The notes under the pieces: generated by a model | The model's database searches: none | The model's input: only the letters and a program-made list of their open reading frames with translations | What the model was told of the DNA's origin: nothing | Program-made: the position numbers and the translations under genes | Origin: Actinostola sp. cb2023 | Taxonomy: Eukaryota > Cnidaria > Anthozoa > Actiniaria > Actinostolidae | Assembly: GCA_033675265.1 (NCBI GenBank) | Contig: JAUJYZ010000929.1 | Coordinates: 248,001-312,000 of the forward strand | Length of the DNA: 64,000 nucleotides | Reading direction: 5' to 3' | Shown here: positions 1 to 64,000 of the stretch, piece after piece | How the letters are laid out: every line of letters begins with the position of its first letter | Position numbering within the stretch: the stretch's first letter is position 1

Positions 1-194
1 ACAGGGATTTTGAGAAAGAGATGGTACAACGATCTATAGTTCGTTTCACTTCCGCTAGTGTCACGTGTCACAAGGATTTTGAGAAAATCTATAGTTCGTT
101 TCACATCAGTCGAAAGTCACTTTTCAAATGAGAGTAACGTTGACTTTTATATAGTGTTGCTAGATCTGTACATTTTCTTACGAAAATGACGTAG

Positions 195-970
195 TTGGTT
201 AACCCGTACACGACGATAGTACCAGCACAAGCCAGTCAACGCCAACAAGCGCCTGTATTTTCCTGTAATCTATGTAGCAAGGAATACAGATATTTAAAAG
301 CCAAAGAAAATCATGTTAGAAAAAATCATCCTGAATTTAAGGATCAAAACATCAACTGTGGATGAGAAATCTAAAGACCAAATTGATAAAAATGCTCAGT
401 AATGAGGAGAAAGATGACTATTTTGATTATGCAAAGCTACAACTTGGTATTGGCCTTTTTATCAGAAACTTTGATGATTCTATCAAAGAAGGAGTTGGCA
501 ATCGAATTATAAGATGCTGGAAATTTTATTTATTAATATACCGAGCATACAACCACACTAAATATGCCTTTGCCGCACTTCAACTTCAAGCATATGTGCA
601 AGCTACAATGTATGTTGACACCACGTCTTGCACATAGCTTGGCGTGGAACCGAAGTGAGAACAACAGTGGAGGTCCTGGAAGAAACATTCCTATGGACTT
701 GATATTAGAACATTTAAACAACTTGGTTAAAGGAATGCTAAAACATCTTTTGCAAAATTTAACAGAAAGTGCTTCAAAAAGATGCAGTAAGGCTGTTGAA
801 AGGCTGTTGGAATCCGTAGATAATGACCTAGATGTAAAGTGACCAAGAGGTCATCATAAAGTTCAAAAATCTGAATCTGACTTCCGTGCATTGGTAAATG
901 AACTAGCAAAGAAAGGTGATGTATTTGCCTGCTGTCAAGTCTGGACTACAGTTCTTTACATAAGTGGATA
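195..970 (+). pseudogene. C2H2 zinc finger plus DUF6589-type relic
   Basis: An open stretch from 195 encodes a canonical C2H2 finger (C-x2-C-x12-H-x4-H, Cys codons at 264 and 273, His codons at 312 and 327) and ends at a stop near 362. A second frame (362 to about 605) reads YAFAALQLQAYVQ. A third (564-842) reads LLTPR-like AHSLAWNR then GRNIPMDLILEHLNN, the signature of the DUF6589 domain common in cnidarian genomes. After the stop at 842 another frame (about 849-967) continues with DFRALVNELAKKGDVFA. The domain is thus one ancestral protein broken by at least two one-base shifts and a stop. Its function is unknown; the many copies in cnidarians suggest a mobile or expanded family. The DUF6589 call rests on remembered motif order, not a search. 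Confidence 0.62.
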
Positions 971-1183
971 ACCCATCGCAAAAAAAGAGTTGTATAAGCT
1001 TGAACCGATTGTTTGAAAAAATGAACGCAGTCTTTCTGAAAAGGTAAATGCAATTTAATATTGTCAGTAAAATCACATTGGAGGAGACTATTTTTAAAAC
1101 AATTAAAACAATTAAACTACGAGTTCAAGTTTTCTATGAGGCAATATCCTCATAGAAAACGAGAACGAGTAATCTAATCGTTT

Positions 1184-1387
1184 TAGCATAAACCATCCAG
1201 TAGATCAGTAGAAAATGACAGAAACAATAATTTGTCGACAAACTCCTCCAAAACACTAGCAAAACGCGACGAAGAAGCAGCCATTTTGTTTGTTTACCTC
1301 TAATCAGGGTCTATGAGCTGATAGACCACTACTAACGAGCCAATCAGATTGTAGGATTTGCGATAGACCACTGGATGGTTAATGCTA
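1184..1387. repeat. Short TIR element (MITE candidate)
   Basis: Inverted ends of 18 bases with one mismatch (1184-1201, TAGCATAAACCATCCAGT, against 1370-1387) enclose 168 bases without coding potential. A shorter palindrome lies just outside at about 1133-1159 (TTTCTATGAG and its complement around GCAATATC). No target duplication could be settled. Confidence 0.5.
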
Positions 1388-2245
1388 ATTGTTATTATGT
1401 ACATAGTACACCTATTTCAAAAAATGTTATTAGGGCAAAAGGCCCTGAGTCTTGCGACTCACCTGAAAGGGAGTATTGAGAGAATAAATAACTAAAGTTT
1501 TAAAACCACAGGAATGTCCATATGACTATTCAAATGTTATAGCTTGTCTTATACACCAAATAACTGAAAAGAAAGCTGAAAAGAACTTTTGCACTTTTGC
1601 ACTTTTGCACTTATACTTCTTTTTGGTCTGGTCGCATAGGCTTGATGCCTCTCGAACAACAACCTTTTTTGAAATAGGTATACATAGAGAGGACACTAAT
1701 ATATTGTTACTAATGCAGTCTATTTGAACCAAGCAACATCTACAATATCAGCGTATGCCTTTATACTTTCCATTTTGTAATTTAAGTATTCTTGCATCAT
1801 GTCAAAAAGAGGAACAGTTCATGATTTGAGTGTCCAGGCGATATATAGTTGCAATGTATGTAAGTCACTGCTACAGAAAATAGCACTAGAGTACAAATAC
1901 TAAAAACATGCATAGTTGGCTATTGTTCAGCCGGTGCTATTTGAGTGCTTCTACTCTAATGTAAAGCAATGAAAAAGCTTTACATTATGTAATGCTATTT
2001 TTCAAATACCATTTTACTTGTTTCTTTCACTGCATATGAAGAGTCCTTTATGATATTCATTCAAAATATAGATTAGCCTGATCGATTACCTGACAGTCAG
2101 AGATTGTGCTGGTAATGTGTTGATGGTGTTTTGCATTTACTAAATAATCAATCATTTCTGATGTTGTTAATAATTCACAATCTGTATCAACACAGAAACT
2201 GTTCAATCAATTACAATATTAACTGAAGTACATTGTATAAACATA
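1388..2245. other. No gene seen
   Basis: AT-rich DNA with stops in all frames. A short CTTTTGCA tandem lies near 1588-1610. No recognisable gene, RNA or repeat structure. Confidence 0.5.
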
Positions 2246-4430
2246 CTACAACTCCATCAATCCTAACATTGCTGACGCCATGGAAGCCACATATGAATCC
2301 CTGTCACTGCTAAAGTCATCCAGATCATATTGTCCCCCAAATTCATAATCAAAGTCCATATTCAGTTCAAAATCTTCACATACATCTTTGATCATAAACA
2401 TTATATCTACAGCATGTAATTTTTTGTAGACTGGTGTTAATTCCAACAAATCCTCCCAACAAAAGATGCCCTTTAAGTTTTCAAAACAGATTTAATTAGT
2501 GCATTTGAAAAACCAGTAGTGGATTCAGAAGACATGCATTTAAAGTAAGCAGGACAGCTTTTTTCTAGTTGTTTCTGGTAGTCAGTGAGAAGTTCTCTCA
2601 TTTCTTCCTTATGCTGTTTAGATACTTTCCTTGTTTTTCTTTCCCTCTGTTGCTGTGAAGTATCACTCAAAAATGATGGCTGCTCTACTTGACAGCCAGA
2701 ATCTGAACATGAACATTGAGCATGGCAGATGATACAACAATCATGATCCATTTTCTATTGCTTACTTTCACCAAACTCATTCAATAAGATTACTTTAAGG
2801 CAATCTTCACTACTCCTGGCATAATTTTTAACAGTTTGACTACACTTTGTTCAATGACTACCTGTATAAAACAGAATAGATTTTGCAGCCATTCCATCGC
2901 GACTAGCTCTTCCAATTTCCTGTACAAAATCATCGATCCGGCCACGGGGTGGGCCATAATGAACGACTTGTCGGATGTCCTTTACATTGATACCCATGCC
3001 CAAGGCTGTTGTTGCAAACGTTACTCTAAAAATACCATCATTGTGTTCAAAGAGGGAGTCTGTAAAGTGTTCCTATGATACATTCCAATTAAGGAATTTT
3101 TGGCAATGGGCTTAGCAGCACCAGGGACTGGCTCCCAGCTCCAACTTGAAATGTCGATATAGCTGTCCACAATGATTTTGGGACTTACAATAAACTATAT
3201 AGTCTTAGGAGTGTTTATATTCTGATTTTTCACAACACTTATCAGCCATTCAAAGCAGTCAAGGCTTTTATTGACCTTGGCCTTGTACAGATAACTGTTT
3301 GGCCGATCCGGGTTTACAACGATCTCATGAGTTGTGGGCTTTAGGGCAAGCCCCTCAATGGTATATTTACTGACTTCAGCTGTAGCTGTGGCAGTCAAAG
3401 CCAGCACTGGTGATCCAATAGGAAAGAGAGAACGTACTTCGCCAAGTCGAAGAAAACACTCTCTAAAGGCAGCAGTTTTGGCATTTCCTTTACCCATTTT
3501 ACTGCGAAAATCCTTGTATCGCGACCTTTCGTTTTGTATAAACTTCAGCTGGATTTTGGATTTTTCTGTTCCGCCAATATATTTTTTGCACTAATTAGTA
3601 CTAAATACAATACAAAACAATAGAAATGTCACTCTTTAGTACTTTAAATAATGATGTTTATGCTGAGTTAACTTTGTACTCAAGAAATGGACATACATAG
3701 TGATTGTCGGAACAGAAAAACCTAAAATCCAACAGAAGTTTTCAAAACGAAAGGTCGCGATACAAGGATTTTCGCTGTAATGGGTAAATTTTAAAAAATT
3801 GGAAAGAAGGCATTGAAGGTTTGTAAATAAAGCGTAAATGAGCATATCTAATACTGTTTTGTTGAGCCTGGTTCACATTGGGCTAACCCCGAAACCCCAC
3901 CCCCCAGCTTTTGAGGGCCTTGGAATTCTTCAGAGGTAAGCACTAAAAGTCCCAGGAATTTTTCAGGGATCGCAAATAATTATTCAGGGGTGGAAACATT
4001 TTTTTTAAAGGAATTATTCACACTTCCAGCGATCGTGGAGATAACAGCGATCCTGGCGATCAAATGTGAACTAGGCTTTAGTTGTCATTTGGAATCATGA
4101 GGTATCAACATGCTACATGTATTCCAATTTATTTTAAACTATCGTTTAGCTTTCCTTTAAACTTACCACTTTGGAACAACATGTGCTTCATTTGTAACCA
4201 GCCCGAATATATTTTGTTGGTACACAGTGGACTGTAGCATTTTCAGCCAATTTTTGTTGTTAATGAGTGTCTCGGGGTTAGCAAAGATCACAGAAAACTT
4301 TCCAGCTTTCACATCGTCTTCCACACAATCGTCATTCAGGCAATAGGCAGAAATTCCATATTTCTCCACCTCTTTCATGTGTGATGTTATCAAGGCATTT
4401 AGCGGACAAATAACCACAATTATTATTGGA
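2246..4430 (-). pseudogene. RecQ-type DNA helicase, broken
   Basis: Read on the minus strand, conserved superfamily 2 pieces occur in order. Motif Ia-like VVICPLNALI (near 4410) comes first. A motif II region follows, in which the usual DEAH is NEAH (LVTNEAHVVPKW, near 4170). The exon then ends at a good GTAAGT donor. After an intron carrying a foldback insertion, exon 3490-3195 has motif III ALTATAT. Frames shift at about 3190 and 3060, with VYCKSQNHCGQLYRHF between them. Motif [16 protein letters not shown] and motif [12 protein letters not shown] follow (3010-2870). Downstream, 2751-2473 is cysteine-rich (CCIICHAQCSC), like the zinc-binding tail of solitary RecQ proteins, and 2449-2246 continues it after another shift. 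Motif I (Walker A) is not found; a dispersed repeat lies where it should be. The frameshifts and lost Walker B aspartate argue for a dead copy. RecQ enzymes unwind DNA 3' to 5'. Confidence 0.8.
3489..3788. repeat. Foldback element in the RecQ intron
   Basis: The two ends (3489-3565 and about 3713-3788) are complementary over about 75 bases with small gaps, both carrying GCGAAAATCCTTGTATCGCG. It sits in the helicase intron and overlaps the start of the motif III exon, so the apparent Met codon at 3497 is supplied by the repeat. Confidence 0.7.
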
Positions 4431-4790
4431 TTCTGAGCGAGAAACCACCGGGAACAAGTTGAACAAGACCCTGGTAGCAGGGTTCACTCGTGCCCTGGTG
4501 TCGGATTGAGCCAATACATGCTTTGGTCCAGAGTAGAATTGGGATCCCTGTGGGGGTGTGGATTTCGAATGCCGTGGCCGGAGTTTGTATATGAGTTTGA
4601 TTTTCGCTTCTAGAAAGCCTCCCTTTTCTACCTTCAGTCTTCAAGTACTTTTGATTGTTATTTGAGGGGTTGAGACGTATTTATTTGGTACGCTCGGGTC
4701 GGTTTTATTTCGAGTTGAAATCGTCTGAACTCAGTCGTACGTAGTACAGCAACAACACATGGACTTTAATATAAAATGAAAATAAAAACA
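4430..4790. repeat. Dispersed repeat, copy A
   Basis: Shares blocks with 37385-38400: GGCCGTGGCCGGAGTTTGTA, then ATGAGTTTGATTTTC and a GCTCGGGTCGGTT / CAGCAACAACA block. Copy A is compact; copy B has about 700 bases between the last two blocks. Copy A abuts the helicase relic exactly where its ATP-binding N-terminus should be. Confidence 0.65.
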
Positions 4791-5333
4791 AACAAAAATA
4801 CACAAATGCAATAATATAATGCAAATTCAAGTCCAATTGATCTCCAAGTAGATATAAATAGTATACTGTATAAGTGGATCTACAGTGTATATAATTTTTT
4901 TAAACTCTTCAGGCCGGGCGTCGTTGCCTTCAACTGACTTCTGGATCGGATTTCAGTCTTCCAGGTTTGTAATCCTTCAGTTTAACTTCAAGTTTGTATA
5001 TTGAAGCTATTGATAAAGATACTTCCAAGGCTTCCATGTTATGTGTCGCTGTTTCAGTTCGCGAATATCGGCATGTTGACATCGAGCGAAGAGTCGCTAG
5101 ACCTCGTGGCATTGATGGCTCTTCGTTTTTCGCTGCTGAGAGATCTTCTCGTCTTTGACTACACACAGAACACTCTGACGAGTAAAGATATAGGATTGCT
5201 TAATGCAATTCAATGTCAAAGAGCAAGATAACTGTGTATCTTTGATATAACTATACTTGTTATAGCTAAATGAGTTTCTTTTTTTTCTTTTGTTCCTTTT
5301 AAATCTAAATATAAAAGTCTAATGTACTAAATT
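4791..5333. other. No gene recognised
   Basis: A 78-codon minus frame (5166-4930) has no recognisable motif. The rest is AT-rich with stops in all frames. Confidence 0.4.
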
Positions 5334-5764
5334 CCTATCAGTATGTATCTATATTAAAATACCCTCTGCCCAACATAACAATGATTGTGTGTTTGCATTT
5401 GGCCTACAATATTACATTTATTCAAGTAAAACTACAATGACAATGAACAGTAACAGAAAATGAAAACAGCTAAAACCGGGTGGGTGGGTGGGGAAAAGAA
5501 GCGAGTATACAAATGCACGACTATAAACATGTGCTGTAACTACAAATACTTGATACTAAATGATGCATGATACCATAAATCCATCAGCAATTATGTATTT
5601 TGATATATCCCAAAATAATCAAACCCTTATCAGTATATATCTATATTAAAATACCCTCTGCCCAACATAACAATGATTCTGTGTTTGGCCGACAACATTA
5701 AATTTATTCAAGTAAAACTACAATGAAAATGAACAATAACAGAGAATGAAAACAGGTAAAACCG
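5334..5764 (-). repeat. Split direct repeat block B2-A2-B1
   Basis: B copies at 5334-5478 and 5629-5764 share the block from ATATTAAAATACCCTCTGCC to GTAAAACTACAATG. The A2 copy between them (5491-5624) runs from AAAGAAGCGAGTATACAAAT to about CAAAATAATCAAA. Together they form the downstream end of the Ngaro-like element. Confidence 0.88.
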
Positions 5765-5836
5765 CCAAACCAGAAAAAAACGGCCAAACACAGAAACACG
5801 AAAACGAAGGTCAGAGGAAACTGGAAAACATGAAAA

Positions 5837-6262
5837 TCAACCCACTGCATCGCGCATGTGCAAACTAACTGAATACATCGTGTCAAAATCAAACTCGAGA
5901 TAACGTTTATACGCGTCCGACTTCCATTCACCCATGACCTGAATCATTTCCCCGGGAACCCTGGGCCTGAAGGCGTGGTGGGTAGCCCCACCTCGCCGAA
6001 AGGAATGCCCTGAAAAAAGGGTAGAGGAAGACACCTGCGCTCGTGCTAGTAATTCCCGAAATTTATGTACGAACAAGGCCTTTGTGAGGGGAACCAACTT
6101 CGAATGTTGTTTATATGCAAAGACAGGAGACCCATCGGGAGCGGGAAACATCCTGATCATCTTATGAAAGGCTGACACAGGGCACAAAGGAGACCCCGGA
6201 ACCCCGGAATGGGAAATAAGGAATGACAAGGCGTTTCTCCCTACATTTAATAGTTTTAGTCC
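5837..6262 (-). pseudogene. Tyrosine recombinase, C-terminal part (Ngaro-like)
   Basis: The 130-codon frame 6229-5837 extends upstream to about 6262 without a stop. It holds the H-x-x-R box (GHSFRRGGATHH) and, 30 residues on, GEWKSDAYKRYL with the W and the catalytic Tyr of the family. Box I with the first Arg, expected about 150 residues upstream, is not in an open frame. YR enzymes cut and rejoin DNA through a 3'-phosphotyrosine and would integrate the circular element. Only the catalytic C-terminal half survives. Confidence 0.85.
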
Positions 6263-6989
6263 AATAAAGAAATACTAAAATAAATCAATCAATCTGACGG
6301 ATGTTACGACGACAAAGATCACGCGACGGGTCAAGGCAAGCAATGGACCAGCAATAAGAAAGAAGGAAAATAACCCGGCACAATACACAACCCATTCAAA
6401 CGGATCCCTAACGTCAAGAACGTGAAAAACTCTAGACAAAATATCAACTGTAATAGGAAGAGCGCGCTGGAGGAAATGCGAAGAAGTCTTAGAGAGACCT
6501 TGTAAAGTTAATTAGGAGTCGAAAAGAAGACTGAAAGTATATTTTATAATGGTCGTCAGAAAGCATGTTTCAGCCCCGGTTATTTGCTTGGCAATAAAGT
6601 GAATTTGGCGCAAAAACATTCATGATTGTCGAATAAGGTATAATCCAATATTGTAAAAGCCAATGATCATGGCTTTCTGCTTTATATTTGTAAAACATCT
6701 AAGACAACATGAAGACAGCCCCACGAATTTTATTACCACTATGTTCGTAATCTGCGGTTGAAACCATAGCAACATTAGCTTCGTGCTGTTCGCAATAAAA
6801 ACGGGCTTGCGGCTTGTTATGAGCGACTGTATTTACGATTTGGTAGCGGAAGATTTGTCCAACCAGATTAACAAATGTCCTGTAATCTCTTGTAGACGAG
6901 AAGCGGTGACAGACATGCCCACAGTGTTAAATTGAACGCCTAAAATCTCCATGTTAGTTGAGGGTTGTTCAGACTTGTGAGTAGACTAT

Positions 6990-7902
6990 TCAAGAGTCCA
7001 GTAAATCACCAAGAAACTGATAGGCAGCCACAGCAGCCACAGCAGCCACAGCAGTCGAAACGTCACTCACACCAATAAAATCATCTAAGTAATTGAAAAC
7101 CTCGTATTGAACAGGCCGGCAAATGTACGAAACAGCGTTAGTGATGCGTTGACAGGCCATTGCTCCCAAACGAAATCCCATTGGAAGAACGGCATCAAAA
7201 TATAATTGATTATTCCATGAGTAACCAAAAAAATGATAATCCCCAGGATCAATTGGGAACTGTCTGTACGCTCTTCGCAAATCACGCTTGTACAATATAC
7301 ATCGTTGGAGCTAAAGCACGGCCGCATGAAAACAACCAAAATTAAGCACGGAAATTAGCTCCAACGATTGCTTTCGCTCCAACGATTTTGCTAAAACTTG
7401 CTCAGGTTATGAATTATGTCAATCTAAAGTGATTCCAAAACTTTCATCCAAAAAAAACGGACAGATTTTTCGCAATATCCAATTTTATCCAAAACATTGA
7501 CTTTACTCAAGTTCTAATATTTATTTTTTTAATGTTCTGCAGTGCAATCGAATTATATTGTATCATAGGTGAATGATAGCTCTAATTGTTGCCAATGTTT
7601 TATGGCAATTGCATAAAACAATAGCAGAGGATGTTATGACCCAAAGTTTGTCATAGACGAGTGCGCCGAGAACTATAACGGAGTCACCTTAAATCCAAGA
7701 TGATCCGCCTGTCAGAGGATCCTTTAGGAACAGAGTTCAACGGTGGAATAACAAATTCGGAGATAAATGGATTCTTGTCAAATGGACCCAGCACACTCCG
7801 GTGAGAGATTTCCGTATAAAGATAAGCTTCAATAGCATCTGGAAAAAGTTCGGCGCCTTTATGATTACGCTTGTCAGTAACCCGGAAATGTGTCTCCCAC
7901 AT
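6990..7902 (-). pseudogene. Reverse transcriptase of the Ngaro-like element, interrupted
   Basis: Two blocks lie in different frames. 7902-7684 ends in LNSVPKGSSDRRIILDLR, which is RT motif 1. 7295-6990 begins YKRDLRRAYRQFPIDP (motif A region) and carries FNYLDDFIGV with the YxDD-type catalytic site. About 390 bases between them (7296-7683) replace the expected 30-40 residues. Upstream sequence back to about 8030 (NFLGCRLPVPSRF) belongs to the same reading. It copied element RNA into DNA and is now dead. An alanine-rich CAGCCA triplet run (about 7021-7050) lies just downstream of the catalytic motif. Confidence 0.82.
7296..7683. other. Insertion splitting the RT gene
   Basis: AT-rich segment with a short inverted pair near its left end (CGTTGGAGCT at about 7302 and AGCTCCAACG at about 7356). 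It separates RT motif 1 from motif A. There is no coding frame and no identifiable transposon ends. Confidence 0.5.
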
Positions 7903-8084
7903 AACCGATAGTTACCAGGATATTAATCTAACAACGCACGCTAGGTAGGAACATGAAACCGTGAAGGCACCGGTAAACGACAACCAAGAAAATTGGGTCG
8001 TCCACTCAAATAAACAGTGTCATGCAAGTGAACTAGATCACAACCACGGATTTGTCCTGTGTCCCCGTCAATGTCACGATTAAC

Positions 8085-8262
8085 AACAAAGTCCCGAAGA
8101 AAGTCACACTTATTAAAAGAATCTTGAAATGATGCTGTGTCGCACTGACAAGTAACAAACGATTCAATGTCACGATGAACAATAGTAGAGTCTCGAAGAA
8201 AGTCACAATTAATAAGAGAATCCTGAAATGATGCTGTGTCGCACTGACCAGTAACATCACAA
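8085..8262. repeat. Internal tandem duplication
   Basis: Two copies about 100 bases apart of a segment containing GATGCTGTGTCGCACTGAC, with matching flanks (AAAGTCACA ... AAT). It lies between ORF1 and the RT domain of the Ngaro-like element. Confidence 0.65.
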
Positions 8263-8289
8263 ACACCGCTCTCGCCAGTTGAATTATCC

Positions 8290-9481
8290 AATGGTAAAAA
8301 GGAAGTTTTAGTTAGACGTGGGGAAACTAGTCACTGACCATTTCGAGAACGAACACCCTCCGAATATGTTAATGGACAATCATCAGATGTCTCACGATGA
8401 ACGCGGCGTTTCTTCTCGCGAACCCAGCATGTAGCACAAATATGCCTGAGAAACTTGGGTTCTCCCTGAATGGTACCCTGATGATCTTGCGTGAAAGTAC
8501 ACGTTCCTTTCTGAAATTATCGACAAAATAATATGGGGCGGGACTCCAGGAAAACTTTTGCACGTTCGTCCGGCTTGGTTGTATTAAAATGGCCATGTAG
8601 AATACGTGCATCAAGATGATGAAATGAATCACCCCATTCGGCATGCCCACTTTTGATTTCTATCAAAACTGCTCCATGGTAAGCGAGTACGGCTTTCCAC
8701 TCGTAGGTAATCGAACGATAGATTAAATTAATCAGATGATATATGCGCTTCCCTTGCACGCTTCTCCTTCTTGGTGATGCGACCACGATGAAGAATAGAG
8801 GCGTAACTGGCAATGAACTCTTCCATAGATAATTCATCGTAACAGACATCCTTCGAGGCATATGAAGGGTTTAGCTCGCTGTGTGGCCACAGCTGAGGGA
8901 CAACAACACGGGTAGTAGGTTTCACAACCTTCCCTGATCTGAACTTACCCCGTTGTGTAGCCGGTAAACCACGAGAGTATGATATGCATCCAAGTTGTGA
9001 TCTTCATCATTCGAGTCAACATCATCCTCTAGGCCCATTTTGGCGAGCTGCTGGTCCACTCGTTCTGGAAGGGAGGTTATTTGCCATAAATCGGGCAAGG
9101 CAACCGCTGAAGGACTCGGCGCGTTGCATGCGCACAGGCCCCAGGATTTTCTGTCAAGGCTGGCGACAAAACTCCGTTCACTGCGGCTCGACGCCTCTGC
9201 AACTCTCGCTTCAGAAGCTCCTCCTCACGCTGAAGACGCTGAAGCTCCTCCTGTACTTCCAAATTATTTAACTGTTCCCGAGCTCTCTCCGTACGCAGTT
9301 TCTGCGCCTCCATCTCTGCGGTCAAGCTCAAGTCCGAAGACGCCCCTTCGGTAGCTGTTGTCGCTGGCTCCTCAACCTCTTCAACCTCTTCAACCTCCGC
9401 AACTTCGCCCCGATCGCCCGTGCTATGAACACTTCGCGATTTCTTACGTGCTGAACGGCGCACCATACTGACAATATTCAA
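8290..9481 (-). pseudogene. ORF1 (gag-like, zinc-finger) of the Ngaro-like element
   Basis: It starts at Met 9481. The N-terminus is basic, then an acidic VEEVEEVEEP run, then a long coiled coil rich in E, Q, R and L (9330-9180). Frames shift near 9080, 9000-8960 and 8745. The middle reads VVVPQLWPHSELNPSY and YEWKAVLAYHGAVLIEIKSG. The C-terminus has a CCCH-like finger (C-R-x-F-Q-K-G-T-C-T-F ... DH, then HICATCW) in which TAA replaces the residue after CR, at about 8521. ORF1 proteins of this kind precede RT in cnidarian Ngaro elements and presumably bind element RNA. It is nonfunctional. Confidence 0.72.
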
Positions 9482-9493
9482 ATTTTATAAAGG

Positions 9494-9631
9494 AGGGAAA
9501 AAGAAGCGAGTATACAAATGCACGACTATAAATATGTGCTGCAACTACAAATACTTGATACTAAATGATACATGATATCATCAATCCATCAGCAATTATG
9601 TATTTTGATATACCCATGCAAAATAATCAAA
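9494..9631 (-). repeat. Split direct repeat A1
   Basis: Close match to A2 at 5491-5624 (from AAAGAAGCGAGTATACAAAT to CAAAATAATCAAA, few mismatches). It marks the 5' end of the Ngaro-like element. Confidence 0.88.
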
Positions 9632-10159
9632 TGGGGTCCAATAGTTCATGGTTCTTGGGTAATACTGGCAAGTGGGCATCGTCCATTGCTGACCAGTACA
9701 TCATTGGCTGGGTGAACGTACTACTATTCGGTGATTGAACACTGGATGCGTAGGGTTGGTAGTATGATGGATTTCCTAGTGAACCGTATATAGTTTAGCA
9801 GAATGGGAGGATGGCGGTTGCGCACTGGGCGTCCTGGCTGTAGTATTGATGCCTCTGTAAGTGTATCGTCGTCCCTCGCTTCGTCGTCTATTTGATTGGA
9901 GGAATGAAATGAATTACAGTCGTTTCGCTTCTAAGTAGTTTCGCCTCCAGTCACCCAGAGGATCAGTATTGACTTCGGGAAGGATGTCCTGTTCTTCAGA
10001 ATCCCCTAACTGGTGCTCTTCTATCTCTACCTCTCTTGCTTCCATGTAGGGACCATATCCTCGGTCGGGGTTGGCTGATGTTCTGGTATCTGATGGTTCG
10101 ACTCAGTTCTTTGTTCTTGCAAGCGTAGTTCATCCCAGGTCATACTATTCATCCTGTCT
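9632..10159. other. No gene seen
   Basis: Stops in all frames and no repeat structure recognised. Confidence 0.4.
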
Positions 10160-10800
10160 ATCAACTAACTAAATAGTACAAAATTCTTTGTTTGCCACCC
10201 TTAGGAAAATTATTCCTACTTACCTTCTACTTAATACGTACTTAACAGCTATACTTTAATGCTACATAACTACTACTTAACTAGTACTTGCATCGTGTAT
10301 TTTATTGGTATTTAAAGAGGAAACTTAACTCCTACTTAATATTATTTAACACATAATTAATCCATACTTAATCACATGTCTTTGAATACTTAACCTGTAG
10401 CTAACATGCGCACTTATAATATTAGTTAATACGAAGAACAAGAAAGTGCATTTAATGTGTATTTAAAAGTGCACTTAATATGTGCTTAAAAGAACCTTAA
10501 TTCATATCAAAAGTATACTTGATCTGTATTTGATCATCATACTTAATCTGTATTTGAAAATGTATTAAGCTGTATTTAATGAGTACCGTAAATGTACTTA
10601 ATTAACGTATCTAATATGTAGTTACCATGTATCAAATATGTACTTTTAAGAGGTATTTAACTTGCCCTTAATGAAAATAATTAAACATTACTTAATTTTA
10701 TTTAACTCGTAGTTAACCTATAATTAACTGGCAACTATTATATACTTAATCAGGCACTAACGGGTCACCTACTTAATATGTATTTGTAAACGTGAACAGT
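10160..10800. repeat. Field of degenerate TACTTAA motifs
   Basis: About 640 bases in which TACTTAA, CACTTAAT, TATTTAA and similar seven- to eight-base words recur every 10-25 bases at irregular spacing, with no fixed period. Not coding. It ends just before the TTAA-flanked foldback element. Confidence 0.6.
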
Positions 10801-10827
10801 ATAGCAAAATGAGAACAACCTACTTAA

Positions 10828-11522
10828 GGTACCAGGGGACCTTCGTGAACACTGTTCACTGAAAGCCGCGTAGTGCACTAACCACTCGCCCAACATGTAT
10901 AAAAGTATACATTTACTTAAAGCTGAATAAATGCAGATTCTAAATATGCTGGAGATTATTTCTTATTTTGTAAATATTATTTGTTATTGCACATTTTAGA
11001 AAATTCGACCGGCCTTGTTCAAAGAGAATTTTGCACGCGGAAATTCAATCGATTTCTAAACGGAAAGTGCCATTGTAATGAGCACACTTTGTTCCAAAAA
11101 ACCGTGTCTCCGATTTTTGATACGTTGCCTCGTTTAAAAGTTATTTGATGATTTATGTGTAAATCGCTTAAAAACACATTAATGAACTTTGACAGTAAAA
11201 TATCTCCTCAATTTCCGATTTCCGTTCATCGGAAATCGGAGACACTGTTTTTTAAAACAAAGGGTGCTCATTACAATGGCACTTTCCGTTTAAAAATCGA
11301 TTGAATTCCCGCGTGCAAAATTATCTTTGAACAAGGCCGGTCGAATTGTCTAAAATGTGCAATAACAAAAAAATATTTACAAAATAGGAAATAATCTCCA
11401 GCATATTTAGAATCTGCATTTATTCAGCTTTAAGAAAATGTATACTTTTATACATGTTGGACGAGTGGTTAGCGCGCTACGCGGCTTTCCGTGAACAGTG
11501 GTCACGAAGGTCCCCTGGTACC
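10828..11522. repeat. TTAA-flanked foldback element
   Basis: Termini GGTACCAGGGGACCTTCGTG and its complement, with arms of about 290 bases in near-perfect inverted order, flanked on both sides by TTAA (10824-10827 and 11523-11526). TTAA duplication is typical of piggyBac and Kolobok transposons. There is no transposase, so this is a non-autonomous copy. Confidence 0.8.
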
Positions 11523-11551
11523 TTAATGTGTATTCAGTTGTATTATATTTA

Positions 11552-14500
11552 TTAGACTAATATATTCAAATTATTTATGTATTCATCGTCTTCGCTTGAC
11601 ACTTGGTCTTGAACCTCTTGAGGTCCTTGAGGTACAGTCGCTTGTTCCTGAGCAGACCTTTTTTTTTTACTGACCGGCGAACCTGCTGTTTATCTGCAAT
11701 TAAAGTTTAAAAGCAGTCAATACGTACGTACAAATGAACTGCTAATAATAGTGCGTTACTCACGTTATAGTAGTCTATCTATAAACAGTAATTAAATTAC
11801 CTTTAAAATAGCTCGGGTTTTTCTGCATGAAAATGTATTGATTACATTTCCGACGCAGTGACTGCTTTATCGACCCTCTGGTTTCCTCGGGTCTCCCTTC
11901 TTGGACTTTAAATTTGGACATCAGGATCATGCAGTATCGACGCACCTTCTAACGCCTCAACAATGTCTTTGTCCAAATCCTGCAGACGACTTCCCCTCAT
12001 CTGAGGGAAAAACTTATCGAGCAAATGTCTGGCGAACTGTGTTTTCGTGGTGGAGCTTTTTAACGAGGCATTCAGCGCCATGTTGTCAATCCAGATTCCT
12101 GGACTTACTTCTTTCCACTAAAAATAAAAATAAATTTACTTTATTATTTCCTAGTTTAGTTAAAATGAGGTCTAGTCAGCTAATTCAAAATTAAAAACGT
12201 TATCCTAGGTTTTGTTGCATATTGTATTTTGCATTCCCAGACCGAAGTGCATTATGCATGGCAATGGATGTGTGTTCTTCTATTTTGGTGTTCCAAAACC
12301 CGCAAACAAATGAACACAAGTATTGATCAGTCCATAATGCACTTCGGTCTGGGAATGCAATATGCAACAACTAGGACGTTTTTTTTTAATTAGTTCGTAT
12401 ACAGGCCAATAAGGGACTTTACATTAAGAGGTCACACGACCCCTACCAGCAGTGCCAAAATGAACTCCAGAAATGAAAAGAGCAGCTAGAACTGAAGTAA
12501 AAGAGCGAAGTTTCAGCCCATGTCTAACACAGAAGAAATGACATTAAAAATGAAATTGAGCGTTTTCTAAAATTTTGTTTGGAAAATGCATTAAATGTGC
12601 TGGATTGCAAGCTCTTCGAATCCTAATAAACTTTGCGATTTTATTTTTAATTTAATTTCTCCGGTATCAGTCGGACATTATGAGCTGAAACTTCGCCTGC
12701 CTTTTACTAATTTTGAGCTGCTCTTTTCCTTATGGAATTCATTATGACAATTCAAATTCAACTGATTTATGTTCAATTGAAGGTATCAGGGTACCCCAAA
12801 AAACCTTTCAAACCAGCGGTTTTGATTTTTTTTGATAATCAAATCAAATTGAATATTATCTATCATCTCCAAAAAACAGAAACTAAAAATATTTTCCCCC
12901 TAAAAAGTTAGAATCAAAAAACGAATTTTGGATTTCTTTTGATGAAAAAAGATGTTGACAAGCAAGCTGCCAACAGCACTCACGCAACAGACTTTCGACA
13001 AAGATTCAGATGCGAAGAAAGTATCCAAAAATGGTAACTGCTCACTCAATACATCTTTGAATAACGATGCTAAACCACTCACGGTCATAGTGCTCGTATT
13101 TTCTGCCAGCAGTAACTTTGTTTTCAAGCCACGTTGTGTTACGTCGTTACGAACTGTAAGGCGATCTTCTTTTGAATGCCATTGATATGTCATCAGGTAT
13201 TGGATCACATATTTGTGGTGGATTATTGACGCTTGTGTAAACAAAGGCGCCACTTGACTTGAAAACTCTTTTGCCTTTTGTTTCGGAAACAAAATAGCCA
13301 TGAATCAAGCGCACATTTTGAGTTGCCGGTCAAAGGGATTTTATCCGATTTAGCTGAAATTTGGTAGACACTTTGTCAGATAAATATTCTTCAAAAAAAT
13401 TTCTCCGAATTTTAATATTCAATTTCCTTCGAAAGTTATAACTTGTTTTGTATAAGTGTTTTCCAGTTTTTGCAGAGCTCGAAGTTTAGGACCGTATAAA
13501 AATGCAACGGGTTAATTTATCGATAAACGGAGACACTATTTTTGTAAGCTATATCTCATAAGCTTATAAAGGTATTAGTCGATGATTTCCGAAAAATTGC
13601 GGCTGTATGGTACCTCGGCAACGATAGTGATGTGAAAATCTGCACTTTTTTACCTATTTCAAATGTACTGGTTTTGTTCTAAAAACTAATTGTTTTATTG
13701 AATTCTGCATTTATTCAGCTTTCAGAAAATGTATACTTTATAGAAGTTTTAACGTAACGAGTACGCGCTAGAGCGTGTTGCGTGCATGATCCGGGTCGTT
13801 TGGGGTACCCTGATTCCAAGAGGGGTAGGGTCATGTGACCTCTTAACCACTGCACCCAGCAACGATAGTGCGTATAACGGATCTTCTTTCTCTAATGTTA
13901 TATTGAGCAGACGTTTCATTGCACTTACACCTAGTGGCATCCCAATGGTTCTTGGGATTTTCCCATATTGTGGCACATCCTCAGGCAGTGACACAGCTGA
14001 CGGGGTGCTCCTGTGCACATCTTTCCCGGCTACTGAAATATGTGCATTAAATATATCATACATTTGAAATCATATGAGAATTATTATACAATATGTTTTT
14101 TAGGGTCAATGAACTCTGTTCTACAGGTAATTCAGAAAAAGTACACTTCAACAAGAGACCATGAACTAGGTTTTCAATCAATATGACGTCACACGGTTTA
14201 CAGAGTCTCAAAACGAACACATGAATTGTATACTTTGATGTTTGTAAAACGCGCATCACCCTCGTGGAAAATGTATTTCTCCACCGAACTATACTCTAGA
14301 ACTTTAACTGTTTCAATCACAAATTAGTATAGACAAGGCCACAATAGATAATGCAAGCAGACTACTCTTTGACTTTTTGTGGAATGGCAGGGACAAAGTA
14401 AAAAGAACAGTTATGATTAGTGACCTAGATGAAGGGGGCCTAAAAATGTCACATATCGACTCAATTATAAAGGCGCAAAGAATTATGTGCTTGATTAAAT

Positions 14501-17500
14501 TTATTACTAACTACAACAGTACCTGGAAATGGTTTTTAGGGCAATATCTCTGCAGTGTAGGCGGATCCTTTTTGTTAAACTGCTGCTTCGATATCAAACA
14601 TTTAAATATCGGACTTCCTAAATACTACCACGAATGTCTGGAAACATGGAGCTCTTTATTAGCGACATCCAAACCTGAGACACATATAGAGATTTTGAAT
14701 GAAGTAATCTGGAACAATAAGAATATATGTATTACAAATCGTTCGATATACAATAATAAGTTATTTAACATGGGCATAGTAAAAATTGGTAACATCTTGG
14801 ACCAGTGCGGCAAATTAAAATCATTTGAAATATTTAAGCAAGATCTTCCGGGTATTACTTTGGCTGATTATTTTTTATTAATAGGAATTGTTCAGTCTCT
14901 CCCTCCGGACTGGAAGATAATTCTGAAAAAAAATATTCCACTGTCGAAACGTATCAACAGTGATGTTGTGATCCAAATTCAACTTAACAAAAAAAGAATA
15001 ATAACACACAAGATCACCTCAAAACTGCTTTATTCTGAATTTGTCACACAATCAATATCATCTCCAACTGCTGTAAGAAAGTACGAAACAATATACTCAA
15101 ACACTAATTTCAACTGGCAAAAAATATTTACATTACCTGTCAAAATTTCCTTAGATACTAAATCCAGAGAATTTCAATTTAAAATCCTACATAGAATCCT
15201 GTATACAAACTACCTAGGCTTCAAAATGAAAATTACAAGCTCTAATCTTTGTACCTTTTGCGAAAACACTGAAGAATCCCTTGAACATTTATTTGTGAGT
15301 TGCAAACACACAAGGTTTTACTGGATAAAAATCAAAAATTGGTTAAATTCTCTAGGTTACAACGTAGCCTCCTTCTCTGAAATAGACATCGTATTTGGTC
15401 AATGGGATAATGAATCGAACAATTCTATTACCATTATTTTTTTAATTCTAACTGCCAAGCAAGTAATTTATAAATGTAGAAGCTTAAAAATCAAACCTTC
15501 CCTGGATATTCTCATTGTAAAATTAAAACAAATCAAACAAATTGAGTATTTTATTGCAAGGCGAAGGGACAAGATGCTTGACTACCAAAAAAAAAGGGAA
15601 AATATAAATGTATAGATCATTTCACAACTTATATGATTAATATTTGTTCTTAGTTAGTTTATTTTTAATACAGTCAATATATAATCTAGCATTGCTATGT
15701 AGAGTATGTCGTAGTATCAGTTAGTAGAATTGTAAGTAGTCGGTATTGTAATGTAATGTAAAGTAGCATATATCCATAGAATAACGAAATGAAATGTTAC
15801 AATAGCAATATATATTGTTAGTATCGTGATGTATATATATTTATTACATATTAAACATTGAAGTGAACAGAAAAAAAAAAAAAAAGAAAAAAAAAAAACT
15901 GTTTCAGTCGTTCAAAGACACTTTCAATAATGCCGTAGCAATACAGATGATTGATATGTTGATTATACGCACCATTTTTATGCTCAGCTTCCAACTGACT
16001 TCTTAATTTGTCCACCTCCGCCTCCAGAGCAGCAATTCGTTCCTTGCAGGCTACATGCACGTCTTTGGGGCATTTGCCTGAGCCGGCCTTTTCCTGTCTG
16101 CCACTCTCTGTCGTGCTTCGGCGATTGAAGGCAATTGGGGAGTATTTATTCCGCTAGTGCTGGCGGTTTCATCCTCTTCAATAATTTTTGAGGTGCTAAC
16201 CTCATTTGCTTTTTTCAACATTTCCAATTCCATGGCTTTTTAATTTTTTTGTCTGATTTTTTTTAATGTTTTCTTCTTTTTCTGGATTTGCATGCTATTC
16301 TCAGTACCGGAAATAAAGCATGGAAATTAGCATAACAATAGATATCCCACAATGCATTGCTTGTATATATTAAAACCACTCCTTCCATTGTGCTCACTTG
16401 TTCCAACGACTTCAAGAGTGTTGGTCGGTTCTTGGTTTGTTCCTGATCCCGCACCACGTCATTCCCGACCAGCCACCAACTTATAGCCGTTCAGTGCTTT
16501 GGATACAGTGTTAGGCCACCAAAAACCCTACAAGAAGTTTCTGGTATGAACCAGCCTGTATTTGAACTGCTTTATTATCACTATTCTGACATACTCGTCG
16601 TTTTGAGTACTAGGTCGAAAGCAACAGAGGGAACACGTCCCAGTCAGAACGCCAAAGAGAAGGACAGTCAAGAGCGACTGTGGAAGCAGAACTCCAGTCG
16701 AGTGCGACTGTGCGAGCAGAACTCCAGTCGAAAGCGACTGTGGGAGCAGAACTCCAGTCGAGAGCGACTGTGGGAGCAGAACTCCAGTCGAGAGCGACTG
16801 TGGGAGCAGAACTCCAGTCGAGAGCGACTGTGGGAGTAGAACTCCAGTCGAGGGCGACTGTGTGAGCAAAACTCCAGTCGAGAGCGGCTGTGCATGGGAG
16901 CAGAACTCCAGTCGAGAGCGGCTGTGGGAGCAAAACGGAATATTCTGTCGAGAGCGACTGTGGGAGCAGAAGTGAAGTTGAGTCGAGAACGACTGCGTGA
17001 GCAGAACTCCGGCAGTCGAGAGCGCCGGCTGTGGGAGCAAAAAAATATTCTGTCAAAAGCAACTGAAAGAAAGAGTAAAGTCGCCAGAGAGCGACTAGTT
17101 GAGGGAAAGAGTTCAGCTGAGAGCTGCGACTAAGCTGAGAGAAAGAGTTCTAGCCAGAGCAACTCAGTAAAGGAAAGTATTCCAGGAAAGTATTCCAGCC
17201 CAGTTTGACTAAGGGAACGTGTTTCGCAGTCTAGAACGAGTGATATTAAAAGTAAACGGCCCACACAGCAGTTGGGTTTTTCACGCCAGTTGAGGGCGGG
17301 TACGAGAAATATATTTCTAGTCATAAGCTACTGAGAAGTTTATTGCAAATTTGAGAGTAAGTTTTACAAATTTGAGAGTAAGTTTATTGCAAATTTGAAA
17401 ATAGTTGACTTTTATACCAGCCTAGACCGGCTGTGGAGAGGGAGAAGAGTTTACAGGCTGCAAAATACAGCCAGATTTGGACCTAAGTTGGCTGAATCAT

Positions 17501-20500
17501 TTCAAAATCCAACCCTAGTTCAATTTTCAAAACACAACAAAAGTATTATATTCTGTGTAGATGCAAATTTGCTGCAGATCTACTTGGACTCCCTGGGGGA
17601 AACAAATGGTGTTGGATGAATGAATTAACTTTGAATTAATGAGTTTAAATGAATGAACTTTGATGAGGTATTGTCCAAGTGATAAAGTGCTATGATTACT
17701 TGACCGCCCATGCAACAAGTAAAGGGCTGACAACCTTTGTTCCGCGCTCCACGCAGACTCTGAACAAATTCGCTGTTGAGAACGACTGAGAAAATATAAG
17801 AAGATATATTTCACTGGTAGGCGATGACGCCTAAGGAGTTTTTGAATGTTCTGGCACTGAAAGCGGTACTTAAAATTAGAAGAGAAGACGAACATACGTA
17901 GTAACTCTGGAATTGTAGTCGATCTCCAGCGTACGATCGACAAGACGCGTTTTTACCACGAGTAGGGCTCCATTTCAACATCTGGACACGCAAAATCAAG
18001 ACTGCAATAAGAGGGCGTTTTTCGATAAGTGCAAATCATATTCAAATATCCACTGAACGCTAGCGGAGACTCTCAAAGACCTGCTTGTGGCTGTTATTGT
18101 CGGCCCGGAAAATAGTAACGTTTTCAGAGAAAACATTTAGTTCCCAAAACATGTCACTGACGAGGAGCTCAGCTAATAGCCATTGGTTCGCAGGACTCGA
18201 GTGGTTATGTTTAACTGATATGTCTACATAAGTGTATCACGCGTTATGTTGTGGCACTGGTCGGTTGAGTTGGAATGCAGCTTCGAAACAGGGGTATAAC
18301 TCTCCTCCCGGTTTTACTGGGTCAAGCTGCCATTCCTCCTCTCCTGCCGGTGGCCATGATATCCATGGTTTACGACCGATCGTCGATGTTTACGCATTGA
18401 TTTTATTTGGCCTTTTGACCCCAAACTGTTGGTACCGTACAATGTGAGTCTGATCCAACCACATCCATGCACTTTTCAAGTCCAGAGTGACTCAATGGGT
18501 AACCGTGGATATGCGGCCACCGGAGGTCGAGGCAGGAATGGCAGAACCTACCTTTGAGTTTTCGACCCTAGTTTCGTCTGAGTTAACAGGAAGCTACAAC
18601 CCTCACGCGCTTATTACTTACAGGACAACCTGGGATGGATTTGCTGCAATAAGAGCTGACGAAGCCTTTGATCTAGATAACTTGCAAAGCTCAAACTGGA
18701 ATGCGGTTTCTTTGAATCAAAAGCAATCCACTAGCTAATGGGAATCAAGCAGTTGCATTAACTCGGGCTTCAAGGTAGAGCAGAATTGGACCAAAACAAG
18801 GAAGAGGAAAGCCTTTTCATAATGGTATTAATCTTAAGTTGTAGTCAGGTTTACAATACATTATTACTCGGGCTTCCTGTGGAACGCCCGAGTTTAAAAT
18901 GCTGTTGGTCCTGTTCGCCACAAGTCGCCGAGTTCACGCATGCGCTTTACGTCCCTTGGATACCACAACTCGTAGCTTCGAATGGTTTCCGAACCCATTC
19001 TGAAAGAGATGGGTTAAAGGCTCTACAGTTTCACTGTACTCACTGCCTGAACGATGGCTCGGAGCGCATAGAAACAGAAGAGACTACAAGTACAGTACAA
19101 CCAACTACAAAGCTACAACGAAGCCGAAGGTACTTTTGAAGAGTAGCCCAAGAGTGCAGTTATGATGTCGGCAAAGACTGAAATAACTTTTAAAATATAT
19201 TACAACAGCGATAAATTTGGTATTTCCAGCGATAAGTTTGGTATTTCTACCTGTAAGCTTAATCTACTGGTACTTCGACTTTGTACTTCAAAATGGCACA
19301 ATAGAAGACGTGTCAAGAAATGAATCGACATGTAAGCTTGTGTGTCTGACATTATGTGATAACAACTTGTGTACTGAATTGAATCCAATAAACGAGTTCA
19401 GATCTCGACGTGCAATGTCTGTTTGTGATGATCGAAGGAGATGTCGAACAACTCATCGTGATCGAAAGCCAAGCAGGATACCCTTGAAAGAATTCACACG
19501 TATTTTTCAGAAGAGAAAAATAAATAAATAAAATAAAAAATCAAGGCGACGTGTCAGACAGTTATGGTTCGTAGATCTGCATCATTCACTATTCATTATT
19601 TTGTGGAAACTCAGATGTGAAATGTACAACAGACACGACACATCAACAGACACATGTAAGCCAGTAATGTACAGTACTGTACTAGAAGAAATTATCGGCC
19701 ATTACAACCAATTTATCTTGCCACGCTGTGTTTCAAAGAGGGAAAAGACAATCGTTTGAAGGCAAAACCTCCAACACGACGCAGTATCAAAATCAAAGAA
19801 TCATAGCACGAGGTGTGATATACAGTGTAGAGTATAAAAAGTCTCAATCACATAAGAAATGTCCGTCAATCTTCACTGGGTACAGATATAGGACGAAATC
19901 CTCTGGTCCTACGTACTGCACTGCATATTGATCCAAGCCAAACATTAAGTGCACCATATAGCCAAGGTAATATTGTACTAGTTGGTCATAATGTGGGACA
20001 ACAGTGTGTTGCAATGACTTTGTGTGCTTTGATATACAACAACGCGCAAACCATATCCCAGCTGCCCCAGAGACCTCATCCAAATAATGAATATTGCAAG
20101 TTTATCACAATTAGTCAGACAGTCTTTTCTAATGTTAACAGAGCTACCAACAATGCTCACAGTGTTTAACAGTGTTTGACACAGACTATCAACTTGATTA
20201 TAGTGAAAGCTTCATGGGTAATTATAATATTCCTACATTCGTATGAAGTACGTACGCACAGTTGCTCACATTGCTCCAACTACTTTATTCACCCAAACCC
20301 AATCTCCTGATATACAATCAATCACGTGCATGCATGGCTCCTATTACACAATCACATGTACACTATTTATGTAAACACTATATCCCTCCTTTGACCGGAC
20401 TCAGACCTTATCTATATACTATAACTAATCAATTAAACAATCAAGATACTTTGCTATTGAATACAACTATTTTCTGGAAAAACAGTAAAACCAACAAAAC

Positions 20501-23500
20501 AATGTTCAAAGTCAAGTCTTTGTATAATGTCCATGACACAGGTAAATATGTAAAATCTATGGTACAAAGTCCCTTAGATAAGGTGGAGCATGTCGCTCCC
20601 TGACTGGTCGCTCCACTGGTACCTGAGCCGGAACTGGCTCTGGGTCAGCTGCTTGATTCAGTCCATCGAAGTCCAACTCGGACTCTGTCAAGTTTTCCTG
20701 GATATACACCTTCTTCACCGCAGACACATTCCGCATTAATGTGTACCCTTCCTCCCTCTGCAACACCACGCTTGCCCCTTTCCTTTCAATGACAGTGTAT
20801 GGATCAGGGTCAAACGCGGGCGTCAGCTTGTTGTCACGTTCAAGTTTCAGTAGTACTTGATCACCTTCTTGGATTGTTGATGGGGTCAAACCCCTCTTCT
20901 TGTCTGCATATTCCTTCATGTGTTGTTTCCGCTCCTTGTCAAACTGTAGAGCTGCACGTAGCACTTCCGATGTTTCCTTTGATGGAAGTTGTGGAACCTT
21001 CGTGCGAATTTCTCGACCGAAGAGAATCTTCGCAGGAGAGACACCTGTTGTCGCATGGGGCGTGGCCCGATAGTTGAGCAAAAAAATGTAGAGCTCCATC
21101 CTCCAATTCTTCCCTTCAACATGGGCTGTGCGAATCGCTTTCTCTACTGTCCGGTTGAACCGTTCAACCTGTGCATTTGCTTGTGGCCAGTATGGTGTCA
21201 CTTTCCTGTGCTTTATGCCATTAGCCTCGAGATACTGCTCCATGGTGGCTGAAACCAGATTGGAGCCATTGTCAGAAGTCACCTGTTCAGGTAACCCGTG
21301 AACTGCAAATATCTTCCTTAAATGACTGACAATTACTTCAGAGGTTGTAGACCGTAGAATCTCAACTTCCGGACAACGTGAACACGCATCCACGCAGACC
21401 AACAAACTCTCACCTGTCGGGAAGGGACCACACAAATCGATGTGTACAACTTGCCATGGTCGGGCCGGCATGGCTGATGTACGCAGAGGTTCCGGTGGGG
21501 GCCTGATTGCCACTGATTGACATGGAATGCAACTCCGTATGAGCTTTTCAATGTCCCGATCGATTGCTGGCCACCACACTTTCTCCCGCATCATTTGCTT
21601 GGTACGAACTACTCCTTGATGTCCCTCATGTGCAATGTTCAATGTTGTCTGGCGCAGACTAGTAGGCATAACAATGCGATTTCCCCTCAGCACCAGACCG
21701 TTACTAACTGAGAGTTCCTCACGTATCCTAAGATATGGCTCTAATTCAGGAATACTCGGCCAAACATTAGACAACAAGCTCTGTTGGATTTGCTGTAGAG
21801 TGTTGTCCAACTTAGTCGCTTCCCCAATCTGTTCCGCACTCATGGCCTTGGGAATTGCATTCTTCGCAACATAGTCTATGTACTCTTCTGCTATGTTCCG
21901 CTCTCTGTATGGTTGGTGTGCAATTGGTAGTCTTGACAACACATCAGCTGGGTTAGTTTTACCTTCCATGTGACAAATCTTGAAGCGATATGGTTGTAGC
22001 CTTAACACCCATCGTTCAATGCGAGCCGGAGGCTTGGCTCTGGGGCTATAGATAACTTCTAATGGCTTGTGATCCGTAAACAGAGTGAACTCTGTGCCAT
22101 ATAGATACAAGTGAAATTTCTCACACCCCCAGACCACTGCTAATGCCTCTTTCTCTGTTTGAGAGTAACGCCTCTCTACATCTGTCAGTGTCCTGCTGGC
22201 ATATGCTACTGGTCGAGACACTCCATCTTGGCATTGTAAGAGGATAGCTCCTAGACCAACAGGGCTCGCATCCACCCGTAAGTGCGTTTCTGCAGCTGGG
22301 TCGTAGTGCGCCATCACACAGTCACTAGTGAGACTCGCCTTCAGTTTGTCAAATGAGTCCTGCTCTACTTGACCCCAGGACCACTCAGCATATTTCCGTG
22401 TAAGCTGTCGCAAAGGCTCCGACATAGTGGCAAACTCAGGAATAAAACGTGCGCAGTAATTGACCAGTCCAAGAAAACTTCGAACTTCCGCCGCATTGGT
22501 CGGTGCTCGAGCTTCCTTGACTGCATCGATCTTTTTCTGATCGGGAGATAGTCCTGCCGCAGACACTTTAAATCCAAAGAAGACCAGCTCTGAAACACTA
22601 AACACACATTTCTCCTTGTTCAGTGTAAGTCCCGAGTCCTGTAAGCGCTGTAGTGTTTGTTCAAGACTGCGGTCATGTTCCTCCTGAGTCTTTCCGAACA
22701 CAATAATATCATCCGAAATATTCCGAACTCCTACAATTCCTTGCAACGTGCTCTGCATGACGTATTGGTACGTTTCCGGAGCCGATGACAGTCCAAATAT
22801 CAAGCGTTTGTAGCGCTTAAGTCCATTATGCGTAGAGAACGTTGTGAGCGCTCGAGACTCTGGATGTAGCTCGACCTGGTGGTATCCCCAGCGTAGATCG
22901 AGTTTTGAAAATACAGCCGCTCCGTTGAGACTTTGTAGGGTTTCCTCCAGAGTAGGAATTGGGTGTCGTTCACGGATGACAGCTTCATTAACACGACGCA
23001 TATCCACACACACGCGAACCTCGCCATTGGACTTCGGAACCGCAACTAAAGGTGAAACCCATGGAGTCGGCCCAATGACACTTTCGATAATATCCAGATC
23101 CTCTAGCTCTTGTAATTTCTTGTCAACCGCTTCCCGTACATGAAACGGAACTCGTCTTTGCGGCTGTGCAACCGGCTTGACCTCGTTGTTTACATGAATT
23201 TTGAGTTGACAGTCTTTCAACTTGCCTACTCCCTCGAATACCGCTTTATGCTCGCTGATTATCCGTTCGACTTCACTATTCTTCACAGCATTGACAGTCG
23301 ATACCACAGGTCCAAACTGTAATAGTCCCAGCTCCGTAGCAGATCGCTTTCCAAGCAAACATCCCGCATCGTGATGTTCCACAACAACAAACTCTGTACG
23401 AGTAATCAGTTCGCCTGTCTGCACATTTGCTGAAAATATGCCTTGAACCGGAAGTGGGTGTGTCGAGCCATAAGGAAAAATGCGGATATCCGATTTCGCC

Positions 23501-26500
23501 AGTGAAACCAGTCGCTCGAGCCGCTTGTAATTCTGTCCATCGAGAACATTAACACTAGCTCCCGAGTCGATGATCATAGGAATTTCAATCCCTTCAATGT
23601 TCACAGGCACAGTTTTTCCGATTACTAGTATGCATTGTAAACAAATATTCATCATCCGATGACTCCTGTTTCGTGTCAGCCCCCACGTAGCGAATTCCTT
23701 CAGTGCTAGGGGCACTGCGTCGCCTCGAGTTATTTTGCTTCTCGCTTCGGCAAACTCTTGCAAAATGTCCTGGTTTCTGACAGTTATTACAAGTCTTGCC
23801 TTTCGCAGGACATTCAGGGTCCTTAGGCCTGTGTCCTTCAATTCCACAACAGAAGCATTTATCGTGTTCGTTGCCCTGGTTAGCTTGTGAAACGCGGTGC
23901 TGTGACCTTTGTCGGGACGATTGTTGAACAGCAAGAACTGGCGTGGAAACTTGCTTGCCCTCTATTTCATTCGCTTGATGGTCTGAAGCCTCCATCGACC
24001 TCGCTAGAGTTAGTATGCCATCTAGCGTCAGGTCTGGCTCGCGGAGCATTCGACGGCGCAAACGCGTTGAACTGCATTTATGGATTACTTGATCGCGAAT
24101 CATCTCGTTGACTTTGTCGTCGTAATCACAGTGTTTGGCAAGTCGTCTTAGCCTCGTAACATACGCCGCCATACATTCAGTTGGCTGTTGAACCGCCTGT
24201 CGGAAAGCATGGCGCTCGTAAGGAATGTTTTTCTTAGGCTCGAAGTACTCTGTGAGCTTTGCCAGAGCTGCTGCATAATCTGTTCCCGTTTCTGTAAACG
24301 TATCAAAAACCTCCTGAACCTCTGGTCCAGCGAGATGCAATAACAACGCACGTTGTTGTTTTTTTGTCGGTGATGCCTGAAGCAGTAATGTAGTACTCCA
24401 AACCTTTCACCCATTTCGTCCATCGTGGACCTAGCGTAGTGTCGTCAGCTAGTGGAAATTGTGGGACGGCTGGAAGTTGCCAAGCCGCCATCCTCGTCGC
24501 CAATATAATATTCCTACATTCGTATGAAGTACGTACGCACAGTTGCTCACATTGCTCCAACTACTTTATTCACCCAAACCCAATCTCCTGATATACAATC
24601 AATCACGTGCATGCATGGCTCCTATTACACAATCACATGTACACTATTTATGTAAACACTATAGTAATATACATGGTGAGAGCACAATTGAGGGTTGTCG
24701 CGACTGCATGCCCCGCGATAGAGCTTTTGAATCACTGTTGTCAGAAAACTATACTTCATTCATTCTAACAATAGTGTGCATTGCTGTCAATGTTTCTATT
24801 GTGACTTGAGGGGAACCCTGCATGGATCCCTCCCATGGGAATCATCACAAGAGGGGGACAAAACTGCAACAACACAAAGGATTTCGCAAATAAATGTATT
24901 TTACAGACCGTCTAAAACCCACCAAATACAGCCAATATTGTGGAGAACATTGAGGAGCACTTGCAGAATACCGGCCCCCATCATTCAACTTTTAGTGGCT
25001 CTCTTTGAAAGGGACGCATATATACAATAGGTTTTATTGTTATAAAAGTATGTGGCAGTTTAGCCAACATCAATGTTGAAATCAAACAAACCTCAGCAGA
25101 GAAGATTTGCTTTCAATTTCTATACCTCACGATTCAAAGGCCAATGTTATCAGGAATTGCAGCGTGCAGAAGCCCGAGTAAACGCTAAAGTGCATCTTGG
25201 TGATTATAGAGTTGGTCTCTGACTTTTGATTTGTAAATAGATCTTTCGGCCATTAATCAATGGCCTTCATCAGTATTAATAAAACTGAAACTTTGAAACT
25301 TTACCGGGAGTGTAATAGCCTTAGACATTCCCCATATTAGGATCTTTGGAGAATGGGAGAACCACTTAGATCTTGTGAGTTTCAGTGGCTCTTCTTGGTC
25401 TAACATGCTTCGATTGGCAACCCAGCGGGTGGATGGGCAGACCATTTTTCGCCCTTCCATATCTCATTATATATTCATGTGTATTGTAGGTACTGGTAAT
25501 ATGTCACTATTCTCAGTACCGGAAATAAAGCATGGAAATTAGCATAATAGATATCCCACAATGCATTGCTTGCATATATTAAAGCCACTCCTTCCATTGT
25601 GCTCACTTGTTCCAACGACTTCAAGAGTGTTGGTCGGCTACCCACCCTCCCACCCCCTGCATGACGTGGTGCGTTACCTCATACGTATGAATATACCGCT
25701 GTCCACTCTCGTGGACAGCAGACATTTTTCGCCCTTCCATATCTCATTATATATTCATGTGTATTGTAGGTACTGGTAATATGTCACTATCCGTATCGTC
25801 ATTTTCTTGTTGCTGACCTGAGACAGATGAGTTAAAATACACGTGTTCATGCAAATTGATCAGTAAAAAGCGCGCGAATTTATGCGCATGCGCGAATTGA
25901 ACACAGTAAGCATGAGAGGCAACTTACTTTCTGTTATGAAATCGTCGGGAAGCTGTTTTGGCGCATGCTTCCGTTTTTCGCCAATGGGTGTCTGTTTCCA
26001 TGGCTCTACATATTCGTGTTGTCGAATCTGCTTTAAGTAGGCCTTGCTATCTGTATAAATAGGTTGTTGTTACATTTATGGTTTTCAATTATTTGTATAT
26101 CAAGGACGGGAAAGCGATTTCCGAAGAGATCAAAGCATTATCTTTAATTAAAATTTTACTATAGTGCTATAATGGAGCTGTTTATTTAGGATAACATCAC
26201 TTTTGTAATTTTCTATTCAGTAAAAGAACAGATTCGGTTATTTTATAGTTCTGATTGACATGTATTTATCTTTTTGGGGTCTACCCAACATACCAAAAAT
26301 AACGGCCACATATATATGGTATATAAAACTATTGGAAATAATCCAATCTACGTATACGGTGAACTGTACCTCAACAGGAGCCCTCAATGGTTAAACTATC
26401 GGCTATAAACGATACTTTCAAGCTTTGTCCGTAATTAAAGCCATTGATATAGAAAGTTGTATTTCATGATGATGAATGTAGAGGACTGAAGTGATCATTA

Positions 26501-27047
26501 TGAAAGTTAAGTTCGTTAAGGACGTTAAGTTACTGTAAAAAATACTTCATTCTCTGTTGATAATGATGACATGCGGTCGTCGAAACGTCCAGTTCATATC
26601 ACTAATTTTTCTTATCAAATGTTTTACGAAACCTATACTTATTTATTTTTCAAGCGTGGAAATGCTTTGAATGGTACCGATTCCGGCTGAAACAACATCA
26701 TAAGAAAGCCAAAATTATTATAGGTATGATAGTTACGCGGTCATGATATGGCGCGCGAATTCAAACACTCACAAAATGGAATGCCGATACTGTATGGCTA
26801 TAAAATACTTTAAAACTTTAATATAAATACATTGTGACATAGTGTCCTCAATTGCTACTCATAGTCGCTTACCTCCTAACTTTAGAATAGTTGCGGGAGA
26901 TGTTTCTTCCTTGGGATCCCATTCAGTATCGTAGGTATTCCCAACTTCAACATCCTTAGCCTTTATGCAAGAAGTCTGGATTACTTGCCAACAATCTGGT
27001 TTTGGGTCGCTAAGCCAGTGCACCAATACGAATTTAGGAGTAGCCAT
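11552..27047 (-). CDS. BEN-domain-like host gene, six exons
   Basis: Exons: 27047-26873 (Met start, MATPKFVLVHWLSD, GTAAGC donor); 26050-25928 (joins in phase, KAYLKQIRQHEYVEPW, GTAAGT donor); about 16233-15973 (acidic/Ser-rich, then coiled coil RIAALEAEVDKLRSQLE, GTGCGT donor); 14032-13929 (VHRSTPSAVSLPEDVPQYGK, GTAAGT donor); 12117-11801 (GIWIDNMALNA ... RHLLDKFFPQM ... DKDIVEAL); 11693 to stop at 11552. Phases agree at four of the junctions. The exon-five pattern (W, helical K/S-rich stretch, LLDxxF, L-D-K-D-I-V-E-A) matches BEN domains, DNA-binding modules of chromatin regulators; a nuclear role is inferred. Three one-base shifts break the frame: near 16055, near 11945, and in the A10 run near 11660. 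It is either a recent pseudogene or assembly indels. The 5' edge of exon three is uncertain. Introns are full of transposons. Confidence 0.68.
12178..12394. repeat. MITE, copy 1
   Basis: Inverted ends of 60-85 bases with small indels, centred on GCATTCCCAGACCGAAGTGC and its complement. It lies in intron four of the BEN-like gene. A second copy is at 60391-60495 in the opposite orientation. Confidence 0.75.
12428..13842. repeat. TTAA-flanked element with nested TIR element
   Basis: Outer ends GAGGTCACACGACCCCTACC and its near complement GGTAGGGTCATGTGACCTC are each flanked by TTAA (12424-12427, 13843-13846). Inside, a second perfect 16-base inverted pair ATCAGGGTACCCCAAA lies at 12785-12800 and 13799-13814, so one element seems nested in another. 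A 133-codon minus frame (13301-12900) has no recognisable motif. Part of the right side (about 13700-13770) resembles an arm of the 10828-11522 element. All within a host intron. Confidence 0.65.
14316..15898 (+). mobile_element. 5'-truncated LINE with target duplication and poly(A)
   Basis: An A-rich tail (15871-15898) ends the element. The same 10 bases, AACTGTTTCA, flank it at 14306-14315 and 15897-15906, a target-site duplication made by target-primed reverse transcription. The 3' untranslated part is 15616-15870. It inserted in intron three of the BEN-like gene, antisense to it. Only the C-terminal part of ORF2 was copied. Confidence 0.85.
14317..15615 (+). CDS. LINE ORF2, C-terminal part
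   Basis: The frame is open from the truncation point; the first Met at 14377 is internal. It begins in the RT thumb region (RLLFDFLWNGRDKVKR, DEGGLKM) and runs about 430 codons. Near residue 291 from that Met it has LCTFCENTEESLEHLF followed by SC, the C-x2-C ... H-x4-C zinc-binding pattern (zf-RVT) that follows RT in L1-like elements. There is no endonuclease and no RT catalytic core. The frame is otherwise unbroken, so the insertion is fairly young. It cannot be active because its 5' part is missing. Confidence 0.82.
   Translation, partial: SQISIDKATIDNASRLLFDFLWNGRDKVKRTVMISDLDEGGLKMSHIDSIIKAQRIMCLIKFITNYNSTWKWFLGQYLCSVGGSFLLNCCFDIKHLNIGLPKYYHECLETWSSLLATSKPETHIEILNEVIWNNKNICITNRSIYNNKLFNMGIVKIGNILDQCGKLKSFEIFKQDLPGITLADYFLLIGIVQSLPPDWKIILKKNIPLSKRINSDVVIQIQLNKKRIITHKITSKLLYSEFVTQSISSPTAVRKYETIYSNTNFNWQKIFTLPVKISLDTKSREFQFKILHRILYTNYLGFKMKITSSNLCTFCENTEESLEHLFVSCKHTRFYWIKIKNWLNSLGYNVASFSEIDIVFGQWDNESNNSITIIFLILTAKQVIYKCRSLKIKPSLDILIVKLKQIKQIEYFIARRRDKMLDYQKKRENINV
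16292..16440. repeat. Dispersed repeat, copy 1
   Basis: Matches 25508-25638 almost base for base, from CTATTCTCAGTACCGG to GTGTTGGTCGG, apart from a four-base indel. It carries a TATATTAAA box about 60 bases before its end. It may be a promoter-bearing piece of an LTR or other retroelement; no coding part is attached. It directly abuts exon three of the BEN-like gene. Confidence 0.7.
16665..17165. repeat. 30-bp minisatellite of hairpin units
   Basis: About 15 units of 30 bases: CAGTCGAGAGCGACTG plus a spacer like TGGGAGCAGAACTC. Each unit holds CAGTCG-AGAG-CGACTG, a six-base stem with a four-base loop. The left half is regular and the right half degenerates. Because 30 is a multiple of three, several frames on both strands stay open and give artificial ten-residue repeats. 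Located in intron two of the BEN-like gene. Confidence 0.88.
17166..20217. other. Intronic DNA without recognised genes
   Basis: Short frames of up to 138 codons show no domain. Small repeats: GCAAATTTGAGAGTAAGTTT twice (17345-17398); a CTCGGGC/GCCCGAG inverted pair (18868-18891); TTTGGTATTTCC twice (19215-19248). Confidence 0.4.
20223..20382 (-). repeat. 3' LTR of the gypsy element
   Basis: 160 bases, identical by eye to the copy at 24504-24663. Contains the palindromes CACGTG and TGCATGCATG-like runs. Confidence 0.93.
20383..20394 (-). other. Polypurine tract
   Basis: On the minus strand TCAAAGGAGGGA directly precedes the 3' LTR, the expected primer for plus-strand synthesis. Confidence 0.75.
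20557..23645 (-). CDS. pol: Gypsy Pol polyprotein (PR-RT-RH-INT)
   Basis: The open frame extends to 23934, but its first 100 residues overlap gag and look noncoding. Real Pol similarity starts near 23640 (VIGKTVPVN). Domains in order: aspartic protease with DSGAS; RT with KLDLRWGYHQVELHP and a catalytic NISDDIIVFG (SDD in place of the usual YxDD, also found in other metazoan gypsy clades); RNase H with VDASPVGLGAILLQ and TEKEALAVVWG; integrase with an H-H-C-C finger (HEGHQG ... CIPCQ) and the D-D-E triad (HIDLCGPF, TSDNGSN, VERFNRT). No chromodomain is visible. Pol is in the +1 frame relative to gag, the shift falling near CGGAAAAAC at about 23621, so a frameshift-fused Gag-Pol is expected. 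No stops. Confidence 0.93.
23594..24491 (-). CDS. gag: Gypsy Gag with zinc knuckles, one frameshift
   Basis: The start is Met 24491 (MAAWQLPAVPQFPLADD), overlapping the primer-binding site. The first 42 codons run to a T7/A7 homopolymer at 24359-24365. After it the reading moves one base into the frame that is open to 23594 (LLLHLAGPEVQEVFDTF ... RRLAKHCDYDDKVNEM). The C-terminus holds two CCHC-type knuckles, CFCCGIEGHRPKDPEC and CNNCQKPGHFARVC, that bind genomic RNA. Gag forms the particle shell. With an otherwise young element the homopolymer shift may be an assembly error; if real, this copy cannot make full Gag. Confidence 0.85.
24484..24503 (-). other. Primer-binding site
   Basis: Minus-strand TGGCGACGAGGATGGCGG lies two bases inside the 5' LTR. 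TGG pairs with the tRNA 3' CCA end. The tRNA species is not assigned. Confidence 0.7.
24504..24663 (-). repeat. 5' LTR of the gypsy element
   Basis: Identical to the 3' LTR over 160 bases. Followed outside by the target duplication GTAAT. Confidence 0.93.
24669..25442. other. Intronic DNA, nothing recognised
   Basis: No conserved frame. A short inverted pair, TTAATCAATGGCC with GGCCATTG-like sequence, lies near 25250. Confidence 0.4.
25443..25790. repeat. 68-bp direct repeats around a repeat insertion
   Basis: The identical 68 bases from CATTTTTCGCCCTTCCATAT to TAATATGTCACTAT occur at 25443-25510 and 25723-25790. Between them is copy 2 of the dispersed repeat (25508-25638), then 84 bases with a TCCACTCTCGTGGA palindrome. 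A 68-base flank is far too long for an ordinary transposon target duplication; tandem duplication or recombination is likelier. Confidence 0.8.
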
Positions 27048-27247
27048 GTTTAAAATATTAAAAGTATAAAGAGTTCTTGAAAGTAAAAATCTTGCAATCA
27101 CCACAGAGTCGGAGAAAGTGGTGCGGTTTTCCGCTCTCGATCTGTTCAAACAGTGCGCGCTTGTAGTATGGTTTAACCAATGAAACTATCAGAAATGCAT
27201 GGAGTTGATTGGATAAGTATTTTCGCGCTCTGTTGCAAATCAATTTC

Positions 27248-27435
27248 TGACTATTTCCAAAGACGGACCGACTCAGCCTCGTGACGATCCGAGTCGATCG
27301 GAGTCCGATCGTCATGATTTTACAGGGGCTCTACACCAAAGCGTAGTGTTTTTTTCTAAGTGCCACGACCTGTCTTTTTGGAAAGACGGATCGTCAAGCT
27401 GTTATGACGATCCGACTCACGGCGTGTGTATTGGA
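27248..27435. repeat. Cluster of CGATCCGACTC words
   Basis: GACGATCCGA, GATCGGAGTCC and GACGATCCGACTC recur in both orientations upstream of the BEN-like gene start. Possibly a degraded inverted-repeat element. Boundaries unclear. Confidence 0.35.
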
Positions 27436-27479
27436 CAACCCTCATTATGGAAAGATCTCCAACCAGTATACCACTTCAT

Positions 27480-28245
27480 CTACTGCCACAAAACTGTGAC
27501 ATGCCTTCTCAAATCTAGCTTGCAGCCATCCACCATACCAACCTACAGGCGAGCTTGGAAACGTTATGGTAATTTTTCCCTTCATATTTTTGGTCAATAG
27601 GTTTTCAGGATTGCTATATCTCCAGCTAACCTAGCATTTTATATTGCATATCTGTTTGACGAAAAAATGCAGCCCTGCTACAGTAAATACATATGTTTCG
27701 GCTATAGGATATTCGCATAGGTTGGCGGATGAAGAAGACCCAACAAATGTAAATGTTATTAAGGAGATGTTGAAAGGCTTTGGTAAGCTCATGGCCCGCT
27801 GTGATTCCCGACTGCTTATTACAATTCCAATATTACACAAAATCTTCAAGAGCTGTACCTCCACGCCAGAGTATGACACACGACTTGTTCAAAGCATTGT
27901 GTGCTGTGGCATTTTTAGCCTTTTTGCGCGTAGGAGAAATTACAGCCACTAAGCAGTCAATGGAAGTACTTCAGCTAAGTTACTAATGCTGTCAACCGGC
28001 ACGGGATCAGTAGAGGCACTGAAGCTTACATTCCTGACATTTAAGCATCATTACAACTCTCGGTCTGTCTCGTTAGTTTTATCTCGCCAGCCTGACGTTT
28101 GTCCAGTAAAATTGTTACTAGAATACATGGTTTTGAGAGGCAATTGCCCGTGACCTCTGTTCCAACATCTTGACCCCATGGATCTACTGACACTGAAATA
28201 CGGTTGCTAGGGCGGTGGAAGTATGACGCATTCAAAAAGTACATT
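27480..28245 (+). pseudogene. Solo tyrosine recombinase relic
   Basis: Pieces in several frames follow the order of an integrase-like YR. Core-binding part: LQPSTIPTYRRAWKRYGNF, FRIAISPANLAFYIAYLFDEK, SPATVNTYVSAIGYSHRLAD. Box I with the catalytic Arg: FLAFLRVGEITA (near 27930). Last helix with the presumed Tyr: RLLGRWKYDAFKKYIRI (near 28230). The H-x-x-R box expected just before that helix is missing, so the gene is dead. There is no RT next to it; it could be a Crypton-like or Ngaro remnant. Confidence 0.75.
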
Positions 28246-28785
28246 CGTATAGTATACCGAGTCTTTCCAATAGGCCAACTAACCAGCTTTCAAGCTGTTT
28301 TGCCATGTGGGTGTATGGAGGCTGGCTGGAAGTACGTATTGCCTACCATACAGTGCGGCTTGCAGGGGCAGCTGTACTTGAGCCAAAAACATGTGTTACA
28401 GTTACAGGTTACCAACTCACAGGGGCAGTTGCTTGCTGTTCGCTCGCATTACTGTTGCATGACACTAATATCAACTGTTTATCAGAGTCGACAATTTGCA
28501 GGGGCATTTTGTGTTGATCATGACTGAATACGTTTATTAGGCGTAATCTTTAGCTATGTGTCTGCTCATTACATTGCCTAATTTCTTTCTATCTTTCTTC
28601 CAAAGTCATTATTGGTCATATATCACAGACGATTAACAGGGGCATTTGTCTTGGTTGCAGTGGCAGTTGCTTTATTATTGTCGTAATTGCTGTCATGGCT
28701 TGGGTTGGGATGTTCTATTTTGCCCTCACCTTTGCTGGGTTCGGTAAATTAAAAAGCACCATTTTATTTGCTATTCTTGTAAAAT
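28246..28785. other. No gene recognised
   Basis: The word CAGGGGCA recurs five times (28353 to 28645). Two overlapping plus frames (107 and 70 codons) have no motif. Confidence 0.4.
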
Positions 28786-29041
28786 TTAAAAATTAAACGA
28801 GACTTACCTGTAAGGTGAAGTTTGATTGTAATTCTACGAGTTATTGGTCAGGAGCGAAGAAGTCATGTGAGAGAGCACATGGAAAGCGAACAGTCAGTTT
28901 TTAAAAAGGTTTTGCGAATGGCCATTCCCATTCATTCAGGGTAGGGTATGCGGTGGGCACATGACTTCTTCGCTACTGACCAATAACTCGTAGAATTACA
29001 ATCAAACTTCACCTTACAGGTAAGTCTCGTTTAATTTTTAA
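28786..29041. repeat. Inverted-repeat element related to the DIRS ends
   Basis: Arms 28786-28856 and 28973-29041 are complementary. The inner part (28835-28901: TCTACGAGTTATTGGTCAGG ... GAGAGCACATGGAAAGCGAA) is a diverged copy of the right end of the adjacent DIRS-like element. It may be an internally deleted DIRS relative or the internal complementary region of the element. The arms contain TTACAG/GTAAGT. Confidence 0.7.
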
Positions 29042-29086
29042 ATTCTACTTCGTCATTGGTCTAAGTCGCTACGAAGTCACGTGAGA
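29042..29086 (-). repeat. DIRS inverted terminal repeat, downstream end
   Basis: 45 bases, perfect complement of 35121-35165. Confidence 0.9.
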
Positions 29087-29170
29087 TTTCAAAGCAATGG
29101 CCATGAGCATGGTTTATACATGGCTAACATATTAAGACAGGACATAATAATAATAATTATGCCAATATTT

Positions 29171-30160
29171 TTATTCAACAGCAACTGCTTTCAAAAGGTT
29201 ATAACCAAAATTATCTGAATCATTATCTGTGATTGGTTTGTCATAAAACTTTCTAAAAGTTCCAACATTGGCCCATCCGGCAGCATTCATGATTGTCTTC
29301 ACTGGCATGTTAGCAGCTTTAGCAGCGGATGTTGAGGCCGATCGTGTGCTATGCGCACCATAGTCATTAATGTTAATACCAGCATTCTCTAAGACCTTCT
29401 TTAGCCAACGACTAATAGTATCAGAAGATACAGGCTTGAAAGGTTTGCAGTAACTTAGTAACAATTGTGAATGAGTACCCCTTATCAACTTGGTACGTTC
29501 AATATATTCCTTAAGAAGTGTAACAACACATAACGGTTTATCTTCATCAAATGCTCGGAGTTCTAGACGCCCAAGGTGTTTTCCTGGCCTGGAGGTTTTG
29601 AGTAGCTTTTGTATGTAAAATATACAGTTTCCATCTGAAAGAGTCATGGCAGAGATATCCAATGCATGAATTGTTTGGCACCTTTGGCCTGACAGAAGCG
29701 CAATCAACATGGTTGTCTTTAGTGTTAAGTTCATTATGCTTAGGTTTTCTGGAGGGTGTAGCGTTTTCAAATGCTTGAGGACTATAGAGACATCCCAGAT
29801 CTCCTGGTAACGTGGGAGTGATGGTCGTGTAGTGTAGACACCTCTAAGGAACTTTGTCACCAGTGGGTGATTACCAAATGTGCAGCCTTCAGGTGGGAAT
29901 ATAACATTGGACAATGCAGAGCGGGCAGTATTGATAGCACTGTAGGAAAGCTGCTTTTGGTAGAGTTCACTTAGAAAATTTAGTCCATCTATGACAGATG
30001 ATGAAACTGGATTAATTTCCCGTTCACCACAGTACAGTTCCCATCTCTGGAGGTATGATTTATACTGTTTTTGAGTTCCAGATTTCCAGGCCTGAAGTAT
30101 GACATCTGAAGCTGTCTCTGATAGTCCCTGATCTGTGAGGAGTCCCCTGACAAGTGGCAT
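29171..30160 (-). CDS. DIRS tyrosine recombinase, intact
   Basis: 329 codons, a full-length frame. N-terminal core-binding domain (WKSGTQKQYKSYLQRW, SAINTARSALSNVIFPPEG). Box I around residue 160 (ALLSGQRCQTIHALD, catalytic Arg). Box II GAHSTRSASTSAA (H-x-x-R). The last helix is GWANVGTFRKFYDKP, with the Tyr nucleophile in FRKFY. All catalytic residues are present. It would integrate the circular cDNA without target duplication. The upstream frame (30435-29989) encodes the linker from RNase H. Confidence 0.92.
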   Translation of the reverse strand: MPLVRGLLTDQGLSETASDVILQAWKSGTQKQYKSYLQRWELYCGEREINPVSSSVIDGLNFLSELYQKQLSYSAINTARSALSNVIFPPEGCTFGNHPLVTKFLRGVYTTRPSLPRYQEIWDVSIVLKHLKTLHPPENLSIMNLTLKTTMLIALLSGQRCQTIHALDISAMTLSDGNCIFYIQKLLKTSRPGKHLGRLELRAFDEDKPLCVVTLLKEYIERTKLIRGTHSQLLLSYCKPFKPVSSDTISRWLKKVLENAGININDYGAHSTRSASTSAAKAANMPVKTIMNAAGWANVGTFRKFYDKPITDNDSDNFGYNLLKAVAVE

Positions 30161-30410
30161 AGTAGAAGCTTTAATGTCTTGTGCAATGGGTGAATCAGTT
30201 CTGTGTTTGATGGCAGTTGTAGAGTGTCCTTTTGCCTGGGGAGGATAAGAGGAGGTGCAATAAGCATATTAGCAAGGTATGGCCACCACGGTTGAGTTGG
30301 CCAGTGTGGCACAACAATAAGCCCTGTTGCTTTGTCTTCCTGCACTTTCTGCAGAACCTTCTGAATTATACAGAAAGGGGGGAACGCATAGAAACAAAAA
30401 TCTCTCCAGG

Positions 30411-32269
30411 CTATGTGCACGGAGTTGATACCCAAGCGTGTTACAAGCGTGCCTCAGCGCACCTCAGCGCACTTAGCGGGTGTTTTTGAATTACTGACCC
30501 GCTCAGCGTGCATTCCAATTGATAACGAGTTTCAAATTGCACGCTCTAACCCGCTGAAGGTAAACACGCTGAGCGGGCCTCGAAACCTGCTCTGCGTATA
30601 TTAAATAAAATGTACAATGTACATAGACAACTTTCATTAATAAACGCTAAAGAAAGTATCTCAGTTGTGATTTCAACAAGCCCTCAACGATGAGTCATGC
30701 ATGTCCAATTTCAATTTTGGATTTACCGGACAATGTAACATTGTATATTCTTTATATTCCCGGTATATTATGAGTATTCTGTCGTCTCGTGTTTGTAAGT
30801 CGTGGAAAGAAATTGCCGATAGTGCTACTGTAGATATTGATTTTTAGATTCTAAGATTCTCAACTAGCCCTTTTGCACGGGCTTTGGCAATAATTTACGG
30901 CTAGACTTGGAAGAATCTAGAAGAATCTATTGTAATATTCGTCATTCTCAAAGAGTGCCGCTACAAGAGCTTGATGTTTAATAAATGTAACTGTGATAAT
31001 CTTAGTGAAGATGGTATTTAGTCGAAACCAAAAATGTTCCACACTTGACGGTCAATTTGTCACTACCAACTTTTACTGAGAGTAGAGAAATGGCGAGTGT
31101 GTTTCCACTAAGCCGCGGTATTGCAGAAACATGCAAAGTAAGGAAATTGACACAACTTCGGCGTTCGCCGTTTTCTAGCACTGAATCTAATTAACTCATT
31201 TTTTACTGACTTTTGCATATTTTATTGTGAGTCTTGGAATATAGACGTAGCAGCTAAGGATGGATGTAGAGGAAAGCTTTGGATGAGCATTTTATCGCAA
31301 TCGGTACCTGACGTAAACATGCGCCATTACGTGTTTGTTTATCTTTACGAGCGGACTTTATACGCATTGTAAACTCCCTGAGGAAGTCTGTTGATTACAA
31401 ATGAAAGGCGTAGGATAAAGAATAAGTTTATTTGATAGGGAAAGTAACAATTACTGTTCTATTATTATATACCTTTTCACAGCGTGCTTCGAACACGCTG
31501 AACCCGGTCAGAGCGTGCACGCATGGCCGTGCGTTGCGGGTACCAGGACCCGCTCTTATCTACTTGGAGAAGCACGCTCTGAGCGTGTGTTTATTTTGTG
31601 GTTTAAACACGCTCTAGCGCACCTTTGAGCGTGCAAGTTTGATGCGCTCCAGCGTGCTGTTTAACTGAAATCGATAGAAGACAACGTAATGGCGGACATC
31701 ATGTTTACGGTACATAAAAATCGCAATTTACATGCATTTAATCAGGCCAATCAATCGAAAAGCATGGATTCTGGATAAGAGATGATATGTCTAAGTTTTC
31801 TGTCGGTAAGTTTTACTAATTATTTGGCTCACTCGGATGATATCCGCGATTTAGTTTTCACCATTCCGATAGGAGGACAAATGTTTTGATACCGAAAAAG
31901 TCTGTGAATAATTTTATGTCCGCTTGCATGCAATAACTTATTATTTGGATGAAAAGAACAATTTATGTCGATACCTATGGCGTGATTTATTTTTGATTTC
32001 GCGTAAAAGCGAAATTGTTATTTACAATATTCTGATGCTGATTGTCGTAATGTAACGCACGATTTATACATTTCTCTTCAAATTGATCAATTTTTTCGTT
32101 CTTATTTCTATGTACTTTCAAAACAAAGAATTCCTAATAAATATTTAGGTGCTAATTAATGATTCTATGAAAAAAATTTCGAGATTACCTCCCAACATTT
32201 ACAAGAAAAATTGTTTTGAACCGTTCATCTGGCTCACTATCGCTTGGGTGTCAACACCGTGCACATAGC
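30411..32269. mobile_element. Non-autonomous DNA transposon in the DIRS element
   Basis: Terminal inverted repeats of about 28 bases with two mismatches begin CTATGTGCACGG. They are flanked by the 7-bp duplication CTCCAGG (30404-30410, 32270-32276). Removing it restores the DIRS reading HISW-RDFCFYAFPPF. Both subterminal regions (30433-30600, 31480-31665) are packed with AGCGTG/CACGCT and GCGGG words in both orientations, which look like transposase-binding sites. No transposase frame was found in the middle. The superfamily is not assigned. Confidence 0.82.
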
Positions 32270-33927
32270 CTCCAGGATATATGGAAAGCATTGACTGCAT
32301 ATGCCCCAGGGTCGGGTTGATATGAGACATATCGTTTACATTTATAATTTATTCTAGATGCAAATAGGTCAATATCTGGCTTCAAGTGACTCTCAGCCAT
32401 AGCCTCTTGAAACATTTGAGGATTTAGGCTCCATTCAGTCTCCCTACGGGTTTTTCGCGATTCTGCATCAGCAACTATGTTGTCTATCCCTGCAATATGA
32501 GATACAGTTATCCAGACGTTATGTGATATACACCACTCCCAAATTTTAATGACTAATCTATTGATATCATTTGAGTGGCATGTTCCCATATGGTTTATAC
32601 AAGCCACTGCAGTTGTGTTATCAACAAGGACATTGATAGATTTCTCTAATATCTTATCTGAGAATGACTGTAAGGCTAGGAAAACTGCCTTTGTCTCTAG
32701 ATAGTTTATGTGGTGTTCTGCTTCTGTTGGTGTCCAGCATCCGCCTGTGGGGATACCCTGTAATGTGCACCCCAACCCTGTTTTTGAGGCATCAGTAGTC
32801 ATAGTGATTTGTGATATACCACGACTGACTGGATTGTATGCTGTCTCAACAGACTCTATCCACCATTTAAGGTCATTCTTTCCTTCAGGTGATAGCGACA
32901 TAGGGCTGTCAAATTTACCCTTATTCTTTTTAAGAGCCTGGGTTTTATCTATTTCAATCCACCTGTAATGAAGTAGTCCATACATTACTTCAGGGAAACT
33001 GGAGGTTAGTAATCCTAAGACTTTTGCTACCTCCCTTATTGATGGTACAGCAGCTACTAAGAGCTGTTGGCAGGCATCTTTAACTTTAAGTGCTTTCTCA
33101 GGCGTAAGAGAGATTCTCATGGAAATTGTGTCTAAAAGGAATCCCAGAAAGACAAGCCTTTGTGTTGGAATCAAAATGGATTTCTCAGGGTGCACAACAA
33201 ACCCTAATTTGTTCAACAGCGTAACTGTATCAATAATATTTTGTACACAATCATTATAACTATCAGCTTGTAAATATGAGTCATCAATGTAAGCAACCGA
33301 CAAATGTCCCATTTGCCTTAGTGTAGAGTATACAGGCTTAAGGAGTTTCGTAAATTTCCTTGGGCAGAAAGCCAGACCGTTAGGAAAGCATGTAAATTGG
33401 TACAAATTGCCCCTCCATGAAAACTTTAGGTACTTATGGTCCTGTTTATCAATAGAAACCGAGTAATATGCATCCTTTAGATCTATCGATGCCATGTAAC
33501 AGCCCGGTTTCATCATTTCAACTGCGGTCCATACCGTATCCATTTTAAAATGATGATGATAAATTACATATTGATTCAGTGATTTCAAGTTCAAAATCAT
33601 ACGATATGATCCATCTTTTTTCGGACGTAAAAATATAGTTGAAATAAATTCATTCTGTTCATGCGTGGTCTGCTTAATTACTCCTTTCTGGAGCAATGCA
33701 AGAACCTCTGAATCAATAAATTGCCCTTCCTTTGAGGACCAAGTCGGTTGAAATGGAGGGCTAATCTGTATGGGAGTATGGGTAAACTCAATTCGTTGCC
33801 CAGAGACGGTTTCCAGAATTTCTGGATCAGAGGTCAGTGCTCTCCATTGATCAACATGGTTGGGAAGCTGACCAGACTGAAAATGTTTTGTCTTAAACCT
33901 GTAGTACTCCACAATAAACGGTAGCAT
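32251..33927 (-). CDS. DIRS reverse transcriptase-RNase H
   Basis: 558 codons from Met 33927, with 5' extension possible. RT motifs: FLRPKKDGSYRMILNLKSLN, SIDLKDAYYSVSI, the catalytic AYIDDSYLQ, and FLGFLLDTISM. RNase H: TTDASKTGLGCTLQG (D), YLETKAVFLALQSF (E), VDNTTAVACIN (D). The last five residues and the stop come from the inserted transposon; the true C-terminus continues at about 30403-30160 on the other side. Copies element RNA in the cytoplasm or nucleus. Confidence 0.92.
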   Translation of the reverse strand: MLPFIVEYYRFKTKHFQSGQLPNHVDQWRALTSDPEILETVSGQRIEFTHTPIQISPPFQPTWSSKEGQFIDSEVLALLQKGVIKQTTHEQNEFISTIFLRPKKDGSYRMILNLKSLNQYVIYHHHFKMDTVWTAVEMMKPGCYMASIDLKDAYYSVSIDKQDHKYLKFSWRGNLYQFTCFPNGLAFCPRKFTKLLKPVYSTLRQMGHLSVAYIDDSYLQADSYNDCVQNIIDTVTLLNKLGFVVHPEKSILIPTQRLVFLGFLLDTISMRISLTPEKALKVKDACQQLLVAAVPSIREVAKVLGLLTSSFPEVMYGLLHYRWIEIDKTQALKKNKGKFDSPMSLSPEGKNDLKWWIESVETAYNPVSRGISQITMTTDASKTGLGCTLQGIPTGGCWTPTEAEHHINYLETKAVFLALQSFSDKILEKSINVLVDNTTAVACINHMGTCHSNDINRLVIKIWEWCISHNVWITVSHIAGIDNIVADAESRKTRRETEWSLNPQMFQEAMAESHLKPDIDLFASRINYKCKRYVSYQPDPGAYAVNAFHISWRLCARC

Positions 33928-33977
33928 TGAGCTAAACTCGCTTACCTCAAGCTGTGGTAGTTCATCAACAACGGGTT

Positions 33978-35034
33978 CTACTTCCTCTGTTGTTGATCGG
34001 CACGTTTCGTGCGAGGATAAAATGCCTTGTTGAAGTTGTTCTGCCGACTCTGTGTCGGCGTCGCTCGGGCTAAAAAAGGCCTGTTAGTGTTGTTGTTTTG
34101 TCTAAACCCATGGCCATGGCCACGTTGGCTATATCCTCCTCCTCGACCGTAATAATTACGTCTTTGATGGTACTGTGAGGAAGGACTGACGGTATTTCCA
34201 ATCTTGTTGGTAGCTTTAATGTGAGTCAACTGTGTTTGTAGCTCGTCTCCGAACAAGAGCTCTGTCACGGGCACGTTTGCAGAGCAAAGGTCGCCATAGT
34301 CCTTGTGCAGGTTTGGTTTGATGTCTTCGCGACGAAGCTGGGAAATCTCAAAGCTGGCATGGACTAGTAAAGTGATAGCATCCGTGGTCATTACCACGAG
34401 CTCGTTAAAATCTTTGGCGAAGCTTTTGTCAGCTTTAGCTCTCAATTTTAGCAGTAAATCAGAGGATTTCACTGCAATATGGCCAACCTTGGTTAGGTTG
34501 GTCTGAAGGCGGGAAAATTTTAGGTCTTTCCCTCGAGCCTGTCTTGGAAGCTTGCTCCATATTTCCTCGTTAACTTTAGGAACAATTACTTTACCACAGT
34601 TTACTGGGCGATTATATTTCTCTACTTTTTCTTTCAATTGCTCATCGCTAAGTTTGTGTAGCCAGCTTTTGTTGGCGACGTTCGCCAGTTTTTCAGAGAC
34701 GGGTTCAGCTGTTCGCTCGGTCTCGTCCAGTGACTGCACAATATCATCCAGCAAGCTGTCCTGACTGTCAGATATTTCAGTTTCGTCTTCTCCCTCAGAT
34801 AGAAGTGCATCTACATCACTGGAGACGCCTGGTTCAGGCGATTGGCGTGCTTTTTTAGCGGCAGCTTCTGCCTTATTCGTCATTGTGAAGTCGTTTGAGC
34901 GATTCGCTCATTTCACTCATGTTGTTGTTTAAACTAGTCAACATCTTGATCAAAAGGTTTCCTTGTGGTTGATCTTCATGAGTTCCCTCTTCGAGAAGCT
35001 CAGTTTCTTCCTCTGGTGAAAGGTTTTTAGTCAT
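33978..35034 (-). CDS. DIRS gag-like protein, one frameshift
   Basis: The 301-codon frame 34883-33978 is acidic at first (DALLSEGEDETEISDSQDS) and ends in an Arg/Gly/Asn-rich tail (YYGRGGGYSQRGHGHGFR) typical of RNA binding. Upstream, Met 35034 starts a 51-codon frame (NLSPEEETELLEE, LTSLNNNMSEMSESLKR) like the N-terminus of other DIRS gag proteins. It stops at TAA overlapping the second start (ATGACGAATAA), so one base shifts the frame near 34880. The shift is genuine or an indel error. No classical zinc knuckle. Confidence 0.8.
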
Positions 35035-35120
35035 AATCGGTAGTAAATCAAGCGGCCAACTTTCGCCGGCCGAACTGTTCGATAACCGAATGCAACTGAC
35101 TGTTCGCTTTCCATGTGCTC

Positions 35121-35165
35121 TCTCACGTGACTTCGTAGCGACTTAGACCAATGACGAAGTAGAAT
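35121..35165 (-). repeat. DIRS inverted terminal repeat, upstream end
   Basis: Perfect complement of 29042-29086. Confidence 0.9.
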
Positions 35166-35584
35166 CAACATTTACTTGATTATTAAAGCGGCATGTGCTT
35201 CAACACATAGCCAATATTATTCCAACACTGGATGTTGTGTTCATTTCCTGGCCCAGCAAACAGAGCTAAGCCCTGACAACAATTTTACGCGGGAAGCGGA
35301 CTTGTTGCACATTCAGGGGAATGCATAAATAGCAGTATTTAAAAATACCGGAAATAAAACCGAATAATAACATTACATAATGTTTAAAGGCCGCCGTCCA
35401 GTCCGAATTGGAGGCCTTTGAACTACTTCTAAAACGAATTTTAAAATTATTCGGGAGGAATTTTGTTTATTGAAATGGCAATAGTTTTGTATTTGTTTAT
35501 TCAAAAAACAATATTCAATGACGCATTAAGAGAATGCCAAGATAAAGGTAAATCAAATTCCGTGATACCCATCGAACTGCCTGA

Positions 35585-35637
35585 TGGCATAGTGGTAAGT
35601 GGTAAGTAAAGCAATGGAGTGTTCGGTGTTCGAATCC
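35585..35637 (+). other. tRNA-like Pol III box A and box B
   Basis: TGGCATAGTGG (35585-35595) fits the box A consensus TRGYNNARNNG. GTGTTCGAATCC (35626-35637) fits box B with one difference. The spacing suits a tRNA or a tRNA-derived SINE head, but the flanks do not pair into an acceptor stem. Probably a SINE or tRNA relic. Confidence 0.42.
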
Positions 35638-35936
35638 CCGCCGTATCGAGTTTATGAAATTATTAAATGCGTTTTTTAAGCAGATAAAAATCATGCATTC
35701 CCAGTTTTTTAAGACAAATAACATGTTACTTGTGTCTAAGTTTAATTTGAAATAGTATTTCCTGTCAGAAATTCAGTTATTGATTTATATAATATTTCTA
35801 TTCCAAGGACTTGAACTGATATTTCCAGTCCTAGAACTTGAAATAAAATTTCAAAATACTCTAGAGCGGACTTGAAACCATTCCAAAGTGACTCAAGAGC
35901 GGACTTTCCGGGGTATCCAGTTCCATCATGTGACCA

Positions 35937-36276
35937 AATTCACCGATTGGCCCCTAGAGCTCACGTGGTGTACTTCATGTTACTGTCACCAAAATGTTCG
36001 TACATTGTCTGTGAATTGCCGTACAAACGCACTAACATTTGTACAGTTTATCGACTCGATTTAGTTTTTCGATCCTCTAAATATTAGCAAAATCTCGTTT
36101 ATCAACCTTAGTTAAAATAGTTTTGCTAATATTTAGAGAATCGAAAAACTAAATCGAGTCGATAAACTGTACAAAGGTTAGTGCGTTTGTACGGCAATTC
36201 ACGGAAAATGTACGAACATTTTGGTGACAGTAACATGAAGTACACCACGTGAGCTCTAGGGGCCAATCGGTGAATT
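35937..36276. repeat. Foldback element
   Basis: Near-perfect palindrome of 340 bases: arms of about 150 beginning AATTCACCGATTGG and a loop near 36086-36119. Contains CACGTGG and CTAGAGCTCACGTGG. Not coding. Confidence 0.85.
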
Positions 36277-36299
36277 GAGGGCACCTGGTTGGCTGTTTA

Positions 36300-37030
36300 C
36301 CTCATGAATAATTAATGAGTTTTTGAAATATATTACAACCTTCGCATCCCCTTGTGTCAGTTCATTCGAAGACTACTCAGAGTACAGCGCGCAGAGGCAC
36401 CCAACCGTCCAAGACTGGTTCAACAGCCTACACACAAATGTAACGTAGTACAGTTTAAAATATTGTATTGCATGATTTTGTAATTTGGGAAACTCAATCT
36501 AAGCTAACCAAGAATTATTGTCATTGAATGCATTGATTATGATTGAAACTTAAACTGGCTGGCTCTTTGATAATCCTAACTGTTTCAGTTACGTACATTT
36601 ATGATCAAACAATATCACATTTTGCTTAGCGATGGGTTTTCCAAAGTATCCAAAATACCATTCATGGAATGAAAAGAAATACAAATATTCTAAATGGCAC
36701 TTTATTTGTTTGCATTAGATAGTTTATATAAACATTTCATTTCAACTGAGCTAGTCACCCTTAGACAACAAGGGTGTGATGCCAGAAAATCACGGGAGTT
36801 ACTATTTAATTTGCGCAATTCATGTACGTGTAACCTCGAATAACTGATTGAAGTCAATACGCTTAGGCCCCGTTCACACGGTAGCGGACGAATTTTTAAC
36901 TGTTAAAAAAGTTGTATGTTTAGGCGTTCCGTTCACACGGAACTGTGCTATCCGGCCAAAAATGATTTACAAAATGTTATACAATTAAAGAGACGGTTAC
37001 GGTGTGTACTGGTCAACCGTATGAACGGGC
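36300..37030. other. No gene seen
   Basis: AT-rich, stops throughout. A GTTCACACGG word occurs twice (36871, 36930). Confidence 0.4.
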
Positions 37031-37038
37031 CCTTAGGC

Positions 37039-37225
37039 TATAAATAAAAGACTCCCGTGCTTCGTCTAGCATCGCAGCTCTAATACTTTTGCATTGGGAC
37101 GTACAACACTGAACTGAAGTATGAAGTCTGTAACGATAGATGCGGGTTTACGTGACGTCGTCATTGAAGCGCTGAAAATGAAAAGATCAAGAGGAACTGT
37201 CAGCCATTGGGAATATTGGCAGTAG
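37039..37225 (+). other. TATA box and short first-exon candidate
   Basis: TATAAATAA at 37039-37047 is followed 74 bases later by ATG 37121 and 34 codons (VTIDAGLRDVVIEALKMKRS, then SHWEYWQ). A possible GTAGGT donor lies at 37222. No downstream exon was recognised. Weak candidate. Confidence 0.25.
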
Positions 37226-37289
37226 GTAGAACAACATGTTTAGTTTATAAAATGTCGAATTTTGTGTCGATTGTTTCAATAATAATTAT

Positions 37290-37299
37290 AATAATAATA

Positions 37300-37334
<35 letters not shown>

Positions 37335-37336
37335 GG
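37290..37336. repeat. (AAT)n microsatellite
   Basis: About 15 AAT/ATA triplets. Similar tracts occur at about 41229-41290 and 50503-50522. Confidence 0.9.
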
Positions 37337-37384
37337 TTTTAGGAGCACTATATATAATCCTCTTACAAATAATAATAACAACTA

Positions 37385-38400
37385 GACCTTGTAAACAAGG
37401 TACACTCATGCCCTGTTGGGATTGAGCTAGTGCACATGAAAGAGTAATATGGTTGAAGAATTGGGATCCTGTGGGAATGTGGATTTCGAAGGCCGTGGCC
37501 GGAGTTTGTATATGAGTTTGATTTTCACTTCTAGAAAAGCGCCTCCCTTTTGTGCCTTGTTCTTTAAATACTTACTACAAATAAAGATTGATTGCTATTT
37601 GAGGGTTTGAGGCGTATGTAGTGGGTTATCGCGTAAAATTGCCCAAGAAATCAGGTCATGACCATGTTTTTGGTTGAATGACAAAGATAAAACATTTCAA
37701 TAATTTAAAAACATTATGAAAACCAATCCTGTATATTTTCGCCTAAAAGACCGCAGAATTTGCAAGTTCAAGCGATAATATTTTTAATTAGTGCCCAGTC
37801 CCCATTCGGCCAATCCTCTTGGATTCTCAGCCTTTTTCATTCAAATTTAATCGATCATCTAAGGGAGTCTGGGACCAGAAAACTTGGTTTCCCTGTGGAA
37901 CAGAGGTTTGGCTACCAAATTTTCAAAATGGCCGAAGGTCTCGGGTTTTCACTATCTGCTCTCGAGTTCTCCCAAACTTCCCCTCGGTTTGCATAAGCCT
38001 GTGCAGACACGGAAAACGTTTTTGATTTCTTAAATGCGCCATTCTTCTTCCGATTCTACTATTAAAAAAATCGCATGATCGGCCGGCAGCAGGATGATAA
38101 CAATGTTTTTCAGTAGTTGTTTGCCTTTTATTTCCCGTGATAGCGACTCTTTCTCTTGGAGCTTATTTATATTTGTCTTATTTATCAAAAGTAAAGACGC
38201 GTTCGAAGTTCTTGTATTTTTTATTGGCCGTGAGCTCTTACGGTGAAAGGAGAGACTGGTGATTTATGCTATTGTACGAAAAATCCCGGATGTGACATCC
38301 AATTTTACGCGATGTTCGGGTCGGTTGGGTATCGAGTTGTTTTCGCCTGACCTCAACTGAACTGAGACGTAGCACAGCAACAACAAACTAGTCACTACTT
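37385..38400. repeat. Dispersed repeat, copy B
   Basis: Same ordered blocks as 4430-4790 (GGCCGTGGCCGGAGTTTGTA, then GGGTCGGTTG and ACGTAGCACAGCAACAACA), here with about 700 extra bases between them (37630-38320). No coding frame recognised. Confidence 0.6.
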
Positions 38401-38507
38401 TAAACTGTCATTTAAAAAAGTTGTTTTTAGTGCTTATTCAAAAGAACTGACATAATCAAGTCGAGTTTTGGATCGAAACACACAGAAATAACAGTACTTA
38501 TATAAAA

Positions 38508-38660
38508 TAATACAAAGACTATAAAAGCTATAAGAACTAAAATACAAAGACTATAAAAGCTAAGAACTAAAATACAAAGACTATGAAAGCTAAGAAGTAA
38601 AATACAACTACGGTACTATAAAAGCAGTAACTAACAACTAAAATACAAAGACTATAAAAT
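38508..38660. repeat. Tandem repeat of about 33 bp
   Basis: Four to five units like AATACAAAGACTATAAAAGC plus TAAGAACTA. Further unit fragments at 38972 and 39143 show the array was split by later insertions. Confidence 0.75.
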
Positions 38661-38661
38661 C

Positions 38662-38967
38662 CAAGGGCCTGATTCGTTGGAGTTTTGCCTTCCTCGCCAT
38701 TTTGTTTCTTGTTATTGCTGAATAAGCTAAAATATTATCAATTGTTTGCTTCCTACGAAGCATATATAGATGTAATAGTCCATGAAGCTGAAGCAGTAAA
38801 GAAAAAAAATATTCCAAACTGAAGTAATAATACAGATAATATTTTACGGCGCGGAGCCTCAATTGACCGGGCGCCATTTTGTATAAACAAATTAAAAGCA
38901 AGTTTCGCGCCAAACTTTCGCGCGAAGACTTGGACCGGGCTGGCCCATGTCTTCATTGTCAGGCCCT
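38662..38967. repeat. Short TIR insertion in the tandem repeat
   Basis: Short inverted ends (AGGGCCTGA / TCAGGCCCT) bound a segment that interrupts the 33-bp array. MITE candidate. Confidence 0.45.
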
Positions 38968-39631
38968 AAGATCTAAAATACAACTACGGTGCTATAAGTA
39001 GAGGTAATCATACGGTTTCGAGAAATCGTATGATTACCAATTAATAATATTCATGAAAAAAAAGTAATTTGCACTGCAGTGCAAATTAAAGATAATTGCT
39101 CTAAGCCAATCAGAATCGAGTATTTTTTTCATGTATATTATTAAAGCAGTAACTAACAACTAAAATATGTTTGCCATGAATACTGCATCCAATAAACTCC
39201 CCTCCCCCAAGCCCTCCCTCACACACACGCTTTGTTGCATGTTCCATGTTACATGGACCCGGTTGGGCCTGGGGAAGTACAGACGTCATGCTAATGAACA
39301 GTCCCTTATTCGACAGAAGAGAAGATGGAGAAAGTTTTATATGAAAGCAAAGAAACGGACATATCAATGTCATATAAAATATAAATACATTCACCCTGTG
39401 AAGGGTGAATGTATGAATAAATCATTGATTGAATGAATGATGAAGAGTAAATATTAAATGAGTAAAGAAACAAATAAGCAAATAGGCACGTAAATACAGT
39501 GATTCCAATAAAGCTGGGCACTACTAATTAGCTGACAGTGTATATTAGATGCAAAGGAACAAAAGAAAACAAAATAGTGTGTATTGGTGTAATTAGTAAT
39601 GCCCAGGTTTATTCAAATCACAAAGCAATGC

Positions 39632-39875
39632 ATGTACCATGTGATAACCAGTCTACTTACTTTATGCTGTTATGTACCATGTGATAAACAGTCTACTTAC
39701 TTTATGCTGTTATGTACCATGTGATAAACAGTCTACTTACTTTATGCTGTTATGTACCATGTGATAAACAGTATACTTACTTTATGCTGTTATGTACCAT
39801 GTGATAACCAGTCTACTTATTTTATGCTGTTATGTACCATGTGATAAACAGTCTACTTACTTTATGCGGTTATGT
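39632..39875. repeat. 40-bp minisatellite, six units
   Basis: ATGTACCATGTGATAA recurs exactly every 40 bases from 39632 (39672, 39712, 39752, 39792, 39832). Units differ by one or two bases. Confidence 0.92.
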
Positions 39876-39989
39876 TAAGATGCTTTGCTGGATTTTAAAT
39901 TGTTAATCATTTCGTCTGGTAAGTAGAAGAATTCTGTTTTAGTACATCGACTATATACTGACGACAGTAGCAAAAATGGCGCAGCAAAG

Positions 39990-40550
39990 AGTATACGCCT
40001 TATGCACGAGTGCTGATTTTCGAGATCAGAATACTAGAATCTGTCACATAAAAATAACCACTGCCATCTGAAAAAGCAATTATTCATCAATGTTTTTGGA
40101 AAAGTTCAAAAGTATTGGATACGATCCCGCGAAGATATCGTAAATTACATTTATAGAGTTTAGTATGGGATTTTGCCATCATGCGTACACAGCCTCGTTC
40201 TGATGTATTTTCATAATTAAAAATGTTCATAACTCGCAAGGACATGTCATTTCGCCCTAAAACTTTTACACTTATCTTATATAAATCTCTTCTTTTAGTG
40301 GAACGTGTTAAACTTTGAAATTAAGCAATTTGGAAAATTGATGTACATCAAAACGAGGCTGCGTACGCGTGACGGCAAAATCCCATACTAAATTCTATAA
40401 ATGTCGTTTACGATATCTTCGCGGGATCGTATCCAATACTTTTGAAATTTTCCAAAAATATTGATGAATAATGGCAGTGGTTATTTTTATGTCAAAAGAT
40501 TCTAGTATTCTGATCTCGAAAATCAGCACTCGTGCATAAGGCGTATTCGT
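39990..40550. repeat. Foldback element
   Basis: Arms of about 200 bases (left 39993-40215, right 40330-40548) carry ACGCCTTATGCACGAGTGCT at the outer ends and GATATCTTCGCGGGATCGTA-type sequence inside. The left arm has a 14-base segment absent from the right. Confidence 0.8.
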
Positions 40551-40669
40551 CAAGCTACAACACAACACAGTTGCCGTTTATCGAAACGAATTAAAGGCTG
40601 GGTTCAAATTGCGACAACAATTAAACCATTGCGAGGAAAAGAAATAGAAAAGGGAAATCATCAACTTAC

Positions 40670-41225
40670 AGTTTGAGTACGCGACAAATAATAAAGATCA
40701 TTATGAGTAGAGCAAGGACTAGTACAGAGATACCAACTGCCACTAGCACGACAATCCTGTCGTACTCGTCAAGGGCTGTAAAAAAAACCAATTATTAAAA
40801 CAACATCAATACGTACAGGCACAAGAGCGATTATAATAATAATAATAATACCAGAAAGTAAAAAGTACTCCTAGATTTTAAGGCGAAATTTCTTTCGTAA
40901 TTTGTAACTTCACATGTGAAATTTCAGTGTTGTCATGGCGATTCTTCTTCTTCCAAAACAAAATGGCGTCGAGATTTTCTAGTGGAGGAAAACGAAATTT
41001 CAATGTTAAAAGCAACAATACGAAAAAAGAACACCGATAACTGGTGGTAATTTGTTCAAAACTGGCGGAGTGAACAATATGTTGAGAAAATACCAACAAG
41101 TCACGAACCTTACACTTCCGTAAATTTGGGAGTAATTTGTACTTTAATATATATTTTTTAATTATAATAATCATCATCATCATACTATAATAACTTTATT
41201 TCTCAAAACAAATTACAAATATAAG

Positions 41226-41275
<50 letters not shown>

Positions 41276-44200
41276 TTAATAATAATAACACTTTATTTAA
41301 TGAGGATGTAACAGATAAAGCTATGCTTTTTTCCAATCTGGTCCTCCTAGGTAAAATTGGTAATCAAACGGTAACTCGTGAAATTTGGGATAAATTTCAC
41401 TGGTGTTTGTCGAAACCCCAGTCGATTATCAAAATAATAACACACCTACAAAAAATACTCGTTTCTGATTGGCTGATTGACTGTGGATTTTTTCTTAATA
41501 CCGTGCAATTAATTAATTGCACGGTATTAAGAAAATTGCACATGTGCTATTTTATTATTTGTGGTTGTGATTGTGCTACGAGCGAGTTGCTACTATAAAG
41601 AAACTCATATTTTTTGTAGGTGTGTTATTAATAGGAAATACCACTTAGTTCTCGAAGTATAGGAAATACCACAGTTCGAGAAGAATTAATGAAAAATACC
41701 ACTTGTATTTGATGAAATTTTTTCATTAATTCTTCTCGAACTGTGGTATTTCCTATACTAATTTCACTCGTTACCATTTGATTATACGTATACTAATAAT
41801 AATTTATTAATTTCTGTAGATCATTTTTCATTTTCGATCATAATTGCAAAAATAGGCACACTATGTAGGGAAAGTTTTATGTCACGGAGGGAAGGGTGTT
41901 TCTTCAAGGTAAAAATCACTCTAAAATATACCAAACTAGATGCTCTTCTAGCGTGAAGTCGGACTTCTAAATGAAATGTAGCCTATTTGAACTAAATATA
42001 GATATCTTAGTGTGATTATTGCGTGACTCGGTAGAACATGCTTTCCTTGCAATTTCAGTACTGCGATTTCACAAACTCAGCGAATCATGAATAACAACGA
42101 CATAGTTTATTTGGTACCATAAATATATATCCATACAAATAGCATATATATAAACTAGACATCGCAGAGTGATTAAAGTGTAAATATGGGTTTACCTCGG
42201 CTCGGTCTCTGAAAACCAACTCACTTCGTTTGAAGTTCGAAAGATCTCTAAACCCTTTGCAGTACTGGTAGTACTGGATTGATATTAAAATCCATATCTC
42301 TATGAATTATTGTGGTTATTTTGAAAACAAGACGACACATAACCTTCCTAGCTCCAACAAGGTTTGTGAAGAAGTGAATTCTCGTGTTGATAAACCATGT
42401 TGTTAGAGCCTTCGGTGATTATCTTAGCCGCCGGCACAGGGCGCATGCGCTGTAGAACCCAGTTGGCGATTTGAGGTCAACGACCAAGAACGGAGTGCAT
42501 TTTTAGAGTCGGAGCTTCTAATAATACTCGCGTATTCAAGCCCGACGGAGCACGCTTTCTTCTCTGACGGTTTTGTTTGCTTTATCTGTGTTTATCCAGT
42601 AAGCTTTTAAATATTATTAATATTATCAAAAGATCTGTAGCTTTGCTATTTTTAATTAATTCTAAGTTTCATACCCTACCCCTACTAGTCGAGTATAGAA
42701 AGACCCCCCCCCCCCCCCCCCCCCCCCGTATTTCCGAACCTTAACGTAGCCTCGCATACAATAGAGTACCGAAGTGATGACGTCATAAAAATAAAATGTT
42801 CGCTTTATCAACTTAAGATCACTAATTTCGAAAGAACATCAATAAAGAAGCTTACATTCCAAATTTGAGAGCAATCCGTTAAATATCGGCTGAGATATGG
42901 CCAGTTGAATATATAATTTTCCACCACAAATCACTGTAATTTCGGCTTGGTTCGTAATGTTATGCTGTCAAATTTGGCATGTAAGCTTCTTTTTTAATGT
43001 TCTTTCAAAATCGAGGATCGAAAGTTGATAAAGCGAAGAATGAAAATTTCGTGACGTCACAATTCCACAGACGCCACATCGTTCGTTGTGCTATCGAATT
43101 GCGTGTTTGTACTTATGAACAAGTGAGGCTCTGGATTAGACAAACAATGACAATATTTATTTCGATCTGGTTAGCGTTAATAGGCTTGTATATTGTCAAG
43201 ATGGGTCCACTAGATCTAATGATTAAACAGTGACAACAAACGGCTTGGTAAGATAAAGAACGGAGCTGTGATTAATGATCAATCCATTGACAAAAGTGAA
43301 AATCTAACCACAGGTAGCCCAAGCTCACCATTTGAAGCTTTATATAGATATTATGCAATGTAAATTTATTAAAAATCGAAAATACGATAAATCGTTTTTT
43401 AAATGATTGTAGTTGTTCTTTTTGAGTTTATTTAACTTTGCGGAAAATCTGGTGTCGCTACGATTAAAACTAAGCGAGTTATAGCTGTAAAATTCAAACA
43501 GCTATAACTCGCTTAGTTTTAATCGTAGCGATACTAGATTTTCCGCAAAGTTAAATAAACTCACAAAGAACAACTACAATCATTTTAAAAACGATATATC
43601 GTATTTTCGATTTTTAATAAATTTACACTGCATAATCTCTATATAAAGCTTGAAATGGCGAGCTTGGGCTACCTGTGATCTAACAGCATCCATATATCAT
43701 ATACATTATTAAAGTAATAATAATAAAAATATAATACGCTATTATTTCTATTCACTCTCCAGAGTGCAAATAAGTTGTACGTCTTTGATATAGTTATAGT
43801 TATTGTTCCGATTTTTATTTATTAATTGAAACTAAACGTCAGTACTGCATATTCATATACACCTAATTTCAAAAACGTTGTCCAAATAGCCAAATACGAA
43901 TTCATTCAAAAAGACAAAAGAAACAGTTCAGCTTGAGTACACTTCTTTTGTCTTTTAATGAAATCCTATTTGGCTTTTTTGATTATTATTGGACAACGTT
44001 TTTGAAATTAGGTGTATATATAAATCCGTGGCACTTTCCGATATTTCGATTTTCTATATTTCTCTCAAATTCGAAATAGGTAAATACTATTCATTTGCTA
44101 TCCAAGTGAATGTCTAATCAATCGTACAATAAAGTAAAACATCAGAACAGATTCTTATTTTTCATGTTAAAACACAGTCTTTGTATTGTCTTATTGTCTA

Positions 44201-47200
44201 TTTGGTATTTACCATTTAATCTATTTTCTATTTTCTATTTTCTATTTTCTATTTTCTATTTTTCTACTTGTGTTTGTTTTGGGAGCCATTTTTAAACAGT
44301 TAGTTCCGTTGAGTTGAACCTCGTGCTTTACTATCAACATTATTATGGAAAACATCGACGAGGACTTTATCGTCTCCCTTATAAAGACCGGGAAAACACA
44401 CAAAGAGGTATCTTCTTTATTGAAATCAATGTTCCCGTCTATAAAAAGAGGATTTAGTGAGCATACAGTGCGAAAATACTGTTCGCTTCGAAACATACGA
44501 AGACCTACTACTACTGAAGTAGACAACCTCGTCAGTCAGTGTGTAGACGAAGTAAGTATTTGTAAAGTCTTTGCAGTCTTTTGCAATGTGTTGTTTTCTC
44601 ATAGTCTTGATATTGACAGCCCACACTTATGATTGCCAGGTGGGCCCGAGTTATGGAAGGAAGATGATGGCAGGCTATGTTTACAGCCAGTATGGAGTTA
44701 GAGTTGGCAGGCGAAAGTTACAAAGCTCCCTAAGTCGTGTTTCACCAGTTTATCATGAACAGCGACGAAATGACTTAGTACGACGTGCCAATCCAGTACC
44801 CTACTATGCTCCATATCATGGTCATAAACTTCATATCGACCAAAATGAAAAACTCAAGGACTTTGGTGTTACTCATGTCTGTTTTAGTGATGGTCACAGC
44901 AGTCAGATAGTCGGTGTGCTTACAATGCCTATCAAAAATCCGATAGTAATTTACGAAGGCTTGTTCAGGCAAGTTGAATACAGAGTCGTTTTCGTATGAG
45001 TGGGAGATTTACGGTACCGCGCCGTGTCGTATTGAAAGAGTTTGATTGACTGAGATGCATCTCGGTACGCTATTTGATTGGTTCAGAAAGGAAGTCACGG
45101 TACCGTATATGTTTCCCACTCATACGAAAACGACTCTATACACCGTAATGACGTTAGCGTGCTATATTAATGCCGTTTATTGTACGCTGATCATGAGTCG
45201 AACCTCTCCACAACGGCCACCTGACCATAGTTAGTATAACAACTGTCTTTAATATAATTGCACTTGAACTCAAATGGGTTACAACAGGGTGCAAATTAAT
45301 CGCACTGCTCGTAAAGAGGTTCAACTCTAGAGTATAGTAATTATATTTTTGTCATCACAACAGGCCTTTATTGCTTAGAGATGGTATATGGGACATGGTT
45401 CGAGCAGATCATGGAACAGAATGGTGTCTCGTACTTTTTATTCAAAATTACCTGGCACAGTTTCGTGGATACCAGCAGTGTGATCCTTACTACCAATCAA
45501 AATCCACTGATGTAAGTATCATTTAGTATTGTTTGCAACTTTAAGAAGGCCCCAGCATAGTGCGTCTTGAACAACAAACTATCACTCAGTTCGAAGAAGT
45601 TATTTCGTCTGGAACTGATAGTCTTCTTAATTTATAAAGAGGAAAGCAAAACCCTAAAACCGTATACAGTGAATTACCTCTGGACACCAGGCAAGGTCCC
45701 AAGGGTGTCCGCTTTGTAGAGGTTTCACTGCAGTGCCAGGCCTTTTGCTTGCTCTCGACAGGAGGTTCATCTTCAGATTATTCAAATAAAATATTCTCAC
45801 TAGACGTGTATAACAACAATCACAACGCATCCTAATCAGAAGAGCACAATATTCAGAAATTGTTTTACTGATTTTCAGAATCTTCCGGCCGAAAGAAAGT
45901 GGGTTGAAATTAATCAAAGAAATAATTACCCCATGAAAGATGCTCTCATCGATATGCAGAGGCGCTTAGTGATCAATATGGCCGATCCTCTGGTCAAGTA
46001 TGGGGTCTCGTTCATATCGATTTGTGTTTCAGAAGTAGGCGTAGCAAAAGTGGTTGCATCTTGGAATGAGCACCCAATCGAAGGTAATAACATTTCATTA
46101 TAAAACTGAGACATCTCGAGAAACTCGGAAAACGTTAACAGCATGCGTCGCAGCATCCGGCAGGGCGTGGCCAAGGCATGGGATTTCAGCACTGACACAA
46201 CGTACACATGTAGTCCATGTACTAGTACAGACAAACACCTAATTACATTAATTGAAAATATGAAATATCTGATAAATAGAAACATAAAAAAATATTTGCT
46301 TTTAGATGACACTCAAAGAATACCAAATACAAGGGCACAGTTGTCAAGACGTGTATCACTGGTAGATATCCAGACAGTCCCTACTACAGAAGAAGCTATC
46401 ATCCTGTATGAAGCTGCAGGCGGCCGTCTAACAAGAGAGAGTTTATTTGGGGCCGATCCGCTTCGCAATCATGCTCATCTAATTCAAGAAAGAGAAAGGC
46501 TTTTTGGGCAAACGAATCCTGATTTCCATTTCATTCAATCAAGGCTCGCCAATGGAGATTTAGTTTTCTTTGAAGCAGCTATTACTTCCTTCGTTGAAAT
46601 TACTAGAAGACTAGCCATGGAGATATGACAACTTTTATTTTCATTTATGCATTTAACTTGGCATACAGTATGGTGTACTATATATAACAGTGATTATAAT
46701 CATAACTCGAAATTAGATCATGTATTATTTCAGAGGGATATTAATCCGTTCATTTCATGGTAACATGACATTATTTGGAACTCAACTATCAATAACTGTT
46801 CAGTTCATCAACTAACTTTTAATATTTGGGCTATAGCAAACAAAGAAGCTAATAATGTCATTTGCACTATCTATAGCCAAACGCAACGTCATGATTGCAT
46901 GGGTCTATCATGCAGTTCTAGATGTTGTCGGGACCTAAATATCTAGAATATCGTTGTTGTTGTGGCTGCTGGCCACCAAAACTGTGGCTGTTTGTACACG
47001 GGGTTGGCCATGACTGGGTTTAACTGCAATATCAGTGAGGAGCTGTTGGATATTTCGTACCATTGGCACTTTAACATAATCATCTTCACAACGACACAGA
47101 GGGCATATGCTTCCAGCTTCGCGCCACTGTTCCACACATGGGATACAGCCAATAACATTTTCGCATCCTGCACATGCGGCCACAGGTAGTGTAGCGACAC

Positions 47201-50200
47201 TGAAACAAATATTACACTTGAACACTTTCTCTAGAAATCTGCAGACACTGGCTTCATCTTCAATGGCTATTTGGTTATTACTTTGATTACTGATGGCCAT
47301 GCCTGCTGCCTCCTGTACCTTTACCAAATCATTGCGCATCTTCTTTAATTCTGATATAATATCTGAGGATTGGTCTTCTGCTTTTCTTTCTTCTGCTTTC
47401 CTTTTTCCCAGTAAGGTATCAGAACAATGGCTTGGAATGGCAAATACTTTGCGGCAACCTTGCCAAAAGGAACCTGTTGAGTACAATCCAGAAAATCTCC
47501 TTTTATTATTAAACAGATAGTGTACGTATACATACATTTATTATTATTATTTTATACATTTATTGCATCAGTTAATAAAAAGTTGTTGAAATTATAGTGC
47601 TTAGTAAAACTAAATTCCAATTTAAATGCCATTGTATATAGGCTGATTTAGGGGGAAGGAGGGGACCATGGGCCCCCTATTCATCTGAGGTTTTTATAAA
47701 CACTTGATGGTTAATACTAATAAAAATGCTTCGTTTGTTCAAATGCTGTAACAACACCCTAAGTGATACCAAAAATGGTAATTTACACCCCTCAAAGAGA
47801 CGATGATTATCCCTGCCCTTTCACATGGGGAGCCCCTCCCATGTAAAAGGGGCGGGGATGAGCGATAGTATAGGGTTAGCTTAGCGTTACTGCAACACCA
47901 ATAAAATTACAAAAACCGGGACTTATGGAATTAATCTAACAAGTGACAGATTAAAGAATGAAATAAACATAATTAGGCGACCTTCAACTGGCTGTATTAA
48001 ATCTACATGTACACGCCATTCTTGATGTGCCGGTTTCAATAAAGAATTGCAATCATTGTTGTTCCCTATTCGAAATCTTGGAAAACTCAAAACACTCTCA
48101 AAACACGCTCATATGCATGGAGTTATAGTGCGATTTGAACCTAAGTTGTTTTTTCTTTCTCGTGGGAAAAATGTCCTAGCAACTAATTAGTCGCGCCACT
48201 CAACCTGAATCTGTATTCAGGAACATTTTAGATTACACTATTATCACCGATAAGTTTTATTTATAAATCAGGCAATATGAAATCATGCAGTACCAGATCT
48301 AGAAAGTTTTCAAAATTCTAAAACCGTAATTATTATTCATGGCAGCACTATAGCTAATTGATAACGCATCATTGTCAATTTCAATAAAAAGTCGGTCGGG
48401 TCCCGTGTTTCATTCAAAAGTATAAAATAATTATATAACTTAATACACACACAGACATTTATTAAAGATGTACCAGGAATGTACTAACCTTTCGTGGCAT
48501 TTGATGTCCTAATTTGTAAATACTTATTATCGAGTAGAATTACGGGAGTCCCAACCTCATTTTCGACCTGTTTTGCTACTTGTTCCACGGTAGCGGTTTC
48601 TTCACACAAATTCAAATATACTTGAAATATAGGTGAAGGCTTTCCATCAACAACTTCGCAAAAAATAACTGTTTTCCTCCATGTTCTGGCGGGACTGCTG
48701 CCAGGGCTGGAGGAAGCACTACCATGATGTTGCAATTGGGTTTTCGCAAACATAAATGCTGGACGTGTCAAGCCTTGCTGTCGCGCCATATTTCCACTTA
48801 CACCGGGAGGTGGATTTGGATTCAGTCAGTCGTCCCGTCCCGCACTGACTGTTGGTTGTAAATAGCTGCATGATGGTTCAGCGGCGATGTCTTGTTGCTG
48901 TGGATCACCAAAAACTTCGTAGGTAATAAACGACAACACATCATCAGGGTTGAACTCCCCGGTTCTTGGGTCAGGCATCAACACAGACTCATCGCCGATC
49001 AAATAAATAGAATCTGCATTAAGCTTGAAAACTCTTGAAAGGACCTGTGAAGTGTTTTCATTAAGTCGGACTTTAAGACTAGTGTCCCCTCTTTTCACGT
49101 TTACGAAAAGTGCGTTCATCTTGCAGAACTGAGGAGTCGGTACAATGCAACTGGCGCGAACTTTACATTACAATGATACCCCGCCTTGTGGCCACCCCGT
49201 TAATACGGCCAACTCGATATTACGGGCATTTAGGGTGCGTGCGATTGTTTTGGACTAATCCGGATTAACAATAGCCGGAATATCACGAGTGAGCGTCACG
49301 TTTGAGAGCTATTCCTATTTGGGAAATTCGTAATCTGGCTATTCAGGAATATTCCAGAGTATGTTCTTATTCCGAAATATAAGCCAAACGAACGAGTCAT
49401 ATAGTCGCAAAGCTGGGCGTATTCGCATGATTCCACAGTATAGAGAAGGTTCCTGGGACCTAGCAGTTTTAGAAAACGAAAAATAGAAATTGTAAAATAG
49501 AAAATAGAAAAAATGATAATTCCAAATAGACAATAAGACAATACAAAGACTGTGTTTTAACATGAAAAATAAGAATCTGTTCTGATGTTTTACTTTATTG
49601 TACGATTGATTAGACATTCACTTGGATAGCAAATGAATAGTATTTACCTATTTCGAATTTGAAAGAAATATAGAAAATCGAAATATCGGAAAGTGCCACG
49701 GATTTATATATTATATTATTATAGCATAGCGCTTCACACTTCTCAGGTTAGAAATATTGAGTTTCGCTTGGGAGGTTTTGTGTGTTGTCAGATACGTAAT
49801 GAGTGAAACATTCCCTGTGAATTGAGTATCATTATCACGGTAATAAACCAAGGAATACATAGTTAAATAGGCTTCTAAGTTTACACTTTTACAAATAGGC
49901 TTCTACATTTTTTTCTACAATTTATAGCTTAACGTTTGTGCACGCAATTAACTACATTTCTACTATCTGTATTTAAAAACATCAAAACACACAACAGAGT
50001 GGCTTTTGGCAGTTATTTTCTAAATACAATTACTGTTCGTTTTGGATTCTGGAAATATATGTGGTTTATTAGAAGGTACATCGCAGTACGAAGTGCCATT
50101 CGTAGAGTCACGCGATAAGCAGTAAACTATATAAAGTTTTACAAATGAACAAACGTCTACAAAACCTACCTGAAGCTGGACAAACTAGCGCCAAGACAAA

Positions 50201-50227
50201 CATCGTAAAGATCTCAAGGGAATTCAT
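40670..50227 (-). CDS. Partial single-pass membrane protein gene (two exons seen)
   Basis: Exon 50227-50170 starts at Met and reads MNSLEIFTMFVLALVCPAS, a signal peptide, ending one base into a codon at a GTAGGT donor. Exon 40775-40670 follows a T-rich CAG acceptor and encodes LDEYDRIVVLVAVGISVLVL and on through a long hydrophobic stretch to CRVLK, a transmembrane helix with a basic cytoplasmic edge, ending at GTAAGT. Both introns have phase 1 and the two exons would join in frame. Ectodomain exons, expected between, were not recognised, and neither was the cytoplasmic end. The IS3EU-like transposon sits between the two exons. That they form one gene is inference. Confidence 0.45.
41356..41790. 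repeat. Nested foldback elements
   Basis: An outer inverted pair (GTAATCAAACGGTAAC at 41357, complement near 41770) encloses a TIR element 41438-41632 (ACACACCTACAAAAAATACT and its near complement) and a palindrome 41667-41759 (GGAAATACCACAGTTCGAGA). The first inner element has its own central palindrome at 41500-41535. These are at least three insertion events. Confidence 0.7.
42704..42727. repeat. Poly(C) tract, 24 bases
   Basis: Uninterrupted run of C. Confidence 0.95.
42774..43061. repeat. Foldback element
   Basis: Imperfect arms of about 100 bases with GTGATGACGTCA at the left end and GTGACGTCAC at the right. Inner parts share AAGCTTACATTCCAAATTTGA. Confidence 0.7.
43309..43677. repeat. 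Foldback element with 7-bp target duplication
   Basis: The two 180-base arms (outer end CACAGGTAGCCCAAGCTC) form an almost perfect hairpin. ATCTAAC flanks it at 43302-43308 and 43678-43684. Confidence 0.85.
43856..44018. repeat. MITE abutting the IS3EU-like element
   Basis: Inverted ends TATACACCTAATTTCAAAAA with CGTTGTCC and complement (28-30 bases). Ends at the left target site of the next element. Confidence 0.75.
44022..44205 (+). repeat. Left terminal inverted repeat
   Basis: 184 bases, complement of 49522-49705 with very few differences. Confidence 0.92.
44345..46628 (+). CDS. IS3EU-like DDE transposase, five exons, intact
   Basis: Exons 44345-44551, 44640-44968, 45364-45511, 45879-46083 and 46306-46628 add to 1,212 bases, exactly 403 codons plus stop, with every junction in phase. 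Residues 1-69 form a helical DNA-binding-like region (HKEVSSLLKSMFPSIKRGFS, HTVRKYCSLRNIRRP). The rve-type catalytic core has HGHKLHIDQNEKL (first Asp), MVRADHGTEWC (second Asp) and LPAERKWVEIN (Glu). The C-terminal part reads VPTTEEAIILYEAAGGRLTR and SLFGADPL. Introns one, three and four use GT-AG. Intron two has a GC donor (CAG/GCAAGT) and contains a nested MITE. DDE transposases cut and join transposon ends in the nucleus. Proteins like this are annotated as integrase core domain proteins in cnidarians and fish. Confidence 0.88.
44982..45137. repeat. MITE nested in transposase intron two
   Basis: 156 bases with inverted ends AGAGTCGTTTTCGTATGAGT, flanked by ATAC on both sides (44978-44981, 45138-45141). 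It starts 13 bases after the GC splice donor. Confidence 0.85.
46935..49119 (-). CDS. RING-finger gene carried by the transposon
   Basis: Exon one is 49119-48489 (GTTAGT donor). Exon two is 47473-46935 (acceptor CTCAACAG). They join in phase. The N-terminus (ALFVNVKRGDTSLKVRLNE, then a helix, SIYLIGDESVLM and a terminal strand) has the strand-strand-helix-strand pattern of a ubiquitin-like fold; a second such segment may follow (TVIFCEVVDGKPSPIFQVYL). Exon two has a Lys/Glu coiled coil (KRKAEERKAEDQ, ELKKMRNDLVKVQ) and a RING: CNICF ... AACAGC ... IGCIPC ... CPLCRC, eight cysteines in C-x2-C-x10-C-x2-C-x5-C-x2-C-x10-C-x2-C spacing. RING proteins are usually E3 ubiquitin ligases. One in-frame TGA (48828-48826) interrupts exon one; the same frame goes on for 12 codons to MARQQGLTRP and beyond. 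Its role in transposition is unknown. Confidence 0.75.
49522..49705 (-). repeat. Right terminal inverted repeat
   Basis: 184 bases, complement of the left repeat. Confidence 0.92.
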
Positions 50228-51201
50228 GTTGAATAATGATTTGTAGAGGAATTCGTGAAACGACGGCTCTCAACAACACAGTCGATGCGAAATATCAATA
50301 ATACCTTGCAATTGTTCATGCATTTCCAATACAATACGCAGTTGTAGAGGGGGACACTTGATGCTTATTCAGTCGTATCAATACTGATCGTGACATTAAT
50401 GCATATTTCAATTCATCTGAAATTAGGATCAAAGAATTTGAATCAAACGTAGCTGCTATGTACACTCTCTATTCTTTAGTTTTCCTTGAGAATCGGTAAG
50501 GAAATAATAATAATAATAATAATCTTTATTTTAAGTGGGTATACAAATACAGCAATATGACTGAGTGACATCATTTTGACAGATGTTATTATTAGAAAAA
50601 CATGCAATTGAACAATTCAAGATAACTTTAACCCCATCACGAGCATAAACACTCAAAATATATCCAACTATCGTCCTCTTTCTCTTCTTTCTTCTTTATC
50701 TGGAGAAAGTTGTTTTCATTAACTTATACATTTTATCTCTGAGATATAGTCTATGTATCTCCACTGTTTTCAATCCGGTTTTTGACTCACAGCCTCTACG
50801 CGTACGTGCCTCCGGGCGAATTCGTAGATATATAACTAAAATAAATAAATGCTTTTAATATGAACAAACTTTCCCATCATGCAAAGTTTCATGACTGTAA
50901 AATCCTTTTCCTTATATGTATATAACCTTCAGCTTATGCTGCAATGTAATTATTTTTAATAAAGATCTCAGTATCTATCGATACATGCACTCGATTGCAG
51001 AAAGGTTGTGGTATACATTTATTTATTACAAATATCTAATGAGATGCAAAATGTTAAACATGTTAAAATAGGGTCGGTGCAATAATAAAGAAATAGTAAT
51101 TTTTAAAACGATTACGATACATTTAAATGTTCGTTTTCCAGACATGTTTCGACGTACTCACGTCATCTTCAGTGTGATTACAAATAGTCAAGGCTAAGTA
51201 T
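50228..51201. other. No gene seen
   Basis: Upstream of the signal-peptide exon. One (AAT)n tract at 50503-50522. Stops in all frames. Confidence 0.4.
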
Positions 51202-51370
51202 ATTACTACTAGGGGTCTATCACTATTAGACCCCTGGTAGCAACACTGATATTTACCATTACTACTAGGGGTCTATCACTATTAGACCCCTGATAGCAAC
51301 ACTGATGTTTACCATTACTACTAGGGGTCTATCACTATTAGACTCCTGGTAGCAACACTGATGTTTACCA
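51202..51370. repeat. 56-bp tandem repeat with hairpin, three units
   Basis: Units start at 51202, 51258 and 51314. Each contains AGGGGTCTA-TCACTAT-TAGACCCCT, a nine-base stem. A single unit recurs at 54819-54873. Confidence 0.9.
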
Positions 51371-51375
51371 TTATA

Positions 51376-52925
51376 ACCCATCGATAAATTTTCGCGCGCG
51401 CCCATTGGTTAAAACGGGTCACGTGGTACAATTTCACTGGACGGATGTCAGGTAGAATCCCATAGCTCATATGAAACTCGCGCGCTGATTGGCTGAGAAG
51501 CAAACCGGATGAGAGGGAATTCAGCGTGGAATTCAACACTTTGAAAAGCTGAATTCATCGATATATATAGGGATCCCGCGCTGAATTTTGTATTTAAGTT
51601 CGATTTTCGTCTCTGTTTCTCACCAAGAGAACAAATAAACTTTGAGATTGCTTACAAAAGGAACAAACAAAAACATTTACAGAAAGAAATAATGAATTTT
51701 TGTTTTGCAAATGAGATTAAAATCAAGACATTTGAAAAGCTGAATTCAATGAAAAAACAGGAAGCCCGCACTTTTGATGTTGTTGGCTTTTCGCAAAACA
51801 ATAACATTGAAAACAAAACAATCGTAAAAACTATACCTTGCAAGCTTAAATTAATACTCTTCTGAATGAATGATACTCCAGATCGATGCACTGATAATTA
51901 TTGAAATTTCTCAGCGAGATAATAATTTATTTATTTACAAAACTTTCACCTATGTTTGAGAAAGAAACCACGAAGTACAAGTCATGGCAGTCACTGCCGT
52001 AAGCTTAATCAAACCGGCTCCAGCAACAACTACAATCTAATAGAAGCCAATAGATAAACAACAACAATAGTCCAATTTAATACAGAATTTTATACACCTA
52101 GCATTAGCAAAATCTGTACCTGTAATATGGTCAAAATCATACAAAACTGCAAATTATCCAGTTGGCTTTGTCGCTCGGCTGCCGGCTTTGACTTGTTAAG
52201 TTGTTGTAGTTGTACATGTACTGGATGTAGCATCAGAGCGATTACCTCTGGCTCTGTTTATCGATAAATATGCCTTTGTCTGAAATCTTTTGCCTGAGAA
52301 TCATTAGCATTCAAGAACGTAGTTAACAAATCCATCAATGTCGACGTCCTGTGAAAAGTTCAGCTTCTCATCGGCAGCTCTCTGATCGGATTGAAAGACA
52401 ACAAGAAACGTCAGTTTAGAAAATTTGAACAATTTATTAAAGTCTTATGAGGATAGAATAAGTCCGTAGTTTTATATCTTTCCGATTAACTTCTTATCAG
52501 AAAAGTATAAGCCTACTTACTTACAATACTTACAATACTTAAATACTTACAAGTTTGTCAAGACGATTGTGATAATTGTGAAAACTTGAGAACTTCTCTC
52601 CCGTGTAAAGTCAGCGTGTCATCGCTTTTAGTCTTTCTGGCTGTAAGTTTTCGTTAACTATGAATGTTATCCATATCTACATCTATAGCTGTGTTCCTGT
52701 TGTAGATTGTCCGTAAATGTAGACGTTAAAACGACTGAAGAAAACAACTTTTGTCCTTCAAATAAACTGATTTTAGTATTCAATTTTGCTTGATTCCTAT
52801 TGGCTAGCGTAGCGAAAGACTGAACACTCCACTGGCTTTCTTTGCGACGCGCGATAAATAGCGACTCAAAATTGTCTAAAAACTATATTTTTCTAAAACA
52901 AAGAGAACGCTATGGGATTCAAGGA
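51376..52925. other. No gene recognised
   Basis: GAATTCAGCGTGGAATTCAA near 51518 resembles the ends of the element at 52926-53708. TACTTACAATACTTACAATACTTA near 52514-52540 is a short tandem. No conserved frame. Confidence 0.4.
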
Positions 52926-53708
52926 AAATTCATTGGATGACTCGTGAATTCCACGTGGAATTCACTCGAAAAGGCGATATCGCACTCGTCGCTTCGCGAC
53001 TTGTGCGATATCGCCTTTTTATTACACAACTTGTAATCTTACAGTACAAATACGAGTACAAATATGACAGCGTATTACACGTTTTAGAATTCGGACACGT
53101 CAATTTTGCGCGCGCGCTCAGTTTGTTTCTTGTTTTGTCCGGTCGCAAATAAAAAGAAAGAGAAAAAGACGTTTGCTTTTTGTTGTCGTATAATAAACAA
53201 TTTATTACACGGGAAGTTGTGTAATACGGCTGGATATTTTTACTCGTCTGTTTGTATTTTGACTCGCCTACGGCTCGTCAAAATACGGCACGACTCGTAA
53301 AAATATCCAGTCGTATTACACAACTTCCCGTGTAATAACCTCTATTTATTATATATCTGTGACGTAATTTTACCAAATTTGGTCATTTTTGAGGGCCGAT
53401 ATGAGACGTTAATGCCCTGTAGAAATCCGTAATGCCCTGTTCACAACATAAAAAACTCAAAAAACTCAAAATACAATATTCTGATTAAATTACGTCACAG
53501 TTATATAATAAATCCCTCATTAGATGTTTTCTCGGGTATTACGGGCTGACATTTTACTCGTTGCTCGCATTTTTCCTCGCCCTGCGGGCTCGGAAAAATA
53601 CATTCGCAACTCGTAAAATATCAGCCCGTAATACCCGAGAAAACATCTAATAAGCTGTATTTTCTCGTGAATTCAACGTGGAATTCCCTCGTCATCCAAT
53701 GAATTTAC
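52926..53708. repeat. Composite of nested palindromes
   Basis: An outer inverted pair of about 45 bases (AAATTCATTGGATGAC with GTGAATTCCACGTGGAATTC) bounds three hairpins in a row: 52968-53019 (AAAAGGCGATATCGCAC stem), 53190-53350 (GTGTAATACGGCTGGATATTT-type stem with TTACACGGGAAGTTGTG) and 53515-53652 (AGATGTTTTCTCGGGTATTA stem). A pair, CTGTGACGTAATTT and AAATTACGTCACAG, flanks the spacer between the last two. Not coding. Confidence 0.82.
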
Positions 53709-53914
53709 CTATAATATCCCCCAGTTTTGAGATGATATCCCCCACTTTGGAGAAAAATGAAATTATCTGAACTTTTTTAAGACTGTAATGTATTTTTAGT
53801 AGGTAAATTAGCTTGTATAACATACATGCATGTGGTGTACTTTTTCGCTTTTGGGAGATTTTAACGTCGATATGACAGGTATTTGATGTATTTTTATAAT
53901 TTTGCGATCCTTAA

Positions 53915-54376
53915 AGGGGGACTAGTACGTAAATCGTTCAAAGTTTGATTTAGCTGAAACTTCACTGAAATATTCTCAAAGACCCATACAATCACTGGTT
54001 AATTTTTTTCTCAAAAATTCCAATGGAAAGTAATACATTTTCATGAATCTTTAGAGGTGCCAGTGATGTCACTGACTCAACCCAAACAATCATCACGGCT
54101 TCGCTCCATACATTTCTTCATGTTTTCTTCAGTGCAGAGCTGTTATCTGAACAAACCGTTCAGATATTTTGATCACAAAATACAAAGAAATGTATGGAGC
54201 TGAGTTTGGGTTGAGTCAGTGACGTCACTGGCACCTCGAAAGATTCATAAAAATGTATTACTTCCCATTGGAATTTTTGAGAAAAAAATTAATCAGTGAT
54301 TGTGTGGGTCTTTGAGATTATCTAAGTGAAGTTTCAGCTAAATCAAATTTTGAACGATTTACGTACTAGTCCCCCT
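53915..54376. repeat. TTAA-flanked foldback element
   Basis: Ends AGGGGGACTAGTACGTAAAT and complement, arms of about 190 bases, TTAA on each side (53911-53914, 54377-54380). Same target preference as the elements at 10.8 and 12.4 kb, with different ends. Confidence 0.85.
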
Positions 54377-54632
54377 TTAAACTACGAACAAAGTCAAAAT
54401 CGGCGCCCAAAAAGTCACTCAAATAAAACCCAAAATATCAAGAAAACCACTCAAAAAGCTTCAAAAACTATCAATCTTTTATTTTCGAATACGTTTTTAG
54501 AAGTTTACACATGAAAAGATCTCAAACGGAACGGATATTTCAACTCGATGAAACTTGTTTTCTTCATCCGTCATTGTTTCGGTTTCTTCAACATTGAAGT
54601 CGACGTAGAAAATTTATCGAAGGGTTATTCAA

Positions 54633-54816
54633 TAAATAAACCCCTTTCTGGCTTACTGGTATATCGGCTGATAATGTCCTTGGCTTATAGATGGTCCTCA
54701 AAATGTCACAGTTGCCCTCGAAGCTTCGCTTCTCGGCCAACTGTTCATTTTTCGGACCATCTTTCAGCCGCGAACATTATCAGCCGATATACCAGCCGCC
54801 AGAAGGGGTTTATTTA
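54633..54816. repeat. Short foldback element
   Basis: Inverted ends TAAATAAACCCCTTTCTGGC and GGTATATCGGCTGATAATGT with complement; inner CGAAGCTTCGCTTCTCGG palindrome. Confidence 0.8.
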
Positions 54817-54818
54817 CT

Positions 54819-54873
54819 AATTACTACTAGGGGTCTATCACTATTAGACCCCTGGTAGCAACACTGATGTTTC
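54819..54873. repeat. Single dispersed copy of the 56-bp hairpin unit
   Basis: Matches the units at 51202-51370. It adjoins the end of a possible small exon (54964 to about 54868, minus, reading HENPQNDSLVLYGLTEEER after a TTTTGTATTAG acceptor) that may belong to the tyrosinase gene. Confidence 0.8.
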
Positions 54874-55363
54874 AAAATGTTCCTTTCTTCTTCAGTCAAA
54901 CCATACAACACCAAACTATCGTTTTGTGGATTTTCGTGTGCAGATGTATTCTCGATGTCTAATACAAAAAAAAATACAAAAAAAACAATAATGACTCGCT
55001 GAGGGCTCATTTCAGCAATCTAATCAATATTCTAAATCTAACTTTGCAGGGTGAGCTGAGGAGCCTCTTGACATATTAGAAGGAAGAAGTTATATCAAAG
55101 GAGCCGAGTGGAAGGGGAAACACTGGAAGCTACTGGAAAAACGCACGCCCTTCAAACCTTGCAAATATCTTTATTTCCAATGAATTTCCTTTGAAAAGCG
55201 TGCGTTTTCCCCAGTAAAAGGAGGAATAGAAAAGCAACAAAGACCATGGCTACCTGCCTTCTTCCCTGAAAGCCTGTTGTCAGAAACAAAACATAAATAA
55301 AACAGAAAGTGTTCTTACCTTCATCATCCATTAACATCCAACGTTTATAGTTTCAGGATTACT

Positions 55364-56302
55364 TTATTTTACTCGCACACATCCAGGTTGTTTGGTTAGC
55401 TGTAGGACCTCTCCTGTATAGTCTGCAAAGCCCGGCGGTAAGCGATCAGAAACAACAGGAAAGCCGGTAGGCCAGTGACTGGGAGTCTTTGACTGCCATT
55501 GTCCCCATATTTTATCAATAAATGAAGTAACGAGCAAATATTCAGGTGTTGAGGCGTTGTCAACAGAGCACATAGTACCACCTATTGCGCATGTCACAGT
55601 GTGGTGATATCTCACACGTAGAACAAATTCGAATTTTGCAAAGTCTTCTTTCGTACTTTGTAATGTTCTACGAATGGCGGTGTCAGGCATATAGACATCT
55701 TTATGGAAGTTTCGTCTAAGGCAAACCTTTCTTCCATTTGACTGCTCTATTGTCCAATGACGCTTCCTAAACGGACCACTTTGTACACACCCATTGGTAG
55801 ATGTGCCATTACCCCCGAGACCACGTGATGAACTCCAGATATCATTGATGGAATCTCTCCAAGGTACCGGGATACTAGTGTCCAGTTCCAATATATGGAA
55901 TAGTAACATGACAATCAAGTTTACGAAGTAAGTTTTCAACTTTTAAAAGAAACGCTCTATGCCATGGTAGAAAGTACCTGTAAGTATGAATATTCTTAGA
56001 AAAATTATCTCTGTAGGCTTTACAATTGTTTGGAATTCCTTTCTCAGTTCTTCGTGATTAGTTATCTTCTTAAAGCTTTGTATAAACAGCAGTCGATCTG
56101 AAGACGTCATCGAGCTGAATTCGTGACGTACACGTGTACAGTCTGTCATGTGACCATGTTTGCATTGACATAACCGCCCACATTCGTCGTGATACATTTT
56201 ACTGTCATCTTTACAGGTAGCTCGATAGTGACCTGAAATTAATGCAAATAAAAGAGTAAGCAAAAACATTTTGTTTCTGATAAAGTTATTGAGATTTTCC
56301 AT
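55364..56302 (-). pseudogene. Tyrosinase, frameshifted and copper-B deficient
   Basis: Met 56302 starts a signal peptide (MFLLTLLFALISG), then a Cys-rich segment (CGRLCQCKHGHMTDCTRVR) and the conserved MTSSDRLLFIQSFKK. One base shifts near 56022. The next frame holds the copper-A end IHTYRYFLPWHRAFLLKVE and LDCHVTIPY. Another shift near 55900 leads into SIPVPWRDSINDIW, GGNGTSTNGCVQSGPF and the copper-B region YHHTVTCAIGGTM ... PEYLLVTSFIDKIWGQW. Tyrosinases normally read H-x3-H before the GGTM and FLHH before the FIDKIW; here those later His are T and VT, so copper B cannot form as usual. Tyrosinases oxidise phenols with two copper ions and are secreted in shell, skeleton and pigment tissues. 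Either a pseudogene or, if the shifts are errors, a non-catalytic paralogue. Confidence 0.82.
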
Positions 56303-56399
56303 CCTAGTCCCGCGTGCGTTCTCTCCTGACCACGCACGTAAACGAGACATGAGTGAAAGCACGTGTTCATGTAATTTGCATACATTTTCCTTGTAACAG

Positions 56400-57115
56400 T
56401 TTAATCAATGGTTGAGTGTTTCGTATGTCGGGTATTTGAAAAATATGTTTTTTTATTGGATGACTGACAACTTGTTGTAACTGATGGTAGCCACCTTTAC
56501 TGCCAATGCTAAACAAATAAAACAAATGGAATTAGTCGTGACCCAATCACCATACCGCGTGATGTTGCGTTATCAGGTGTCTCGGCTGCTGAATCATCAA
56601 CCTCGTTTATATAGGGAGATATTATGCAAAACAGGTATCTCCATCGCCGCAAAGTGCAGGTCACGTGATACCTCACCCCCAAACATGCCACTAAATTGTT
56701 AAGTTCGATAGAATGCATCATTTTTCCCAAATTTGTTAAAATTCGCCATCATCAAAGAATGAAGGCACATTTGAGTTTTTTCTGAATATTTCCAATAACC
56801 CAGGCCTTAACGTACTTGAGGTTATTTTGCTCAATTTATCCACCTGAACGCTATGAATGAAACGTGCTTGTGTCATTTAACACATAAATTAGTATGATTT
56901 CATATAATGGAATATAAGAAGGTTACTACATATCAGGAAATAATATTAAGCTTAGATATCCCCTGTAATTTTTATTTATTTATTATTTTATTCCCCTATG
57001 TATGTCTTGCAGTGATGGGTATCCCCCTTTGCAGGAACCCCCTAATGTAGATGTCATGTAGATGAATGATGATTTGTATAAGTATTAAGCTTATGCGTAA
57101 TTAATAACATGTCTG
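56400..57115. other. No gene seen
   Basis: Upstream of the tyrosinase. No conserved frame. Confidence 0.4.
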
Positions 57116-57118
57116 TCG

Positions 57119-58548
<1,430 letters not shown>

Positions 58549-58924
58549 GGTAGTACAATGTAGTTGTAGTTATAGTATTTTAGTTAATCATTTACCAATG
58601 CCCAGGGTTATAAAGTACCATACAATTAACCTGATGCCATTTGTGAAGTCTATACCTATAGGTTAGGTGCAGGTGTACATTATGTTTATGATACTCTCTA
58701 TAATGGCTTGAATGAGAAGGATACAACATGCATGGTTGCTATAGAGATCAGAGAAACTATACTAACTCTTGCTAATTTTTATCTTTATAGGGAAAGTGAG
58801 TTTGTTTGATTTGGAGAGCCGTACATGTTCCATTATACTATAGGAGGTGATGCGGCTAGAAAATGATACTTAGAAGCCATGGAAATACCAGCACCAGTTG
58901 AAAGTTGTTAAATATAGGTGTCGA

Positions 58925-59382
58925 GAAGCTAAAATCATGTCCCATGTCTATGTTGGAATAATAGCTTTAATAATAGTTTGATCTCTCTACTTGTAAGCTA
59001 ATGTCTCATGTCTATGTTGGAATAATAATAGCTTTAATAATAGATTGATCTCTCTACTTGTAAGCTAATGTATCATAGACGTTGGAATAATAATAGCTTT
59101 AATAATAGTTTGATCTCTCTACTTGTAAGCTAATGTCTCATGTCTATGTTGGAATAATAATAGCTTTAATAATAGATTGATCTCTCTACTTGTAAGCTAA
59201 TGTCTCATAGACGTTGGAATAATAGTTGATCTCTACTTGTGCTTACAAGTAGAGATCATTGACATGTTGGAATACTAATAGCTTTAATAATAGATTGATC
59301 TCTCTACTTGTAAGCTAATGTCTCATAGACGTTGGAATAATAATAGCTTTAATAATAGTTTGATCTCTCTACTTGTAAGCCC
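58925..59382. repeat. Tandem repeat of about 65-75 bp
   Basis: Six or so units of GATCTCTCTACTTGTAAGCT, then AATGTCTCAT, a GTTGGAATAATAATAGC part and TTTAATAATAG. One unit (59225-59250) holds an inverted ACTTGTGCTTACAAGT hairpin. Ends at a poly(G) tract. Confidence 0.88.
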
Positions 59383-59401
59383 GGGGGGGGGGGGGGGGGG
59401 G
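59383..59401. repeat. Poly(G) tract, 19 bases
   Basis: Uninterrupted G run ending the tandem array. It lies head-on to CTCCCTTATAAAAGAGGG. Confidence 0.95.
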
Positions 59402-60390
59402 CTCCCTTATAAAAGAGGGTAGGGATGCTCGTCGGAAATTTTGAAAATGACCCCTAAAAGGGACCGGAGTCTTGTCTTGGTGGGCGTGGCAGCGAATATT
59501 TTTACCCTAAATAGTCAGGGAGCAAATATCGTAAAGGAAAGTCCCGTGGGAATTTTGTGCTGAAAGCAAGCCACCTATCTAGATGTGTTAAGGGGACCCT
59601 AAGAAACAAGAAACATGTTGTCGGCAATTTTGTAACTCGTACCGACGGCCGCTACGGAAGTTTTAAAATGTGACGTATATGACCCAGCATGGAAACGAGG
59701 CTGGGCCATAAAATGCGATATAACCATCGTTAATGGCAACAAATCGTTACCGAAATTACTCATACTTTACATATAAGTGTATCTGACACAACTAAGAAAC
59801 TTTTAAGTAATAAAGCTGGTCACGTGACCATGACAACATGGAAACGAGGGTGGACCATAAAATGCCCTATAACTTATTTTGAATTGCATAAAATGTTTCC
59901 AAATTCACCCAAATCAATGACATATGTGATTGTTACACTACCAGGCCGTAAGTTGTACATTCTAGACTGCGATCGGGTACATCATATTGGTTTAGGGGAG
60001 TCACGTGATCAACTGATAATACATGTACGTGAAAGCGGGGCTGATTTAGTAGTTTCTCAACTGCATGTAAGAAGTGGAAGTTTACTGGGTCTCTAGAAAA
60101 CATTTCCAACAACAAGGTCCAAACATCTTTCAGCTGAAAAGAAGTCTGATGAGGTGCATAAGCGCAAAATGTGTCTTGCTCAAAGTACGACAAATAAAGA
60201 ACAAGTCAGGAACTTTTAGGTGGTCGACAGCTCAAATGCCACAACAGTTGGCTGTTGGCCTAGCTGTCCACAAGGCAGTCCAAAGTAAAGCGTTGATAAA
60301 TATGCTGCACGGTTTTGGGATGTTGGCTGATAAAAAACAGAATCCTCAGAGCTATAGGTGCAGATCCGGAATCAAGTGTTCTCAAGCGCA

Positions 60391-60495
60391 AAATAGAAGA
60401 ACACACATCCATTTCCATGCATAATGCACTTCGGTCTGGGAATGCAAAATGCAATATGCAACAAAACCTATAGGACAACGTTTTTTGAATTAGCT
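60391..60495. repeat. MITE, copy 2 (partial)
   Basis: Reverse-orientation match to about half of 12178-12394 (GCACTTCGGTCTGGGAATGC, then GCAATATGCAACA). Confidence 0.75.
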
Positions 60496-60514
60496 GTATA
60501 TACCTCCAGACATA

Positions 60515-62600
60515 GTGGAGGGCAGGCATATCTTCTTTTTTTTCCGTTCGACAATGCGAACTTTGCTGAAGACACTCACTCCTGACCGGAAACACACCTT
60601 CCATGGAACAGCAATGGCTATATACCAAAGGAGTGTCCCTGAAGACAAGAAACCAGACTTGAACGTCGATACCCCAGACCAGAGTCGCTCAATTAGAGAG
60701 CTTCCTGAGTCAACTACAAGCCTCCTGGAATGTCCTAAGCCTCCTTCAAAGCCCTTCAGTCCTGTTTACCCATGGTTTGGTCTGTTTGCTGAGAATGAAC
60801 TTCCGGTAAGAGTCAGGATGCAACATTTGGCATGGCTTCTCGGACGTAGTTTGACCAGAACTCCTAGTGACAGGAACACAGACGAATATCATGAGCACTC
60901 TAGGGCAGTTGGAGAATCAGTCTGCAAAGAGTACAGGTATCCTGGTGTGGTCTGGATACAACTCACTGATCAGTAATGCAATGCCCGTCACACGAGTAGG
61001 AGCACCACCTCTGATTGCTGCACCAGCACACTATTTGCAGGTCAATGGAATATTCATCTTTGTAATAGAACGTTAATTCCAAATAAATATAAATCTAATC
61101 TAAACGAATGGCAGACCTTACTGACTGTTCTAATGCAGGCCCAGAAGATCAAGACAAAGGTGGTAGATCCGACTTAGTAGGAAGACAGTCATTTCACTTG
61201 ACACAGGGCTCTACAAACTGGCAAAGAAGCTGCAAATGGCTCGCCACAGGATCCAAATCATTTTATACTCCATCCCAGCGAACTGTATATAGTAATGGCC
61301 CAACTACGAACAATCGGAACGTTCAATGAAAACAGTGGACTGGGCTGACTTGTGCTGGATAGAATCGGAACTGTACTGTCCAACAACGGGCAAACAAATC
61401 ATTGATGGTAACCACGTCAAGAGAGGGCAGACTGCTCACCTGATTACCCTACAGACACTGTTCGTAATGTATCAGGAATCTTTTTTTTTCCCAGCAAGAT
61501 CCGAATTCGTACTGCACTGTCTTGAGCAGTTGGCAAAGTCTTGAGCTTGTTGATGTTTGCACCAATGGTTCCAAGGAATGAGTAGAAAAGGTACATGCCA
61601 TATCGTGGAGAGAATGAAGGTATTTGATGCTAGCCAAAGACAATATTCCATTGATTAAGGTTGTGAGTCAGTACACGAGGATTGTCAATAAAAATAATAT
61701 ATGATATCATTTATCCGAGCGGTTCAATTCGAATCGAGAAGCTCTTGAGATATTCACCAAGTACTTTTTCACACGCAAAGGGCTGAACTATGCCCGTATG
61801 ATTCCCGTCTACTTAGCAGAGATGCAGATGTTAATTGAAACGCATCCAGAGATTTATGAGGAGTTTCGGCAAGTAAACTGGGTTGTGATTAAGAACTATG
61901 TGCAATTGGTGCAGATAATTCCCTGAAACACATCAACCGGTCAATATATGAAGGTCTCAAGGCGGGGTACTTTAGTTGGTTGACTCCAACGCCAGCACCA
62001 ATAGTACATAGTACTTCCTGATTGCTCCCGAGCTTGCAAATCTAGCAGAGAAAGCAAAACAGGTGGCGGGTACTTCATCTAAGACACCGACACATCATCA
62101 CCACCTTACTACTGCTGTAAGGTTGCACCACTGGAGCAGAACATTTAGAAGTTGGTCACCAGCATCCGAAGCTTCACGAATCCATTCTCTGAGGAAAGAG
62201 CCAAATACTATTGTAAACTTGTAATATTATGTAAAGTGCAAATAAAGTATTCTTCTTCTTTTTCTAAACGAGTTGTTTGGTCACTTCGTAAAAGACAGGA
62301 TCCACTCGAGAAAATGCAGCATCTGGTCCCCAATAACTGAAAAAAACGCAAGCGCTTCTTACATGGAACACTACGGGGAAGACTCTACAAGTGATAGCCA
62401 ATGACAAAATGATTGACCTCAAGGAAGATCACTCCCGGCCATTTTGTGCGGGTCATGTTCTGCGCGCAAGTCACGCGCACAGAGATCGATTGACACCAAG
62501 GAAGCTGTCGTGCAGTACGCGTTCTCTATAGTGACATGATCAATGTTTTCCTCGGATGGCACCATGTTTCACTGTACGTTCCTCAATGGACATATTTGTC
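60515..62600 (+). pseudogene. Decayed gene of a cnidarian repeat family
   Basis: Fragments in shifting frames: MRTLLKTLTPDRKHTFHGTA and RVRMQHLAWLLGRSLTR (60550-60970); WSGYNSLISNAMPVTRVGAP, then PLIAAPAHYLQ (60930-61050); ISLDTGLYKLAKKLQMAR (about 61190-61250); DLCWIESELYCPTTGKQII and HVKRGQTAHLITLQTLF (61345-61480); SIRSFTNPFSEE (near 62160); MIDLKEDHS (near 62410). I recall this order from abundant uncharacterised cnidarian proteins, but know no domain name or function. Many shifts and stops; not functional. Confidence 0.5.
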
Positions 62601-63261
62601 TAATACCCCTTTCACACTGAGGCTTAAACATGTTTTAAAGTGGTTTAACTAAACAGGTTTAGAAAATTATCTACAGACGCCACGCAACATTTGGCACAAA
62701 ACTGCTGGTAAACCGTCCTTTACGTTGCACAGTATAAATTCCAGATAGTTTGATTCTTGTGAAATTAAATGCCCTTGAATTAGAGAAGCGAGAAAAACTC
62801 AGTTTAACTAAACAAGGTTTGGTGTGAATGGGGTATAAGTTTCTGTAAAAAAGGACACGACAAAGGTTCGACAATGGTCGTACGCTATGAAATGATGTGA
62901 TATCATTTTTTGATGAAAATCCACATACATGGCGAAACAGTGTCTGTACCTTGGCCTCGTTCCCATGCTAATCACGTGACCACCTGTATCACGGACGAGG
63001 CCTGGTAATGTAACAATCACACATTTCATTGATTTGGGTGAATTTGGATAGATTTTACGCAATTCAAAATAAGTTATAGGGCATTTTATGGTCCAGCCTC
63101 GTTTCCATGCTGTCATGGTCACGTGACCAGTTTTATTACTTAAAAGTTTCTTAGGTGTGTCAGATACACTTATATGTAAAGTATGAGTAATTTCGGTAAC
63201 GATTTGTTGCCATTAACGATGGTTATATCGCATTTTATGGCCCAGCCTCGTTTCCATGCTA

Positions 63262-63738
63262 GTGTCATAAGTTTTTCAGTCATATGAAATCTGCTTTATT
63301 TAGTACTAACCGTTTCATGGTTTTAGTGTCTGCTAGACTTATAATAATAGATATACAGAAACTCAATTGCCCTATACCATTATGACGTAACGGCTTGTTT
63401 ATGAGGGGGACAGAATCGTGAAGAACAATAGAAATTTGAACTAAATCTGCTCTGCTGAGGTTCGCTTGATTTCAAATTGGCTAGTTTGCAGAAATTATGT
63501 TCATCGATACTTTTACCACAATATTTACTGTGTTTTGTGACTTTTATCGCTTTCAGACCGTCTGTAAAATACACTTATTTGTTTTGTCCCCCTCTAGCGA
63601 CCATGATCCTTAGCGTTTAAACAATAGATTGTTTTGATGTGACGTCATAGTGATATAGGGCAATTGAGCAATGTACATGTACAAAGTGTCAATAAGGATA
63701 AATAATATTAAAATATTTTCTTGTTGATTGCTAGTCTG
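63262..63738. other. No gene seen
   Basis: AT-rich; GCCCTATA and ATAGGGCAATTGAG in inverted order (63370, 63655) may mark another degraded element. Confidence 0.35.
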
Positions 63739-63858
63739 TAAGTGATAGATACAATTAAAATATGAGCGGCCGATCTGTTTACAAACTCGAGCCGTACAAT
63801 GTATATTACTTTAATCGAATCCAACAATACCTTCTGCTCATATTTTATCTATCACTTA
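63739..63858. repeat. Short TIR element (MITE candidate)
   Basis: Inverted ends TAAGTGATAGATA and AAAATATGAGC with complement, 120 bases in all. Confidence 0.6.
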
Positions 63859-64000
63859 AGAGGTCTTAAAACATATGACTGCCAGGGTTGCATAGTTAAT
63901 GCTCTTGGTCATTCATCTGACATGGATGCTGTGGATGGCCAAAAGTGTTCCATTCACCATATTTGAATTGGATGCTCAATTGGCCAGTCTTGTACTTGTA

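Follow-up and report, generated by a model that had tools for sequence, protein, structure and literature searches.

Results

Organization of the element

The window analyzed here, a stretch of 64,000 nucleotides from Actinostola sp. cb2023, contains a DNA transposon in which a transposase gene and a RING-finger gene are enclosed by terminal inverted repeats (TIRs) and flanked by a 6-bp target-site duplication (TSD) (Table 1). A previous interpretation made from the DNA alone (the sequence-only reading) had placed this element at 44022..49705, between equal-length TIRs of 184 bases. The element and its repeat pair stand, but each limit moves one base inward, TATATA being the TSD, and the repeats extend to 187 bp with two mismatches, located at 44064 and 44206 in the arm-to-arm comparison.

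Table 1. Features of the element in the window, and contigs carrying the related families F2-F5.
Feature	Position	Strand	Remarks
Element	44023-49704		Actinostola sp. cb2023 window; inside TATATA flanking duplications
Left TSD copy, TATATA	44017..44022	.	6 bp; flank sequence
Right TSD copy, TATATA	49705..49710	.	flank sequence
Left TIR, starts AATCCGTG	44023..44209	+	187 bp, 2 mismatches vs right arm
Right TIR, ends CACGGATT	49518..49704	-	187 bp
Transposase exon 1	44345..44551	+	spliced frame
Transposase exon 2	44640..44968	+	GC donor follows; first catalytic Asp D136 at 44838-44840
Transposase exon 3	45364..45511	+	second Asp D194 at 45407-45409
Transposase exon 4	45879..46083	+	Glu E233 at 45891-45893
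Transposase exon 5	46306..46628	+	including stop
RING gene exon 2	46935..47473	-	FW..RK motif, coiled-coil helix (predicted), RING, C-terminal tail
Eight-cysteine RING, residues 295-335	47094..47216	-	C295, 298, 309, 312, 318, 321, 332, 335
Predicted long helix, residues 223-271	47286..47432	-	helix 36-84 of exon-2 ORF; putative coiled coil
RING gene exon 1	48489..49119	-	predicted ubiquitin-like fold, linker, second beta-beta-alpha unit; interrupted in window copy
In-frame TGA, codon 98	48826..48828	-	window copy only; net 6-bp insertion in exon 1
Family F2	C1137, C1054, C1088		same gene pair, direct locus comparison
Family F3	C639, C1550		same gene pair, direct locus comparison
Family F4	C849:284-289k, C1570:121.5-127k		same gene pair, direct locus comparison
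Family F5	C849:320-325k, C718, C1310, C1570:116-121k		same gene pair, direct locus comparison

Re-splicing bears out the five-exon transposase proposed earlier: the introns are, in order, GT-AG, GC-AG, GT-AG and GT-AG, and the spliced coding sequence (1212 nt, 403 codons) is unbroken in the window copy. For exon 2 we adopted the GC-AG donor, since it yields the 403-residue frame and retains an Arg at position 179, which is present in 12 of 13 transposase homologues (six of the 13 have FRP or YRP there); it was preferred to 28 open combinations that use plain GT donors. The rve-type DDE triad, also recognized earlier, is confirmed by a match to the integrase core PF24764 (E 1.6e-9, above the Pfam cut-off) and by the invariance of D136, D194 and E233 among 14 aligned transposases. 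Upstream of the core, residues 1-135 contain two cysteines and no HHCC zinc motif. Named relatives of the transposase occur in Exaiptasia, Desmophyllum, Oculina, Paramuricea, Ptychodera, two sponges and several fish; none of the homologues found carries an IS3EU label, and a search of viral contigs with the transposase alignment returned no relative.

The RING gene is a separate two-exon gene with its own intron, convergent with the transposase gene. The sequence-only reading had described it as encoding a ubiquitin-like N terminus, a coiled coil and a RING. The gene and its orientation hold, and the predicted structures lend moderate support to a ubiquitin-like N terminus and a RING fold, but an in-frame stop in the window copy had been missed. 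Because of this TGA, the RING gene of the window copy cannot be regarded as functional, and the net 6-bp insertion behind it is absent from the other six two-ended copies of the family. As sequenced, the window copy is able to provide transposase but not a complete RING protein. As previously claimed, the RING has eight cysteines, and these give eight metal ligands in cross-brace order; their spacing is atypical, and the Pfam score falls below the cut-off. RING E3s top the Foldseek list for this domain at E 0.016-0.05, with no match at E ≤0.001; the structure lists for the N terminus and the RING are no proof that other folds are absent, and the comparison of the N-terminal fold barely covers residues past 75. 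The long helix is modeled with block-average pLDDT of 51-80. Four residues that we take to be positions contacting the E2 (I297, W325, P333 and R336) are kept across five families.

Copies of the window family

With the left repeat as query, we found seven two-ended copies of the window family (F1) in the genome of the same animal (424 Mb, 1594 contigs), together with one-ended pieces and weak relatives. All seven carry both genes, so that in this genome full copies do repeatedly hold the RING gene between the same ends, as the sequence-only reading had supposed. Exact 6-bp TSDs flank six of them (TATATA, AAAATA, CTCTTG, TCTAAA, CCCTAA and CAGAAA); the flanks of C1213 are unequal (TTTCAC/CTTCAT). 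Five copies (the window, C996, C1213, C416 and C849) have an open transposase frame; this gene is broken in the other two, C1234 and C1067b, as it is in C307, of which one end was found. An open RING gene is present in two copies, C1213 and C1067b; four (the window, C996, C416 and C1234) have a stop or frame change in it, and in C849 its C terminus is altered. C1213 is the copy with both genes intact. Partial pieces without the full pair are C91 (~750 bp of the RING side) and C426 (81 bp of repeat only).

Association of the two genes across the genome

Genome searches with the RING protein, its relative P0046 and the transposase gave 59, 42 and 130 matching stretches, respectively, which were joined into 47 RING clusters and at least 62 transposase clusters (103 of 545 candidates scored). 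RING relatives elsewhere in the genome share 24-38% amino-acid identity. A transposase lies within 5 kb of 38 of the 47 RING clusters, convergently in 30 of these, against a chance expectation of ~0.08 clusters (0.16% of the genome is within 5 kb of a listed transposase); the clusters are not all independent, as some contigs look like second haplotypes, and C1054 and C502 are 99.7% identical throughout the compared stretches. With the F1 family removed, the proportion is 30/37. Within 12 kb, 41 of the 47 have a transposase; among the other six, direct comparison shows a transposase relative at C639 (L045), and C91 is the truncated F1 copy. No RING relative was found within 12 kb of 19 of the 62 listed transposase clusters, where absence and over-divergence are both possible; one of these, C1448, has an F5 end and a transposase with no RING match.

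This recurrence of relatives beside transposases (38/47) leads us to reject a trapped host gene, and the RING gene belongs to the element lineage, beyond the F1 family alone. The view that it is part of the element, which the sequence-only reading had put forward, is strengthened further by an F5 pair lying between its own TIRs in three copies, and no sign of a host gene was seen in this genome.

Divergent families, constraint and exchange of the transposase

Direct comparison of loci reveals the same gene pair in families F2-F5 (Table 1). The termini AATC[AC]GTG are common to F1-F5, with both ends read in F1 and F5 and one side in F2-F4. Three F5 copies (C849:320730-325348, C1310:192220-198230 and C1570:116457-121511) hold both genes between repeats of 472 bp, and the one on C849 is bordered on each side by TTACAC, an exact 6-bp TSD. 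The exon break after the TKG motif appears common to the families.

Between families, rough dN/dS values for exon 2 of the RING gene are 0.13 (F2-F3), 0.12 (F4-F5) and 0.30 (F1-F2), and those for the transposase exons are 0.07-0.32, also rough; in three more comparisons of RING exon 2, synonymous sites are saturated and give no value. Where it can be computed, then, exon 2 of the RING gene looks constrained between families. In the stretches compared, frames are open at L041, L045, L046, L047, L049 and L050, and exon 1 has a frame change at L040 and L042; L051, without the FW..RK start, is in the table of RING pairs and was excluded from conclusions. Recent copies give a mixed picture, for the most part one of decay: nonsynonymous to synonymous changes in F1 RING copies are 7:1 in C1067b, 7.5:2.5 in C1234 and 1:5 in C849 (C307 was left out as misaligned, and changes are too few for dN/dS), and pN/pS within F2 and F4 is 0.30-2.66, with few changes.

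At the DNA level, identity between the transposase genes of F5 and F2 is 94% in exons 1-2 and 83-84% in the 3' part, and the similarity ends with the gene; outside the transposase it comprises the outermost 26 bp and 81 bp (77%) immediately upstream of that gene. The exon 2 proteins of the RING gene are 37-38% identical between F2 and F5, 62% between F4 and F5, and 64-66% between F2 and F3. The repeats are 70% identical between F4 and F5 over ~356 bp and 71% between F2 and F3 over ~257 bp, the latter from opposite sides of the respective elements. TIR type tracks the RING gene (F2 with F3, F4 with F5), apart from the transposase. Because F2 and F5 combine near-identical transposases with differing RING genes and repeats, these comparisons indicate that the transposase gene was most likely exchanged, with the RING gene and ends kept together. 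This linkage may reflect function, a protein working with the ends, or merely the direction of later repeat homogenization.

Discussion

We conclude, with a probability of about 0.72, that the window holds a recently active two-gene cut-and-paste IS3EU-like transposon of which the RING gene is a regular part, probably encoding an E3 that aids transposition or survival. The rve-type DDE transposase would act on the AATCCGTG ends and insert with 6-bp duplications; insertion itself is shown by the copies and their TSDs, and the chemistry is that expected from the family. The second gene, judged by its predicted architecture, most likely encodes a RING E3 ubiquitin ligase: the ubiquitin-like domain and the second beta-beta-alpha unit would bind partners, the coiled coil would allow self-association, and the RING would recruit a host E2. 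The sequence-only reading had suggested that such a ligase could control transposase stability, host silencing or target choice. The probable role of the protein is to help the element transpose or survive, and its target may be a host factor, for instance a protein of silencing or chromatin, or else the complex that the transposase forms with DNA once cutting is done. Since very different RING proteins accompany transposases that are closely related, we rank a host or DNA-end-linked target, at slightly less than even odds, above direct control of the transposase, which we consider possible; the substrate in either case is a candidate. More specifically, and tentatively, the ligase could be a standing second gene that predates the divergence of the families, forming the conserved, end-linked half of an element whose transposase is exchangeable; the substrates of the ligase would then be host proteins involved in silencing or chromatin, or the end complex.

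A direct partnership is conceivable, though we are inclined to doubt it. In this reading the substrate of the RING protein would be the transposase or the strand-transfer complex, with ubiquitination serving to limit, time or disassemble transposition. The model would be RAG1, whose RING may act in this way. Such a partnership would suit the presence of both genes inside the same ends in seven F1 and three F5 two-ended copies and, in the F2/F5 exchange, the retention of the RING gene alongside its TIR type, which is how a partner that binds the DNA ends would behave; the RAG1 RING does show ubiquitin ligase activity (PMC4411706). A tight one-to-one fit is nevertheless unlikely when the F5 and F2 transposases are 94% and 83-84% alike in DNA and their RING proteins only 37-38%. 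That the eight-cysteine domain has no ligase function and is instead a zinc-binding protein or DNA adaptor, for TIR recognition for example, seems to us unlikely. The RING E3s that head the structure list, and the presumed E2-contact positions kept in all five families, argue for a ligase, whereas the atypical ligand spacing, the sub-threshold Pfam score and the joint travel of RING and TIR types (F2/F3, F4/F5) separately from the transposase would be in keeping with an adaptor.

DNA transposons do capture host genes, and the RING gene might be passive cargo of a single family, a view favored by the broken or altered state of the gene in five of the seven two-ended copies, the window copy among them, and by the six of 47 RING clusters without a transposase within 12 kb. 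We regard this as very improbable: the pair is found in five or more divergent families, between which exon 2 of the RING gene seems to be under constraint, the exon break after TKG appears shared, and of the six lone clusters C639 has a transposase and C91 is a truncated F1 copy.

It is instructive to compare the two-gene transposon with known systems. IS3EU elements have TA..TA ends and TSDs usually of 6 bp (PMC10045372); complete families are said always to have TA..TA, and GingerRoot occasionally TG..CA. The present element shares with IS3EU and GingerRoot an rve-type DDE transposase related to bacterial IS3/IS481, 6-bp TSDs and the lack of HHCC before the core, but it differs from IS3EU in its AATC[AC]GTG termini and in carrying a RING gene. 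The label "IS3EU-like" given by the sequence-only reading fits the core, the TSD and the missing HHCC, but not the ends; because these are not TA..TA, it is safer than "IS3EU", and "like" must stay. The main text of the IS3EU paper has 0 occurrences of "ring" and "ubiquitin" (PMC10045372), and in the part of the literature searched, with Repbase entries outside its scope, we found no description of a RING gene carried by IS3EU or comparable elements, in agreement with the sequence-only reading, which was aware of no such pairing.

Other transposons carry accessory functions. Fungal IS3EU elements with a TET/JBP gene between the transposase and alpha-kinase genes likewise combine an IS3EU transposase with accessory genes, the alpha-kinase gene lies opposite to the transposase, and TET/JBP genes move between transposon lineages; their accessories are an alpha-kinase and a TET/JBP dioxygenase, however, and not a UBL-RING protein (PMC12730594). 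Styx, also fungal, is a proposed descendant of a two-protein IS3EU element (PMC10853768). Chapaev/RAG1 is a transposase system with a RING domain, that of RAG1 being a ubiquitin ligase, but there the RING is inside the transposase polypeptide, whereas here it has a separate convergent gene in another superfamily; in 2015 the RING finger was stated to be absent from known transposable elements besides Chapaev and the RAG1 lineage (PMC4411706). Ginger1 with OTU or Ulp1 is an integrase-like transposon with ubiquitin/SUMO-pathway functions, but these are proteases that remove ubiquitin or SUMO and are fused to the transposase, unlike the likely ligase in its own gene seen here (PMC2836005). Transposons are known, then, with enzymes thought to erase silencing marks (fungal TET/JBP) or to remove ubiquitin or SUMO (Ginger1); a separate, dedicated ligase kept across several families would show a transposon bringing the writing side of ubiquitin. 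The question of which protein a DNA transposon must ubiquitinate is thereby made testable: there is a copy that has both genes intact, and the natural transposase/RING exchange provides a built-in comparison.

The partnership may reach beyond this genome. P0026, an Alosa gene model, joins a stretch like the middle of the RING gene (hhalign E 2e-5, probability 77%) to an IS3EU-like transposase, which hints at an extension to fish, though a gene-model fusion is possible. Relatives of the RING protein with 39-50% identity (P0001, P0053, P0057, P0058 and P0061) lie on public contigs.

Gene arrangement and protein relatives

Among relatives of the RING and transposase pair in the same genome, the clusters of joined matches on contigs C309, C411, C430 (118-122k), C680, C755 and C838 have the two genes head-to-head, not convergent, and therefore some families differ in gene order. 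The families also carry different C-terminal ends on their RING proteins: those of F2-F5, the four further families, end in an acidic, Asp-rich tail (RING exon 2 of loci L041, L046, L047 and L049), which terminates in LLRP.. in F2, F4 and F5, and the RING protein of F1, the window family, has no such tail.

In public sequences, exon 1 of the F1 RING gene was found unbroken and at 100% identity on a 3466-bp contig (P0041/P0043; sources jgi and ena). Two gene models bear additional parts upstream of an IS3EU-like transposase, namely a RING-gene-like middle part with a weak SWIM finger in the fish Alosa (P0026) and a BTB domain in the hemichordate Ptychodera (P0007); these parts may be fusions or model errors.

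Nested elements and short repeat units

Nested clusters of elements lie at C849:284k-331k and C1570:116k-127k in the same genome. On C849, an F1 element has an F4-like repeat beside it and is 15 bp away from where an F5 element ends on its right side; on C1570, ∼50 bp separate the end of an F5 element from F4 transposase sequence. The short paired F5/F4-type repeats are probably non-autonomous derivatives.

Short inverted-repeat units in the window and the same genome
Feature	Location	Detail
Paired F5/F4-type inverted repeats	C1314:224032-225010	own genome
Paired F5/F4-type inverted repeats	C1228:59783-61955	own genome
Paired F5/F4-type inverted repeats	C1184:772690-774163	own genome
Paired F5/F4-type inverted repeats	C77:29437-31137	own genome
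MITE-like unit, 165 bp	window 43855-44019	31-bp perfect inverted repeats
MITE-like inverted repeat (27 nt, 96%)	window 44979-45140	within transposase intron 2

The 165-bp MITE-like unit lies directly against, and overlaps, the left target duplication of the window element, and matches to the intron-2 repeat are found again in the other copies of that element.
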